A DNA stretch of 64,000 bases from Verrucomicrobiota bacterium. Its GTDB lineage: Bacteria; Verrucomicrobiota; Verrucomicrobiia; Limisphaerales; UBA9464. Shown here piece after piece: positions 1 through 64,000 of the stretch. The notes under the pieces are model-generated. The model saw only the letters and a program-made list of their open reading frames with translations, did no database searches and was not told the DNA's origin. The first letter of the stretch is position 1. Every line of letters begins with the position of its first letter. Position numbers and translations under genes: made by a program. The DNA is taken from the NCBI GenBank assembly GCA_016871805.1, contig VHCG01000002.1, forward strand, positions 1 through 64,000, read 5' to 3'.

Positions 1-186
1 CTCCTCTTCGGGCGCGGCCTTGAATCGCGGTATTCGCATACCCCCCCACTCCATCATGGTCGCAGCCCCTCACGCCATGCCCAGACCCTCCCTAAATCTA
101 GTGATAGATGACCTGGCCCCCAAAGTGGCCTCCCGTGAGCGGGTCAACGTCCCGGCGACCCAGCCGCAATCTGGGCGGGATCCCAG

Positions 187-1189
187 CTAGTTCCTGGGGG
201 GCTTGGCCAATAGTCCCGCTCGTCCTCCCGACGTCCTCCGTTGGCTGCCGCCCTGGAGTCCTTGGACCATGGCCTCGGCGAAGGGGCCGGTTTTTCCCGG
301 GATCTCGTCATGGAGCCATACGAAGCTGTCCGCGAGGGCTGAGGACTTCGACCACTCCGCGAACCGCTGGGTCGCTGAGACGGGTGTTTCCTCGCCGACG
401 GCTTGTCCTCCTGAATCCGTCCCCTTGGCCCAGATTCTGGGATAGACGGGGATACCTGGGAACGACCACTGGGTCGGCGTGTTCCATCGGCCCCCCGCCG
501 TAGCACTGGAGGTTGATGGCCTCGATGGCTCTGGGTCGCTGGCTGTTCACGGCCCGTGCCACGTTCTGCCAGAACTGCGCATTCGTGTAGGGGCAGAGGG
601 AGACCTCGAAACCGATGTCCCGCAGCATCACGGCGAAGCGGGTGATCGAGGTCTCATCATAGGTGACCTCGTCGTTCAGATCGATGGACTCGATGGCAGG
701 CAGGGCCTGCCGGAGCGCGGTCAGATTCCGCCAGAGGATGCTGTTGGTGGCTGTGCCGTCCTTCTTGATCAGGCCCCGGATGTTGTTGAACGCCGGCGAT
801 CCGGCGGCTCCGAACCCAAGGGTGACCCGACGTCCGCTGCTGCGCAGCCGGTTGAGGTCGTGCGCGAAGTTCGGATGCTGGGTCGCCCCGATGTAGGTCC
901 CATCGCGGGCGACCGGGAATTCCTTGGTGAGGTCCAGTGTGCCGTCCGAATCGACATGGACCGACCAGACGATCACCTCGGTGAACCTGGAGTCGATCAG
1001 TTCAGCCGGCGTCGCGTCGCGTCGCTTCTCCTTGTAGACCGGTCCTCCGACGTAGATGCCGAGGTGGGGCCATGCATTCCGGGGTATTAGGTTGCGCTTG
1101 GGTAAGGCGATGGTGATTCCACTCGGCATGTCATCATCCCACGATATGGCGGAGACCTGCTGCAGGAGCGCGAGTAGGGAAAGGATCAC
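187..1189 (-). pseudogene. GH18-like secreted glycosidase-fold protein, frameshifted
   Basis: The listed ORF (GTG start at 1189, the only start after an upstream in-frame stop) encodes a short hydrophobic leader (ILSLLALLQQVSA) and a TIM-barrel-like protein with GIYVGGPV, TEVIVWSVHVDS, ESIDLNDEVTYD and INLQCYGGG. These resemble GH18/endoglycosidase-like proteins of soil bacteria. After YGGG the listed frame turns into low-complexity sequence, but a shift by one base in a C6 run (491-496 on the plus strand) restores a sensible tail (NTPTQWSFPGIPVYPRIW, then ADSFVWLHDEIPG) that stops at 187-189. The rebuilt product is about 333 residues. Either the gene is frameshifted or the assembly carries a homopolymer error. 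Family assignment is moderate; the substrate is unknown. Confidence 0.6.
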
Positions 1190-1323
1190 GGCCGCGAGCC
1201 GGCCCGTGGTGTGGGAGAGATGCTTGGGGAACGACTACAGATGGTGGAGCGGATAGTAAAGGGGCTGGATCAGGACGGCTCGGAACGCCCGCCTTGGACG
1301 GCCCACCGCGTTCCCCTCTGGGC

Positions 1324-3060
1324 CTACAGGCGAGGCGGCGCGGGTCGGATCGGAGCCGTGCCGCTCTGGACTCCTCGGACCCGGGTCGCGCGGCGATAGA
1401 CCTTGTCGCCACAGGTCACATAGAGGTCGCTGAACTCGGGTCCGCCGAACGTCACATTCGACAGCCACTGACGCTGGGGCTTCGGGATGATTCCGTTCAC
1501 GCGGCCCGCCTGGTCACAAAACTGCAGGCCGGCCTCGGTCGTGACATACAGCCGCCCGTCCCGGTCGACCGTCATCCCGTCGGCCCCGCTCTGGGTCGAG
1601 CCGTCCACCAGGTGCAGGTGATGGTAGCGCTGCTTGAAGCGCAGGGAGCCGTCGTCGGCGATCTGGTACGACCAGACGAATTGCCCCCGGGTGTCGGCCA
1701 CGAGCAGCAGCGTCTGGTCGGGCGACAGCTGGACGCCGTTCGGAAAGCCGATGCCCTCGTCGACCACGCGCTTGGAACCGTCGGGCTGCACCAGCCAGAC
1801 CTTCTTGTTGCCCGGATCGGTGACGTAGAGTCGCCCGTTGGACGTGATGCAGAGGTCGTTGGACTCGATCCCGTCGGCGACCACGGTCTTCGCCCCGGTG
1901 GCGTCATAGGCGACGATCTGCTTCCGACCGTTTGCGGCGGCATACAGGCGTCCGTCGGGGCCGAACTTCAGTCCGTTCGCCCCGCCGGTGTCCTCGGCGA
2001 AGACGCTGACCTGTGCGTCAAGGCCGACCTTGTGGATGCGGTTGTTCGGGATGTCGGTGAAGTAGACCTCACCCTTGGCGTTGGCGGTCGGGCCCTCGGT
2101 GAACCGGTAGCCCTGGCCGACGAGCTGCCACTCGGAGCCGTTGGCAAGGACCTCCCTCACGACGGGCTGGCGGGATTTCTTCTCGGGGTTGGCCCGGATG
2201 GGGGCTGGGTAGTCCCGCCACAGCCAGCGCAGGGCGTCGGGGAAGATCTGGGTCGCATGGAGGCTGTCGTGACCCCCGTTGCTCCAGGAATGTTCGACGT
2301 CATAGCCCGCGAACTTCAGTGCCCGTTCCATCTCCTGGTTGGCCATCCACCAGTCGCCCCCGTAGATGTCGAGATCGTGGTCGCCGTCCTGCAGGAAGAT
2401 CCGGATCGGCTTGGGCTCGGTCTTGCGGATGAGAGTCGGGTAGGCATTGCCGCCGCGGAGGCCGACGTACGTGCCGACGCTGGTGAACACGCGGTGGAAG
2501 GCCTCGGGTCGTTCCCAGGCCGCGGTGAAGGCACAGATGCCACCGCTGCTCGCCCCTCCGATCGCACGATCATCGGGATTGGGGCTCAGTTTGAGCCCAT
2601 GGGTGCGCTCGATGAACGGGAAGAATTCGTCGAGGAGGAAGCGCGCGTAGGCGTCGCCGAGTCCGTCGTATTCGAGGCTGCGATTGAAGCGGTCGAGGGC
2701 GTTGGTCGACTGAGAGGGCACCCGACCGTGCATGATCAAGAGTCCGACCAGCGGCGGGATCTGCTTCCTGGCGATGAGGTTGTTGAAGACGTTGACCGCC
2801 TGGTAGCCGCCACCGTCCTGGAGGATCATGAGGGGTGCGGGGCGGGAGCGGTCGAGCTGCTGGGGGATGTAGACCGAGTAGGCGCGGATGGTTCCCGGGA
2901 AGACGCTGTTGGTGGCGGCGGTGTAGGTTCCCTTGACCACCTCTCCCTGGGGCACGCCCTCCTGCGGCTGGGAATCGGGTCCCGGCGGGAAGGGGTTTTC
3001 GGCGGCGGAGGTCAGGAAAAGGCCGAGCAGGCAGGGCAGGAGACGGAGGAAGCAGTTCAT
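1324..3060 (-). CDS. Secreted esterase fused to SMP-30/gluconolactonase-like beta-propeller
   Basis: The product is about 578 residues from an ATG at 3060, chosen because it opens a clean signal peptide (MNCFLRLLPCLLGLFLTSAAE); the longer listed ORF only adds non-conserved upstream codons. Residues about 40-310 form an alpha/beta-hydrolase esterase of the esterase D/enterochelin-esterase type, with the nucleophile elbow GGASSGG, an acidic DGDHDLDIYGG segment and a catalytic His in NGGHDSLHA. Residues about 320-565 form an SMP-30/gluconolactonase/LRE-like six-bladed propeller (FTEGPTANAKGEVYFTDI, NGLKFGPDGRLY, GFPNGVQLSPD). The likely role is periplasmic or extracellular hydrolysis of a carbohydrate ester and a lactone-like product. 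Substrate is not predictable. It lies 134 bp upstream of the GH18-like gene on the same strand. Confidence 0.85.
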   Translation of the reverse strand: MNCFLRLLPCLLGLFLTSAAENPFPPGPDSQPQEGVPQGEVVKGTYTAATNSVFPGTIRAYSVYIPQQLDRSRPAPLMILQDGGGYQAVNVFNNLIARKQIPPLVGLLIMHGRVPSQSTNALDRFNRSLEYDGLGDAYARFLLDEFFPFIERTHGLKLSPNPDDRAIGGASSGGICAFTAAWERPEAFHRVFTSVGTYVGLRGGNAYPTLIRKTEPKPIRIFLQDGDHDLDIYGGDWWMANQEMERALKFAGYDVEHSWSNGGHDSLHATQIFPDALRWLWRDYPAPIRANPEKKSRQPVVREVLANGSEWQLVGQGYRFTEGPTANAKGEVYFTDIPNNRIHKVGLDAQVSVFAEDTGGANGLKFGPDGRLYAAANGRKQIVAYDATGAKTVVADGIESNDLCITSNGRLYVTDPGNKKVWLVQPDGSKRVVDEGIGFPNGVQLSPDQTLLLVADTRGQFVWSYQIADDGSLRFKQRYHHLHLVDGSTQSGADGMTVDRDGRLYVTTEAGLQFCDQAGRVNGIIPKPQRQWLSNVTFGGPEFSDLYVTCGDKVYRRATRVRGVQSGTAPIRPAPPRL

Positions 3061-3068
3061 GGTGACAG

Positions 3069-3108
3069 GCCAAGAGCAAAGGCCCTTGGGCAAAGAGCCA
3101 AGAGCAAA
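3069..3108. repeat. Direct repeat GCCAAGAGCAAA, two copies
   Basis: The 12-mer GCCAAGAGCAAA occurs at 3069-3080 and 3097-3108, a 28-bp period, just upstream of the esterase/SMP-30 start codon. It could be an operator pair or a simple duplication. No known regulator motif is recognised. Confidence 0.4.
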
Positions 3109-3239
3109 AACGGGACTCACGCAGGGGTGCGGAGACGCAGAGGCGAGAGCACAGGATGAGCGATTCGAGGGGGCTGGGAGCGAGGAAAGAGGGGCATGGA
3201 TCCGCCGATGGGCCGATCCTGGGAGAATCCCTCCCGGGT

Positions 3240-3263
3240 CCCACAGCACCGTGTTGCTGTGGG
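3240..3263. repeat. Perfect inverted repeat (hairpin) in intergenic DNA
   Basis: CCCACAGCA and TGCTGTGGG form a perfect 9-bp stem around the 6-nt loop CCGTGT. It lies between the ferredoxin gene (its 3' side) and the esterase gene. No T-run follows on either strand, so it is not a standard intrinsic terminator; it may be a processing site or REP-like element. Confidence 0.5.
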
Positions 3264-3337
3264 AGCGTGATGTAGGGCGGTAGGCGCAATCCCGCACCGC
3301 TTCTCCCCGTGAATCCCCATCGGGGTGTCCGTGTGGC

Positions 3338-3625
3338 TCAATGCCCGGCCTTGAGAATCACCTCGCCGTGAAGGATTCGGTTGCAGCAGGTGAGACGGAA
3401 CTTCTCCGGGTCCTTGTTCCACTGGTCCAGGACGTCGAGCTCGTCGGGCGAAGGTGGAGTCAGATTCTCCATGCCCTTCACGACCTCCGCCACGCAGGTG
3501 CCGCAGGAGCAGTTGAAGCACCCGGCCTCCATCTCGACACCAGCGGCCTCTCCGGCCTCGATCAGGTTTTCCCCATCAGGGACCTCGGCGGAGACGTTGG
3601 CGGGGAGAATGGTGATCTTGGCCAT
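3338..3625 (-). CDS. 2Fe-2S ferredoxin (plant/adrenodoxin fold)
   Basis: This is a small iron-sulfur electron carrier of 95 residues, starting at the internal ATG (MAKITILPANV) rather than the longer listed start because the fold begins there. The cluster-binding cysteines follow the C-x4-C-x2-C pattern in AGCFNCSCGTC, with the fourth Cys in LTCCNRI near the C-terminus. An additional Cys lies inside the loop. The acidic C-terminal half (PPSPDELDVLDQW) is typical for partner docking. No reductase or oxygenase partner is adjacent, so its redox partner is unknown. Its upstream region abuts the divergent Tricorn protease gene. Confidence 0.85.
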   Translation of the reverse strand: MAKITILPANVSAEVPDGENLIEAGEAAGVEMEAGCFNCSCGTCVAEVVKGMENLTPPSPDELDVLDQWNKDPEKFRLTCCNRILHGEVILKAGH

Positions 3626-3744
3626 GATGTTCGGGTTCGCGCGGTGCGGTTTACGTGGCGGGACAATGTCGTGTGATGGCGGGTGGGGCAAGGCGACGGG
3701 ATTGGATTTGGCGGAGCGCCGGGGCTTTGGGCAGGCTCGACCGC

Positions 3745-6700
3745 ATGCGTTTCTTCTATGCGGTGTGGCTGGGTCTCCTGTTCGGCGGATTCCATGGGGT
3801 CTCCCAGGAGGCTCCCCGGGCGGTCGATGCCCGACTCATGAGGTATCCCGACGTCTCGGCCACCCAGATCGCATTCGTCTATGCCGGTGACATCTGGATC
3901 GTGCCCAAGGAAGGCGGCCTGGCCACACGCCTCAGTTCGCCCCGTGGCGAGGAGACCATGCCCCGGTTCTCGCCCGACGGTTCCCAGATCGCGTTCTCCG
4001 GCAACTATGACGGCAATCTCGATCTCTACGTGATGCCCACTGCAGGCGGCGTTCCGCGTCGCATCACCCATCACGGAGCCCCCGATCGGCTGGTGGACTG
4101 GTTCTCCGACGGGAAGCGGCTTCTCTTTGCAACCTCGATGACCAGCTACAAGGATCGGTTCAACCAACTCTACGAGGTCGATGTCGAGGGAGGGCTGCCC
4201 GCGAAACTCCCGATGCCCTACGGGGAATTCGGCAGCGTGAAGGACGACGGCAAGACCCTCGCCTACATGCCGATCTCGATCTCGTTCAGTACCTGGAAGC
4301 GCTATCGGGGCGGCATGGCGCCGGACATCTGGATCTTCAACCTCGAGACCCTGGAGTCGAGGAACCTGACCCGATCCGGGGCGGATGACTCCATGCCGAT
4401 GTGGCATGGGGACAACCTCTACTTCCTGTCCGACCGCGACGGAGCCAAGCGGGCGAATCTCTGGGTCTGGAACTCCAGGACCGACAAGTTCAAGGCCCTC
4501 ACGACGTTCACCGAGCACGACATCCACTTTCCAAGCGCGGGGCCCAAGGAACTGGTCTTCGAGAACGGGGGACGGCTCTACCTCCTCGATTACCAGACCG
4601 AGAAGTTGCGCGAGGTGCGGATCGATGTCGTGACCGACCAGGCCACGCTCAAGCCCAGGGATGTCAATGCAAGCGGGTTGATCCAGGACGGCGCCGTATC
4701 GCCGAAGGGCAAGCGGGTCCTGGTCTCGGCCCGGGGCGAGATCTTCTCCCTGCCGGCGGAGCAGGGGATCGTTCGCAACATCACCCGATCCTCCGGTGTC
4801 GCCGAGCGCTATCCGGCATGGTCGCCCGATGGCAGGTCGATCGCGTACTTCTCGGACCGTACCGGTGAGTACGAGCTGACAACCCGACCCGCGGATGGCA
4901 CCGGGAGCGAGACGAACCTCACGCGCCTGGGTCCTGGCTACCGCTACAACCTCTTCTGGTCGCCTGACTCCAAAAAAGTCGCGTTCATCGACCAGGCGAT
5001 GAAGGTGAACATCTACGACTTCGGGTCCGGCACCAATCGGGTCATCGCCCGACAGCTTTGGAAATATCACGGCGACCTTGCGGGGTTTCGGGTCGGATGG
5101 AGTCCTGACAGTCGCTGGATCACGTGGGGACAGGACCTGACCAACCAGCAGAGTGCCGTTGTGCTGCACGATCTGAAGGAGGACAAGACCCACCAGGTCA
5201 CCTCGGGGTTCTACAGCGACGACCTCCCGGCCTTCGACCCGGACGGAAAGTACCTCTATTTCCGGACGACCCGTAATTTCAACCCGATCTACAGCGAGCT
5301 CGACAGCACCTGGATCTATGCAAACGGAACCCGGATCGCGGTCGTGCCCCTGACGCGGGACCTCCCCAATCCACTGGCGCCCAAGAACGATGATGAGGAG
5401 CGTCCGAAGGAGAAGAAGCCGGATCCGACAACCAATGTGCCCGCCGCTCCGGTGGTGGTGGCCGGTACCAACACGCCTCCCGGGTCCGCCAGTGTTGCAG
5501 CCACGACCAATGCCGTTCCTTCGACGGCTGCAACCCCGGCCAAGACCGACGAATCTGGCGTCAAGGAAACCCGGATTGATCTCGAGGGATTTGAATCCCG
5601 CGTGATCCTGCTGCCGCCCGGCAGCGGTGCCTACGACACCGTCATCCCGGTTGCCGGGGGCAGGGTGCTGTATCGGCGGCTTCCGCGGACCGGAGCGGAC
5701 GGTGGATCGGCGACTCTCCATCTCTACGACCTCGAGAAGCAGGAGGAGAAGACCGTGATCGGGGATTGTGCCGGCGCTGAGTTGTCGGCTGACCGCAGCA
5801 AGCTGCTGGTGATCTCCGGTGGGCGCTGGGGCGTGGTCGAACCCAAGGAGGGACAGCGGATCGACAAGGCGGTGCCGACGGGGGATCTCGTCATGCGCCT
5901 CGATCCCCGGGCCGAATGGCGTCAGATCTTCGACGATGTCTGGCGGTTCCAGCGCGACTTCTTCTACGACCCGAATCTCCACGGTGTGGATTGGCCCCTG
6001 ATGCGAGAGCGGTACGGTCGCCTGCTGGAGGGCGCGGTGACCCGATGGGATGTCAACCACGTCATCGGCGAGCTGATTGGCGAACTCAACTCGTCGCATA
6101 CCTACCGAAGCGGCGGGGACCTCGAAAGCGCTCCCTCGCGCGGCGTGGGGTATCTGGGGTGTGATTTCCGCCTGACCAACGGCCTGTACCAGATTGCGCG
6201 TGTCATCGAGGCGGCGCCGTGGGATGCGGAGCCCCGGTCACCGCTGGCCCAGCCGGGTGTGTCGGTGAGGCCGGGGGATTTCCTGATGGCCGTGAACGGC
6301 GATCCGCTGGATCCGAGGAAGGATCCCTGGGCCGCATTCCAAGGGCTGGCGGATCGCACGGTGCTCCTGACCATCTCGACCAATGGCCAAGTGGAGGGGG
6401 GGCGGGAAATCCTCGTCCGGACCCTCGATTCCGAAGCCCGCCTCCGCCATCTCGCGTGGCAGCAGGAGAATCGTCGACGGGTCCAAGAGCGAAGCGGCGG
6501 TCGGATCGGCTACGTGTACGTGCCCGATACCGGGGTGAATGGACAGAATGAGCTGGTTCGCCAATGGCGAGGCCAGGTTGCCATGCCGGGTCTGATCATC
6601 GACGAACGGTTCAATTCCGGAGGACAGATCCCCGACCGTTTCGTTGAGGTGCTAAACCGGCCCTTGCGCAACTGGTGGGGTGTCCGTGACGGCGCGGACT

Positions 6701-7107
6701 GGCCTTGGCCGCTCACATCACAGCCTGGACCCAAGGCGATGTTAATGAACGGCTGGTCGGGGTCGGGAGGCGATTGTTTCCCGTACTACTTCAAGCAAAG
6801 CGGGCTGGGTCCGCTGATTGGCCAGCGCACCTGGGGCGGCCTGATTGGCATCACCGGGGCTCCCGGTCTCATTGACGGCGGGAGTGTCACCGTTCCGACC
6901 TTTGGCATCTACGATCTGAAGGGGAACTGGATCATCGAGGGGCACGGGGTGGATCCGGATATCGAGGTGGTGGACGATCCGTCCCGTCTGGCTCGTGGAG
7001 AGGATCCCCAGCTCGAGCGGGCGATCACCGAGGTGATGAAGTCCTTGGAGCGCCATCCCCCGACGGGGCCGAAGAAGCCCGCCTATCCGGACCGGAAGGG
7101 CAAGTAG
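3745..7107 (+). CDS. Tricorn protease homologue, secreted S41-family peptidase
   Basis: The protein is about 1120 residues, starting at ATG 3745, which opens a signal peptide (MRFFYAVWLGLLFGGFHGVSQ). The N-terminal half is two WD40/TolB-like propellers (RFSPDGSQIAF, PAWSPDGRSIAYFSD). A Pro/Ala/Thr-rich linker of about 80 residues (around 545-625) separates it from a PDZ domain and a C-terminal S41 catalytic core. Active-site segments are visible: ELNSSHTYRSGG (Ser784/His785) and NGWSGSGGDCFPYYF (probable nucleophile Ser1007), followed by EGHGVDPD. Tricorn degrades oligopeptides left by larger proteases. The signal peptide suggests a periplasmic role here. No Tricorn-interacting aminopeptidase genes are nearby. 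Confidence 0.9.
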   Translation: MRFFYAVWLGLLFGGFHGVSQEAPRAVDARLMRYPDVSATQIAFVYAGDIWIVPKEGGLATRLSSPRGEETMPRFSPDGSQIAFSGNYDGNLDLYVMPTAGGVPRRITHHGAPDRLVDWFSDGKRLLFATSMTSYKDRFNQLYEVDVEGGLPAKLPMPYGEFGSVKDDGKTLAYMPISISFSTWKRYRGGMAPDIWIFNLETLESRNLTRSGADDSMPMWHGDNLYFLSDRDGAKRANLWVWNSRTDKFKALTTFTEHDIHFPSAGPKELVFENGGRLYLLDYQTEKLREVRIDVVTDQATLKPRDVNASGLIQDGAVSPKGKRVLVSARGEIFSLPAEQGIVRNITRSSGVAERYPAWSPDGRSIAYFSDRTGEYELTTRPADGTGSETNLTRLGPGYRYNLFWSPDSKKVAFIDQAMKVNIYDFGSGTNRVIARQLWKYHGDLAGFRVGWSPDSRWITWGQDLTNQQSAVVLHDLKEDKTHQVTSGFYSDDLPAFDPDGKYLYFRTTRNFNPIYSELDSTWIYANGTRIAVVPLTRDLPNPLAPKNDDEERPKEKKPDPTTNVPAAPVVVAGTNTPPGSASVAATTNAVPSTAATPAKTDESGVKETRIDLEGFESRVILLPPGSGAYDTVIPVAGGRVLYRRLPRTGADGGSATLHLYDLEKQEEKTVIGDCAGAELSADRSKLLVISGGRWGVVEPKEGQRIDKAVPTGDLVMRLDPRAEWRQIFDDVWRFQRDFFYDPNLHGVDWPLMRERYGRLLEGAVTRWDVNHVIGELIGELNSSHTYRSGGDLESAPSRGVGYLGCDFRLTNGLYQIARVIEAAPWDAEPRSPLAQPGVSVRPGDFLMAVNGDPLDPRKDPWAAFQGLADRTVLLTISTNGQVEGGREILVRTLDSEARLRHLAWQQENRRRVQERSGGRIGYVYVPDTGVNGQNELVRQWRGQVAMPGLIIDERFNSGGQIPDRFVEVLNRPLRNWWGVRDGADWPWPLTSQPGPKAMLMNGWSGSGGDCFPYYFKQSGLGPLIGQRTWGGLIGITGAPGLIDGGSVTVPTFGIYDLKGNWIIEGHGVDPDIEVVDDPSRLARGEDPQLERAITEVMKSLERHPPTGPKKPAYPDRKGK

Positions 7108-7294
7108 TCCGGAGCAGAGGAGGCCGAGGGCACAGGGGGCTCGGCAAATCGCAGCGGGCAGGAATGCCAGAGAGACCGAGCCGATTGCGAGGGTGCAGGC
7201 GCAGCTTCCCATGCCTCCAAATGCCTGTGGGGCATGCACAGCAAGGGTTTGAAGCAGTTCTCTGGATCGCTGGCTCAGTCGTGAAGAGGCCTCC

Positions 7295-7328
7295 AAAGAA
7301 AAAGGCGCGGCTGCCGCGCAGCCGCGCC
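7295..7328 (-). terminator. Intrinsic terminator after groEL
   Basis: Reading the minus strand, GGCGCGGCT and AGCCGCGCC form a 9-bp GC-rich stem around a 7-nt loop, followed immediately by TTTTTCTT. It starts about 24 bp after the groEL stop codon and should end the chaperone transcript. Confidence 0.85.
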
Positions 7329-7351
7329 CTGTCCAAACATTTCCGGTTGGA

Positions 7352-8992
<1,641 letters not shown>

Positions 8993-9026
8993 TCAGTTTT
9001 CTGGTTGTGGTTGAAAGTGCTGGGTT

Positions 9027-9320
9027 TCAGGAGACGACGGCGATCAGGTCATCGGCTCCGAAGATCTTGTACTCCTTGCCGTCGATCTTGATCTCGGTCC
9101 CGCCGTACTTGGAGACGAGGACGCGGTCGCCGACCTTGACCTCGAAGTCCTGCTTCTTGCCATCGTCCTTGACCTTGCCGGTTCCGAGAGCGCGCACGAC
9201 GCCTTCGGTGGGCTTCTCCTTCGCGGAGTCAGGGATGATGATCCCGCCCTTCTTGGTTTCTTTTTCTTCGACGAGTTCCACGAGGACGCGGTCGCCGAGG
9301 GGTTTCACGTTGAGTGCCAT
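9027..9320 (-). CDS. groES: Co-chaperonin GroES (Hsp10)
   Basis: Heptameric cap of GroEL, 97 residues, full length. It shows [11 protein letters not shown] at the N-terminus, the mobile loop [18 protein letters not shown] and the C-terminal [18 protein letters not shown] segment. It lies between dnaK (90 bp upstream) and groEL (43 bp downstream) on the same strand, so co-transcription is likely. No CIRCE element (TTAGCACTC-N9-GAGTGCTAA) is visible in front of it. Confidence 0.98.
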
Positions 9321-9410
9321 ACTGTATGTATCGCGTTTTTTCTGTTGTGGTTGCTGATGATCAATCGCCGCCGCACCCGCGTCGGCATGGAAAAACCTGT
9401 ATCGCAGGGG

Positions 9411-11348
<1,938 letters not shown>

Positions 11349-11656
11349 ATGATTCCCTTTGGTGGCGACTTGTCTGCAAGGTTGATGCCGACCCGGTCGG
11401 GTAGGTCGGAATCTTGGTTTCCTCGGCAAAACCCGTGCTGACAGGCGATTATAAGGCAACGGAAATGAGCCTGGTTCTGTGCCATATTGGTCCGTTCTGG
11501 CTCAACAAGTGGGCGCATGTGCGCCGCTGAATCGGATCTTCTGGGGGAAGGGTCCCTGTAACGCCGCCGGCGAGTTCGGTATCCGGGTTCCAAAGAAACG
11601 GACGTGCAATGGCGTGCCCACGACGATAGCCTCACCCGTCAACAATCCAACCTATT
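11349..11656. other. Divergent intergenic region between dnaK and the HIBADH-like gene
   Basis: This is 308 bp without a supported gene. It carries the candidate dnaK -10 box and dnaK ribosome-binding site on the minus strand and must hold the start signals for the plus-strand dehydrogenase. I see no CIRCE element, tRNA or riboswitch in it. Confidence 0.6.
11448..11453 (-). promoter_or_regulatory. Candidate -10 box for the dnaK-groESL cluster
   Basis: A perfect TATAAT lies on the minus strand about 100 bp upstream of the dnaK ATG. The hexamer 17 bp further upstream (AACCAG) is a poor -35, and no heat-shock sigma consensus is obvious, so the call is tentative. Confidence 0.4.
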
Positions 11657-12568
11657 ATGAGCAAGCGAATTGGAGTGGTGGGAGTCGGACGAATGGGTGC
11701 CAACATGGCACGACGGTTGAAGGACTGCGGATATACGGTCACGGCGGTCTATGACGCACATCCCGAGTCGGCGGAGGCACTGGCGAAGGAACTGGGCTGT
11801 GCCAACCCGCGGAAACTCGCTGAGGTGACGGCTGTTTCCGACGTGATCCTGACCGTGGTGACCGATGACAAGGCGATGGACAAGATCTTCGCTAAGAAAG
11901 GGGACAGCCTGCTGGTCGGTGCCAAGGGCAGGGTCTTCATCAACTGCGCCACGGTATCCCCGGCCATCCATGTCGAGGTCGAGAAGCGGGCCAACCGTGT
12001 CAAGGCCGAGTCGCTTGAGGCCTGCATGGCCTCGTCCATCAACCAGGCCCGGAATGGCACGCTCTATCTGATGGTGGGTGGCAAGAAGGCCGTGTTCGAG
12101 GGAATCAAGCCGCTCCTAGTGAGTCTCTCCGACGACGGAAAGCTGCTGCGCTACATCGGTCGGTCCGGCCAGGCGGGTCAGGTCAAGGCGCTCGTGAACA
12201 TGGTGATGAACATCAACACCGCCGGGCTCGCCGAAGGCCTGGGCCTTGGGTCGGCTTTGGGGCTCGATCTCAAGGTTCTCATGGAGGTGTTCTCCCAGAC
12301 TGGTGCCAACAGCAGGGTCCTTGTGACCGATGGCGAGGACATGGTGAACCGTGATCACTCCTGCTTCTTCAGCGCGGCCCATGCGGCCAAGGACAGCGGC
12401 ATCGCCTATGGCCTGGGCCAGAAGGCGAAGCTCACCCTCCCGTTGGCCAAGGCGGCGCTGTCCCAGTACAAGCGCATGGTCCAGGTGGGCCTCGGTGGGC
12501 TCGACAAGTCGGGAATCGCCGAGTTGACCTTCAAGGGTCGTGGGCCGAAGAAGCGGTCCAGCCGCTAG
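11657..12568 (+). CDS. NAD(P)-dependent beta-hydroxyacid dehydrogenase, HIBADH family
   Basis: Member of the 3-hydroxyisobutyrate / 6-phosphogluconate dehydrogenase superfamily, which oxidises beta-hydroxyacids or reduces semialdehydes such as succinic or tartronic semialdehyde. The 303-residue protein has an N-terminal Rossmann motif GVVGVGRMGANMARRL and the all-helical second domain with catalytic Lys in GQAGQVKALVNMV. The substrate loop INCATVSPAIHVE departs from the common DMSTISP, so exact substrate specificity is open. It stands alone, convergent with the fusion gene and followed by a strong terminator. The stop is TAG. Confidence 0.85.
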   Translation: MSKRIGVVGVGRMGANMARRLKDCGYTVTAVYDAHPESAEALAKELGCANPRKLAEVTAVSDVILTVVTDDKAMDKIFAKKGDSLLVGAKGRVFINCATVSPAIHVEVEKRANRVKAESLEACMASSINQARNGTLYLMVGGKKAVFEGIKPLLVSLSDDGKLLRYIGRSGQAGQVKALVNMVMNINTAGLAEGLGLGSALGLDLKVLMEVFSQTGANSRVLVTDGEDMVNRDHSCFFSAAHAAKDSGIAYGLGQKAKLTLPLAKAALSQYKRMVQVGLGGLDKSGIAELTFKGRGPKKRSSR

Positions 12569-12592
12569 GACACCTCTCAGACTTGGAAATGC

Positions 12593-12625
12593 GACAGCCC
12601 CGCATGAGCGGGGCTGTCCTGTTTT
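12593..12625 (+). terminator. Intrinsic terminator between convergent genes
   Basis: GACAGCCCCGC and GCGGGGCTGTC form an 11-bp stem with loop ATGA, followed by CTGTTTT on the plus strand. It ends the HIBADH-like gene and, as a stem, may also serve the convergent glyA fusion. Confidence 0.85.
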
Positions 12626-12661
12626 CCGGGATGTTTCGTGGAACTCTTGGCCTGCAGGGGA

Positions 12662-14812
12662 TCAGTAGGGCAGGGGGAATCGGGCCGTGAGCGCCTTCAC
12701 CCGGTCCCTGACCTGGCGCGCCTTTTCGATATTGGCGATGTCCAGCAGGACCTCCGAGATCATATCACCGATCTCACTCATCTCCTTCTGGCACATCCCG
12801 CGGGTCGTGACAGCCGGAGTGCCGAAGCGTATGCCGGACGCCTCGAAGGGGGAGCGGGTCTCGAACGGGATCGTATTCTTGTTCGTGGTGATTCCCGCCT
12901 CGTCGAGAGCCAGCTGGGATTGCTTGCCGGTGAGTCCGCGTGCCCCGACATCGACGAGCATCAGATGGTTCTCGGTTCCTCCCGAAACCAGCCTGAACCC
13001 GTTGCGTTTCATCGCCTCCGCGAGGGCGAAGGCGTTGTCGACGATCTGCTGCTGATAGGCTTTGAATGAGGGCTGAAGCGCTTCGAGGAAGCAGACGGCC
13101 TTGGCGGCGATGACGTGCATCAGCGGTCCTCCTTGGATCCCTGGGAAGACCTGGGAGTCGATCGCCTTGGCGTAGGGGGCCTTGCAAAGGATCAGGCCGC
13201 CGCGCGGACCCCGGAGGGTCTTGTGTGTTGTTGTTGTGACGAAGTCGGCGAAGGGCACGGGACTCGGATGCACCCCTGCCGCCACGAGCCCAGCGATGTG
13301 TGCGATGTCGGCAAGAAGGAGGGCTCCAACCTCCTTCGCAATCTCTCCCATCCGCTCGAACTCGATCCGCCTTGGATAGGCGGATGCGCCGACGGTGATC
13401 ATCCTCGGCCGGTGCTCTCTCGCCATCGAGGCGAGCTGGTCATAGTCGATCCGTTCGTCCTCCTTGCGGACACCATAATGGACGATCTCAAAGAATTTAC
13501 CCGAGAAGTTCGCCTTGTTGCCGTGGGTCAGATGTCCGCCATGAGAAAGATCCATGGTCAGCAGTTTGTCTCCGGGTTTCAGCATGGCGAAGTAGACGGC
13601 CATGTTGGCTCCCGATCCGGAATGGGGCTGCACGTTGGCGTGCTCGGCACCGAACAGTTGCCGAGCACGTTCGATCGCCAGCCTCTCGGCCTCGTCCACG
13701 TGCTCACAGCCGCCGTACCAACGCTTCCCGGGATATCCCTCGGCGTATTTGTTGGTCAGGACGCTGCCCTGTGCCGCCATCACGGCCGGGCTCGTGAAAT
13801 TCTCGGAGGCGATGAGCTCGATGTGCTCCTGCTGGCGCTGACGCTCCTTCTGGACGATCTGCGCGATGCTGGGGTCTGTGGATTCTAGGCTGTTGTGGAT
13901 GTCAGGCATGTCTTCGATTTTCTGGATTCGGCGCTCGTGGCGGCCGCCCTCGAATCGGGCTTCCACAAACGCATGGAGAATCTTCATGCAGTCGGCGGCG
14001 GAGTTGTTGCGGGCCCCGAGGCACAGGACATTCGCATCGTTGTGCTGGCGCGTCAGACGTGCCATCTCCTCGCTCGTCACAAGAGCCGCGCGTATGCCGG
14101 TGACCTTGTTCGCGGCCATGCTCATGCCGATGCCGGTCGAACAGCAGAGCAACCCCAGCGAGGCTTGTCCCGAAGCAACGCGATGGGACACCTCGTGGGC
14201 GTAGTCTGGATAGTCCGTGGACTCCTTTGAGTGGGCCCCAACATCCTCGTAGGACAATCCGATCCTCCGAAGCTCGCCCAAAAGTTCCTCCTTGAGATCG
14301 AATCCAGCATGGTCGGATCCCACCGCGAACGCGATCCGCGCCGTCGGACGCAAGGGTTGCAGTACCGAGGAAACGAGCAGGGCCTCGATGCCGCATTTGA
14401 TCTGATCCCGGCACGACAGATATTCCTCGAGAGACCCGCCGATCGGATCGGCTATATCCTGGTCCTTGGGCCTGAGACGCGTGTTGAACTGGCCCAGGGT
14501 GAATGTCTTTGTCGACGCCTGCGGATAAAGATAGAGGAGGTTGTCCACATGGCCGCGGGTCAGGCCCAGGATCAACGTCGCCTCCTCCACCAGCCGGGCA
14601 TTGACCATCTGGGAGCGGTGGCCGGAGATGTCGACACCCGACAGGCGCATCGCCTTGACGGCATTGGGGCTTGGGGGTTGGCCATTGATGGCTCCCGTGC
14701 CGGCCGAAACGACTCTCCAATTCCCGGTATCCGCGAGGACGTTACGCGCGATGCCCTCTGCCATGGGACTGCGGCAGGTGTTTCCAGTGCACACGAACAG
14801 GAGGGTTTTCAT
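12662..14812 (-). CDS. Three-domain fusion: YwlE-like phosphatase + ribose-5-phosphate isomerase B + serine hydroxymethyltransferase
   Basis: One uninterrupted 716-residue ORF carries three enzymes. Residues 1-150: low-molecular-weight protein phosphatase with P-loop CTGNTCRS (Cys8, Arg14) and the general acid Asp122 in [11 protein letters not shown]. Residues 158-300: RpiB, with [12 protein letters not shown], catalytic Cys224 in CCSTGIG, His257 in RQHND and the FEGGRHERR tail. Residues 302-716: SHMT (GlyA), with [14 protein letters not shown] and the PLP lysine Lys531 in [14 protein letters not shown]. Expected activities are protein dephosphorylation, ribulose-5-P/ribose-5-P interconversion and serine/glycine one-carbon transfer. 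An internal ATG (13909) could give a separate GlyA, but no ribosome-binding site precedes it. RpiB has no start codon of its own at the domain boundary. Confidence 0.93.
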
Positions 14813-15002
14813 CAGCGTTGCCGACCGAAGGTGGGAGTGGTGCCCCGATGCGTCAACGCATCACTCAATGGGAGAGACGCGCTGTGCGAAGTCCAATCCC
14901 GGGTCATCCCATTCCTGGGGCGTTCCAGGTGCTTCAAAGCCCTCGATCCATCCAAGGGCTCCAGGGCTGTTTTCCTGTTTCTGGATCGCGGGAAACCACG
15001 GA

Positions 15003-15022
15003 AATCCTCCTGACAGGAGGAT
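15003..15022 (-). terminator. Hairpin just after the pseudopilin stop codon
   Basis: ATCCTCCT and AGGAGGAT form an 8-bp perfect stem around a 3-nt loop, 4 nt after the TAA of the minus-strand pseudopilin gene. Only TTT follows on that strand; five Ts flank it on the plus strand. Probable weak terminator or mRNA-stabilising stem. Confidence 0.55.
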
Positions 15023-15026
15023 CTTT

Positions 15027-15437
15027 TTACTTGTCCGGCAGGCTCACGGTGCCGCCGGCCTCGATGGTCATCTTGGGCATCTTGAGGCGCGAGGAGATGG
15101 TGGCGGTGGGCTGGGTGCCGACGTTGTTGATGTTGTAGGTCTCGCCCATCACCGAGACCGGGAACTTGCCGTTGGAGAAATAGGCGGCGAGGTCGGTCTC
15201 GCTGGGCGTGTCGTTGTCGCCCTTCTTCTGGTCGGCCGCCCAGAGCTGCTTCTGGTTGTCGATCACCCGCAGGTTGTTGATGATCGCGTTGTAGCGGCTG
15301 GTGGCCAGGGAACCATTGATGTTCGGGATCGCGATCATCGCCAGCAGACCGATGATCATGACCACGATCATGATCTCGATCAGGGTGAAGCCCGACTGGA
15401 GGCGGACGGCGGGACGCAGGGCAGGATGGAGTTTCAT
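15027..15437 (-). CDS. Type II secretion / type IV pilin-like pseudopilin
   Basis: Small exported filament subunit, 136 residues from ATG 15437, chosen because it places the prepilin leader correctly. The peptidase recognition site is SGFTLIEIMIVVMIIGLLAMIAIP, with cleavage between Gly and Phe and a conserved Glu at +5. The long N-terminal hydrophobic helix is followed by a short globular domain (NNLRVIDNQKQLWAADQKKG). Such isolated pseudopilins are numerous in Verrucomicrobiota and may be assembled by secretion or pilus machinery encoded elsewhere; no gsp or pil assembly gene is adjacent. A terminator-like hairpin follows the stop. Confidence 0.88.
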   Translation of the reverse strand: MKLHPALRPAVRLQSGFTLIEIMIVVMIIGLLAMIAIPNINGSLATSRYNAIINNLRVIDNQKQLWAADQKKGDNDTPSETDLAAYFSNGKFPVSVMGETYNINNVGTQPTATISSRLKMPKMTIEAGGTVSLPDK

Positions 15438-15538
15438 GACGATACGCTCGTGACGTTGTAGGGCAGGGTCAACACCCCGAACAAGAAAAGGTTCCGACAC
15501 GACCCGGTCCACGCCCGTTTGCTTCGACCGCCGCATCC

Positions 15539-16261
15539 TCAGGTGGCCCTGGAATCCTCGATGCGGACCCGGGCGATCCGGCGACGCTGATACCAGCCGA
15601 CCCCGATGAGGTCATGGATCCCTCGCCCCAGACGGTTCCAGACGCCGTACTTGGAGACTCCGGCGACCCTGGGTCGATGGTTGACCGGCACCTCCCGGCA
15701 TCGGAAGCCGCCTCCGGCAACCAGGATCGGCAGGAACCGATGGAGTCCGTTGAACGGGAAGACGCCGTCGAGGCACTCCCGACGAAACGCCCGCAGGGCA
15801 CAGCCGGTGTCGGCGAAGTCGGCACGAAGCGCGGCCTTGCGTGCCGCACGGGCGATGCGGGAGGAGATCTTGCGGACCAGCGAGTCCTGGCGATTGACGC
15901 GGTGGCCGCAGACAAAATCGACCTCGCCCAGCAGGCCCAGCATCCGGGGCAGCTCTGCGGGATCGTTCTGGAGATCGCCATCGAGGGTGCAGAGCAGGGG
16001 AGCCGTGCTACCGGCAATGCCGGTCCAGACCGCCGCGCTCTGGCCACGGTTCTGGGTGTGGCGCAGTCCCCGCACCCGCGCGTCCGCCCGCTGTGCCTGG
16101 GTTATCCGAGCCCAGGTGTCGTCGGTGCTGGAATCGTCCACCAGCACGATCTCCCAGGTCCGCTTCTCGGCGGCGAAGACCCGGACCAGTTCGTCGACGA
16201 GCGGTTGGACGTTGTCGGACTCGTTGAAGAGCGGGACGACGATGGCGATTTTAGCGGACAC
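15539..16261 (-). CDS. Glycosyltransferase family 2, polyprenyl-phosphate sugar transferase type
   Basis: Cytosolic GT-A fold enzyme of 240 residues, GTG start. The nucleotide-sugar motif VVPLFNESDNVQPLVDEL, EIVLVDDSSTDDTW and the metal-binding LDGDLQNDP identify a GT2 of the dolichyl/undecaprenyl-phosphate mannosyl- or glucosyltransferase type. The later RPRVAGVSKYG motif is typical of that group. No C-terminal transmembrane pair is present, so it is the short, soluble form. It probably charges a lipid carrier with sugar for envelope glycan synthesis. It is divergent from the SDR/ROK/PIG-L/GT4 cluster and could contribute to the same pathway (inference). Confidence 0.88.
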   Translation of the reverse strand: MSAKIAIVVPLFNESDNVQPLVDELVRVFAAEKRTWEIVLVDDSSTDDTWARITQAQRADARVRGLRHTQNRGQSAAVWTGIAGSTAPLLCTLDGDLQNDPAELPRMLGLLGEVDFVCGHRVNRQDSLVRKISSRIARAARKAALRADFADTGCALRAFRRECLDGVFPFNGLHRFLPILVAGGGFRCREVPVNHRPRVAGVSKYGVWNRLGRGIHDLIGVGWYQRRRIARVRIEDSRAT

Positions 16262-16389
16262 TGGGTTCAGGTTATGGGGTTTTCATCCAGAGGGTAAGGG
16301 GGATTTGAGGAGGGACGGCGGAGGGGGCTCAGACGGGGACGCGAAGACGCGGAGCGCGACGGAGAAAATAAGGATCCTTGGAAGGATGG

Positions 16390-16411
16390 GTGATGCGGTG
16401 CCCTGTATCAC
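16390..16411 (+). repeat. Dispersed palindromic repeat, copy 1
   Basis: GTGATGCGG-TGCC-CTGTATCAC. This copy differs from copies 2 and 3 at two positions, and both changes leave G-T wobble pairs, so a 9-bp stem can still form in plus-strand RNA. The loop TGCC is identical in all copies. Confidence 0.7.
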
Positions 16412-16500
16412 CAGGGGTATCCCGTCGATTGGAGGACCGGGATGCAACCTGTCGCCCGGGACGGCAGGTCCTTCATCCGAGCCATCCCGAGCCACCCCGT

Positions 16501-16525
16501 GTTGCTCTGTGTTGCTCTGTGTTGC
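16501..16525. repeat. Short tandem repeat GTTGCTCTGT
   Basis: Two exact 10-bp copies followed by a partial third (GTTGC), about 45 bp upstream of the SDR start codon. Nothing indicates a function. Confidence 0.5.
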
Positions 16526-16567
16526 CGCTTGTTTCGACCCGGGGTTCCACGGGACACTTCGTCTCTC

Positions 16568-17359
16568 GTGAGTGGACGTCTCCAGGGACAATCCATCGTC
16601 GTGGTCGGGGGCACGGCCGGTCTTGGCCGATCCGCCGTGTTGGCCTGCATCCGCGAGGGCGCCCGGGTGGTCGTGGTGGGACGTGATCTCGCGAAGGCTG
16701 CGGCACTCGAGGCCGAACTGGGGGCGTCGGTCCGCGTCCTCTGCGGGGATGCCACGGAACCGTCCACACCGGAAGCCGCGGTGGCTCTGGCCGTGTCGGC
16801 CTTCGGTCGACTCGACGGGCTGTACCACGTGGCCGGGGGCAGTGGTCGACGCCGTGGCGACGGACCGCTCCATCTCCTGACCGATGAGGGCTGGGACTTC
16901 ACGCTCCGGACCAACCTGTCCTCCGTGGTCTATTCCAACCGCGCCGCCACCCGGCAGTTCCTCGCCCAGGGCACGTCGGGCAGCGTCGTGAACTGCGGAT
17001 CGGTTCTCGCCTCCTCCCCGTCGCCACCCTATTTTGCGACCCATGCCTACGCCGCGGCGAAGGCGGGACTGATCGGTCTGACCCGTTCGGCTGCGGCTGA
17101 ATACGCGGTCCGGGACATCCGGTTCAACGTCGTGGCCCCGGGTCTCGTCGCCACTCCGATGTCGCAACGAGCCCAGTCGGACGAGGCGATCCAGCGATTT
17201 CTGCGGACCAAGCAGCCTCTCGATGGAGGACGGATGGGGGTTCCGGGCGACGTCGATGGCGCAGTCGTCTGGCTGTTGTCGGCGGAGAGTGCCTTCGTCA
17301 CCGGACAGGTGATCGCGGTCGACGGGGGCTGGTCCGTGTCGGAAGGGCAACGATCATGA
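16568..17359 (+). CDS. Short-chain dehydrogenase/reductase (SDR)
   Basis: NAD(P)-dependent oxidoreductase, 263 residues from GTG 16568; the listed longer ORF starts in the repeat-rich intergenic region. The cofactor motif is VVVGGTAGLGRS, the NAG-like segment is VAGGSG, the catalytic Ser is in NCGSVLAS and the YxxxK pair is in HAYAAAKAG. The C-terminal GQVIAVDGGWSV is typical of classical SDRs. Its stop overlaps the ROK kinase start by 4 bp, so the two are translationally coupled and probably act on the same sugar-derived substrate (inference). Confidence 0.9.
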   Translation: MSGRLQGQSIVVVGGTAGLGRSAVLACIREGARVVVVGRDLAKAAALEAELGASVRVLCGDATEPSTPEAAVALAVSAFGRLDGLYHVAGGSGRRRGDGPLHLLTDEGWDFTLRTNLSSVVYSNRAATRQFLAQGTSGSVVNCGSVLASSPSPPYFATHAYAAAKAGLIGLTRSAAAEYAVRDIRFNVVAPGLVATPMSQRAQSDEAIQRFLRTKQPLDGGRMGVPGDVDGAVVWLLSAESAFVTGQVIAVDGGWSVSEGQRS

Positions 17360-18294
17360 GTCATGGTTCAATGAAGGTGGAATCGTACGCGTTGGGATTG
17401 GATCTGGGCGGCACGTCCGTGAAGGCGGTCGCCCTCGATGGGGATGTTCTGGTGGGCCAGGACCACGAGCCGTTCGACCTGGCCGAGCCGATGGCGTTCG
17501 CCGGGGCCATGGAACGCGTGGTGGGTCGGTTCACCGAGCGGCTCGGTCGACCCTTGTCCATCGGGGTCTCGGCGCCCGGAATCCTGGCGCTCGACGATCG
17601 GAGCATCGCCCACATGCCCAGACGATTCGAGGGACTGGAGGGGCTGGTGTGGGGTGATCGACTGGGGCGATCCGAGGGGGTCCCGGTGGTGAACGACGCA
17701 AATGCCGCACTGCTGGGCGAGGTGGGATTTGGGGCAGGTCGGGGGGCGCGCCACGCAGTCCTTCTCACGCTGGGCACCGGCGTGGGTGGGGCGGTGCTGT
17801 CAGACGGACGCCTCCTGCGCGGTCACACCGGCAAGGCCGGGCATCTCGGTCATGTGTCGCTCAATCCCGAGGGTGCCCCCGACATCTGCAATGCGCCGGG
17901 CAGCCTCGAGGATGCCATGGGCAACCACAATGTCGGTTCCAGGACGGCGGGGCGCTTTGCGACGACCCATGACCTGGTCCGGGCGGTGGAGTCCGGTGAT
18001 GAGGGAGCCCGTGGGATCTGGCTGCGCTCCGTCCGGACCCTCGCCGCGGCGATCGCGTCGTTCGGGAACGTCCTCGATCCCGAGGTGGTGATCGTCGGAG
18101 GCGGTGTGGCCCGGGCGGGCGAGACGCTGTTCGGCCCTCTGCGGACCCTGCTGGCCGACATGGAGTGGCGTCCGGGCGGCAAGGGCCTGCGACTCGTCCC
18201 GGCCGAGCTCGGAGAACTGGCAGGGGCCCATGGGGCTGCGCTCTGGGGACGTCGGGGGTTTCCTCCTCAAGACAGTTCCAACGGATTGTTGTGA
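17356..18294 (+). CDS. ROK-family sugar kinase / glucokinase-like protein
   Basis: Cytosolic ATP-dependent kinase of 312 residues. It has the phosphate-1 motif LGLDLGGTSVKAV, substrate segment VVNDANAALLGE with the catalytic Asp, phosphate-2 motif LTLGTGVGGAVL and adenosine motif EVVIVGGGVARAG. The usual ROK zinc signature (GH...CxCGxxGCxE) is changed to GHLGHVSLNPEG then DICNAPGSLED, with only one Cys, so it cannot bind zinc in the usual way. Start ATG 17356 overlaps the SDR stop; ATG 17371 is an alternative. The substrate could be glucose, fructose or an amino sugar. Confidence 0.88.
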   Translation: MSHGSMKVESYALGLDLGGTSVKAVALDGDVLVGQDHEPFDLAEPMAFAGAMERVVGRFTERLGRPLSIGVSAPGILALDDRSIAHMPRRFEGLEGLVWGDRLGRSEGVPVVNDANAALLGEVGFGAGRGARHAVLLTLGTGVGGAVLSDGRLLRGHTGKAGHLGHVSLNPEGAPDICNAPGSLEDAMGNHNVGSRTAGRFATTHDLVRAVESGDEGARGIWLRSVRTLAAAIASFGNVLDPEVVIVGGGVARAGETLFGPLRTLLADMEWRPGGKGLRLVPAELGELAGAHGAALWGRRGFPPQDSSNGLL

Positions 18295-18361
18295 TCCGGG
18301 GGCCGAAATAGCTCTTGGCCCCGGCGGGTGCCGCGGGCGAGTTTCATCCGGATACATCACC

Positions 18362-19078
18362 ATGGGACGGCATCTCAAGTGGACCCACGTCTACCGGCTC
18401 TACGAATGGGCGGAGCCACTCCTGAACCAGACCGTCGCCAAGGAATCGCTGCCCGCGGGCGACCGGATCGTGGTGCTGGCACCGCACATCGATGACGAGA
18501 CCATCGGCTGCGGCGGCGTCCTGGTGAAGCATGTGCGGGCCGGGAAACGGGTCGCGATCCTGACCTTTGCCGACTGCACCCCGGAACGCATCGTGGAGGG
18601 TCGTGCCGCCGGTGCGGTGCTGGGGGTGCAGCGTCAGGACTTCCTTCCGTTCCCGTCGAAGACCCTGTCGGGCAACCGCGACGCCTTTGCGGCCCTTGTG
18701 GCCTTTCTCCGCGAGGAGACACCGAATCTGGTCTATGTGCCGAGCCTGCTGGACCGACACACCGACCACGTGGTCCTCAACCAGATGCTGGCCCGGGCGA
18801 CACGTGAGACGGGCCAGCGGCCGATGGTCTATGGCTATGAGGTGTGGAGCACCCTCACACCGAACGTGGCGGTCGATATCACCGCGGAGCAGCCGCTCAA
18901 GGCCCGGGCCCTCGACTGTTTCACGAGCCAGAACCTGTCCAACAACTGGGTCGATGCCGCGATGGGACTGAACCGATACCGCGGCATCACGACCAGCGCC
19001 GGACTCTACGCGGAGGCCTTCCATCGTCTGACGGCGGCACGACATCGGGAGTTGGTGGGACGTCTGTGGAAGGTCTGA
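18362..19078 (+). CDS. PIG-L / LmbE family N-acetylglucosaminyl deacetylase-like protein
   Basis: Zinc-dependent N-deacetylase family that removes acetyl groups from GlcNAc-type conjugates. The 238-residue protein starts at ATG 18362; the listed ORF begins far inside the ROK gene. Zinc-site motifs are APHIDDETIGCGG (PHxDDE) and RHTDHVV (HxxH). The terminal part (GITTSAGLYAEAFH) is the usual LmbE end. It lies 67 bp after the ROK gene and 5 bp before the GT4 gene, an arrangement seen in glycan or glycothiol pathways. The substrate is unknown. Confidence 0.9.
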   Translation: MGRHLKWTHVYRLYEWAEPLLNQTVAKESLPAGDRIVVLAPHIDDETIGCGGVLVKHVRAGKRVAILTFADCTPERIVEGRAAGAVLGVQRQDFLPFPSKTLSGNRDAFAALVAFLREETPNLVYVPSLLDRHTDHVVLNQMLARATRETGQRPMVYGYEVWSTLTPNVAVDITAEQPLKARALDCFTSQNLSNNWVDAAMGLNRYRGITTSAGLYAEAFHRLTAARHRELVGRLWKV

Positions 19079-19083
19079 TCGGC

Positions 19084-20211
19084 ATGCATGTCGTCCAACT
19101 CCTGGCGGGAACGGGGCAGGGTGGGGCCGATCGGGTGGCCATCGCTCTGGGCCGTGGTCTCCAGGCCGCGGGTCATCGTGTGACCTTTGGGGTGGCGCCC
19201 TATTTCCTGGCAAACCGTCCGGGTGTCGGTCACGAGCACGAGTGCTGGGAGATCCCCCGGTTCCGTGGACTTCCCTGGCGGTCGCTCCAGGAGTTCAACC
19301 GCAGGGCTGCGGAGGCCGACCTCGTGGTCACCCACGATTCCGGAGCCCGCCACTTCGCGATCTACGCCAAGCTCACTGGGCTCCGGCCGCCGGTGTGGTT
19401 CTACCGGCACTGCATCAGTGGCACGACCCGCTTCGGAGGGGTCCAGCTCCATCGACTGGTCGCACGACACCATGTGGCGGTCAGCGACATCATCGCACGG
19501 AGCCTCATCGACAGCGGCTATCCCCGCCGGCAGGTGACCCGCATCCATGGAGCGATCGACCTTGCCCCGTTCCTCGAGCCGCGTCGGGACCGGGTGGAGG
19601 CGCTGCGGGCCTCGCTGATCCAGGGGCTGCCCGAGGGAACCGTCGTGGTGGGCATGGTGGGTCGACTCCATCTGGGCAAGGAGTGGCGACCCGACCGGCC
19701 GGACTTCAAAGGGTACGATGTCCTCTTCGGAGCGCTCGCGAAGGCCCGGTTTCCCTGGAGGGTCCTCACCCTGGGGCCGGCCCGTCCGGAGGAGCTGGAT
19801 GCGGTCCGACAGATCGCCCACCACCAAGGGGCCGACCCGGACCGGATCCTCTTCGCCGGCTTCGTGGATGATCCCGCGTCCCATGTCGCGCTGATGGACA
19901 TCAACGTCCTGCCCTCCCGGAAGGAGGGGTTGGGTTTGACGGTGATCGAAAGCATGGTGGCGGGGGTGCCCACGCTGGGCAGCCGGAGCGGGGGCATCCG
20001 GGAGATCATTGAGGACGGGGTCAGTGGACTGCTGTTCGAGGAAGGCAACGCCGAGGCCCTCCATGCCGCGCTGGAACGGGTGGTCGGTTCACCGGACCTC
20101 CGCAGGACCCTTTCCGAGCAGGGGCGTCACCGGGCCAGGACGGTGTTCGACGCCCCGGTGATGGTGTCGGCCTTCGAGGCGTTGATGCGGCGGGAGCTCC
20201 AGGGGCGGTGA
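19084..20211 (+). CDS. Glycosyltransferase family 4 (GT-B)
   Basis: The product is 375 residues from ATG 19084; upstream codons of the listed ORF belong to the PIG-L shadow. The N-terminal domain opens MHVVQLLAGTGQGGADRVA, the typical GT4 acceptor-side loop. The donor domain carries VGMVGRLHLGKEW, ILFAGFVDD and the E-x7-E motif in EGLGLTVIESMVAGVP. It should transfer a sugar from a nucleotide donor to an envelope glycan, lipid or small-molecule acceptor. Pairing directly with a PIG-L deacetylase recalls MshA/MshB and BshA/BshB, but no ligase gene follows, so a surface glycan is equally plausible. Confidence 0.9.
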   Translation: MHVVQLLAGTGQGGADRVAIALGRGLQAAGHRVTFGVAPYFLANRPGVGHEHECWEIPRFRGLPWRSLQEFNRRAAEADLVVTHDSGARHFAIYAKLTGLRPPVWFYRHCISGTTRFGGVQLHRLVARHHVAVSDIIARSLIDSGYPRRQVTRIHGAIDLAPFLEPRRDRVEALRASLIQGLPEGTVVVGMVGRLHLGKEWRPDRPDFKGYDVLFGALAKARFPWRVLTLGPARPEELDAVRQIAHHQGADPDRILFAGFVDDPASHVALMDINVLPSRKEGLGLTVIESMVAGVPTLGSRSGGIREIIEDGVSGLLFEEGNAEALHAALERVVGSPDLRRTLSEQGRHRARTVFDAPVMVSAFEALMRRELQGR

Positions 20212-20332
20212 GGGCAAGGGCGGCTGATGGAGTGGGACTCGCATCACTGGGGGCACCTGGTGCTCCCTTTGAGGGCATGGCTTGAGCTGGGTCGATGGAG
20301 GAATCGGGACGGTCTGGCAGCGGTTGAGCCTC

Positions 20333-20388
20333 GGGTGGGTGGGTCTTTGCACCCAGTGGCCCAGAGCACTGGTCCACCCACCGGGTAC
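20333..20388. repeat. Second dispersed repeat (GTGGCCCAG / CCACCCACCGG), copy 1
   Basis: A roughly 55-bp segment containing GCACCCAGTGGCCCAG and TCCACCCACCGG, with a GGGTGGGT start complementary to the ACCCACC end. It matches 28134-28193 closely, and in both places it lies within about 120 bp of a copy of the GTGATGCAG palindrome. Confidence 0.55.
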
Positions 20389-20411
20389 AGGTTCTGGTGT
20401 GGCAAGGGTCG

Positions 20412-20433
20412 GTGATGCAGTGCCCTGCATCAC
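20412..20433 (+). repeat. Dispersed palindromic repeat, copy 2
   Basis: GTGATGCAG-TGCC-CTGCATCAC, a perfect 9-bp stem with loop TGCC, in the gap between the convergent GT4 and DUF374 genes. The 22-mer is identical to copy 3. Confidence 0.75.
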
Positions 20434-20453
20434 GGGGTGGCCCGCCGAAAGCC

Positions 20454-21137
20454 TCAATCTGTCGTGAGCGCCCTGAGGTTCGTCTGCAGCTCGAGGGCCA
20501 GACGGTTCCGCTCCGCTTCGTCGAGGTCCGGGGGAATCTGCATCACCGGGCCGACCCGGATGTGACAGCGTCCGAAGGGCAGCGGGATGAGGAAGCCGTC
20601 CCAGCTCCTGAGCTGGAGCCTCCGGGTGAGGTGGTAGGAGATTGGCAGGATGGGGACGCCGGTATGCTGGGCGAGGGCGATGACGCCAGGCTTGACCTCA
20701 TAGCGGGGACCCCGGGGTCCATCGGGAGTGACGGCCAGGTCGTAGCCGCGTCGGGCCAGTGCGACCATCTCCACCAGGGCTTGGGCACCCCGTCGGCTGG
20801 AGGAGCCCCGGACCGCGACAGCGCCCAACAGTTCCAAGACGCGTGCGGCAATGGCTCCATCACGGCTCGCGCTCGCCACCGAGGCGAGGCGTCGTCGGCC
20901 CTGCGATGGATCCCCGAGGATGTGCCGGTACAGCTCCGGGGCGAGCAGCTGGCGGTTGTGCCAGACGGCGAAGATGACGGGGCGACTCGACTGCGGCTGG
21001 ATCAATCCCGTCGGATCCTCGAGGTGCCACTGGATCGTGGCGCTGGCGAGCCGGGCGACGGACCAGGCGGCCCGGGCCGCAAGGCGCCCCCCGAAGGTTG
21101 GGGCATGGGGGCGGGACGGAGGGGATGCGGTCGACAT
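20454..21137 (-). CDS. DUF374 / lysophospholipid acyltransferase-like protein
   Basis: Predicted acyltransferase of the LpxL/PlsC superfamily, 227 residues, inner-membrane associated. The DUF374 pattern is clear: VIFAVWHNRQLL (the HxxxxD-like position reads HNRQLL), the SASRDG motif, AVRGSSSRRG and TPDGPRGPRYEVKPG. Such genes often accompany lipid A/Kdo genes, implying a role in outer-membrane lipid acylation (family knowledge). It is the last gene of the terC-exoD-recJ-ruvA operon, 45 bp after ruvA. Confidence 0.85.
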   Translation of the reverse strand: MSTASPPSRPHAPTFGGRLAARAAWSVARLASATIQWHLEDPTGLIQPQSSRPVIFAVWHNRQLLAPELYRHILGDPSQGRRRLASVASASRDGAIAARVLELLGAVAVRGSSSRRGAQALVEMVALARRGYDLAVTPDGPRGPRYEVKPGVIALAQHTGVPILPISYHLTRRLQLRSWDGFLIPLPFGRCHIRVGPVMQIPPDLDEAERNRLALELQTNLRALTTD

Positions 21138-21182
21138 GGTTCCGGGAGGACGGGAAATCCGGGGCGGGGAGGACGGGGTCTT

Positions 21183-21797
21183 TCAGGCACCCCTCTTGAG
21201 ACAGGCCCTGACGAGTTGTTCCACGGATGCCGACTCGCCGAGGAGGCTCATCGCGCCACGGACGGACGTGGTGGCGTCGGCGGCCTTGAATCCCAGGGCC
21301 ACGAGCGCCGCGACGGCGTCCTGGAGTGTCGTGCCGTCGCTCGGGGTGTTCGGGTTCGCGACGCCGGAGGCGCCGGGTGCTCCGGGCGCGAGGCCGCCCA
21401 GCTTGTCCTTGAGTTCGACCACAATCCGTTCGGCCGTCTTGCGGCCGACGCCGGAGATGCTGGAGAGCGACTTGATGTCGCCGGAGGTCACGGCGGCCTG
21501 GAAGGCGCCCACGCTGAGTCTGCTGAGGACGTTGAGGGCGAGCTTCGGTCCGATGCCGGAGACGGTGTGGACGAGCAGACGGAAGAGGTCGCGTTCCGCA
21601 GCGGTCATGAAGCCGAAAAGGATGTGGGCATCCTCTCGGACCGCCAGGTGGGTGAGGATCCGGACCTCCTGTCCGACCGGCGGCAGCCGGTCGAATGACG
21701 ACAGCGGGATCAGCACCTCGTAGCCGACACCGTTGACATCGAGCGTGATCACCGACGGGAGGGCCTCGGTCAGCCGGCCATGGAGGAATGCGATCAT
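21183..21797 (-). CDS. ruvA: Holliday junction branch-migration protein RuvA
   Basis: RuvA binds four-way DNA junctions and loads the RuvB motor during recombination. The 204-residue protein starts at ATG 21797 (MIAFLHGRL); the upstream listed start is not conserved. The OB-fold N-terminal domain has the LDVNGVGYEVLIP strand. Two helix-hairpin-helix motifs follow: HTVSGIGPKLALNVLS and SSISGVGRKTAERIVVELKDKL. An acidic flexible linker precedes domain III (LQDAVAALVALGFKAADA). It lies 90 bp downstream of recJ in a recombination operon; ruvB and ruvC are not adjacent. Confidence 0.97.
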   Translation of the reverse strand: MIAFLHGRLTEALPSVITLDVNGVGYEVLIPLSSFDRLPPVGQEVRILTHLAVREDAHILFGFMTAAERDLFRLLVHTVSGIGPKLALNVLSRLSVGAFQAAVTSGDIKSLSSISGVGRKTAERIVVELKDKLGGLAPGAPGASGVANPNTPSDGTTLQDAVAALVALGFKAADATTSVRGAMSLLGESASVEQLVRACLKRGA

Positions 21798-21887
21798 CGG
21801 GCTGGCAAGTGAACCAAGGGGCCAGCGCCCCTGCAAAGCTTCCCGTGCATTGGCGGCGATGGCGTCGCAACGGCTCCGTGTCGCGGA

Positions 21888-23630
21888 TCAGCCCGGGATT
21901 GTGACGGGTTCCGAGGGACGCCAGTCGAGGAGCCGCATACGGACCCTGGAGCGGCCCTGGTAGATGTCGAGCTGGGGCACCACCGCCAGATCGAAGGTGC
22001 CACTGGGCAGCGGTTGGCCGGACTCGACCCCGCCCCACCAGAGGACATCGGCCATCGCGGAGCCATCGGTGACCCTCAGCCGCCAGTGCTGCTGGTCCTT
22101 GCCGATCCTCTGGGGCAATCCGACGAGCCGCACGGCAGGAATGATGAATTGGAGCGAGGGATTGCCCTGACCGAAGGGCTCGAGGCGGTTGAGGTCCGTC
22201 ATCCGCTCTGCGGTGAGATCTCGGAGGGGGACGATCGATTCGAGGCGGAGCTCGGGACGCAGGAGCTCGGCGGACAGACGCTCCCGGGCGATCCGGTTGA
22301 GACGCTCCCGGAACCGGTCGAGACGGTCGGCCTGGATCGTGACACCCGCGGCCATCGCATGGCCGCCGTGCTTCTCGAGAAGGTCGGCACAGTCCCGGAG
22401 GGCCTCGGCAAGGTCGAACCCCGGCACGCTCCGGCCGGAGCCACGCCAGAACTGCTGGTCGGCCCCAAGGATCAGGGTGGGCCGGTGGAACTCCCGCATC
22501 ACCCGGGCCGCCACGATGCCCACCACCCCGATGTGCCAGTCGCCGGAACCCTCGACGATCACGAAGTCGCGGTCGGGATCGAACCGCGAGCGGACGAGCG
22601 CTACGGCATCGTCCGCCATGCGTCGCTCGATCGCCTGGCGGTCCCGGTTGGTCTCGTCCAGCGCCCGGGCGAGCGGCATGGCCGTGTCGACATCTCCGGC
22701 CAATAGGAGGTTGAGCGCGGACTCGGCGGTCTCCAGTCGTCCGGCTGCGTTGAGACGGGGCCCGAGCTGGAATCCGACCTCATAAACCCCGACCGGCGAC
22801 TTCGTCTGGGCCATCGCCTTGAGCGCCACCAGGCCCGGCCGGGTCGTGGCCTCGAGCCGCTTCAGTCCGGCCGTCACGAGGATCCGGTTCTCCCCGCGGA
22901 TCGGCACGAGGTCGGCGATGGTCGCAAGGGCGACAAGATCGAGTTCCGCCTTCAGGTCCAGATCGAAGAAGCCCTGTTCCCCGAGCTCGCGTCCGCGTCG
23001 CAACACGGCGTGGAGCAGCTTGAAGGCCAGCGCCGCCGAGCAGAGCGACCTCGGACTGGTGGGACCGTCGGGACCCCGCTGGGGATTCACGATGGCATGG
23101 GCCGGTGGCGCCGGATCGGCAAGCTGGTGGTGGTCCACCACGATCACGTCGATGCCCCGCTCGGCCAGCCGGCGGATCTGCTCGGTCGAGGTCGACCCAC
23201 AGTCCACCGCCACCCAGAGGGGCGACTGGAACCGCTCGAGGCAGTTCTCCACCCCCGGAGTGCTGAGCCCGTAGCCCTCCTCCATCCGGTGCGGCAGGTA
23301 GTGGTGGACCGTCCATCCGAGGCGTCCGAGTCCCGTCTTGAGCAGGGTGGTCGAGGTGACGCCGTCGACATCGTAGTCGCCGAAGACGAGCACGGATTCG
23401 CCACGGGTCCTCGCCTCCATCAGCCGCGCAACCGCCCGTTCCATGTCCGGCAGACCGAACGGGTCGGAGAGCAGACGGAGGCGTGGCTCCAGGAAGAGGC
23501 GCGCCGATTCCGGGTCGGCGAGCTCGCGCTGCACGAGGCAGCGGGCGAGGAGGGGGTCGATCTCCAGCGTCGAGGCCAGCCGCCGGCACGCCTCCGGATC
23601 GGGCTCGGCGATCGTCCAGCGACACCTCAT
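21888..23630 (-). CDS. recJ: Single-stranded-DNA-specific exonuclease RecJ
   Basis: 5'-3' exonuclease of the DHH phosphoesterase family, 580 residues from ATG 23630. The listed longer ORF runs into exoD. DHH-domain motifs are VFGDYDVDGVTSTTLL, WVAVDCGST and IDVIVVDHHQLAD. The DHHA1 domain shows GSGDWHIGVVGIVAARV and EKHGGHAMAAGVTI, and an OB-like C-terminal part follows (RLEPFGQGNPSLQF). Metal ligands Asp, His and His are intact. The start codon overlaps the exoD-like stop by 4 bp (ATGA), which supports this start and translational coupling. Confidence 0.96.
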   Translation of the reverse strand: MRCRWTIAEPDPEACRRLASTLEIDPLLARCLVQRELADPESARLFLEPRLRLLSDPFGLPDMERAVARLMEARTRGESVLVFGDYDVDGVTSTTLLKTGLGRLGWTVHHYLPHRMEEGYGLSTPGVENCLERFQSPLWVAVDCGSTSTEQIRRLAERGIDVIVVDHHQLADPAPPAHAIVNPQRGPDGPTSPRSLCSAALAFKLLHAVLRRGRELGEQGFFDLDLKAELDLVALATIADLVPIRGENRILVTAGLKRLEATTRPGLVALKAMAQTKSPVGVYEVGFQLGPRLNAAGRLETAESALNLLLAGDVDTAMPLARALDETNRDRQAIERRMADDAVALVRSRFDPDRDFVIVEGSGDWHIGVVGIVAARVMREFHRPTLILGADQQFWRGSGRSVPGFDLAEALRDCADLLEKHGGHAMAAGVTIQADRLDRFRERLNRIARERLSAELLRPELRLESIVPLRDLTAERMTDLNRLEPFGQGNPSLQFIIPAVRLVGLPQRIGKDQQHWRLRVTDGSAMADVLWWGGVESGQPLPSGTFDLAVVPQLDIYQGRSRVRMRLLDWRPSEPVTIPG

Positions 23631-24340
23631 GCGAAAAGACCTCCGAGTCGACGCAACAAGGGATCGGAGTACTGGCGCCAGAGGTGCAGGATCAGGGCGG
23701 ACTGGATGTAGATGAGGAACCCGATGTAGGCCGAGGCGGCGACGGTGGCGAGGTAGCCTATCCAGAGCACGACGCCGTCCTCCTCCATCATGCCGGCGGC
23801 GACGAGGACGATCCCGATCGATGGGGTGAGGTTGGAGAGGGGGATGATGGGAGGAATGGGGGCGGCAAGGACGATGCCGCCGTAGATCAGGATCAGCGCA
23901 TTGACGCGTCGGGCGGTGTCTCCACGGATCCAGGCCTTGGCCCTGGGTTGGGTGGCCTTCTCGATCCAGTGGACCACCCGGATGCTGGCGCGGACGACCC
24001 CGGCGAGGACCTTGCCATCGATCCGCCGTTCCCCGAGGCGGCGGGGCAGCCGTGCGGTCCGACCCTGGAAGATCCGCCATGCGAGGAGGGCGATCACCAC
24101 GCCGAAGACGTTGCTGACCCCCGGGAGCGAGAATGGCGCCATAAAGGGCAGACAGAGGAGGATGATCAGTGCGTAGGGCCCCCGGTCCGCGGTCTGCGCG
24201 AGCAGCTGGTTCAGGTCAAGGGGCCGGTCCCCTGGAGTGGACACGATCCGGGACAGCTGCTCCGAGAGGGAGACCGGACCGGGTGCCACGAGGCCCTCGG
24301 ACCTAGCGTTCGGCCGTGTGGACTCCTCGGCCGGGTTCAT
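23627..24340 (-). CDS. ExoD-family exopolysaccharide synthesis membrane protein
   Basis: Integral membrane protein of 237 residues from ATG 24340. The ExoD signature LLAQTADRGPYALIILLCLPFMAPFSLPGVSNVFG is followed by a basic cytosolic stretch (LPRRLGERRIDGKVL) and three to four further hydrophobic segments. ExoD proteins influence exopolysaccharide production and alkaline tolerance in rhizobia, but the biochemical role is not settled. It overlaps terC at its start and recJ at its stop by 4 bp each, so it is embedded in a coupled operon. Confidence 0.88.
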   Translation of the reverse strand: MNPAEESTRPNARSEGLVAPGPVSLSEQLSRIVSTPGDRPLDLNQLLAQTADRGPYALIILLCLPFMAPFSLPGVSNVFGVVIALLAWRIFQGRTARLPRRLGERRIDGKVLAGVVRASIRVVHWIEKATQPRAKAWIRGDTARRVNALILIYGGIVLAAPIPPIIPLSNLTPSIGIVLVAAGMMEEDGVVLWIGYLATVAASAYIGFLIYIQSALILHLWRQYSDPLLRRLGGLFA

Positions 24341-25317
24341 GACTTGGACCCGTCGTCGTCCGACACCGTGCGGCCTCCCAGAAGCACCGAGGCCAGCATC
24401 GAGGTCAGGATCGTGCCCACGACGAATCCCAGAGACACGTTGGTGAGGTAGTCCCCCAGCCAGAGCTTGAGCCAGTGCTCGGCGAGCATCTTGGCACCGA
24501 TGAACATCAGCACCAGGGCGAGTCCGTACTTCAGCAGCCGGAAGTAGCCCATGAGGCTGGCCAGCACGAAGTAGAGGGACCGGAGACCCAGGATCGCAAA
24601 GACGTTCGAGGTGAAGACGATGAACGGGTCCTTGGTCACCCCGAAGATGGCCGGGATGGAGTCGAGGGCGAAGACGACATCGGTCGCCTCGACCATGATG
24701 AGCACGAGGGCGAGCGGGGTGAGCATCCGGCGTCCCGCCTGCACCGTGACGAACCGCTCTCCGGCGAAGTCCTTGGTGAGCGGGAAGAGCCGACGCGCCA
24801 GGCGCACCGGGATCGAGTTTTCGGGCTCGACCGAGTCCCCGTCCTCCCCGGCCGCGAGCATCTTGATCCCGGTGTACAGAAGGAAGGCCCCCATGAGGTA
24901 TAGCGTCCAGTGGAAGCGCTGGATGAGGGCGGCCCCGGCGAGGATCATGACGCCTCGCATGACAAGGGCTCCGAGGATGCCCCAGAAGAGGACCCGTCGC
25001 TGCCAGGGGGCGGGCACCGCGAAGTAGCGGAAGATCATCGCGATGACGAACACGTTGTCCATGGACAGCGACAGCTCCACCACATAGCCGGTGAGGAAGG
25101 TGGTGGACTGTTCGGCGGTCCAGCCGGCGATCAGATGGGGGGCGCCCACCAGGGCGAAGGCAACGGCCGAGGCGGCCCAGACGGCGGTCCATCCGAGCGC
25201 CTCCTGGAACCGGACTTCCCGGCTCTCGCGGTTCAGGACGCCCAGGTCCAGCGCGAGGGCCACAAGGACGAACGCAACGAAGCCGACCCAGTGCCAGGCA
25301 GTGATGGCGGCGAGCAC
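24337..25317 (-). CDS. TerC/Alx family integral membrane protein
   Basis: Multi-pass membrane protein of 326 residues, GTG start. TerC family motifs include the acidic intramembrane pairs VELSLSMDNVFVIAMIF and EATDVVFALDSIPAIFGVTKDP. These proteins are linked to manganese export, tellurite resistance and metal loading of secreted proteins. The length and central loop (EDGDSVEPENS) match the Alx/YkoY-like longer subgroup. Only about 50 nt separate it from an upstream terminator, so there is no room for the yybP-ykoY manganese riboswitch that often controls this family. It is the first gene of the operon running to DUF374. Confidence 0.92.
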   Translation of the reverse strand: MLAAITAWHWVGFVAFVLVALALDLGVLNRESREVRFQEALGWTAVWAASAVAFALVGAPHLIAGWTAEQSTTFLTGYVVELSLSMDNVFVIAMIFRYFAVPAPWQRRVLFWGILGALVMRGVMILAGAALIQRFHWTLYLMGAFLLYTGIKMLAAGEDGDSVEPENSIPVRLARRLFPLTKDFAGERFVTVQAGRRMLTPLALVLIMVEATDVVFALDSIPAIFGVTKDPFIVFTSNVFAILGLRSLYFVLASLMGYFRLLKYGLALVLMFIGAKMLAEHWLKLWLGDYLTNVSLGFVVGTILTSMLASVLLGGRTVSDDDGSKS

Positions 25318-25359
25318 AGTTGGGATCGTATCGCAGAACGGACGCAGTTCCAGTGTGGG

Positions 25360-25390
25360 AAAAGGAAAAGGCCGGCGGAGACCGGCCTTT
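25360..25390 (-). terminator. Intrinsic terminator after the DUF3568-like lipoprotein
   Basis: AAAGGCCGG and CCGGCCTTT form a 9-bp stem with loop TCTCCG on the minus strand, followed by TCCTTTTCCC. It separates the lipoprotein gene from the terC operon. Confidence 0.8.
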
Positions 25391-25420
25391 GGTGCGCTGG
25401 ATCCGGGAAACCCGGGTTCC

Positions 25421-25804
25421 TCAGCGGGTCTGGGTCAGCTTGACCGCGATCTGCTTGTCGAGCTCCGCGGCCAGCAGGATGTCGGTGCCGCCCGCACGGG
25501 TCCGAATCTGCACGAAGGTGCGGGCCACGCCGGTCTCGATCTCATCCACCCGGAACCAGACCGACTTGTTGTCGACCTTCGCGGTCAGGGTGTTGTCGAT
25601 CAGGTTCTCCCCGGTGATCGTCCCGTTGTAGGCCAGCACGTCCCTGGCGGCCTTGAACACCTGTGCGACGGATCTCTGGTAACGGCTCTCGACCTTGTCC
25701 TGGGCGAAGGGCACGCCGAAGCGCTTGGACCCGGTCTCGGTGGAATAGCAGCCAGCCGCCGAGAACGCGGCCACGGCGAGGAGTGCGAACAGAAGGATTC
25801 TCAT
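25421..25804 (-). CDS. DUF3568-like outer-membrane lipoprotein
   Basis: Small exported lipoprotein of 127 residues from ATG 25804. The leader MRILLFALLAVAAFSAAGC ends in the lipobox AAGC, so signal peptidase II cleavage at Cys19 is expected. The mature part (VAQVFKAARDVLAYNGTI, ENLIDNTLTAKVDNKSVWFRVDEI) matches the general form of DUF3568 proteins, whose function is unknown. A strong terminator follows. A three-copy 15-bp tandem repeat lies upstream of its start. Confidence 0.82.
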   Translation of the reverse strand: MRILLFALLAVAAFSAAGCYSTETGSKRFGVPFAQDKVESRYQRSVAQVFKAARDVLAYNGTITGENLIDNTLTAKVDNKSVWFRVDEIETGVARTFVQIRTRAGGTDILLAAELDKQIAVKLTQTR

Positions 25805-25841
25805 GACGCCGGCGATGCAAACACAGAGGACCGGACCGTCA

Positions 25842-25886
25842 AGCCTTGCCTGTAACAGCCTTGCCTGTGACAGCCTTGCCTGTGAC
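25842..25886. repeat. Tandem 15-bp repeat, three copies
   Basis: AGCCTTGCCTGTAAC followed by two copies of AGCCTTGCCTGTGAC, directly head to tail. It lies between the lipoprotein start (minus strand, 38 bp away) and the end of the next minus-strand gene, so it sits in the lipoprotein leader/promoter region. Confidence 0.75.
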
Positions 25887-25908
25887 CGAGGCCCAGGGCG
25901 ACGAGGCC

Positions 25909-26907
25909 TCAGCGCACGGGCTCTGGAATCACCCGGAGGAACCGGGGACAGGTCGGTGCGGAGGTCGGAGCGGTCTGTCGGACCACGAATGCCTCGGGTC
26001 CGTCGTCCACGACCTCGCAGTCCATCGAGGCGGGACGCCACGACAGGCAGTCGTCGGACACCTCGATGCGCCAGCGGACGGGACGATCCCGACGACGAGG
26101 CACCCGGATCTCGAGGAATTCCTGGCCGGACCGGGTCTGCAGGGACGGCTGAAGCCAGCGTGTGGGTGTGGCGGCCCGGGCCATCGACGGATCGCGACCC
26201 AGGACGAAGTCGACGGCATCCTCCGATGTTGGGGTCCGGCCACCGTGGTCAATGGACTCCGAGAGCCACTGTGTCCAGGTCGTGACGGGGGGCAGGCTGC
26301 CGGTGACCGATGCGGTCGTCAGACGGATCTGTCCGTCGGCCAGGCGGATCGAGCCGAGCACGATCTGGGTGGCGTCCTTGACGAACCACTGGAGGGGGAT
26401 CGGGTTGGCGCGGTTCGCCTTGGGCCACACCCATCGTTCGGACCGGAACAGGGTCCATTCGCCCGCGGATTCGGAGCCGCTGAATCCCCAGATGTAGACC
26501 GTGTCGCCGGACTCCAGCGGGGGGTTCTGGGTTGGAACGTGGACGAGTGCGGTGAACCAGCGGGTGTCCGGGTTGAAGCGCGTCCGCTGGACGGGAATCC
26601 AGTGGCGCGACCAGTCGGCGGTGTTCTGTGCCGTCGGCACGAATCCCTTGGTGAAGCCGCCGAGTTCGAACTGGAAGCCGGCGTTGAGCGGCTGTCCCAG
26701 GCTGGTGACATGGTCCTGTCCGGGCAGGGACCCCCAGGAGATCCGCTCCGCGGAGGCGGGAAGGAGGAGGAGCAGAGCCAGGAGGAACGACCCGATCCAG
26801 ATCCGGCACGATGGCGTGACGGTCAGGGACCGGGAAACGGACCAGGATCCGGGGATGGGGCGGATCGGAGAGGGACCGGCGGGTCTTTTGCTCGGGGTTT
26901 GGTTCAT
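25909..26907 (-). CDS. Secreted hypothetical protein
   Basis: A 332-residue protein of unknown function, starting at ATG 26907. A basic, Ser/Pro-rich N-terminus of about 30 residues precedes a hydrophobic helix (IWIGSFLLALLLLLPASAE), an unusually long signal peptide. The mature part has SWGSLPGQDH, FQFELGGFTKGFVPT, GDTVYIWGFSG and LQWFVKDATQ, features I associate with uncharacterised verrucomicrobial surface proteins, and ends with a possible Ig-like or beta-rich region (EVSDDCLSWRPAS). It is divergent from the pseudopilin gene at 27140. No catalytic motif is recognised. Confidence 0.7.
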   Translation of the reverse strand: MNQTPSKRPAGPSPIRPIPGSWSVSRSLTVTPSCRIWIGSFLLALLLLLPASAERISWGSLPGQDHVTSLGQPLNAGFQFELGGFTKGFVPTAQNTADWSRHWIPVQRTRFNPDTRWFTALVHVPTQNPPLESGDTVYIWGFSGSESAGEWTLFRSERWVWPKANRANPIPLQWFVKDATQIVLGSIRLADGQIRLTTASVTGSLPPVTTWTQWLSESIDHGGRTPTSEDAVDFVLGRDPSMARAATPTRWLQPSLQTRSGQEFLEIRVPRRRDRPVRWRIEVSDDCLSWRPASMDCEVVDDGPEAFVVRQTAPTSAPTCPRFLRVIPEPVR

Positions 26908-27139
26908 GGCTTTGGAATTCTGCAGCGAGATGACGTCACGGACACCGGGCATGATCTGGCGTAATGAACACGCCGGGGCACGCCGCGACATCCATGGGAA
27001 GAATTCGAGCACCTCACGTGCCTTCTCAGGAACGAGAAGTGCACCTGGGTCGTGCCTTTGGAAAACTCCTTGGTCGGCAACCGCTCGGGCCTATTCTTCG
27101 GGGCGGCCCGAGCAGGGCCTACCGTTGTCACTCCGCACC

Positions 27140-27982
27140 ATGCGACCGCTCCAGAATTCCCAGTCCGTCCATCGAGCCTTCACCCTCATCGAGCTGCTCG
27201 TCGTCATCGCCATCATTGCGATCCTCGCTGGCATGCTCCTTCCGGCCCTCGGCAAGGCGAAAACCAAGGCGCAGGGCATCGCCTGCATGAGCAACCTCAA
27301 GCAGCTGCAGCTCGCTCATATCATGTATCCCAATGACCACAACGACCGGCTCACCGCCCCGGGCAACTCCCGGGACGAGCCCTACCAGTGGGTCGGAGGC
27401 TGGCTGGGATGGCCCGGACCGTTCCCAAGCGACAACACTAACCTCCAGATGCTCATGGACGAGAAGTTTTCCAAGTTCGTCCCCTATCTCGGCACGCCGG
27501 CCGTCTATAAGTGCCCGGCGGACGTCAGTCAGGTGCGCCTTGGCTCCAAAAAGTTCCCCCGCGTCCGCAGCATGGGCATGAGCCAGGCCATGGGCGGTCC
27601 TGGGGAATGGCTGCCGCCGGGAGGATCGATGGTGGCAAACCAGAAGACCTACAAGACCTTCTACAAAAACTCGGATCTCGCGGCGGTCGGCCCCAGCCGG
27701 CTCTGGGTGCTGCTCGACGAACATCCCGATAGCATCAACGCAGGCGGCTTCGCCAACACCATGGTCGAGAACCCGACCCAGGCACGGATCGTCGACTACC
27801 CGGCGTCCTACCACAACAAGGCGGCGGGCATCTCCTTTGCCGATGGTCATGCCGAGATCCGCAAGTGGATCGATGGACGGACGGTCGTCGGGGTGAAGTT
27901 CTACGAGATGCCGCTCAACGTGGCGTCCCCGAACAACCGGGACATGATCTGGTTGTCGGAGCGGACGTCCGTGAAGAACTAG
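27140..27982 (+). CDS. H-X9-DG-type pseudopilin (prepilin N-terminal domain protein)
   Basis: Exported pseudopilin of 280 residues from ATG 27140. The prepilin peptidase site lies in HRAFTLIELLVVIAIIAILAGMLLPAL. The C-terminal region has the conserved NKAAGISFADGHAEIRKW segment, a His-to-DG spacing typical of the H-X9-DG domain found in large paralogous families of Verrucomicrobiota and Planctomycetota. Two Cys residues (IACMSNLKQLQ and YKCPADVS) may form a disulfide. Function of these secreted proteins is unknown. It is monocistronic, followed by a repeat-rich intergenic region. Confidence 0.9.
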   Translation: MRPLQNSQSVHRAFTLIELLVVIAIIAILAGMLLPALGKAKTKAQGIACMSNLKQLQLAHIMYPNDHNDRLTAPGNSRDEPYQWVGGWLGWPGPFPSDNTNLQMLMDEKFSKFVPYLGTPAVYKCPADVSQVRLGSKKFPRVRSMGMSQAMGGPGEWLPPGGSMVANQKTYKTFYKNSDLAAVGPSRLWVLLDEHPDSINAGGFANTMVENPTQARIVDYPASYHNKAAGISFADGHAEIRKWIDGRTVVGVKFYEMPLNVASPNNRDMIWLSERTSVKN

Positions 27983-28013
27983 CGGGGGGCGGACCGAGAC
28001 GATTGGAAGGTGG

Positions 28014-28035
28014 GTGATGCAGTGCCCTGCATCAC
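28014..28035 (+). repeat. Dispersed palindromic repeat, copy 3
   Basis: GTGATGCAG-TGCC-CTGCATCAC, identical to copy 2. Here it is embedded in further complementarity: a flanking AAGGTGG can pair with CCACCTT (28007-28057) and a TGGGCGC-GGCA-GCGCCCA hairpin follows at 28036-28053, giving alternative folds. Confidence 0.75.
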
Positions 28036-28133
28036 TGGGCGCGGCAGCGCCCACCTTGCGAGGCGGGAGTCAACCTGCGGGGAATGCGGAATGGTGGTGC
28101 CGGGAGGGTCGAGCCGTGGGAGCGGGTGAGGCG

Positions 28134-28193
28134 TGGGGGATGTGGGTGCCGTGGGCACCCGGTGGCCCAGGGTACGGATCCACCCACCGGTGC
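28134..28193. repeat. Second dispersed repeat (GTGGCCCAG / CCACCCACCGG), copy 2
   Basis: Contains GCACCCGGTGGCCCAG and TCCACCCACCGG, matching 20333-20388, and ends 10 bp before the ridA stop. It lies about 100 bp from palindrome copy 3, as its partner copy does from palindrome copy 2. Confidence 0.55.
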
Positions 28194-28203
28194 GATCCTG
28201 CTG

Positions 28204-28593
28204 TCAGGCTTCGATCTGCGCGATGACCTCGATCTCCACCGCGGCTCCGCGGGGCAGGGCGGAGATCTGGACGGTCGAGCGTGCAGGGAAGGGCTTCGGA
28301 AAGTATTCCGCGTAGACCTCGTTCATCCCGGTGAATTCCGCGAGGTTGGTCATGAAGACCGTCGACTTCACCACGTTCCCAAACCCAAGCCCTTCGGCGG
28401 CGAGCAGCAGACGGACGTTCTCAAGGACCCGTCGGGTCTGGTCCCGGATGTCCGACGGAACCGGTCCGCCGGGATGGGCGGGATCGATCGGGACCTGGCC
28501 GGAGCAGAACAGAAGACCGCCCGCCTTGATCCCATGGGTGTAGGGCCCGAGGGCGGGAGGAAGCGTCGAGGGGCTGACGGGAATTTTGGGCAT
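28204..28593 (-). CDS. ridA: RidA family reactive intermediate (enamine/imine) deaminase
   Basis: Cytosolic trimeric enzyme that hydrolyses reactive 2-aminoacrylate and related enamines made by PLP enzymes. Length (129) is standard. Diagnostic segments are LGPYTHGIKAGGLLFCSGQVPIDP, VVKSTVFMTNLAEFTGMNEVYAEYF, the substrate Arg in FPARSTVQISALPRGAAVEIE and the C-terminal Glu. It lies 4 bp after iscX, so both are probably co-transcribed; PLP and Fe-S metabolism can be linked through cysteine desulfurase chemistry (inference). Confidence 0.95.
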   Translation of the reverse strand: MPKIPVSPSTLPPALGPYTHGIKAGGLLFCSGQVPIDPAHPGGPVPSDIRDQTRRVLENVRLLLAAEGLGFGNVVKSTVFMTNLAEFTGMNEVYAEYFPKPFPARSTVQISALPRGAAVEIEVIAQIEA

Positions 28594-28597
28594 GGTC

Positions 28598-28798
28598 TTA
28601 TTGTTTCTCCTCGTACCATGCCATCTGGATGGCCTCGAGGATCTTCTCGTTCGACCCTTCCGGCGCGTCGCTGAAGTCCTCCAGCTCCAGGACCATCTTG
28701 TGCAGCTTCGGGAAGCTCAACCGAAGGGGATCCTGGTCCGGGAATTTGTCCGCCAATGCCCACGCGACCTCGTCCGAGTCCTTCCATGTCAGTTTCAT
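28598..28798 (-). CDS. iscX: Fe-S cluster assembly protein IscX
   Basis: Small acidic protein of 66 residues that binds the cysteine desulfurase IscS and iron and regulates Fe-S cluster formation. I chose the ATG at 28798 over the listed TTG because it gives exactly the usual 66-residue length and the typical LTWKDSDEVAWALADKFP start. The IscX signature LELEDFSDAPEGSNEKILEAIQMAWYEE is very well conserved. In proteobacteria iscX ends the isc operon; here it is orphaned, paired only with ridA. Confidence 0.93.
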   Translation of the reverse strand: MKLTWKDSDEVAWALADKFPDQDPLRLSFPKLHKMVLELEDFSDAPEGSNEKILEAIQMAWYEEKQ

Positions 28799-28867
28799 CG
28801 CCAAGGTCTCGATGGAATCGGTCCGAGCGTCAAGTCACAGTCCTTTGCGGATTCCCCCGGCGTTGCC

Positions 28868-30097
28868 TCAGACCCCGTAGTAGGTCTCGTAGACGTGGGC
28901 CGCGTGCTGGCGCGACTCCTGCCAGGACCCCGGGTGTTGGAGGTATCGATCCGGGCTGAGGCTGCGCACGTACGGGCTGGGATCCGGATTGAAGAGGGAT
29001 TCAACGAGGAGTTTGCCGATGCCGCCGGATCCGGAGATTCCATGGGCATTGCAGCCGCCCGCCATCACAAATCCCGGCACCTGGGAGCTCTCACCGATCA
29101 GGAAGCGGCCGTCCGGAGTGAACGTCGGCCAGCCTTTGCCAACCCAGTTCTTGGGGATCGGTCCCGAGGACGGGAAGAGCGCGGCGAACTGTCGCTCGAA
29201 GGAGTCGAGGACCGGCCAGTCGGTGGTCACAGGCGGCGGGGCTCCCTCGATCGGATAGGTGCGTGGATCCTCGTGCAGCGACCGGGGCTCCCAGCCACCG
29301 AGCAACAGGCCTCCATCACGGACGCGTCCGTACAAGGTCATCTCGGGGATCCGGAAGCAGGGCAGCGTTGGTCTGAGTCCCTCCATGGGCATGCCGACGA
29401 AGTACTCGTGGCGAACCGGGAACACGGGAAGCTCGAGGCCGGCCATCCGTGCGACATGATAGGCATGGGCCCCGGCCGAGTTGACGACGAGCCGGCAGGC
29501 AGCCTGGCCACGATTCGTTCGGATGCCGCAGACCCGTCCATGGCGGAGGTCGATCCCCTCGAGCCGTGTCCCGGTGGCGAACCGGACACCGAGCCGGGCT
29601 GCGTTGTGGCGGTACGACGCCGCGACCGCGCGTGGGGTCATGAAGCCGTCGCTGGGACACCAGAGAATGGCGGTGGAACGGTCGAACCTCATCAGCGGCC
29701 ACAGCCGCCGGGCCTCTGCGGCATCGATCAACTCGGTCACGAGTCCCGCGGCATCCGCCGCGGCCTTCAGCCGATGGAACTCCTCGGCACGTCGTTCGCT
29801 CAGCGCGATGCGGATGGATCCCACCTCGTTCCAGTCCGGTTTGACCTCGGTGGACTGGAGTTCGCGGAAGGTCGCCACGGAGTGCATGGCCAGATGGATC
29901 CGCTCCACCGAGTCCCGGACCTGCCCGCACAGGCCGGCTCCCTGGGAGGTGGTCACGGAACCGACATCGTCTTCGCGTTCCACGACAAGGATGTCGTGAT
30001 GGCCGGCCTTGGCGAGGGCGTAGGCGCATCCGACACCGACGGCACCGCCGCCGACGATGACGATTTCGGAATCGGTGACAGGGGAGGGGTTGATCAT
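28868..30097 (-). CDS. FAD-dependent oxidoreductase, DAO (sarcosine/glycine oxidase-like) family
   Basis: Flavoprotein of 409 residues from ATG 30097, chosen because the dinucleotide-binding motif follows at the usual distance (SEIVIVGGGAVGVGCAYALAKAG, then an acidic residue in VVERE). The DAO fold is supported by SDGFMTPRAVAASYRHNAARLGV, LVVNSAGAHAYHVARMAG and the C-terminal GFVMAGGCNAHGISGSGGIGK. Relatives oxidise sarcosine, dimethylglycine or other secondary amines and D-amino acids, passing electrons to oxygen or ETF. The substrate is not predictable. No glycine-cleavage T-like domain is attached. Confidence 0.88.
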   Translation of the reverse strand: MINPSPVTDSEIVIVGGGAVGVGCAYALAKAGHHDILVVEREDDVGSVTTSQGAGLCGQVRDSVERIHLAMHSVATFRELQSTEVKPDWNEVGSIRIALSERRAEEFHRLKAAADAAGLVTELIDAAEARRLWPLMRFDRSTAILWCPSDGFMTPRAVAASYRHNAARLGVRFATGTRLEGIDLRHGRVCGIRTNRGQAACRLVVNSAGAHAYHVARMAGLELPVFPVRHEYFVGMPMEGLRPTLPCFRIPEMTLYGRVRDGGLLLGGWEPRSLHEDPRTYPIEGAPPPVTTDWPVLDSFERQFAALFPSSGPIPKNWVGKGWPTFTPDGRFLIGESSQVPGFVMAGGCNAHGISGSGGIGKLLVESLFNPDPSPYVRSLSPDRYLQHPGSWQESRQHAAHVYETYYGV

Positions 30098-30310
30098 GGG
30101 AGCGATCCCGGGAGGGTATCGCCCCGGAGTCCTGTGGCGGAAGTTGAGACTTCGCATCGGGGTTCGGGACCCCGGGTCCACGTCGGCTTGGGGCTGGTGG
30201 GCGGGATCTCTTGCCGAGCGTCGGGCATGCGGTTCCGACATTCCCGACCGCTCCTGTGCGGGATCCTGCCGCTGCTGAGGGCCCTCGCCGGGTGTTCCGG
30301 CGGAGGACGG

Positions 30311-32674
30311 TCAGCGGATGGGAGGCGGACCGAGGTGCATTTCTGGCGAACGAAGGAAGGCGAGAAGATCGGAGAGGTCCTGGTGCGTCCACTCCGTCTC
30401 GAGCCCCTCCGGCATCAGGGATCGTCCCGTCGTCCGGAGGACCGCGATCGAGTCCCGGGCAAACGACACGTCCGGTTCCCCGGGGAACCGTAGCGTCACT
30501 CGGTTGGCGGATTCCGAGGCAATCAGTCCCGTCCAACGCCGTCCATCATGGGTGGTGAGCTCCCACGCGGCATAGTCGGGTGCCACCTGTCGGCTTGGGG
30601 CGAGGAGATCCGAGAGCAGGGTCTCGGGGGTCTTGCTGGCGATTCCACCGAGATCGGGTCCAATCCGTTGCCCATGTCCCAGGAGGTAGTGGCAGGCGAG
30701 GCATTGGCGTCGGGCGATTCCAGCGCCCCGTCCTGCATCTCCCTGAAGATCCAGAGCAGGTCTGAATCGGGCGATCACCGCGTCCCGGTCCACCGATGCA
30801 CCGGCGGCGAGTGGAGGGGGCCTCACGGTCGACGGATTCCCGGCGACCGAAGGCCTGGCAAACCACTCCGGACGGTCCCGCCCGGAGCTGCTGGCTGCAG
30901 CAAGGCGGATCCAGCGGTCCGATGTCGACTGGACAATCCGGTCAAGGAGGCGCTCGCGGCGGTGGTCCTCCACTTCGGAGCCGATGGCGAGAGCCGTGGC
31001 GAGTTTCACCCTCGGATCCGGATCCGAGGCGAGTCGGTCGAGCAGGCGTGGGCTGGGTGACGCCGGATCGTTCCGTGGGTTCCACTCAGGATCCTTAGGT
31101 TCGGCGAGGATCCATGCCACCTGTTCCCGGATCCGCGGGTGGGAATCGCGACCCGCGTCGTCGAGATCCTTCCGGGAAAGGAGTCCAAGTTGCGCGGCGA
31201 TCCTCAGGGCCTGGGCGCGTGTCTCGGGGCGGGCATCCGACCGGATGAGCCGGCGCAGGTCGGGCCCGACGGTCTGGTCGTCTCGCGTGACCAGCAGCCG
31301 ATGGACCGTGTCCCGTGTCCAGCCGTTCGGTGATTCCAGGCGGCGAACCCAGGAGCGGGCGTCGAGGAGGGCCAGATCCTCGTGCCGCATCAGGGGTTTA
31401 CCGGCCCTTCGGATCCTCCACAGGCGCCCATGCCTGTGTCCTGTGGCCCAGTCGACCTGCGCCCGCATCTCTGTCGCCACCCATGCAGGATGCTCCACGA
31501 ATCGGCGGTAGAAGTCGGCGACGTACAGGGCACCGTCGGGGCCGGTGGCCACGTTGACCGGGTGGAACCAGGGGTCGGTGCTTGCAAGGAATTCGGTGCC
31601 GTCGGGCTCCCGCCGTTCCGCGCGGAAGGTGGATCCCTCGGGAACCAGCACTCTCCGATGGACCAGGTTGCGCAGGCTCTCCGAGACGAAGGCGTTGCCC
31701 GAGTACCCGGGCCCGAGCGTCGGGCTTCGGAGGAGGTGCAGTCCGGAGAGCGCGTTGAAGTGGCTCGCCGATTCGTTGTTGAACACCAGGGGCGGGGGGG
31801 TCCTTGGAAACACCTGTCCTACATCCCCGGATGGCAGGCAATCGAGGAGGACGTCCTGTCCCGCGGTCGTCGTCTGCCGTTCTAGGAAGTGGTCCGGGAA
31901 CACCTCGTGCCGCAGTGGGATGGTGTTCCACGACAGGAACCGGTTCCCCCAGTCGTCCCGCGCGAGACCGAACTGGCTCCTGCCCGCGAGGGTCTCGAAC
32001 CTGCCGGTCCCGGGCTGGAATCGGAAGTCCCGACCTCGGAGCGACCGCGGTTGGAGTCGGGTTGTCCGTTCGGCTTCGGGAAGGTCCTCGACCCGCACCC
32101 ACTGGTGGTCGCGGAGGATCTCGATCGCTCGCAACTCCCCATCGCTCCGTCCGTTCGCCCCGTGGACCCAGCCATCGAGCCCCCACATCAGCCCGTTGAC
32201 CCGCAGTTGGGGATTTCCAGGACGGAATCCGGTGAAAAGGACATGGCGTTCCTCCGCCCGGCCATCGCCGTCGTTGTCTTTCAGGAAGAGGAGTTCCGGT
32301 GCCGCCGTGACCAGAACCCCACCCGACCACGGCAGCACCGAGGTTGGAAAGGGCAGTCCTTCGGCGAACACGGTGACCTGTTCCCAGTGGCCATCCTGGT
32401 TCCGGTCCTCCAGTTGACGGATCCTTCCCCCAGACTCCGAGTTCGGGTAGTCCCGCATCTCCACCACGAAAAGACGTCCCGACTCGTCCCACGCCATGGC
32501 GACCGGGCTCTCGACATCGGGCTCTGAAGCGACGGGCTCGACGACAAGTCCGGGGTCCGCGAGACGGAACGTCTTGAGCTCTTCGTCGGGCGACAGCGGT
32601 CCTGCCAGGAGGCCGTGGACAAGCGTGCCGGCGACCAGCAGCACTCGGAGTGGCCGGGAGGCGACGGAGGACAT
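30311..32674 (-). CDS. PVC-type membrane-bound dehydrogenase/HEAT/cytochrome c protein
   Basis: Exported 787-residue protein with a signal peptide ([16 protein letters not shown]). The first about 400 residues form a PQQ-dehydrogenase-like propeller typical of PVC membrane-bound dehydrogenases ([46 protein letters not shown]-like segments). Helical HEAT-like repeats follow (about 440-600). A C-terminal cytochrome c domain carries the single haem motif CLACH, with [25 protein letters not shown] and a probable axial Met in RSLMPEGLE. These proteins are abundant and specific to Planctomycetota/Verrucomicrobiota; the substrate is unknown. Confidence 0.88.
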
Positions 32675-32827
32675 GGGCGTGCCGGAAAATCACCCGAGTC
32701 CTTCGGGTCCGGCAATCGGTTTCGGCGGGTTCTCGCGGAAGGCGCCGTGCTGTCTGGGGCCGACACGCGAATCTCTGGAGGATTCATCCGACTGGACTTC
32801 CCGCGTCCTTCGGGCGACTCACGGCCC

Positions 32828-34354
32828 ATGTCTCCGTCCTGGGCCGTGCTGCTGTCCCTCGCCTTCCTCCGGTCGCGTGGGTGCCATGGGTGCCGTCTTT
32901 CGCTCCGTTGGTGGCTCATTCCGGGACTGGCCCTTCTTTCGCTGTCTGGTGTGCTTTTCGCCGACGGGCCGGGACCGCTGCCGCGACTGCAGGCCAGCCG
33001 CAACGGAAGGTTTCTCGTCACGGACCAGGGGCAGCCCTTCCTCTGGCTGGGGGACACCGCCTGGGAACTCTTCCATCGCCTCAACCGCGAGGAGGCGGAG
33101 GTATACCTCTCCAACCGCGCGGCGCTGGGGTTCAATGTCATCCAGGCCGTCGCGCTCGCCGAGCTGGACGGACTCCATGTCCCCAACGCCTACGGGCATC
33201 GTCCGCTCCACGACCTCGATCCCTCGCGTCCCAACGAGGAGTACTTCCGGCATGTCGACTGGATCGTGAACCGGGCCAACGCCCTGGGCCTCTATGTGGG
33301 GTTTCTCCCGACCTGGGGTGACAAGTGGAACAAGGCGTGGGGTGTCGGGCCGGAGGTCTTCACCCCTGCGAATGCCGAGATCTATGGGGAATGGCTGGGA
33401 CGACGCTACCGGGACGCCGGCGTCGTCTGGATCCTGGGTGGGGACCGTCCCATCGACCCCGCCCGGGCGGAGGGGCAGCGAGCGATCCTGAGGGCGATGC
33501 AGACGGGGCTGCGTCGAGGCGACGGCGGGAGACACCTCGTCACTTTCCATCCCGCGGGCGGGACAGGGTCCCTCCAGGTGCTGGGCGACGAGCCCGGGAT
33601 CGACTTCCACATGCGGCAGAACGGACACAATGCCGAGTTCACCGGGCGGTATGATCGGACGCGGGCCGACTATGACCACACGCCGGTGAAGCCGGTGATC
33701 GATGGTGAGCCGATCTACGAGGACCACCCGGTCGGGTTCGACGCCAGGAAGTTCGGGCACAGCAGCGCCAGCGATGTCCGGCGTCCGCTGTATTGGGATC
33801 TGTTCGGCGGGGCGTTCGGGCATACCTATGGGCACCACTCCGTGTGGCAGATGTGGGCGCCCGGACGCGATCCCGTGAACCAGCCGCTCCTGCCCTGGAC
33901 CGAGGCCCTCCTGCAGCCTGGGGCCACCCAGATGCGTCATGGTCGGGCCCTCATCGAGTCACGTCCTTTCCTCGACCGGGTGCCGGACGACGGGATCATG
34001 GTGGTGGATCGGGTGCCGACGAGCGTGCCGGGAGCCGGACGCTATCGGTTTGTTGGGACCCGCGATGTCGAGGGAACGTTCGCGATGGTGTACGCGCCGG
34101 TGGGGCGTCCATTCCGGGTCCGCATGGAGGTGATCCGGGGTCCGAAGGTGCGGGCCTGGTGGTTCAATCCCCGCGATGGATCCTCCCAGAGGCTGGGTCG
34201 GGGTCCGCTCCCCAACACCGGCGAACGGGAGTTCATCCCGCCATCGTCGGGCGAGATGCTCGACTGGGTCCTGGTCTTGGATGATGCCGCGAAAGGATAT
34301 CCGCCCCCGGGAACGGCGCCGAGGATCCGTCGGGGTCGTCGGCTCGGACGCTGA
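32828..34354 (+). CDS. Secreted glycoside hydrolase of GH140/DUF4038 type
   Basis: Exported 508-residue protein from ATG 32828; a long signal sequence ([24 protein letters not shown]) supports the start. The TIM-barrel DUF4038 domain has [57 protein letters not shown] and [12 protein letters not shown], with candidate catalytic acids in GGDR and DGEP. A C-terminal putative collagen-binding-like beta domain is present ([17 protein letters not shown]). GH140 members are apiosidases acting on rhamnogalacturonan II, but related DUF4038 proteins have other specificities. It is divergent from the PVC cytochrome gene. Confidence 0.85.
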
Positions 34355-34377
34355 CCTGTCGCCGGAACTGGCCCGGT

Positions 34378-35340
34378 TCAGCCCGGTGGATGCTGCAGCT
34401 CGAGGGCCCGTTCGTGCTGCCATGGAAAGGCGGACTCCGGGTCCCACACGATCGCGGGATCGCGGCCGCCTGCGGTGGGTGTCGATGGCATCGCGTCGAC
34501 CTCCTCCATCACCGCGAGGTCGCAGGACACCAGGTGCGGCGGCCAATCCGTCGGACCGGCCTCCGAGAAATCACGTCCCTGGTTCAGGACCACGGCTCCG
34601 GGTTCGACGCAGGCGCCTGTCCGGGGATCCAGGGAGAACCATCCGGTGACCGGACAGAACACGGAAGCCCAGCTGTGGTAGGCGTTCCCGGTGTCGTCTG
34701 CCGTCCGGTAGCCCGACACCATCCGGGCGGGGAGACCGACGGACCGGAGACAGGCCAGGACCACGTGGGCGAGGTCCTCGCGCCCGCCCATCCGGTCCTT
34801 CCAAAGACCCTCGAGCGGCGTCGGCAATCCATCCAGCCCTCGCTGGTGCCTAAAATCCCGGGACACGCGTCGGACCAGGTCGAGGGCGCCCAGCAGCACC
34901 GGGATGCCCGGGATGAAGCTCGTGCGGGCGTAGTCGGCCCAGCGGGTCGAGGGACGCACCCAGGGCGAGGCATAGAGGTGCTGCTGGATCTCGGTCCATC
35001 GCGGCGCGGCGAATCCGGAGAGGAGGGTGGTGACCGATTCCCAGGGCGGTGAGAGGGCCGGCAGCAGCGAGGTGCCCGGACCGGTTTGGATCCAGGTTTC
35101 CGCGTGGCACTCGATGCGGTCGACGCCTCCAGGGAATCCGAGACGACACGACCGGTTCCCGCCGAAGTCGACCCCGCCGCGGTTCCGGGCGGGGGTGGGG
35201 TCTACGCGGAGGCGGAAGCCCAGCCGCTGCTGGTCGCGGAGGGTTCTCGGTGTCAGACGAATCCCGATGGTGTTGCCCCGTCGGAACCCCGGGGTCTCGA
35301 GGATCAGGCGATGAAGGATGCGTCGGATTCGGGGCGGCAT
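34378..35340 (-). CDS. Transglutaminase-like protein lacking the catalytic cysteine
   Basis: The 320-residue protein follows the COG1305 transglutaminase-like layout: an N-terminal beta domain and a cysteine-protease-like core. The motif normally read G-x-C-Q-D-x-A-H appears as GGREDLAH, so the nucleophile Cys is replaced by Arg187. The downstream LACLRSVGLPARMVSGY, His222 in AYHSWASVF and Asp238 in FSLDPRTG are preserved. It is therefore probably a non-catalytic member. Its start lies 4 bp after the stop of the ATP-grasp/alpha-E gene, the classical partner of this family. Confidence 0.85.
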   Translation of the reverse strand: MPPRIRRILHRLILETPGFRRGNTIGIRLTPRTLRDQQRLGFRLRVDPTPARNRGGVDFGGNRSCRLGFPGGVDRIECHAETWIQTGPGTSLLPALSPPWESVTTLLSGFAAPRWTEIQQHLYASPWVRPSTRWADYARTSFIPGIPVLLGALDLVRRVSRDFRHQRGLDGLPTPLEGLWKDRMGGREDLAHVVLACLRSVGLPARMVSGYRTADDTGNAYHSWASVFCPVTGWFSLDPRTGACVEPGAVVLNQGRDFSEAGPTDWPPHLVSCDLAVMEEVDAMPSTPTAGGRDPAIVWDPESAFPWQHERALELQHPPG

Positions 35341-35344
35341 GGGG

Positions 35345-37744
35345 TCAGTGCGGCAGGTCGTTGAAGTCCTCGCAGAAGTGTTCGTGGGCGCGTCGGATCC
35401 GGATGACGATCCGTCGGAGAACCTCCTCCGTGCAGGAAAAGGCGCCGAGGGGATCGTTCCCGGCGCGCTCGGCCTCGATCACCGCCTCGGTGAGGCCTTG
35501 TCGGGACCGGTTCAGGAACAGACCCGGGCTGTGGCCCTGGACCTGGTCCAGCGCGTCCCGGATCCGGATCAGCCGTTGCCGCAGCGAACCGGGCTCGGTC
35601 GGATCCCAGACCCGGTCGACCACGCCGCCGCCGTCCACGCCGGCGAACACCGACCAATGGGGTCGCGAGGTTCCGATCCCCAGGATCGAGTCCACGGCCC
35701 ATCCGAGCCCGGGCAGCGGATGCGAGGGTCTCGAAAGAAGATCCATCAGGAGGGTCCCGGCATGGAGCGTCTGGTCCCAGTGCCACCCCAGGGCCAGGAA
35801 GCGTCCGGCATCGTCCTCGTCGAAGCCTGTGAGCAACAGACCCCGCAGACCCTCAAGCAGCACCGAAAGGTCCTCGAGCCCTTCCCGACCCGTTGATTCA
35901 AGGATCTGGTGGAGTCGACGCCGGAGGCGTTCCACCCGATCTCGGAGTCCGGGCGGAAGGTGGGGCTGACACGGCCCGATCTGGTCGATCAGCGGGTCGC
36001 ATAGTGTCTGGAACCAGTCCGGTGGGATCCCCGTCGTGGGACGCGCCTCCCGCAGTCCGGCCCCAGAGCCCCGTTCTCCAAGGGGATCCTCACCATGGAG
36101 GCCCAGATTCCGGAGCAGGTGGGTCGACAGGATCCGCACCACGGGATCCCGCACCAGGGTCACCCCATCCCGGGACCGGACGAGGATCGCCTCGATGCAG
36201 CGGCATCCGTGATCGCATCGCGACCACGTGCGTCCCAGACGCACCAACCGGTCTGCCATGCCGAGGGACAGGAGCGGCTCGCGGCGGGGTCGAGGGAGCC
36301 GGGTCCGCGTCTCCGGAGTCGAAGCGCCTCCCGGACCGGTTCCGGTGTCGATCCAGACTGTCTTGACCGGAGGTGTTCCCGAGTGTGCCGGATCCCGCAT
36401 CGACCCGGGCCCGTAGACATGGGCGAGGCCTCCGGGCAGGACCTGCCAGCCGGTCGAGGTCGCGACGGTGAACAGCCGCAGCACGGTCGGCTGGCCGAGG
36501 GGCCCGTCCGAGGTCGACCAGGGCGCATGGGCGGGTTGGATCGGTTCACGGGCCACCCAGCATTCGGGCCGCAGGTTGATGTGGCGACGGATCCGGACCT
36601 CGTCGTCGGATCTGATGGGCTGGCGGGGTCCGAGGAATGCCGCCCGCCCTGCGTGCACCGACTCCACCTCCAGCCGGCCGAGGTTGTCCTCGACCTGTCG
36701 CAGCGATTGGCGGTCGCCACACCACCAGGTCGGGAACGAGCGGAGTCGGAGGTCCTCTCCCAGCAGGTGCTGGCAGAGACGGGGCAGGAAGGGGGTCCAA
36801 GCGGGACTCTCCACGAGGTCCACCCCCGGAGGATTGATCCGTTGAAGGGTCGCGTGGGTCACGCTGTCGGACAGATCGATGCGCCTCGGGTCCCGCGTCG
36901 CACCCACGCTCCCGTCGCCGTTGCGATGCCGGGCCTGGATCAGGAGCTCGATGCGTTCGAGCCCCGAGGGGGTCCTCCGATGCAGATGGTCCCCGCGGAC
37001 CCTCAGGTCGGCATCGTCCACGACCCCCCACGACACGCCTCGGGCCATCCATCCGAGGTCCGCCTCGTCGTGGGTTCCCTCGGGCACCAGCAGGGCCCGA
37101 CCCGGCCCCGTCCCTGTATCCCAGGCCCCGCTCAGCGCCGCGGCGAAGCCCAGGGCGGCGTGGGTTCCGAGTCCGTCGAGCACACCCCGGAGGGCCCGGG
37201 CCGACTCGACCAGTCCCATCAGCGCGAGCCCCAGTCCCCCGGGGATTCCGGTGCGGTCCGCAACCACGGTCCAGATGCCGTCGGGGTTCCGGATCAGATC
37301 CGTGGCCTGGAACCGGAGGAGTGGTCCCGGGGTTCCGGTCCGCCCATGGGCCGAGCGTCGGAACCGCGGGTCGGCATAGACGACCCCCGCCGGCAGCCAG
37401 CCCGACTGGATCGATTCCTGTGGGCCGTAGACATCCTGCAGGAGGCGGTCGAGCAGCGCGGCCCTCTGGCAGAGCCCCCTCTCGAGTGACGTCCAGTCCT
37501 GCATCGAAATCACCAGCGGCAGCCGGTCGAGCTGGACGCCCCCATCCGCAGGCGCTGCGAGGTCGCGCCAGATCCGTCCGCCGGAATCCTCCGCCACCAG
37601 CGGCTCGATCCACGCGTAGCCGGGACGGATCCGTCCGCTCTCGCCCCGGATCTCATCCCAGGGCTTCGATGCGAGGATCGATCGGGAATCCGGCTCGGTG
37701 GGGCCGCGGTCGAGAATGGGGGCCGGGCGGGGACAGGGGATCAT
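35345..37744 (-). CDS. Circularly permuted ATP-grasp (type 2) / alpha-E fusion, apparently degenerate
   Basis: The 799-residue protein matches the fused COG2308-COG2307 architecture. The ATP-grasp part (about 1-480) keeps SMQDWTSLERGLCQRAALLDRLLQDVYGPQ, the LGEDLRL...FPTWWCGDRQSLRQV segment and the RRHINLRPECWVA strand. The helical alpha-E part (about 520-799) has CRCIEAILVRSRDG, LLTGFDEDDAGRFLALGWHWDQTLHAG and the C-terminal HEHFCEDF. Expected ATP-grasp motifs look altered: ADRTGIPGGLGLALMGL replaces the usual PSG-x-GYALENR, the RRLDDD region is absent and the LVVK lysine is missing. The family is thought to ligate amino acids or peptides; this member may have lost that activity. Partner gene: the Cys-less transglutaminase. 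Confidence 0.85.
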   Translation of the reverse strand: MIPCPRPAPILDRGPTEPDSRSILASKPWDEIRGESGRIRPGYAWIEPLVAEDSGGRIWRDLAAPADGGVQLDRLPLVISMQDWTSLERGLCQRAALLDRLLQDVYGPQESIQSGWLPAGVVYADPRFRRSAHGRTGTPGPLLRFQATDLIRNPDGIWTVVADRTGIPGGLGLALMGLVESARALRGVLDGLGTHAALGFAAALSGAWDTGTGPGRALLVPEGTHDEADLGWMARGVSWGVVDDADLRVRGDHLHRRTPSGLERIELLIQARHRNGDGSVGATRDPRRIDLSDSVTHATLQRINPPGVDLVESPAWTPFLPRLCQHLLGEDLRLRSFPTWWCGDRQSLRQVEDNLGRLEVESVHAGRAAFLGPRQPIRSDDEVRIRRHINLRPECWVAREPIQPAHAPWSTSDGPLGQPTVLRLFTVATSTGWQVLPGGLAHVYGPGSMRDPAHSGTPPVKTVWIDTGTGPGGASTPETRTRLPRPRREPLLSLGMADRLVRLGRTWSRCDHGCRCIEAILVRSRDGVTLVRDPVVRILSTHLLRNLGLHGEDPLGERGSGAGLREARPTTGIPPDWFQTLCDPLIDQIGPCQPHLPPGLRDRVERLRRRLHQILESTGREGLEDLSVLLEGLRGLLLTGFDEDDAGRFLALGWHWDQTLHAGTLLMDLLSRPSHPLPGLGWAVDSILGIGTSRPHWSVFAGVDGGGVVDRVWDPTEPGSLRQRLIRIRDALDQVQGHSPGLFLNRSRQGLTEAVIEAERAGNDPLGAFSCTEEVLRRIVIRIRRAHEHFCEDFNDLPH

Positions 37745-37847
37745 CCGTCAAACCTGCACGGCGTTCGTCCGGTTTCCAGGGACGGCTTCAGGGTTTTTGC
37801 TCCACCCCTCCTACTGCGCCCCCGGTTGCGACCGGTTCACGGAATAA

Positions 37848-37881
37848 GAAACGCCGCCCCCGGTGAAGGAAGCGGCGTTTC
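37848..37881. repeat. Inverted repeat GAAACGCCGC/GCGGCGTTTC
   Basis: A perfect 10-bp stem around a 14-nt loop (CCCCCGGTGAAGGA). On the minus strand it is followed by TTATT, terminator-like, yet no annotated gene ends here. It could end a small RNA or mark a lost gene. Confidence 0.55.
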
Positions 37882-38042
37882 CATCCAAACGACCCTATAC
37901 AGAACCAACCACCCGGACGGCCCTGTCGAGGGGGAAGGGTGCAATCCCGATGCCAAGTTGTGATGAGATTTGGAGAGCTACGGGAATTCTCGCCGACGGG
38001 TTCTGACAACACCCGCGAATGGCGATGCGTCCGGTTGCAGAA

Positions 38043-38059
38043 CCCCATTCAGAATGGGG
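38043..38059. repeat. Short inverted repeat CCCCATT/AATGGGG
   Basis: A 7-bp perfect stem with loop CAG, about 175 bp upstream of the sialate O-acetylesterase start. Possible regulator site or mRNA structure. Confidence 0.35.
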
Positions 38060-38232
38060 CGGGGGATCCGTTCGGTGGGGCGATTCCGATGGGACTGCTG
38101 CGTGGGAATCCCGCGCTCCCGCGCGAATGGCACGCATCCCGGGGTGCCGATCGCGGACCGCGACGACGAGTCCGGTCGGGTCCAGTGGTTCCGCGCATTG
38201 ACCCGATCCGAGGCTTCGGACCACCCTGAAGC

Positions 38233-39804
38233 ATGCCCTCGGTTCCCAATCGGTTCCTCTCGTCCCTCACCCTCGGGGCGCTCGCCGCCTGGAGTGTCTC
38301 CCTGGGCAGCCTCGAGGCTGCCGTCCGGATCCACCCGCTGTTCACCGACCATGCCGTCCTCCAGCGCGACCTGAACGTCCCGGTCTGGGGTACGGCCGAC
38401 ACCGGCGAGGAGGTCACGGTGGAGTACGGCCGACATCGGGTCCGCACCGTGGCGAAGGACGGACGTTGGATGGTGAAGCTGCCTCCGATGAAGGCCAGCA
38501 CCCAAGGCCAGACCCTCCGGGCGAAGGGCCCCCACAACCACGTGGACGTGCGGGACGTCGTGGTCGGCGAGGTCTGGGTCTGCTCCGGGCAGTCCAACAT
38601 GGAGTGGTCAATGGCCCAGAGCCACAAGCCCGATGCCGACATCGCGGCCAGCGCGAATCCGCACCTCCGTTTCTTCACGGTCACGAAGCGCCGATCCGTC
38701 GAGGCCAAGACCGATCTCGACTACGCCCCGCACTCCTGGGTGCTTGCGGGTCCCGAAACGACCCGTCGTTTCTCGGCCGTGGGCTACTATTTTGGGCGTG
38801 ACCTGGCGAAGGCCCTGCCCGGGGTTCCAATCGGCCTGATCCACACCAGCTGGGGCGGGTCTCCGGCCGAGGTCTGGATGCGCCGTGCGGTGCTCGAGGC
38901 GGATGCCGACTATGCCGCGAAGATCATCGCTCCGGCGGTGAAATCCCAGAATGCGTGGGCCGAGTCCGTCAGCACTTGGGAAAAGCGCAAGGCCGATGCC
39001 GCCGCGAGCGGGACCGCCTTCAAGGAGGGACGTCCGGGCCAGCCCTGGAATCCGGGTGAGCTCTACGGGGGCATGATCGCCAACCTGATCCCGTACGGCA
39101 TCCGGGGGGCCATCTGGTACCAGGGCGAGTCCAATGCCGGCCGCGCCTGGCAGTACCGGACCCTGTTCGGTGACATGATCCGCAACTGGCGGCGGGACTG
39201 GGGGCAGGGGAACTTCCCGTTCTACGCCGTGCAGCTCGCGCCGTGGGACAAGAACCGGAAGCGCGACCTTGCTGTCATAGCCTCCGAGATCGGCGAGAGC
39301 GACTGGGCCGAACTCCGCGAGGCCCAGAACCATGTCGCCGAGACCCTGCCCAACGTCGACGTCGCCGTGATCACCGACGTGGGCGACAAGGATGACATCC
39401 ACCCGGGACTCAAGGGTCCCGTGGGCGAACGGCTCTCCCGGCTCGCCCGGGCCCAGGTGCATGGCCAGGACATCCTCGCCCACGGTCCGCGTCTCAAGAC
39501 CGCCGAGTTCGACGATTCCGAGGTGCGCCTCACCTTCAAGGACACGGGCACGGGCCTCTCGACCTCGAACGGTGCCGAGGTCCACGGCTTCCTGGTCGCC
39601 GGATCGGACCGCCGCTGGTATCCGGCGCGGGTCCAGATCCGGGACGCCAACACTCTGGTTCTCGAAAGCGCCTCGGTGACGCGTCCGGTGGCGGTCCGCT
39701 ACGGCTGGAACGACCATCCGGTGCTGAATCTGGTGAACAGCGATGGCCTGCCGTCGACACCGTTCCGGACAGACGCCTGGCCGGCGAGCACCCAGGGACG
39801 CTGA
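38233..39804 (+). CDS. Secreted sialate O-acetylesterase (SASA family)
   Basis: Exported SGNH-fold esterase, 523 residues, with an N-terminal signal (LSSLTLGALAAWSVSLGSLEAA). The nucleophile block is VWVCSGQSNMEW, the second SASA motif is AIWYQGESNA and the catalytic Asp/His pair appears in KDDIHPGLKGPVGERL. It should remove O-acetyl groups from sialic acids or from acetylated plant polysaccharides such as xylan, since the family is used for both. The sialidase gene follows after 40 bp on the same strand, which favours sialoglycan use (inference). Confidence 0.93.
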   Translation: MPSVPNRFLSSLTLGALAAWSVSLGSLEAAVRIHPLFTDHAVLQRDLNVPVWGTADTGEEVTVEYGRHRVRTVAKDGRWMVKLPPMKASTQGQTLRAKGPHNHVDVRDVVVGEVWVCSGQSNMEWSMAQSHKPDADIAASANPHLRFFTVTKRRSVEAKTDLDYAPHSWVLAGPETTRRFSAVGYYFGRDLAKALPGVPIGLIHTSWGGSPAEVWMRRAVLEADADYAAKIIAPAVKSQNAWAESVSTWEKRKADAAASGTAFKEGRPGQPWNPGELYGGMIANLIPYGIRGAIWYQGESNAGRAWQYRTLFGDMIRNWRRDWGQGNFPFYAVQLAPWDKNRKRDLAVIASEIGESDWAELREAQNHVAETLPNVDVAVITDVGDKDDIHPGLKGPVGERLSRLARAQVHGQDILAHGPRLKTAEFDDSEVRLTFKDTGTGLSTSNGAEVHGFLVAGSDRRWYPARVQIRDANTLVLESASVTRPVAVRYGWNDHPVLNLVNSDGLPSTPFRTDAWPASTQGR

Positions 39805-39844
39805 AGCCTTCCCCGACGTCCAGGCCTCATCCCCAGGTTCCACC

Positions 39845-40846
39845 ATGAAGCGTCTCTTCTGTCTCGGGCTGCTGCTGGCCCTGCCGGCGACGGCACAGGT
39901 GCTCGTCAGCGAGTTCATCGCCGACAAGCCGCCCACGATCAGCTCCCACGCCTCCACCCTCGGCACGGCCTCCGGGAAGCTGCTGGCGTCGTGGTTCGGC
40001 GGGAGCCGCGAACGGGCCCGGGACTGCGTCATCTGGCTCTCCCGACAGGAGGCCGGAACCTGGACCGAACCGGTCGAGGTCGCGGCCGGCAACGAGGACA
40101 GCCGGGATCCCTGGGCCTGCTGGAACCCGGTCCTCTTCCAGAAGAAGGGGGCCGAAGACCTGTACCTGTTCTACAAGGTCGGCCCCAGCCCCTCCACCTG
40201 GTGGGGACGCTACAAGGTCTCCCGCGACGGGGGGCTGACGTGGTCGAAGTCGCGTCGGCTCCCGGGCCGGGCGATCGGACCGGTGCGGAACAAGCCCATC
40301 GAGCTCCCGGATGGGACCCTCCTGTGCGGTGCCAGCACGGAGGACTCCGGATGGCGTGTCCACATGGAATGGTGCAAGAACCCCGAGGGTCCCTGGACCG
40401 TTGGCGAGCCGCTCAACAGTGCGATGGAATGGGGTGCCATCCAGCCGACGCTTCTCTTCTGGCGGGACCGGGGTCTCCAGATCCTGTGTCGGTCCAAGCA
40501 GCAGGCGCTGCTTTCCTCGTGGTGTGACGGCGATCTCCGGCGGTGGTCCAACCTCCGAAAGACAGGCCTTCCGAATCCCAACAGCGCCGTCGACGCCGTG
40601 ATGCTCGCCGACGGACGCGGTCTCCTGGTCTACAACCCCGGGACACAGAACCGGTACCAGCTGGCCGTGGCGACCTCAAGAAACGGCAGCGACTGGGAAC
40701 CCGTGCTCATGCTCGAGAACGATTCCAAGGGCGAATACAGCTACCCGGCGGTGATCCAGGATGCTGGCGGGACCGTGCACGTTTCCTACACCTGGCGTCG
40801 TGAGAAGATCAAACACGTCGCCATCGACCCCACCCGCCTCAAGTAG
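39845..40846 (+). CDS. Secreted exo-alpha-sialidase-like protein (BNR repeat family)
   Basis: The 333-residue exported protein from ATG 39845 has signal MKRLFCLGLLLALPATAQ. It adopts the six-bladed sialidase-like propeller: STLGTASGKLLASWFGGSRE, CWNPVLFQ, the Asp-box-like SRDGGLTW, GPVRNKPIELPDGTLLCGAS and QDAGGTVHVSYTWRREKIKHV. Such proteins belong to the sialidase-2 (BNR) group, where some members cleave sialic acids and others act on other sugars. Together with the upstream sialate esterase it probably forms a two-gene glycan-foraging operon. Confidence 0.88.
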   Translation: MKRLFCLGLLLALPATAQVLVSEFIADKPPTISSHASTLGTASGKLLASWFGGSRERARDCVIWLSRQEAGTWTEPVEVAAGNEDSRDPWACWNPVLFQKKGAEDLYLFYKVGPSPSTWWGRYKVSRDGGLTWSKSRRLPGRAIGPVRNKPIELPDGTLLCGASTEDSGWRVHMEWCKNPEGPWTVGEPLNSAMEWGAIQPTLLFWRDRGLQILCRSKQQALLSSWCDGDLRRWSNLRKTGLPNPNSAVDAVMLADGRGLLVYNPGTQNRYQLAVATSRNGSDWEPVLMLENDSKGEYSYPAVIQDAGGTVHVSYTWRREKIKHVAIDPTRLK

Positions 40847-40849
40847 GCC

Positions 40850-40880
40850 CCGCCTCGAACACCGGGCGTTCGGGGGGCGG
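40850..40880. terminator. Possible bidirectional hairpin between convergent genes
   Basis: CCGCC-T-CGAAC pairs with GTTCG-GGG-GGCGG around a 7-nt loop, with a small bulge. It sits between the stops of the sialidase (plus) and HAD (minus) genes. No T-run, so only a weak call. Confidence 0.35.
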
Positions 40881-40905
40881 TGCGCCTCGTCGTCGGTCCC
40901 GGGAT

Positions 40906-41535
40906 TCAGGAATCAAGCCCCAGCAGCCGGTGCACGTGGGGCACGGTTTCCGCGGGGTCCCGATGGTGCAGGATCTGCCATCCCCGGGCATGCGCGCCCA
41001 TTACGTTCTCCTCTCGATCGTCTAAGAACAGCAGGTCCGCTGCCCGGTGCCCGGTCGCCCGTTCCACCGCCTCGTAGCTCGCGGGTGCCGGCTTCATGGC
41101 GCCGATCTTGTAGCTCAAGACGTAGCCGTCGAACCCACCGAAGAAGGGGAAGCGGCTTCGGATGAAGGAGACCGCGAGGTCGTTGGTGTTGGAGAAGATC
41201 CAGGTCGGGATGCCCCGGGAACGGAGCGACTGCTGCAGGGCGATCATGGGAGGGATCTCCCCGAAGATGTCGCTGAACCCCGCCGCAAAATCATCGAAGG
41301 TTCCGCGATATCCGGTGAGCCGCTGGATCTCCCCGTAGAACCCTTCGTCGGTCAGTGCCCCGGACTCGTATCGGAGCAGGAGGGTCGACTGGTCGATGGC
41401 CGCCCGGAACCCGGCGGGATCGGTCGCGCTCATCGGGCTCAGGGCCCGGGCCGCCCGGCCGAAGTCGAACTCGAGAAGGACCTTGCCGAGGTCGAAGACC
41501 ACCACCTTGGGCGCCCGATTCGTGTGTGTGCTCAT
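40906..41535 (-). CDS. HAD-superfamily phosphatase, YihX-like
   Basis: Cytosolic phosphatase of 209 residues from ATG 41535; the listed longer start adds codons without conservation. Motif I is VVVFDLGKVLLEFD, motif II IFSNTNDL, motif III KIGAMKPAPASYEAV and motif IV LLFLDDREENVMGA. This matches the YihX (alpha-D-glucose-1-phosphate phosphatase) subgroup, which shows FDLGNV rather than DxD in motif I. The helical cap of about 70 residues is in place. The natural substrate is unknown. It is convergent with the sialidase gene. Confidence 0.88.
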   Translation of the reverse strand: MSTHTNRAPKVVVFDLGKVLLEFDFGRAARALSPMSATDPAGFRAAIDQSTLLLRYESGALTDEGFYGEIQRLTGYRGTFDDFAAGFSDIFGEIPPMIALQQSLRSRGIPTWIFSNTNDLAVSFIRSRFPFFGGFDGYVLSYKIGAMKPAPASYEAVERATGHRAADLLFLDDREENVMGAHARGWQILHHRDPAETVPHVHRLLGLDS

Positions 41536-41657
41536 CCGGCCGTGAGGGTCAGCCGAGTCTCCCTGAAAAATCAAACCTCCGCACCGGGCCTCGCGCCTCG
41601 GGCCAGCCCGGCAAACCCCTCGACCCGTCCTGTGGCGACCGATAGGCTGATCCCACT

Positions 41658-42935
41658 GTGATGAGTGCCCTCCACCCTGCCTCCCGTTTCCGATACCACG
41701 ATCGTTTCCACACGGGCGCGACCCGGACGCTTCGGGCCCTGGTGGCCCTGGGAGTGGTGCTCAGCCTTGGGGGGTGTGCCCGCTGGGGCGGACGGGTCCT
41801 CGAGTCGAGTCACGTGGCCTTCAACACCTCGGTGTCCTAGGCGATCGATCGGCAGATGATCCTGAATCTGGTGCGCCTGAGCTTCGACCTGCCCACCCAG
41901 TGGATGTCTGTCGCGAGCATCAACGTAAACACCACCGTCGGAGGCAGCGTCAGTACGGGTGGCACCTTCCGGGAGAGGGATTCGGACATCGCAAACTCGG
42001 GGGCCTCGGTGAATTTCTCCTACACGCCGAACATCACCTTCGTGCCGCGACAGGGGGAACAATTGAGCCAGGAAATCATGGCGCCGATACCGCTTCGGAA
42101 CCTCGAGGCCATGGCTTCTGCTGGCTGGCCGTTGAGTTGGCTCCTGTTCATGACCTGCGAGAGCATCCAGGACATTCCGTCGTTCGATGTGAACAAGGGA
42201 TTCGGGACTGTCGCCCACGATCCCCGCTTCGGGAACCTCCTGCTGCTGTGCGACGAACTGGAGACTCGCCAGATGATTTCCTTCAGCCGGGTGCCGGTCC
42301 TGATCGATTGGAACCCGAGTCCGATTCCCAAAAGCCAGGTGGATCTGAAGGCGGTCGTCGATGCTCGCCGTGAGGGTGGAAAACTCCGGCTGCGTCCGGA
42401 CGGCAATTACGACTACGTGATACTCGAGACCATCCCGGTGCTGGCGATGTATCCCAGAGCGCTTCAAGACCCGGCCGCCCGTGCGTTCACCAAACTCCTT
42501 GAGCTCAACTTCGTCGCCACGAACTTTCCATTGGTCTCCGCCACCGATGGACTCCGCTCCCTCAGCATCGACATCAAGACCCGATCGCTCGCAGCGGTGC
42601 TCAGGCTCCTCAGTTTCGGTGTCGACCATACTGTCAATGCCCCATCACCGAGCCGGCAATTGGACACCCAGATCGAGGCCTGGCAGTCGCTCAGGCACGA
42701 AGGCCCGAACATCGATCTCCGGGACAGGGTCCGGGCCGTGTTCCGGATCCACTGGTCGAGGAAACGCCCTGAGAACCAGGATCTCATGGTCCAGTTCCGC
42801 GGCGACTACTTCTGGATCGATTCCAAGGATCAGACCAGCATCCAGATTTTCTCGCTCGTACGGGACCTTTTCGATCTCCAGGTGACCGCAGCCAAGGATG
42901 TGAGGCCCATTCTCACCATCCCGGTGAGTCACTGA
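41658..42935 (+). pseudogene. Outer-membrane lipoprotein gene interrupted by in-frame TAG
   Basis: Two listed ORFs (41658-41840 and 41856-42935) lie in the same frame, separated only by a TAG at 41838-41840. The first part encodes a leader with lipobox LSLGGC and the start of the mature protein (HVAFNTSVS). Right after the stop the reading continues with AIDRQMILNLVRLSFDLP, the expected downstream sequence of a lipoprotein family I know as QAI..QLLLNLVRLRY. The TAG thus replaces a likely CAG (Gln). The 365 codons after the stop remain open, so the lesion is recent, a sequencing error or suppressed. Function of the family is unknown. Confidence 0.75.
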
Positions 42936-43019
42936 CTTCGGAGGTTCCTGGCCGGGATTCGGGGATCGGTTTCCGGATTGGCGCCTTTACTCCCTACCTG
43001 GGTCCAGGAAAATCCGGGG

Positions 43020-45317
43020 ATGCGTGTCCCCGTCGCTGTCCTCGGCCTCCTGGTCTCCTCATCCCTGCTGTCTGCGCAACCCTTCCCCGGGACAGCACCG
43101 CTCGAGACAAAGGCCGACCTCTCGGCGGAACTCGTCTCGGGCATCGACCGGTACCTTGACCGCGTCCTGAAGGCCGCACCGGAACGACGGGGTCGACACT
43201 GGAAGCGCGACCTCTCCTCTCCCGAGGCCTACGTCGCCTCTGTCGCGACCAACCGGCACCGGCTCGCGGGGATCCTTGGGGTGGTCGAGCAACGGGATCC
43301 GCCCCGGCTCCGCATGACCGGTCCTGCGACCTCCGATCCCTCCACCCACCCCGCGCTTGTGGGCACCGGGACGGGATTCCGGGTCTATGCGGTCGACTGG
43401 GACGTCCTTCGAGGGGTGAAGGGCGAGGGTCTCCTCCTCGTGCCCGACATGGTCCGGGCCGATGTCGTCGCGGTGCCGGACTGCGACTGGACCCCGGAGC
43501 AGGCGGTGGGCCTGGCTCCGGGAGTCGCCGAGGCCGACCAGTTCCCGCGCCGTCTGGCTGAGGCCGGATGCCGGGTGCTGGTGCCGGCTCTGGTCGAGCG
43601 GAGCGACACGTTTTCAGGGCTGCCGGGGGTCCGGAAGATCCGTCAGTCCCAACGCGAGGTCCTGTGGCGCGCCGCCTATGAGATGGGGCGCACGATCCAG
43701 GGCTACGAGATCCAGAAGGTGCTCGCCGGCGTCGACTGGTTGCGGTCCAGCGCACCCACCAACGGACCCGTCCGCCCGCTGGGCGTCGTCGGCTGGGGCG
43801 AGGGCGGCCTGATCGCCTTCCAGGCCGGGGCGCTCGACACCCGGATCGATCTCACCGGTGTCTCGGGATTCTTCCAGAATCCGCGACTCCACGATGAACC
43901 CATCTATCGCAACGTCTGGTCCATCACGGACCAGTTTGGCGGCCCCGAGATCGCCGGCCTGGTCGCCCCGCGGGGCTTCGTCTACGAGGTCGGACGCTAC
44001 CCCGACGCCACCTATCCACCGTCCGGCAAGAACAGTGACGGTGCGGCGCCGGGAAGGCTTGGCGGCCCGGATCCATCCGACGCCGAGGACCGGGCGCGTC
44101 AGGCCCTCGGATGGCTCCAAGGGGTTCCTGGCGTCGACGCCTGGAAGCTTGCTCAGGCGGGATCCGACACGGTCTGGGGCGACGAGGCGCTGGGCGCCGT
44201 GATGGACCGGCTCGGGGTGACACCACCGTCGTCTCCGTCGTCGCGGATCGTGGCCGTGGGCGTGGGGGTCGAGGCCGCGGCGCGGCAGCTCCGCCAGTAC
44301 CAGGGCATCCTGGAGGACACCCAATGGCTGATGCGGGAGTCGGAATTCACCCGGCAGAACTTCTGGAAGGGGGTCGACCGGAAGTCCGTCGACACGTTCG
44401 TCCAGACCCGCAAGGGGCTCCGGGATTACCTACAGGACGAGATCGTGGGATTCCTTCCACCGGCCTCGCTGCCGGCGAACCCGCGGTCGCGGAAGGTGTC
44501 GGAAACCGACGCCTTCACCGGCTACGAGGTGGTGCTGGACGTCCACCCCGATGTCGTCGCCTACGGCATCCTGCTGGTTCCCAAGGGCATTCCGGCGGGC
44601 GAGCGGCGTCCGGTGGTGGTGTGCCAGCATGGACTCGAGGGTCGTCCGTCGGACGTGGCGGATCCGAAGCTCGACCATCCGGCCTACCATACCTACGGCT
44701 GCCGGCTGGCGGAGCGGGGCTTCGTGGTGTTCGCCCCGCAGAATGCCTACATCGGGGAGAACCGGTTCCGTCAGGTCCTCCGCAAGGCCCAGCCGCTGAA
44801 GCTGACCCTCTGGTCCTTCATCCAGCGCCAGCACGAGGTAATTCTCGACTGGCTGGCGTCGCAGGACTTTGTCGACCCGTCCCGGATGGCGTTCTACGGG
44901 CTCAGCTACGGCGGCAAGACCGCCGTGCGCATCCCGCCGCTGATCGACCGCTACTGCCTGAGCATCTGCTCCGCCGACTACAACGAGTGGATCTGGAAGA
45001 ACGTCTCGGTCCGCCACGGCTACTGCTACCTGTACTGGGGCGAGTACGACATGCCCGAGTTCAACCTCGGCAACACGTTCAACTATGCAGAGCTCAGCTG
45101 GTTCATGATCCCCCGGCCGTTCATGGTGGAACGGGGGCACGACGATGGGGTCGCACCGGACGAATGGGTGGGGGACGAGTTCGCGAAGACGCGTCGGCAG
45201 TATGTGAAGCTGGGAATCGGCGACCGGTCCGAGATCGAGTTCTTCGACGGGCCGCATACGATCCAAGGGAAGGGGACCTTCGACTTCCTGCAACGCCATC
45301 TGAAGTGGCCGCGGTAG
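43020..45317 (+). CDS. Secreted protein with two alpha/beta-hydrolase modules (acetyl-xylan esterase-like)
   Basis: Exported 765-residue protein from ATG 43020 with signal VPVAVLGLLVSSSLLSAQP. The first hydrolase-like module (about 100-330) has GVVGWGEGGLIAFQAG, where the nucleophile position holds Glu instead of Ser. The second module (about 500-765) has VVVCQHGLEGRPSD as an oxyanion strand, an intact elbow in MAFYGLSYGGKTAV and a terminal His in FDGPHTIQGKGTFDFL. Activity probably comes only from the C-terminal module, with an ester of plant or microbial polysaccharide as a plausible substrate. Upstream is the broken lipoprotein gene, 84 bp away. Confidence 0.82.
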   Translation: MRVPVAVLGLLVSSSLLSAQPFPGTAPLETKADLSAELVSGIDRYLDRVLKAAPERRGRHWKRDLSSPEAYVASVATNRHRLAGILGVVEQRDPPRLRMTGPATSDPSTHPALVGTGTGFRVYAVDWDVLRGVKGEGLLLVPDMVRADVVAVPDCDWTPEQAVGLAPGVAEADQFPRRLAEAGCRVLVPALVERSDTFSGLPGVRKIRQSQREVLWRAAYEMGRTIQGYEIQKVLAGVDWLRSSAPTNGPVRPLGVVGWGEGGLIAFQAGALDTRIDLTGVSGFFQNPRLHDEPIYRNVWSITDQFGGPEIAGLVAPRGFVYEVGRYPDATYPPSGKNSDGAAPGRLGGPDPSDAEDRARQALGWLQGVPGVDAWKLAQAGSDTVWGDEALGAVMDRLGVTPPSSPSSRIVAVGVGVEAAARQLRQYQGILEDTQWLMRESEFTRQNFWKGVDRKSVDTFVQTRKGLRDYLQDEIVGFLPPASLPANPRSRKVSETDAFTGYEVVLDVHPDVVAYGILLVPKGIPAGERRPVVVCQHGLEGRPSDVADPKLDHPAYHTYGCRLAERGFVVFAPQNAYIGENRFRQVLRKAQPLKLTLWSFIQRQHEVILDWLASQDFVDPSRMAFYGLSYGGKTAVRIPPLIDRYCLSICSADYNEWIWKNVSVRHGYCYLYWGEYDMPEFNLGNTFNYAELSWFMIPRPFMVERGHDDGVAPDEWVGDEFAKTRRQYVKLGIGDRSEIEFFDGPHTIQGKGTFDFLQRHLKWPR

Positions 45318-45531
45318 ATTCCGCCCGAAGCGGGAGGTGCCCCTCCGAATGCGGGTGGGCGGATGGAAGATCGGGTTCATCGTGAAGGATCCAAGGTCCG
45401 ATTCCCGGCGTCCTCCCTCCAGCCGCATCCGGCGTCGGCGGCCTAGGTTCCGGTCCCTGTGCGTCGGACGTTCGGGGATCGGATTCGAAACCCGCCTTTC
45501 CAAGTCCACGACATGGGGATAGCCTCCGGAT

Positions 45532-46896
45532 GTGTCCCCGTTGAGCCACAACTGCGCCGGCTTCCGGCGGCGCGATTTCCTCCAGCTGGGGCTGGGTGGG
45601 GTGTTGGGACTCGGCATGGGTGACCTGCTCCGGCTGCAGGCCTCGACCCGGTCCACCGGCATGGGTGTCGGCAAGGCGGCTCCTGCGCCATCGCGCCCGG
45701 TCAATTCGGTCAACTGCATCCTGATCTGGCTCGACGGCGGTCCGTCGCACTACGAGACCTTCGATCCCAAGCCGGATGCGCCGTCCGAGATCCGGGGTTC
45801 CTTCCAGACCCTCCCCACCGCCGTCCCGGGGACACGCTTCAGCGAGGCCGTCCCGGAGCTCGCCAAGGTTGCCGACCGTTTCACGGTCGTGCGCTCGATC
45901 TGCCACAAGGACCCCAACCACGGCGGCGGGAACCACTATCTGATGACCGGGGCTCCGACCCCGGTCCCGGTCGCCTGCGGCGCCTTCGTCACCTTCCACC
46001 CCTCGTTCGGATCCGTCGTCGCCTGGCAGCGTGGCCAGCAGGAGGGACTCCCCCCGTATGTCTCGATGCCGTCCGTGACCCGGAGCGGCGGACCCAACTT
46101 CCTGGGCGGCAAATACGCCCCGTTCGTCATCGACGGACAGCCCAATTCCGCCGGGTTCAAGGTCCGTGACGTCGTCCTCCCCTCGGGCATCAGCGACGGC
46201 CGGGCCCAGACCCGCCGTGAGCTCCGGACGGCCCTCGATGGGATGCGACGCCACGCCGACCGCCTTGCGGAGGATCCGGCCGTCACGTTCGACCAGTATC
46301 TCCAGCAGGGCGTCGACCTCGTCCTGTCCAGCAAGGCCCAGGCGGCGTTCGACCTGGGACGCGAGGACGCGAAGGTGCGCGATGCCTACGGTCGCAACGA
46401 CTTCGCCCAGCGGCTCCTCATGGCGCGTCGCCTCGTGGAGGTCGGCGTGTCCTGGATCACGGTCAACTACGGGGGCTGGGACCATCACACCAAGCTGTTC
46501 GACGCCTACAAGGGGGACCATGTGAGGAACATGGACCGGGGCGTTGCGGCACTGATCCGGGATCTCGATGAACGCGGCCTGCTCGACTCGACTCTGGTCG
46601 TGCTGCTGGGTGAGTTCGGTCGGACCCCCAAGGTGAACAAGGATGCCGGGCGAGACCACTGGCCGCACGCGATGTCGGTCCTGCTCGCCGGCGCGGGCTG
46701 TCCGCGGGGTGCGATCGTGGGGGCGACCGATGCCAAGGGCTATGCGGCGTCGGAGAACGTGTACCGGCCCGAGGACTTCGCGGCATCCGTCTACTCGAAA
46801 ATGGGCATCGATCCCAACCAGGTGCTCCACACCAACACCGGGCGTCCGGTCCAGCTGGTGAACAACGGCCGGCGCATCAAGGAACTTTTCCTCTGA
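45532..46896 (+). CDS. Tat-exported DUF1501 (sulfatase-like fold) protein
   Basis: The product is 454 residues, GTG start. The N-terminal FRRRDFLQLGLGGVLGLG is a twin-arginine signal. DUF1501 motifs follow: SVNCILIWLDGGPSHYETFDPKP, ICHKDPNHGGGNHYLMTG, WITVNYGGWDHHTKLF, LLGEFGRTPKVNKDAGRDHWPHA and the C-terminal FAASVYSKMGIDPNQVLHT. The fold is alkaline-phosphatase/sulfatase-like, but the reaction is not established. In PVC bacteria DUF1501 genes typically pair with cytochrome/DUF1549-DUF1553 or PPC-domain genes; here the PPC gene follows after 5 bp. Confidence 0.92.
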   Translation: MSPLSHNCAGFRRRDFLQLGLGGVLGLGMGDLLRLQASTRSTGMGVGKAAPAPSRPVNSVNCILIWLDGGPSHYETFDPKPDAPSEIRGSFQTLPTAVPGTRFSEAVPELAKVADRFTVVRSICHKDPNHGGGNHYLMTGAPTPVPVACGAFVTFHPSFGSVVAWQRGQQEGLPPYVSMPSVTRSGGPNFLGGKYAPFVIDGQPNSAGFKVRDVVLPSGISDGRAQTRRELRTALDGMRRHADRLAEDPAVTFDQYLQQGVDLVLSSKAQAAFDLGREDAKVRDAYGRNDFAQRLLMARRLVEVGVSWITVNYGGWDHHTKLFDAYKGDHVRNMDRGVAALIRDLDERGLLDSTLVVLLGEFGRTPKVNKDAGRDHWPHAMSVLLAGAGCPRGAIVGATDAKGYAASENVYRPEDFAASVYSKMGIDPNQVLHTNTGRPVQLVNNGRRIKELFL

Positions 46897-46901
46897 ACGG
46901 C

Positions 46902-48602
46902 GTGCGTGCGGCGGGGCTCTGGATGGGGGCGGTGGCGGGTGGGCTGGGCCTGTCGGCCGCGGTGCCGGTTCTCGACCATCTGTTCCCGTCCGCGCTCCAG
47001 ACCGGCACCACCAACACGGTCACCGCCGTGGGGAAGTTCGACCCCTGGCCGCCCCGGATCTGGCAGGAGGGCGGGGGCGTGCGCTGGACCCCGACGACCA
47101 ACGCCGGGGTGTTCGAGGTGGTGGTCGACCCCGGGGCGGTTCCCGGGGTCCGGTTTGTGCGGGCCGTCAACGACGAGGGGGCGACGGGACCGCGATTCCT
47201 GACCCTCACCACGGGTCCGCAGCCGCTGGAGGTCGAACCCAACGGCGAATCCTCCAATGCCCAGCTCCTGACTCCGGGCATCAGCAGCATCAATGGACGC
47301 CTGGAGAAGAACGGCGATGTCGATCTCTACGCGGTCGACCTTGAGCCCGGCCAGACGCTGGTTGCGGATCTCGAGGCATACCGGCTGATGTCCCCGCTGG
47401 ACCCTGTCCTTCGTCTGCTGGATCCGCGGGGCGTCATGGTGGCGTGGAACCATGATGATCCCCGCTCCATGGATCCCTTCCTGGCCTGGACGGCCGAGCG
47501 GGCGGGGCGGCATCTGCTCCAGGTCTTCGCGTTTCCCTATCCGGCCGATGCCGAGATCCGTTTCACCGGCAATCCGAAGGGCATCTATCGGCTCAAGACC
47601 ACCACCCGACCGTTCGTGCGATTCACCCAGCCGCTCGGAATCCAGCGGGGTGCGTCAACCCGTCTCGAATCGGTCGGGTGGTCCCTCGACGCCACCGATG
47701 GCGCCCCGCGGGTCCTGGACGGCTCCGTCCCGGAGGGCGTGGCGGAGATCGAGCTGCCACTGCCTGGGCGTCCGTGGCCGCTGTGGGTCCCGGTCGGAGA
47801 GGGACCCGAGCGGATGGAACTCGAGCCGAACGGCACCCTGGCCGAGGCGATGGCGGTCGAGATGCCTTCTGCGGTCTCCGGGGATCTCGGCCGGGCCGGG
47901 GATGTCGATCGCTTCCGCATCACGGTGGCCAAGGGGGACGTGGTGGTGTTCGACGTCCGGGCGATCCGTCTGGGGTTCCCGCTGGACGCGTGGCTGGCGC
48001 TGGAGGACGCCTCTGGGAAGGAGCTCGCGCGGGTCGATGATGCCTCGGGGGCGGATCCGCGGCTGGAATGGACCGCGTCTGCCGACGGGGTTCATGTCGT
48101 CGCCGTGGGCAACCTGCTCCAGCGGGGCGGTCGGGATCAGCGGTATCGGCTCGGTCTGGAGCGTCCGAGGCCGTCGATCCATGCGACGGTGGCGGGCGGC
48201 GAATGGGTGCTCGAGCGTGGCAGGACCAACGAGATCAAGGTCGTGGTGGAGCGGCGCCACGGGTTCAAGGGGGTCTTGGCCGTGTCGGCGACGGGATTGC
48301 CGGCGGGGGTTTCCGCGGCCGCGGCGGAGGTGTCGGAGAAGGGGGGCGAGACGGTGCTGAGGCTGGTGACCGCCGTGGAGGCGCCGACGGCCTCGGGTCC
48401 CTTCCGGCTCGTTGTGACGGAGACTCCGGGAGGCCGGGTCCAGGAGGTGTTCCAGGAGCTGGTCAGCGCGGGGGAGAACAATGGTGTCCCCCAGGGATTC
48501 CGAACCCTGGTCCGGGATCGCATCGCGGACCTCTGGCTGACAGTCCCACCGCCGCCCCCGCCCCCACCCCCGCCGAAGGAGGCCAAGGCCACGGGAGGCT
48601 GA
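46902..48602 (+). CDS. PPC-domain secreted protein with polyproline tail
   Basis: The product is 566 residues, GTG start 5 bp after the DUF1501 stop, with signal WMGAVAGGLGLSAAVPVLDH. Two bacterial pre-peptidase C-terminal (PPC) domains are visible: VEPNGESSNAQLLTPGISSINGRLEKNGDVDLYAVDL and MELEPNGTLAEAMAVEMPSAVSGDLGRAGDVDRFRITV. A further beta domain follows (RRHGFKGVLAVSATGLPAGV). It ends in ten consecutive prolines and a short charged tail. In PVC bacteria such proteins accompany DUF1501 proteins in the cell envelope; the function is unknown. Confidence 0.85.
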   Translation: MRAAGLWMGAVAGGLGLSAAVPVLDHLFPSALQTGTTNTVTAVGKFDPWPPRIWQEGGGVRWTPTTNAGVFEVVVDPGAVPGVRFVRAVNDEGATGPRFLTLTTGPQPLEVEPNGESSNAQLLTPGISSINGRLEKNGDVDLYAVDLEPGQTLVADLEAYRLMSPLDPVLRLLDPRGVMVAWNHDDPRSMDPFLAWTAERAGRHLLQVFAFPYPADAEIRFTGNPKGIYRLKTTTRPFVRFTQPLGIQRGASTRLESVGWSLDATDGAPRVLDGSVPEGVAEIELPLPGRPWPLWVPVGEGPERMELEPNGTLAEAMAVEMPSAVSGDLGRAGDVDRFRITVAKGDVVVFDVRAIRLGFPLDAWLALEDASGKELARVDDASGADPRLEWTASADGVHVVAVGNLLQRGGRDQRYRLGLERPRPSIHATVAGGEWVLERGRTNEIKVVVERRHGFKGVLAVSATGLPAGVSAAAAEVSEKGGETVLRLVTAVEAPTASGPFRLVVTETPGGRVQEVFQELVSAGENNGVPQGFRTLVRDRIADLWLTVPPPPPPPPPPKEAKATGG

Positions 48603-48674
48603 GGTCCAGCCCTCCTAGATCCGGGTCCTTCCCGGGATGGCATTGCATCGCGGTCCGCCTAGGATCCATCTCCC

Positions 48675-50741
48675 ATGGCCCGCGCCTTCGAACTGGTTGC
48701 CCCGTACGGTCCCGCCGGAGACCAACCGGCGGCCATCGCCAAGCTTAGCGATGGACTCCGCCGCGGGGTGAAGCAGCAGGTCTTGCTGGGCGTCACCGGC
48801 TCGGGTAAGACCTTCACGATGGCCAACTGCATCGCGCAGCACGGCCGTCCCACCCTCATCATCTCCCACAACAAGACGCTCGCCGCCCAGCTGTACGCCG
48901 AGTTCAAGGCCTTCTTCCCCAACAACGCCGTCGAATACTTCGTCAGCTACTTCGACTACTACCAGCCCGAGGCCTACATCCCACGGACCGACACCTTCAT
49001 CGAGAAGGACTCCTCGGTGAACGACGAGATCGAGCGGCTCCGTCTCTCCGCCCTCTCCAACCTCCTGTCGCGTCGCGACGTCATCGTTGTCGCCAGCGTC
49101 TCCTGCATCTATGGCATCGGCGACCGCCGCGACTACGAGTCGATGGTCATCCCGCTGCGGGTCGGACAGCAGATCGGCCGCAATGCCCTGCTGGAGCGGC
49201 TCGTGGACCTCCAATACTCCCGCAATGACTACGAGGTGACGCGGGGCAAGTTCCGGGTCCGGGGCGATGTCATCGAGCTGCAGCCGGCCTATGCGGAGGA
49301 TGCAGTGCGGATCGAGTTCTTCGGCGACGAGATCGAGCGGTTCACACGGTTCGATCCTCTGACGGGCGACACCATCGAGCCGCTCGAGGGATTCAACATC
49401 TTCCCGAGCAAGCAGTTCGCCACGCCGCAGGAGAAGATCAACCGGTCCATCCTCACCATCCGCGAGGAGCTGGGGGAGCGGATCGCGTGGTTCGAGAAAC
49501 AGGGAAAGCTCCTCGAGGCGCAGCGGATCAAGATGCGGTGCGAGTTCGATCTCGAGCAGCTCCAGGAACTGGGATTCTGCTCGGGGATCGAGAACTACTC
49601 GCGGCACATCTCGGGACGTCCGCCCGGCTCGCGTCCGGGCGTCCTCATCGACTTCTTCCCGGAGGACTTCCTCCTGATCATCGACGAATCCCACGCCACG
49701 CTGCCGCAGGTCCAGGGCATGCATGCGGGGGACATGGCCCGGAAGTCGGTGCTGGTGGACCACGGATTCCGGCTTCCCAGCGCCCTCGACAACCGGCCGC
49801 TCAACTTCAAGGAGTTCCGGAGCGTCGTCGGACAGGCGATCTATGTCAGCGCCACCCCGGGACCGCAGGAGCTGGAATGGGCCGGTCCCTCCAACGTGGC
49901 CGAGCAGATCGTCCGACCCACCGGACTCATCGACCCCGAGGTCGTCATCAAGCCCCTGAAGGGACAGATCGACGACCTGCTCGAGGAGGTCCGTCAGCGC
50001 GTCGATCGGAAGCAGCGTGTGCTGGTGACGACCCTGACCAAGCGGACCGCCGAGGAGCTGACCGACTACCTGAGGGACCTGGGCGTGAATGTCCGGTACC
50101 TCCACAGCGAGATCGATGCCATCGAGCGGGTCGAGATCCTGCGTGCGCTCCGCAAGGGGGACTGCGACGTGCTGGTCGGGATCAACCTGCTCCGGGAGGG
50201 GCTCGATCTGCCGGAGGTCTCGCTGGTGGCGATCCTGGATGCCGACAAGGAGGGCTATCTTCGGAGTGCGACGAGCCTCATCCAGACCGCAGGTCGTGCC
50301 GCACGGCATCTGGACGGCAAGGTGATCCTGTATGCCGACGTCCGGACCCAGAGCATCCAGAAGTTCCTGGCCGTCTCGGAATACCGGCGCGGACGTCAGA
50401 TCGCCTACAACAAGGAGCATGGCATCACGCCGCGTTCCGTGACTCGCGCCGTCGAGGGAAGCCTGGCGAGCCAACCCGAGGGACGCACCGCGGCGGCCGC
50501 GGCACTGCATGAAAGCGTTGAGCAGTTCGACCTCACCGAGACGCTCCGGGAGCTGGAACATGAGATGGTCGAGGCCGCCGGGAACCTCGAGTTCGAGAAG
50601 GCGGCCCTGCTGCGGGACCAGATCCGGGAACTCAAACGCCGCGTCGACGGCGCCGAACTGAAGTCGCCCGGCCTGACCGAGAAGGCCGTCCGATACAGCA
50701 GCCCAGGACGGGATCGGGGCCGTGGCCGGAAGCGGCGATGA
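48675..50741 (+). CDS. uvrB: UvrABC excision nuclease subunit UvrB
   Basis: DNA-damage recognition helicase-like subunit of nucleotide excision repair, 688 residues. Walker A is GVTGSGKTFTMAN, the damage-clamping beta-hairpin is FVSYFDYYQPEAYIP, Walker B is LLIIDESH, and helicase motifs include YVSATPGPQE, LREGLDLPEVSLVAILDADKEG and QTAGRAARH. The C-terminal UvrC-binding UVR motif is ELEHEMVEAAGNLEFEKAALLRDQIRELK. All parts are intact. Its stop overlaps the start of the redoxin lipoprotein by 4 bp, an unexpected coupling to exported redox proteins. Confidence 0.98.
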   Translation: MARAFELVAPYGPAGDQPAAIAKLSDGLRRGVKQQVLLGVTGSGKTFTMANCIAQHGRPTLIISHNKTLAAQLYAEFKAFFPNNAVEYFVSYFDYYQPEAYIPRTDTFIEKDSSVNDEIERLRLSALSNLLSRRDVIVVASVSCIYGIGDRRDYESMVIPLRVGQQIGRNALLERLVDLQYSRNDYEVTRGKFRVRGDVIELQPAYAEDAVRIEFFGDEIERFTRFDPLTGDTIEPLEGFNIFPSKQFATPQEKINRSILTIREELGERIAWFEKQGKLLEAQRIKMRCEFDLEQLQELGFCSGIENYSRHISGRPPGSRPGVLIDFFPEDFLLIIDESHATLPQVQGMHAGDMARKSVLVDHGFRLPSALDNRPLNFKEFRSVVGQAIYVSATPGPQELEWAGPSNVAEQIVRPTGLIDPEVVIKPLKGQIDDLLEEVRQRVDRKQRVLVTTLTKRTAEELTDYLRDLGVNVRYLHSEIDAIERVEILRALRKGDCDVLVGINLLREGLDLPEVSLVAILDADKEGYLRSATSLIQTAGRAARHLDGKVILYADVRTQSIQKFLAVSEYRRGRQIAYNKEHGITPRSVTRAVEGSLASQPEGRTAAAAALHESVEQFDLTETLRELEHEMVEAAGNLEFEKAALLRDQIRELKRRVDGAELKSPGLTEKAVRYSSPGRDRGRGRKRR

Positions 50742-51388
50742 ACGGAGGAGGCATGGACACCCCCAGCGGACGCCATCCCACGTCGATTCGGATCCACCGC
50801 CTCCTGCTGCTGTGTCTCGTGACGGCCGCGTTCTGGTTGGGGGGATGCCGGCACGGTGTCGCCTCGCGCCCCGGGGCGCTCTCGTGGAGGTGGATCCCGA
50901 TCGACGGCGACGGTCAGGAGGAGGTCGGCCATCCGGGTCCGGCGGATCGGGCGGTGGTCTTGGTCTTTCTCGGAACGGAGTGTCCGATCGCCCAGAAGAT
51001 GCTTCCGGAGCTGGACCGGTTGCAGCGGGAACTCGGTCCGCAAGGCGTTCGGTTCCTGTCGATCTATCCCAATGAAGGCGAGACCCGGGAGGGAATCCAA
51101 CAGCAGCGTCGTCGCGCCGGTCTGACCGGCGAGGCCGGGTTCGATCCCGGACAGCGTCTGGTGGACCGCTGGAAGGTGACGGTAACGCCGGAGGTCGTGG
51201 CACTCGCCGCGGATGGGTCGCTGATCTATCGTGGCCGCGTGAACGATCAGTATGCGGCGCTGGGGAAGGGGAGGCCGGCTGCGACCCGACACGATCTCCG
51301 GGAGGCCCTGGAGGCGTTCCTGGCCACGGGGATGGCGGAGGGCGAGCGGACTACCCCGGTGGGATGTCGGATCCTTCGGACCCCATGA
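50738..51388 (+). CDS. Redoxin-domain lipoprotein
   Basis: Exported thioredoxin-fold lipoprotein of 216 residues; ATG 50738 overlaps the uvrB stop (ATGA), with ATG 50753 as an alternative. The lipobox is WLGGC. The AhpC/TSA-like core shows VVLVFLGTECPIAQKMLPELDRLQRELG and a Trp-Lys-Val-Thr-Val-Thr-Pro segment with the cis-Pro (KVTVTPEVVAL). Only the single Cys of ECPIAQ is present, as in redoxins of PVC and Acidobacteriota that accompany cytochrome/monooxygenase proteins. Its stop overlaps the next gene by 4 bp, so the two are coupled. Confidence 0.87.
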   Translation: MNGGGMDTPSGRHPTSIRIHRLLLLCLVTAAFWLGGCRHGVASRPGALSWRWIPIDGDGQEEVGHPGPADRAVVLVFLGTECPIAQKMLPELDRLQRELGPQGVRFLSIYPNEGETREGIQQQRRRAGLTGEAGFDPGQRLVDRWKVTVTPEVVALAADGSLIYRGRVNDQYAALGKGRPAATRHDLREALEAFLATGMAEGERTTPVGCRILRTP

Positions 51389-53157
51389 GCCCTCGGATCG
51401 CCATCGGACTGGTTCTGGGATCTTTGGGTCTGGTCATGGGCCGGGCGGCGGAGCCGGTCACATTCCACGGGCAGATCCAGCCGCTGGTGTTCCGTCATTG
51501 CGCCGGGTGTCACCGTCCGGGAGGGGCGGCCCCGTTTCCCTTGCTCACCTTCGAGGATGCCGCCAAGCGGGCGAAGGATCTGGCCGATGTCACCGCCCGT
51601 CGGTACATGCCGCCCTGGCTGCCGGCGCCGGGACCCCACCCTTTCGTCGACGAGCGTCGGATGGGGGATGCCGACATCGCCCTCTTCCGCCAATGGGCCG
51701 ATGCCGGGGCGCCTCGGGGGGATCCGGCGGCGGCGCCGCCGACGCCCACCTGGCCCGATGGGTGGCTGCTGGGCCATCCCGATCTGGTCGTGCGACTGCC
51801 CCAGCCCTACACGGTCCCGGCGGAGGGGCGGGACGTGTACCGCAACTTCGTGTTGCCCCTGGATCTCCCGCAGGCCCGCCACGTCCGGGCGTGGGAGCTG
51901 CGTCCCCATTCCCGGGCAGCCCATCATGCGTTCCTGAGGGTCGACACCACCGGGGAGGGGCGCCGTCTGGACGGCAAGGATCCGGAGCCGGGGTTTCCGG
52001 GGATGGATGTGCCGTCGGTGATCCAGGCGCCCGGGGGTCATTTCGCCAGCTGGCAACCCGGTGCCGCGCCCCACCAGTATCCGTCCGGCCTTGCCTGGAC
52101 CCTCCGGCCCGGCACCGACCTCGTCCTCCAGGCCCACCTGCAGCCCACCGGGGTTCCCGAACCCTTCCAGCCGGAGCTGGGACTCTACTTCACCGACCAG
52201 CCCCCCACCCAACAGCCGATGAAGCTCGGTCTCGGCAGCGTCGAGATCGACGTGCCGCCCGGCCAGAGCAACGTCGTGGTCCGTGACGAGTTCACGCTGC
52301 CGGCGGAGGTCGACGTCCTCGGGGTGCTGCCGCACACGCATTATCTCGGGCGACGCATCGAGGGCACGGCGATCCGGCCGGATGGACGCGAAGAGCCGCT
52401 GTTGGTGATTCCCGACTGGGACTTCAACTGGCAGGGGGCCTACCGGTTCCGGGAACCGGTCCGACTTCCCGAGGGCACGCGGCTCCGGTTCGCCCTGACC
52501 TTCGACAACACCACCAACAACGTGCGGAACCCGTTCTCGCCGCCACGTCGGGCCCGGTATGGTCCGAACACGACGGACGAGATGGCGGAGCTGTGGGTGC
52601 AGCTGCTGCCGCGGACCCCCGAGGGTCGGGCGCGTCTGGACAGGGCGCTGCTCGAGCGGATCGCCCGGGACACGGTGGCGTACAGCCGGCAGCGGTTGCG
52701 TCTCGATCCCAATGACGGGACGGCCTGGATCAATCTGGGGAAGGCGCTCCTGTCCCAGCGCCGACTGGCCGAGGCCGAGACCCACTTCCGGAAGGCCGTG
52801 GAGGTGGCGCTGGATCTCGACGAGGGGCACTACTATCTGGGGCTCCTGCACCGGATCCAGAACCGTCCTGCCGAGGCGCGGACGGAGTTCCAGAGGGCCA
52901 TCCAGCTCAATCCGAACCACGCCCGGGCCCGGGGCAATCTGGGGTTTGTCGAGGCTGAGTCCGGACGTCTCCCCGAGGCCTCGGTGCATCTCGCGGAGGC
53001 GCTGCGGCTGGATCCGAAGGACGTCCTTGCGCTGACGCTGCTCGGGAAGATCCGATTGCAGCAGGGGGACCGCGCCGCGGCCCGCGACCTGTTCCGGCGG
53101 GCGCTGGTCTTGGATCCGAAGAACCCGGACGCCCTTGAGGGGATGTTGGCCCGCTGA
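51385..53157 (+). CDS. Cytochrome c / copper type II monooxygenase-like / TPR protein
   Basis: Exported 590-residue protein; ATG 51385 was chosen for its ATGA overlap and signal IAIGLVLGSLGLVMGRA. Order: a mono-haem cytochrome domain with HCAGCHRPGGAAPFPLLTF; a PHM-like copper domain with the HH pair in SRAAHHAFLRV, LQAHLQPTG, PHTHYLGRR and a Met in TTDEMAEL, matching copper-ligand positions; then two to three TPRs (NDGTAWINLGKALL, DEGHYYLGLLHRIQNRPAEA, NHARARGNLGFVEAE). With the upstream redoxin it likely forms an exported redox unit. The substrate is unknown. Confidence 0.85.
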   Translation: MSPRIAIGLVLGSLGLVMGRAAEPVTFHGQIQPLVFRHCAGCHRPGGAAPFPLLTFEDAAKRAKDLADVTARRYMPPWLPAPGPHPFVDERRMGDADIALFRQWADAGAPRGDPAAAPPTPTWPDGWLLGHPDLVVRLPQPYTVPAEGRDVYRNFVLPLDLPQARHVRAWELRPHSRAAHHAFLRVDTTGEGRRLDGKDPEPGFPGMDVPSVIQAPGGHFASWQPGAAPHQYPSGLAWTLRPGTDLVLQAHLQPTGVPEPFQPELGLYFTDQPPTQQPMKLGLGSVEIDVPPGQSNVVVRDEFTLPAEVDVLGVLPHTHYLGRRIEGTAIRPDGREEPLLVIPDWDFNWQGAYRFREPVRLPEGTRLRFALTFDNTTNNVRNPFSPPRRARYGPNTTDEMAELWVQLLPRTPEGRARLDRALLERIARDTVAYSRQRLRLDPNDGTAWINLGKALLSQRRLAEAETHFRKAVEVALDLDEGHYYLGLLHRIQNRPAEARTEFQRAIQLNPNHARARGNLGFVEAESGRLPEASVHLAEALRLDPKDVLALTLLGKIRLQQGDRAAARDLFRRALVLDPKNPDALEGMLAR

Positions 53158-53321
53158 GCGCAGGGCGCGACAGGCGGACCTGCCGGTCCGGTCCGGGGGA
53201 GGGAGGTGCGTGGAGCCGTCGCACCAGGGAGCCGGAAGAACCCGTGACGAGGCCGGGGACGTGCATCGGACGTGCATTGGAGACCTTGTCAGGTTCCGTG
53301 ATCTCCGATAGAACCGACCCC

Positions 53322-53492
53322 GTGAAAGGTCTTGCTGCTCTCGCATTCTTCCTCATGTTCACCGTGCTGATCGCCACCGGAATGGTGATGGGCGTTCACG
53401 GTATCTCGAAGGGGTGGTGGCTCATGGTCGCCTCGCTGGTCGCGTACCTCGGATTCTTCATCAAGAAGGGCTGCCTCACCCAGGCCCACTGA
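53322..53492 (+). CDS. Small two-helix membrane protein
   Basis: A short protein of about 56 residues if GTG 53322 is used (KGLAALAFFLMFTVLIATGMVMG, then WWLMVASLVAYLGFFIKKGCLTQAH). Two hydrophobic helices with a short loop are clear. The listed ORF starts at 53244 and an alternative GTG lies at 53298; neither has a good ribosome-binding site. It precedes hisG by 93 bp. Function unknown. Confidence 0.6.
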   Translation: MKGLAALAFFLMFTVLIATGMVMGVHGISKGWWLMVASLVAYLGFFIKKGCLTQAH

Positions 53493-53585
53493 GTTCCGAT
53501 ACCCGGAACCCTCCCCATTGGCTTCCCGGTTCGCGACACGCTCGGGTGTTCCGGTGCCCTTGGGTGATCCGATCCGCAACCGAAC

Positions 53586-54482
53586 ATGAGCTCCCGCAAG
53601 ACCAAGGAGGCTGCCTCCCTGAGACTGGGCCTTCCGAAGGGATCCCTCCAGGAGGCCACCCTCGAAAAGATGGCCAAGGCCGGTTGGAACGTCACCGTCT
53701 CCAGCCGCAGCTATGAGCCGTACGTCGATGATCCGGAACTGACCATCCGCCTCATCCGCGCCCAGGAGATCAGCCGTTATGTGGAGCTCGGCTATCTCGA
53801 TGCCGGGATCACCGGACACGACTGGATCATCGAGAACCACAGCTCCGTCCACGAGGTCGGGGAATTCATCTTCAGCAAGGTCTCACGCCAGCCGACCCGC
53901 TGGGTGCTGGCTGTTCCGGAGGAATCGTCGATCCGCTCCGTCCAGGATCTCGAGGGCAAACGCGTGGCCACTGAGGTGGTGAGGTTGACCAAGCGCTGGC
54001 TGCGCAAGCATGGGGTCAAGGCCGAGGTTGAGTTCTCCTGGGGTGCCACCGAGGTCAAGGCCCGTGAGCTGGTGGATGCCATCGTCGAGGTCACCGAAAC
54101 CGGCTCCTCGCTGCGTGCCAACAAGCTGAGGATCGTCGACACCCTCCTCGTCTCGACTCCTCGTCTGGTCGCCAACCACGATGCCTGGAAGGATCCGTGG
54201 AAGCGCCACAAGATCGAGACCCTTGCGCTCCTGCTCCGCGGAGCCATCGAGGCCGAGGCAAAGGTCGGTCTCAAGATGAATGTCCGCGAGGGCAATCTTT
54301 CAAACTTATTGCAATCGCTCCCCGCGTTGCGTAATCCCACCGTGTCCGGGCTGAGTCAGTCGGGTTGGGTTGCGGTCGAGACCATCATTGATGAGTCCGT
54401 CGTCCGCGAGCTGATCCCACAACTCAAGGCCGCTGGAGCGGAGGGCATCATCGAATATCCTCTCAACAAGGTGGTTTACTGA
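53586..54482 (+). CDS. hisG: ATP phosphoribosyltransferase, long form (HisG)
   Basis: First enzyme of histidine biosynthesis, condensing ATP with PRPP. The 298-residue length and C-terminal domain ([43 protein letters not shown]) identify the long, hexameric form, which is feedback-regulated by histidine and independent of HisZ. The N-terminal catalytic domain has [15 protein letters not shown] and [17 protein letters not shown]; the PRPP-binding loop is in [18 protein letters not shown]. No other his genes are adjacent. The bS22-like gene follows after 22 bp. Confidence 0.96.
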
Positions 54483-54504
54483 CCGCCGGACACACACAAG
54501 CCGT

Positions 54505-54606
54505 ATGGGTTCACTGAAGAAACGCCGGAAATCGAAGATCAACAAACACAAGCGTCGGAAGAAGCTCCGCCAGAACCGCCACAAGAAGCGAACCTGGCAG
54601 AAGTGA
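54505..54606 (+). CDS. Small ribosomal protein bS22/mS38-like (AURKAIP1/COX24 domain)
   Basis: An unlisted 33-residue ORF, extremely basic: MGSLKKRRKSKINKHKRRKK, then LRQNRHKKRTWQK. It matches in length and pattern the bacterial AURKAIP1/COX24-domain peptides, homologues of mycobacterial ribosomal protein bS22 and mitochondrial mS38, which bind the 30S subunit near the decoding centre. The MGS-x-KKRRKxK start is diagnostic. It lies 22 bp after hisG, and its TGA overlaps a GTG that could start the TPR lipoprotein. Too short for the ORF track, but I consider it real. Confidence 0.88.
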   Translation: MGSLKKRRKSKINKHKRRKKLRQNRHKKRTWQK

Positions 54607-54677
54607 CCGGCGCTCCGGTTGATGACGCCTTTCATCGCGCGGTCCTGGCTTCCCCGGGGCCGCGTTCTTGTTTCCAG

Positions 54678-56336
54678 ATGTCCTCCGCGCTCCAAACTGC
54701 CTTGTTGCTGCTGATCCTCGTCGGACTCGTTTCAACGGGGTGCCGGTCGGTCCCCGGATCCTCGGCCTCCCGGAGCTCCCGCGCCGCCATCGAGACCGAG
54801 GCGGAGATGGATCGGAGGGTCCGTGCGATGGCAGCCTTCTCGTCCGGCGTCCTTCTGGCCGAGCGCGATGACCCCGAGGCCGCCTACCAGCGGTTTGCCC
54901 AGGCCGCCGAGAACGATCCCGGCAACGAGGCCCTCGCCACCGACCTCGCGCGGCACTACTTCCAGAAGGACCAGGCCGACAAGGCGATCGCGGTGCTCGA
55001 GCGCACCGCCGCCCAGCCCGGTGTCTCCGGGGTGACCCTCGCCCTCCTGGCCGACGCCTACGCCCGGACGGGGCGGGAGCCTCAGGCGTTGCAGTGCTTC
55101 GAGGCGTCCATCCGTGCCACGCCGACCCTGCTTGCCGCCTATCAGCAGTTGGCGGCCCTCCATCTAGCCGCCAAGCGTCCCAAGGACGCCTTGGCCACCC
55201 TGGAGCGCGCACTCCAGATCAAGTCCACCGAGTCGGGTGTCTGGCTCAATGTGGCCGATCTCTATTCGTGGTACCTCCGCTCGGAGGAGTCGGGAAAGGA
55301 TCAGGCCCGAAAGGATCTTCGCGAGGCCCTGAACCGTGCCGAGGCGAACGGTGCCAAGGAACCCCCGGAACTCGTCCGCCTCGCCAAGGGCTATCTCGAC
55401 CTCGGTGACCCGTCGCGCGCCCAGGCCTATCTGACGAAGGTCAACGAGCTGGTTCCCAAGAATCCGGCGATCGCCGCGACGCTTGCCGAAATGCTCATCC
55501 GGGAAGGACGACTCCGGGAGGCCAAGGATCATCTCGAGCTCCTCAGCCGCGCCAATCCCGCCTCGCCGATGCCCTGGTATTTTCTGGGTGTCGTGGCCCT
55601 GCAGCAGACCAACCACGCCGAGGCGGCCCGCCTCTTCGAGCGGGTGATCCAGATCAATCCCGAATTCGAGCCGGCCCATGCGGACCTCGCTGCGGCCCTG
55701 CTCAACCAGGATGATCCCAAGGCCGCCTTGGAAGCGCTCAGGCGTGGACTCGAGAAGTTCCCGGCCTCCTTCCGTCTGGTCTACCTGATGGCACTCGCCG
55801 AGGCGCGCCGCAAGGACTACGACCGCTCGCTGGCCGCCTTCCGAAAGGCCGAGGCCCTCGCCGGTGAGGATGCCGAGAAATTCATCGACCACCGGTTCTA
55901 CTTCCAGATCGCCGTCATGCTCACCGAGGCCAAGCGCGAGGCCGAGGCCGAGGAGTACCTGAACAAATCCCTCGCGCTGGACCCCGACTACGACGAGGCC
56001 CTCAACCATCTCGGCTACACCTGGGCGGAGAAGGGGAAGAACCTCGACAAGGCCCTCGACATGATCGAGCGGGCGCTCAAGGCGGAGCCCGAGAACCCGG
56101 CCTATCTCGACAGTCTCGGCTGGGTGTTGTTCCGCCTCGGGCGTCCCGCCGAGGCGTTGCCCCCGGTAGAGAAGGCGATCCGCCTGCTGCCCAAGCCCGA
56201 TGCCACCGTTCTCGATCATCTCGGCGACGTCCTCCAGGCGCTGGGTCGCAAGGATGACGCCCGGAAGGCCTGGACCCAATCGATCGCAGCCGAGCCCTCC
56301 GAGGAGGTTCGGAAGAAGTTGGAATCCGCCCGGTGA
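54678..56336 (+). CDS. TPR-repeat lipoprotein
   Basis: Exported tetratricopeptide protein, 552 residues from ATG 54678, chosen because it opens a lipoprotein signal (SSALQTALLLLILVGLVSTGC). The listed GTG at 54603 overlaps the bS22-like stop and is an alternative that would bury the signal. Roughly eleven to twelve TPR units follow, for example DDPEAAYQRFAQAAENDPGN, NHAEAARLFERVIQINPEFE and EAEEYLNKSLALDPDYDEALNHLGYTWAEKG. It resembles outer-membrane TPR scaffolds of the BamD/YfgC-associated or lipoprotein-export type; the partner is unknown. Confidence 0.88.
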   Translation: MSSALQTALLLLILVGLVSTGCRSVPGSSASRSSRAAIETEAEMDRRVRAMAAFSSGVLLAERDDPEAAYQRFAQAAENDPGNEALATDLARHYFQKDQADKAIAVLERTAAQPGVSGVTLALLADAYARTGREPQALQCFEASIRATPTLLAAYQQLAALHLAAKRPKDALATLERALQIKSTESGVWLNVADLYSWYLRSEESGKDQARKDLREALNRAEANGAKEPPELVRLAKGYLDLGDPSRAQAYLTKVNELVPKNPAIAATLAEMLIREGRLREAKDHLELLSRANPASPMPWYFLGVVALQQTNHAEAARLFERVIQINPEFEPAHADLAAALLNQDDPKAALEALRRGLEKFPASFRLVYLMALAEARRKDYDRSLAAFRKAEALAGEDAEKFIDHRFYFQIAVMLTEAKREAEAEEYLNKSLALDPDYDEALNHLGYTWAEKGKNLDKALDMIERALKAEPENPAYLDSLGWVLFRLGRPAEALPPVEKAIRLLPKPDATVLDHLGDVLQALGRKDDARKAWTQSIAAEPSEEVRKKLESAR

Positions 56337-56353
56337 GGCCCCTCATCGGGACT

Positions 56354-57193
56354 TCAGCGGTCCCGTAGGAAACCCGAGATCAGGCGGCGCTTGAGCTCGA
56401 TCCGCTCCCGGGCCATCGACAGCACCTCCTCGTGGTTGACGGTCCGTCCGCGCTTCCCAAGACCCGCGGCAAGGTTGGTCAGACAGCTCAGCCCGGCCAC
56501 CCGCACCCCACAGTGGCGCGCCACGATCACCTCCGGGACCGTGCTCATGCCGACAGCATCCGCGCCGAGACGACGGAAGGCGCGGATCTCCGCCGGCGTT
56601 TCATAGCTGGGACCCGGCACCGCGAGGTAGACCCCTGAGTGGACCCGGACCCCGAGGCCTCGGGCGGCCTTGAGGAGACGCTTTCGAAGCACGGGGTCGT
56701 AGGCCTCCGAGAGGTCGACAAAGGGGATGGACCCGGACCCGATCCTCCCGTGCAGGGGATTGGCATCGAGCCCGTTGATGTGGTCGGAAAGCGCCATGAA
56801 CTCCCCGGCCTGGAACCCCGAGCGGATGGCCCCCGCCGCATTGGTGACCAGGAGTTCCTGGATCCCGAGCGCGGCGAGAACCCGGATCGGGAAGGTCGCC
56901 TGGTCCAGACCAAACCCCTCATAGTAGTGCGCACGGCCCCGCAGCACCGCGACCCGAACCTCTTCCCAGTGGCCCAGGACCAGACGGGCCTCGTGTCCGG
57001 GGACACGTCCCACCGGGAATCCGGGAAGGTCTTCGTAGTCGGACTCGTGTTCGACGTCGACGCCGTCGGCCGCCTTGGCAAACCCGCTTCCCAGCACGAT
57101 GCCCACCTCCGGAATGAGGCGGGTCCTGCGCTGGATCCGGCGAGCCGTCGTCCCGGGATCTGGGAGTCGGATGGAGGGCACGTCCGGGATCAT
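56354..57193 (-). CDS. Purine nucleoside phosphorylase (trimeric PNP, class I)
   Basis: Cytosolic enzyme that phosphorolyses inosine/guanosine to free base and ribose-1-phosphate in purine salvage. The 279-residue length fits. Motifs: PEVGIVLGSGFAKAA, the phosphate/ribose loop LRGRAHYYEGFG, LLVTNAAGAI, the base-binding VYLAVPGPSYETPAEIR, GADAVGMSTVPEVIVARH and GLSCLTNLAAG. The Asn of SCLTNLAAG, used for 6-oxopurine recognition, favours PNP over methylthioadenosine phosphorylase. It is convergent with the TPR lipoprotein gene. Confidence 0.94.
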   Translation of the reverse strand: MIPDVPSIRLPDPGTTARRIQRRTRLIPEVGIVLGSGFAKAADGVDVEHESDYEDLPGFPVGRVPGHEARLVLGHWEEVRVAVLRGRAHYYEGFGLDQATFPIRVLAALGIQELLVTNAAGAIRSGFQAGEFMALSDHINGLDANPLHGRIGSGSIPFVDLSEAYDPVLRKRLLKAARGLGVRVHSGVYLAVPGPSYETPAEIRAFRRLGADAVGMSTVPEVIVARHCGVRVAGLSCLTNLAAGLGKRGRTVNHEEVLSMARERIELKRRLISGFLRDR

Positions 57194-57307
57194 GGGGCTC
57201 GGCCATTGGACTGGCGAGCCTGTGCTGACGGTTCCACGCGCTCCAGGGAATGGATTCGCCGGCGGGAGGTTTCGGCGCTGGTTTTACCGCGGTTGGCGGC
57301 ATTTTCT

Positions 57308-57334
57308 AAAAAAGGGGAGGCCCGAAGGCCTCCC
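57308..57334 (-). terminator. Intrinsic terminator with UUCG tetraloop
   Basis: On the minus strand GGGAGGCC-TTCG-GGCCTCCC forms an 8-bp stem capped by the stable TTCG loop, then C and six Ts. It ends the Gfo/Idh/MocA gene 34 bp after its stop. Confidence 0.9.
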
Positions 57335-57368
57335 TTGATCTCGCTGCTGGCTGGAACGAGGCGCAGGA

Positions 57369-58769
<1,401 letters not shown>

Positions 58770-58785
58770 GTTGTCATGTGTCAAC

Positions 58786-58815
58786 TGCACTCTCTCTGGT
58801 GCACTCTTTCTCTGG
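58786..58815. repeat. Imperfect tandem repeat TGCACTCTCTCTGG / TGCACTCTTTCTCTGG
   Basis: Two head-to-tail copies of a pyrimidine-rich 14/16-mer about 17 bp upstream of the Gfo/Idh/MocA start codon. On the coding (minus) strand it is purine-rich and could overlap promoter elements. No motif recognised. Confidence 0.4.
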
Positions 58816-58910
58816 CCGACTCCTCGAGGAGGCGAGAGGTGCCACGGTCGCACGGCCCCCGAGGGCGGTAGCCACCCGGTGGCCGGGTTGGCAGCCGTGC
58901 CTCCTGCCGC

Positions 58911-59618
58911 CTAGGCGCCGAGATAGGCGTCGCGGACCTTTTCGTTATTGCGGAGGGCCTCGGCCCGGTCGGCGAGGAGAATGCGTCCTGTCTCCAACAC
59001 GTAGCCGTCGTGGGAGATCTCAAGGGCCCGGTGGGCGCTCTGCTCCACGAGAAGGATGGTGAGCTTCCGGACCCGATTCAGCTCCACGATCTTCTCGAAG
59101 ATCGTCCGCACGAGCAGCGGCGCGATGCCCAGGGAGGGTTCATCGAGCAGCAGGCATCGCGGCTGACCCATCAGGGCCCGACTGATGGCCAGCATCTGCT
59201 GCTCCCCACCGCTCAGCGTGCCGGCCAGCTGGGACTCCCGTTCCTCGAGGCGGGGGAACAGCCCGAACACGAACTCCTCCTCCCGAGCGATGACAGCACG
59301 GTCCCGCTGCAGAAAGGCCCCCATGCGGAGGTTCTCCCGGACGGTCAGGTTGGCGAACACCATCCGGCCCTCGGGACAGTGGGCAAGACCCCGGCCCAGA
59401 AGCCTGTGCGGAGGAATGCCGGTGATGTCCTTTCCCTCGTAGAAAATCTGTCCCCGGCTGGGTCGGACCATCCCGGAAATCGCCCGGAGCGTGGTGGTCT
59501 TTCCGGCGCCATTGCCGCCGATGAGGGTGGCGATCGTCCCCTCGGCCACCTTCAGGGAGACCTCCCGTAGTGCCGCGATCGCGCCGTAGTGCACATCGAT
59601 GTTCCGGACTTCGAGCAT
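58911..59618 (-). CDS. livF: Branched-chain amino acid ABC transporter ATP-binding protein LivF
   Basis: Cytosolic ATPase of a LIV-type importer, 235 residues. Walker A GGNGAGKTTTLRAISG, Q-loop region, ABC signature TLSGGEQQMLAISRALM, Walker B CLLLDEPSLGIAPLLV and switch His in LLVEQSAHRAL are intact. The LivF-specific HCPEGRMVFANLTVRENL segment identifies the subfamily. It follows livG after 12 bp and is the last gene of the livM-livG-livF operon. Confidence 0.95.
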   Translation of the reverse strand: MLEVRNIDVHYGAIAALREVSLKVAEGTIATLIGGNGAGKTTTLRAISGMVRPSRGQIFYEGKDITGIPPHRLLGRGLAHCPEGRMVFANLTVRENLRMGAFLQRDRAVIAREEEFVFGLFPRLEERESQLAGTLSGGEQQMLAISRALMGQPRCLLLDEPSLGIAPLLVRTIFEKIVELNRVRKLTILLVEQSAHRALEISHDGYVLETGRILLADRAEALRNNEKVRDAYLGA

Positions 59619-59630
59619 GGAAGGGGTTTC

Positions 59631-60425
59631 CTAGGCGGCGGTTCGTTCCTCGCCGAGGTAGGCGGCGATGACGGCAGGGTTCGACCGGATCTGCTCGGGG
59701 GTTCCCTCGGCGATCTTCCGTCCATATTCCAGCACATGGATGCGCTGGCAGATCCCCATCACGACCTTCATGTCGTGCTCCACCAGCAGGATCGACAGCC
59801 GGAACTTCTCCCGGACGAACTGGATCAGACGCATGAGGTCGACCTTCTCGGACGGGTTCATCCCTGCCGCGGGTTCGTCGAGCAGGAGTAGCCGCGGACG
59901 GGTCGCCAGAGCCCGGACGATCTCCAGCCGGCGCTGGTCGCCGTAGGAGAGGCTCCTCGAAGGGGCCCCTTCGAAGCGCTCGAGGTTGAAGATCGCGAGC
60001 AGCTCCCGAGTCTGGTCGCGGATCCGGTTCTCCTCCCCCCGGAACTTCGGCCCACGGGTCAGGGAATGGAGGGCGTCATGGTCGAGGTGGAGGTGGAACG
60101 CGACCCGGACGTTGTCGAACACCGAGAGGCTGGGGAAGAGGCGGATGTTCTGGAAGGTCCGGGCAATGCCCATCTCGGTCAGACGGTAAGGCCTGAGTCC
60201 ACCGGTCGGCTGCCTTCCGAAGCGGATCGAGCCCCCGGTGGGCTGGTACACACCGGTGATGAGGTTGAACATCGTGGTCTTGCCTGCGCCGTTGGGGCCG
60301 ATCAGGCCGACCAGTTCCTGATCGCCGACCGTCGCCGAGACCTCGCTGACCGCCGTGAGGCCACCAAACCGGATCGTGACCTGGTCGAGTTCCAGCAGCG
60401 GGCTTTGGGAGGCGGTGGTGGACAT
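59631..60425 (-). CDS. livG: Branched-chain amino acid ABC transporter ATP-binding protein LivG
   Basis: Second ATPase of the LIV importer, 264 residues from ATG 60425; the listed ORF runs on upstream through livM as a shadow. Walker A GPNGAGKTTMFNLITG, the LivG-type GIARTFQNIRLFPSLSVFDNV, ABC signature RSLSYGDQRRLEIVRAL and Walker B LLLDEPAAGMNPSE are present, plus VEHDMKVVMGICQRIHVLEYG. It follows livM after 14 bp and precedes livF by 12 bp. Confidence 0.95.
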   Translation of the reverse strand: MSTTASQSPLLELDQVTIRFGGLTAVSEVSATVGDQELVGLIGPNGAGKTTMFNLITGVYQPTGGSIRFGRQPTGGLRPYRLTEMGIARTFQNIRLFPSLSVFDNVRVAFHLHLDHDALHSLTRGPKFRGEENRIRDQTRELLAIFNLERFEGAPSRSLSYGDQRRLEIVRALATRPRLLLLDEPAAGMNPSEKVDLMRLIQFVREKFRLSILLVEHDMKVVMGICQRIHVLEYGRKIAEGTPEQIRSNPAVIAAYLGEERTAA

Positions 60426-60439
60426 CCGGAGTACAGGGC

Positions 60440-61405
60440 TCAGTTCGCCGGGGCGGTACGACGCCGCAACGGCAAGGTGAACAGGCCCTGTGGGCGGGTC
60501 AGCATAAGCCCGATCAGGAGCAGCGCGTACAGGATCATGCGCCAGTCTCCAAGCTTCCGGAGGGGTTCCTGCACGACCGTGAGCAGGATGGCTGCAGCGA
60601 TGACACCGATGTGCCGTCCCATGCCGCCGAGGATCACCATGACCACGATCTCGATGCTGCGGTTGAAGTCGAATCCGGTCGGGCTCAACGAACCCTTCAG
60701 ATGGGCATACAGCCCACCGGCAACACCCGCGAAGAAAGCGCCCACGACGAAGGCTTGGATCTTGTAGCGGGTCGTGTTGATGCCCATGGCCTCGGTGGCC
60801 ACCTCGTCGTCGGCCACCGCGATGAAGCCCCGTCCGAAGGTCGAGTCCACGAGGGCCCAGACCCCGTAGATGGTGATGCAGGCCGTGGCGAGGTTGAAGA
60901 AGAGGACGGGCTCGGCCCATCCGCGGTTGATGGGCGTGGGAATGCCGTTCAACCCGAGCGCCCCGCCGAGCAGGGGCACGTTCTGGAGGATCACCTTGAT
61001 GATCTCGCCGAAGCCGAGCGTGACGATGGCCAGGTAGTCGCCCCGCAGGCGCAGCGAAGGAGCGCCGACGAGCAGGCCGGAGACGGCGGCGGCCAGCCCG
61101 CCTGCGAGGAGCGCGACCGGAAGCATCAGGAAGGGCTGGTTTCCCAGCAGGGATCCGAAGGACTTGCCGTAGGCCACGGTCAGCAGGGCCGAGGCATAGG
61201 CGCCGACAGCCATGAATCCGGCGTGCCCCAGGGAGAACTGACCGGTGAAGCCGTTGATGAGGTTGAGGCTGACGGCAAGGGTGATGTTGATCGTGGCCCC
61301 GAGCAGGACGTCGAGGACGTACGAGTCGATCCGTCCCGCAATGGGGGCCACTGCGGCCGCGACCAGGATCGAGCCGAGGAGCCAGCGTTGGGAGACCGGG
61401 ATCAT
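60440..61405 (-). CDS. livM: Branched-chain amino acid ABC transporter permease LivM
   Basis: Integral inner-membrane permease of 321 residues with about eight hydrophobic segments. The LivM signature is INITLAVSLNLINGFTGQFSLGHAGFMAVGAYASALL, with the EAA-like coupling region GRGFIAVADDEVATEAMGINTTRYKIQAFVVGAFFAGVAGGLYAH and VMVILGGMGRHIGVIAAAILLTV. LIV importers also need the second permease LivH and a periplasmic binding protein; neither is adjacent, because hemA begins divergently 296 bp upstream. They must be encoded elsewhere or be absent. Confidence 0.94.
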   Translation of the reverse strand: MIPVSQRWLLGSILVAAAVAPIAGRIDSYVLDVLLGATINITLAVSLNLINGFTGQFSLGHAGFMAVGAYASALLTVAYGKSFGSLLGNQPFLMLPVALLAGGLAAAVSGLLVGAPSLRLRGDYLAIVTLGFGEIIKVILQNVPLLGGALGLNGIPTPINRGWAEPVLFFNLATACITIYGVWALVDSTFGRGFIAVADDEVATEAMGINTTRYKIQAFVVGAFFAGVAGGLYAHLKGSLSPTGFDFNRSIEIVVMVILGGMGRHIGVIAAAILLTVVQEPLRKLGDWRMILYALLLIGLMLTRPQGLFTLPLRRRTAPAN

Positions 61406-61506
61406 GAAATCGCTTGGTGAGGGCGACGGCGTGGACTGACCGAGTCCCGCTCCGCCTGCCCACCGACGCAGGCGAGGTTAGGGCGAGCGCCTCCGCCATG
61501 GCAACG

Positions 61507-61589
61507 GATTCACTCCGAGTCCTGTCCGCAGCGGTCACGCCCTTGGATGGACAAGCCGGGTGTGATTCATAGACTGGGCGGAGTGAATC
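61507..61589. promoter_or_regulatory. Inverted repeat GATTCACTCCG ... CGGAGTGAATC
   Basis: A perfect 11-bp inverted repeat with arms at 61507-61517 and 61579-61589, 61 bp apart, centred in the 296-bp region between livM and hemA. It could be a paired operator allowing DNA looping, or a long RNA stem. No regulator is recognised. The rest of the divergent region shows nothing else clear. Confidence 0.45.
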
Positions 61590-61701
61590 GGACGGAACAC
61601 AAATCGGCCGGCTTGGAATCGGGGTGGGGATTCCGACCCCACCTCCGTGTCCGTTCCACGGACCCGTCCGCTCGGGCCTCCTTGTCCGCCTGTCGTCGAG
61701 C

Positions 61702-62775
61702 ATGAGTCTGTTGGTCCTTGGTCTGAGCCACCACCAGGCTCCTGTTGCAGTTCGGGAACGGTTCGCGGTGCCCGAGTCCGACATCCCGTCCTTGACCCGT
61801 CACCTGCAGGCGCAAGGCGTGGTCGACGAGGTCGTGGTGGTGTCGACCTGCAACCGGGTCGAGCTCTACGTGGCATCCCCGCTTCCTGTGGATTCCGCGG
61901 CGGCCGGGTTGCGGAATTCGCTGGAGCATCGGGGCGCCCCGGACTCGTCCGAGGGAGCCGCCGGGTGGTATCGACATGAGGGCAGGGCGGTCGCCTCCCA
62001 TCTGTTCGGGGTGGCGAGCGGCCTCGACTCCATGGTGTTGGGTGAGACCGAGATCCTGGGGCAGCTCAAGCGTTCCTACGATGTCGCCAGTCGCCATGGC
62101 GGCACGGCGCGGGTGCTCAACACCCTGTTCCAATCGGCCTTCCATGCCGCCAAGGAAATCCGGTCCACGACCGGCATCCAGCGTGGCAACACCAGCGTGG
62201 CCTCCGTGGCCGTCGAGCTGGCGCAGTCGATGTGTCGTGGTCTTGAAGGGCGTGAGGTAATGGTCATTGGGGCGGGGGAAACCTCCGAGAAGACCGCGCG
62301 CGCGTTGCTCGGCCGCGGTGCCCGGTCGGTGATCGTCAGCAACCGGTGCCAAGACCGCGCCCTGGCCCTGGCGGGTGAGCTGGGGGGGCGGGCCATCCGG
62401 TTTGACGCGTGGGAGGAGGAGTTTGCCCGGCTCGACATCCTGATCAGCAGCACCCGGGCGCCCCACCACATCCTCGACCGCCCTCGACTCGAGCGGTTGC
62501 TGGCCCATCGCGCCCGGCGTCCCCTCCTGCTCATCGACCTCGCCGTTCCGCGGGACATCGACCCCGCCGTTCGGGATCTCGAGGGCGTGTTCCTGGTGGA
62601 CGTCGACGACCTGCAAGGAATCGCCCAGGGCCATCTGCAGGCCCGGGAGCAGGAGCGGAACCGCTGCCGAAGGATGGTCGAGGAACGGTCCATGGCCTGG
62701 TTTGAGGGAATGCAGCGTCGTCTTGCCCGGATGGGGGGCATGGATCCTGTCCGACACGATGCCGCTCGGAGCTGA
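61702..62775 (+). CDS. hemA: Glutamyl-tRNA reductase
   Basis: First committed step of C5-pathway tetrapyrrole synthesis: reduces glutamyl-tRNA to glutamate-1-semialdehyde. The product is 357 residues from ATG 61702 (SLLVLGLSHHQAPVAVRE). The active-site Cys is in VVVVSTCNRVELY, with SGLDSMVLGETEILGQ, NPADH motif VMVIGAGETSEKTARALLGRGAR and IDLAVPRDIDPAVRDLEGVFLVDVDDL. The C-terminal dimerisation helix domain is shorter than in typical proteins of about 420 residues. Overlaps hemC by 17 bp, so the two are translationally coupled. Confidence 0.95.
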   Translation: MSLLVLGLSHHQAPVAVRERFAVPESDIPSLTRHLQAQGVVDEVVVVSTCNRVELYVASPLPVDSAAAGLRNSLEHRGAPDSSEGAAGWYRHEGRAVASHLFGVASGLDSMVLGETEILGQLKRSYDVASRHGGTARVLNTLFQSAFHAAKEIRSTTGIQRGNTSVASVAVELAQSMCRGLEGREVMVIGAGETSEKTARALLGRGARSVIVSNRCQDRALALAGELGGRAIRFDAWEEEFARLDILISSTRAPHHILDRPRLERLLAHRARRPLLLIDLAVPRDIDPAVRDLEGVFLVDVDDLQGIAQGHLQAREQERNRCRRMVEERSMAWFEGMQRRLARMGGMDPVRHDAARS

Positions 62776-63835
62776 CATTCCGGTCCGTCTGGCCACGCGC
62801 GGTTCTGCATTGGCCCTGGCACAGGCCCGGGAGGTCGAACGGCTCCTCCAACAGGCCCATCCCGGACTCCGGGTCGATCGTGTCGTGGTCGAGACCTTCG
62901 GGGACCAGCGCCCCGGGGCTCCGATCTGGGGTCCGGGGTCTTCCCAACCGCTGGGTGTGTTCACCAAGGAACTGGAGGAGGCACTGTTGGCGGATCAGGC
63001 CGACATCGCGGTGCACAGCCTCAAGGACCTCCCCACGACGCTGCCCGAGGGACTCGCGCTTGCCGGGGTGCTGCCGCGTCAGGATGTCCGGGAGGTCCTG
63101 TTGTACCGGAGCCTCGAGGGTGCGGAGGCTCCCGCTCCAGGAACCCAGGACTGGTCGCCGGGTGGACGACAGCCATGGTTTGGCGGCCCCCATCAGACCC
63201 TTTTGGACCTGCCCCCGCGCTCGATCGTGGCCACTTCGAGCAGCCGACGCCGGGCCTCGGTCGAGTCCCGACGATCGGACCTCCAATGCGCGCCGATCCG
63301 GGGCAACGTGGGGACCCGTCTGCGCAAGATCTGGGCGATGCTGGAGTTCGACGCGACGCTCCTGGCCGCGGCCGGATTGTTCCGGCTGGGCTGGGATCTG
63401 AGCCCAACGGGTCGGCTGCGGATCGATCCACGCCTGCCGGCGCCGGTGCGCGCTGCGCTGGAGCCGCCCCCGGAAGGAATCCAGGGGACCCTCCTCGATC
63501 CCTTGGAGATGCTGCCCGCACCGGGGCAGGGAGCGATTGGGCTGGAGATCCGTTCGGGCGACGATCGGTGCCGGTCCCTGTGCCGTGGCATTCACCACCG
63601 GAACACCGGCGTTGCCGTCGAGGCCGAGCGGTCCTTCCTGGCGGTATTGGGGGGAGGGTGTCAGCTGCCGGTCGGAGCCTGGGGTCGGGTCCAGGGGCAT
63701 CAGGTGGTCCTGACCGTGGAATGGTACCGGGATGGGCGGAGGTGGACGGCCGAGGATCGGCTGCCGGTCCACCAGGCTCCCCAACTAGGTGTCCGGCTGG
63801 GTGCCCGAGTGAAGGCGGAGCGGGTTGGTGGCTGA
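62759..63835 (+). CDS. hemC: Hydroxymethylbilane synthase (porphobilinogen deaminase)
   Basis: Polymerises four porphobilinogens into hydroxymethylbilane. The product is 358 residues from ATG 62759, inside the hemA tail. Motifs: VRLATRGSALALAQAREVE, the catalytic Asp in IAVHSLKDLPTTLPEG, SIVATSSSRRRASV, RGNVGTRLRKI, APGQGAIGLEIR, and Cys of VLGGGCQLPVGAW, which anchors the dipyrromethane cofactor. About 35 extra residues (LEGAEAPAPGTQDWSPGGRQ and following) are inserted before SIVATSS, explaining the length above the usual 310. Confidence 0.95.
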   Translation: MPLGADIPVRLATRGSALALAQAREVERLLQQAHPGLRVDRVVVETFGDQRPGAPIWGPGSSQPLGVFTKELEEALLADQADIAVHSLKDLPTTLPEGLALAGVLPRQDVREVLLYRSLEGAEAPAPGTQDWSPGGRQPWFGGPHQTLLDLPPRSIVATSSSRRRASVESRRSDLQCAPIRGNVGTRLRKIWAMLEFDATLLAAAGLFRLGWDLSPTGRLRIDPRLPAPVRAALEPPPEGIQGTLLDPLEMLPAPGQGAIGLEIRSGDDRCRSLCRGIHHRNTGVAVEAERSFLAVLGGGCQLPVGAWGRVQGHQVVLTVEWYRDGRRWTAEDRLPVHQAPQLGVRLGARVKAERVGG

Positions 63836-63864
63836 CGGGCCCGCATCGCCCGTGGTTTCTGTCG

Positions 63865-64000
63865 CTACGCGAACAGGCTCTGGATCGGCTGCCCGACGCC
63901 GTCGCGGGTGACGTAGAACGGACGTTTCTCGATCTCGTAGGCCAGCCTGGGTGGGATGCCCATCGCCCGGTAGATCGAGGCGTGCAGGTCCTCGATAACA
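63865..64000 (-). CDS. DUF1501 family protein, C-terminal fragment (runs off window)
   Basis: The last 44 or so codons of a minus-strand gene are visible: EDLHASIYRAMGIPPRLAYE, then EKRPFYVTRDGVGQPIQSLFA and a TAG stop. This is the standard DUF1501 ending (compare FAASVYSKMGIDPNQVLHT in the gene at 45532). The rest lies beyond position 64000. It is convergent with hemC, 29 bp apart. Confidence 0.75.
   Translation of the reverse strand, partial: VIEDLHASIYRAMGIPPRLAYEIEKRPFYVTRDGVGQPIQSLFA

Follow-up and report, generated by a model that had tools for sequence, protein, structure and literature searches.

Has a gene pair of a predicted ligase system lost its catalytic residues in both proteins and nevertheless been maintained? 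This question is raised by a 64,000-nt stretch of a Verrucomicrobiota contig (the window), in which two genes lie next to each other on the minus strand with a 4-bp gap. The first (34378–35340, minus strand) encodes a 320-aa transglutaminase-like protein (TG; PF01841/PF08379), and the second (35345–37744, minus strand) a 799-aa fusion of a circularly permuted ATP-grasp with a degenerate alpha-E domain (AG; PF14403/PF04174). The spacing and the fully open frames noticed in the original prediction were both recovered: the two ORFs lie where it had placed them, without a stop or a frameshift across 1119 codons. Their GC content by codon position is about that of the neighbouring genes. Promoter and terminator scans gave no signal above chance, and an NCBIfam search yielded no useful match.

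The gene pair and its relatives

A neighbourhood of COG2308 ATP-grasp, COG2307 alpha-E and COG1305 transglutaminase genes was reportedly described by Iyer et al. in 2009 as a predicted amidoligase system. The window pair resembles it in domains and gene adjacency, and resembles Verrucomicrobia relatives in having the ATP-grasp and alpha-E parts in fusion form. Unlike that neighbourhood, it lacks the ATP-grasp active-site clusters, the ER motifs and the TG nucleophile, and no other cluster members stand beside it. The Anbu operon represents a related form of the neighbourhood (PMC5666114, PMC6376114). Since the ATP-grasp protein of this related operon releases phosphate from ATP (PMC6376114), the normal family can be considered catalytic. 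Co-expressed Yersinia Anbu-operon proteins displayed no specific Anbu interaction (PMC6376114), which weighs against a joint action of AG and TG. The Anbu variant is not applicable here, because the window's genome (about 91% complete) has no PF00227 match and thus no detected proteasome-fold gene.

In the AG tree, the window protein and its counterpart from a second MAG of the genus (G001; the window's own genome is G000) fall among normal fusions, in a 20-row clade with full support (100/100). Their branch, at 7.3 changes per column, is saturated, so that their position within the clade is only approximate. The TG tree, with support of 90/86 or lower, agrees in grouping TG with the partner proteins of these fusions, its branch measuring 3.2. 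Normal fusions of this clade (type B: G002, G003, G011, G017, G005, G036 and others), including those of the same-genus genomes G002 and G003, are about 33–36% identical to AG in the ATP-grasp part. Nearly all of them retain the RRxDDxxCDPLELR cluster and the alpha-E motifs that AG has lost, and several adjoin a second TG.

The G001 locus comprises the same two genes with the same 4-bp gap and the same flanking genes, and the flanking DNA aligns at about 92%. Searches with AG and TG found no match near G001's strength in 320 genomes of the order and none comparable in 388 genomes sampled from the phylum. When 85,462 GTDB species were scanned for two short peptide patterns, which reaches close relatives only, the sole match was the G001 record itself (SYEM01000027.1, Verrucomicrobiales bacterium F1-60-MAGs043). 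Plasmids contained only distant relatives, none with a match spanning 80% of the query. The degenerate form is therefore known from two MAGs only. In the stretches of relatives that were examined, the SASA and apiosidase genes do not adjoin the pair, and because these flanking genes stand there without it, insertion and relocation are indistinguishable.

The ATP-grasp/alpha-E protein

AG is a bona fide member of its family by profile search, matching CP_ATPgrasp_2 (PF14403, E 5e-64; 217 bits vs a cut-off of 32) over profile positions 1–373 of 374, as well as CP_ATPgrasp_1 (PF04174). As a reference for motif loss we used 36 normal fusion proteins from the order; with rows about 25–30% identical, the alignment is uncertain through the lost motifs. 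In AG, RRVDDDFCDPLELR is changed to QARHRNGDGSVGATR, (V/I)VKPAF to EVESVH, with the VVK lysine gone, and the N-R of GYALANR/GYALENR to G-L; the site of the lost RRxDDxxCDPLELR cluster corresponds to codons 263–289 (36878..36958, minus strand). Altogether, AG departs from the consensus at 76 of 155 columns whose conservation across 30 normal fusions reaches 95% or more. Asp163, Glu400, Arg423, Gly438–Gly439 and Lys461 (KDTW segment) are kept, and the GGGSKDTW segment is partly retained (KTVW) in both G000 and G001. The alignment thus bears out the claim that the RRLDDD and VVK segments are altered or missing. The parallel claim for PSG-x-GYALENR stands for the arginine, which is replaced by leucine, but not for the glutamate, whose absence is a feature of the clade (PTGxGYALANR): most of its members have Ala there, in a motif conserved elsewhere in the family.

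The clade of AG is itself distinguished by PTGxGYALANR (or TLADR; rows L040–L046, L099, L102–L109 and L117–L119) vs PSGxGYALENR in other fusions and in stand-alone proteins. In two fusions of family f30, L102 (G100) and L106 (G101), the VVK lysine is replaced by Glu or Gln, which may mark an independent start of partial ATP-grasp residue loss; the TG of G100 keeps its Cys.

The C-terminal part of AG (about residues 492–799; 35348..36271, minus strand) is a remnant of the alpha-E helical domain. The window AG gives no Pfam Alpha-E (PF04168) match at a threshold as loose as E<=1, whereas two normal fusions match with E-values of 8.5e-59 and 2.8e-65, and of the ER motifs GRYxER is changed to GRTWSR and RRLER to WHWDQ, so that neither the profile match nor the motifs of an alpha-E domain are present. 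This loss of signature motifs was absent from the original prediction. In the AlphaFold2 model the C-terminal part is all-helical; the model as a whole is of moderate quality (mean pLDDT 68.9, falling below 50 at residues 271–287, in the lost cluster), and its best Foldseek match is 3n6x (TM 0.74 by target length).

The sole clear orthologue found, in G001, has likewise lost the VVK lysine, the N-R pair, the ER motifs and the RRxDDxxCDPLELR cluster, so that these losses predate the split of the two lineages. In neither genome does AG carry the motif set of a catalytic circularly permuted ATP-grasp amidoligase. On residue roles assigned by analogy, AG is predicted to be catalytically dead as an ATP-dependent ligase, and without the lost clusters it would be unlikely to release phosphate from ATP. 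Nucleotide binding may still be possible, because Lys461, Asp163, Arg423, Glu400 and the double glycine are kept.

The transglutaminase-like protein

Both profile search and fold place TG in the transglutaminase-like superfamily: it matches Transglut_core (PF01841, E 5e-12; 46.4 bits vs a cut-off of 23) and Bact_transglu_N, and its AlphaFold2 model (mean pLDDT 80.8) preserves the fold, with the Cytophaga hutchinsonii putative cysteine protease 3isr as the best PDB match (TM 0.70/0.77). The fold, the His and the Asp are common to TG, 3isr and Bact_transglu_N/Transglut_core proteins, whereas the nucleophilic Cys of the latter is Arg in the window TG. As had been noticed from the sequence, Arg187 occupies the position of the nucleophile, with His222 and Asp238 still in place. 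Of 44 aligned rows, 43 have Cys at position 187 and the window alone has Arg, and His222 and Asp238 are invariant among the 44. The window TG accordingly lacks the complete Cys-His-Asp triad of a catalytic transglutaminase-like enzyme. Cys197, considered as a shifted nucleophile, was rejected: its column is variable and all 43 other rows have Cys at 187, so the Cys has not simply been displaced.

Codon 187 (34780..34782, minus strand) is CGC in the window and TGC in G001, a single T-to-C change, and the G001 TG, 90% identical to that of the window, has a complete triad. The loss thus amounts to one base and is specific to this genome, unless Arg187 is a draft or consensus error. Since the triad is intact in G001, the pair did not have both losses of old. 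The proposal of a non-catalytic or re-purposed derivative is thus well supported for AG, with losses common to G001 and a dN/dS of about 0.2, and does not extend to TG beyond this genome.

There are precedents for dead members of such folds. Erythrocyte protein 4.2, structures of which occur among the fold matches of TG, is an inactive transglutaminase homologue having the fold without the catalytic residues, and the TTL-type protein TTLL12 has likewise lost its catalytic residues. Both belong to unrelated lineages and neither is a bacterial ligase/transglutaminase pair; our literature search turned up no account of a dead protein from this bacterial system.

Selection and possible role of the pair

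Both genes are under purifying selection. The dN/dS values for the window vs G001 (Nei–Gojobori; 95% CI by codon bootstrap) are 0.217 (0.153–0.293) for AG and 0.200 (0.125–0.302) for TG, far from 1, and as averages over both lineages since the split they are silent on the time after the Arg187 change. This agrees with the original view that the genes are maintained. Of the flanking genes, apiosidase has 0.154, SASA 0.116 and BNR 0.164; RecJ has 0.233. A second, intact copy, which had been suggested as something to look for in the genome, is present on contig C11, where an intact stand-alone ATP-grasp, a DUF2126-transglutaminase, a normal fusion and a normal TG are encoded. The C11 fusion belongs to a clade other than that of AG, and part of a stand-alone ATP-grasp matching the one on C11, at 94% identity, is present in G001.

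The reading that we favour, with a probability of roughly 60%, is that the pair consists of a pseudo-ligase AG and a TG that stayed catalytic up to very recent times, and that the intact cluster may have allowed the pair to diverge. An ordinary pair of fusion ATP-grasp/alpha-E and transglutaminase would have become a much-diverged copy. AG would have turned into a pseudo-ligase that has retained its fold and some of the nucleotide-cleft scaffold while losing the residues expected for ATP-dependent acyl-phosphate chemistry as well as the alpha-E ER motifs. TG would have kept its triad along the long branch, probably as an ATP-independent amidase, peptidase or cross-linker, and its nucleophile would have been lost only recently, in the window's genome, by the T-to-C change. 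The survival of the triad on that branch argues that TG catalysis, rather than ligation by AG, may have been the selected activity until recently. If so, AG would most simply be a scaffold or substrate-binding partner, and it is most likely a binding, scaffold or regulatory partner of the co-encoded TG. That the intact second cluster may have freed the pair to change is the parsimonious reading. The residue losses, the G001 triad, the purifying selection, the tree position of AG and the existence of the intact cluster are observed. From these we infer that AG has lost its ligase activity, that the TG of G001 is active, what part the second cluster played, and that AG and TG are partners, their joint action being suggested by the adjacency of their genes.

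Alternatively, with the intact cluster present, the resident pair might have become a non-catalytic pair that binds the substrate or partner of that cluster and regulates it within one genus, which we consider rather unlikely. It also seems unlikely that the whole pair is now non-catalytic in the window's species and persists purely as two pseudoenzymes (scaffold, inhibitor or sensor), in which Arg187 is a functional change. Arg187 and the motif losses of AG indeed leave no expected catalytic site, and the TG core (residues 171–245) still has a dN/dS of 0.16; however, a value averaged over both lineages cannot reflect selection after Arg187 arose, and the G001 orthologue retains the Cys.

Early decay in the window's lineage, with Arg187 as the first lesion, is doubtful. 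All three changes at 95%-conserved columns (TG C187R, TG D260E and AG G287R) fall on the window branch and hint at relaxation, and the dN/dS values of AG and TG are somewhat above those of the flanking genes, but three changes are too few for a test. Moreover, the frames are undisrupted, dN/dS is about 0.2, and the losses in AG are older than the split, with purifying selection acting afterwards. It is improbable that Arg187 reflects a mistake in the assembly or consensus of the MAG or the allele of a minor strain, which would leave a real TG with Cys187 and only AG degenerate: the codons are one base apart and the genome is a draft (124 contigs, 90.8% complete, 1.2% contaminated), yet the surroundings of the site are clean, with an open frame and flanks at ~92% to G001. 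Plain pseudogene decay can be rejected, as both genes are under purifying selection and free of stops and frameshifts.

For the widespread but little understood ATP-grasp/alpha-E/transglutaminase system, a copy that is selected yet predicted to be dead offers a ready-made genetic separation. With an intact cluster in the same cell, it points to a use for the fold and the transglutaminase even where ATP drives no ligation, and TG proteins with and without Cys187 provide a pair for pull-down of the unknown substrate. The degenerate pair is real, selected and unusual, yet it is a narrow variant of a known system, with a reach limited to the two genomes known to carry it.

Three side observations come from the comparison with G001. 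Positions 28868–32674 of the window, with genes for an FAD-dependent oxidoreductase and DUF7133/HEAT/cytochrome c proteins, are missing from the syntenic G001 stretch, where just some 1.1 kb of other DNA separates the counterparts of window positions 32978 and 28842. Two ORFs, at 20860–22038 and 27128–28054 (the latter without a Pfam match), have dN/dS >1 vs G001 and are probably spurious frames. Finally, the AG gene of G001 is split over two contigs, L097 (3371–3786) and L039 (1–416), which share a 416-bp overlap with 96.6% identity, indicating that strains are mixed in this MAG.
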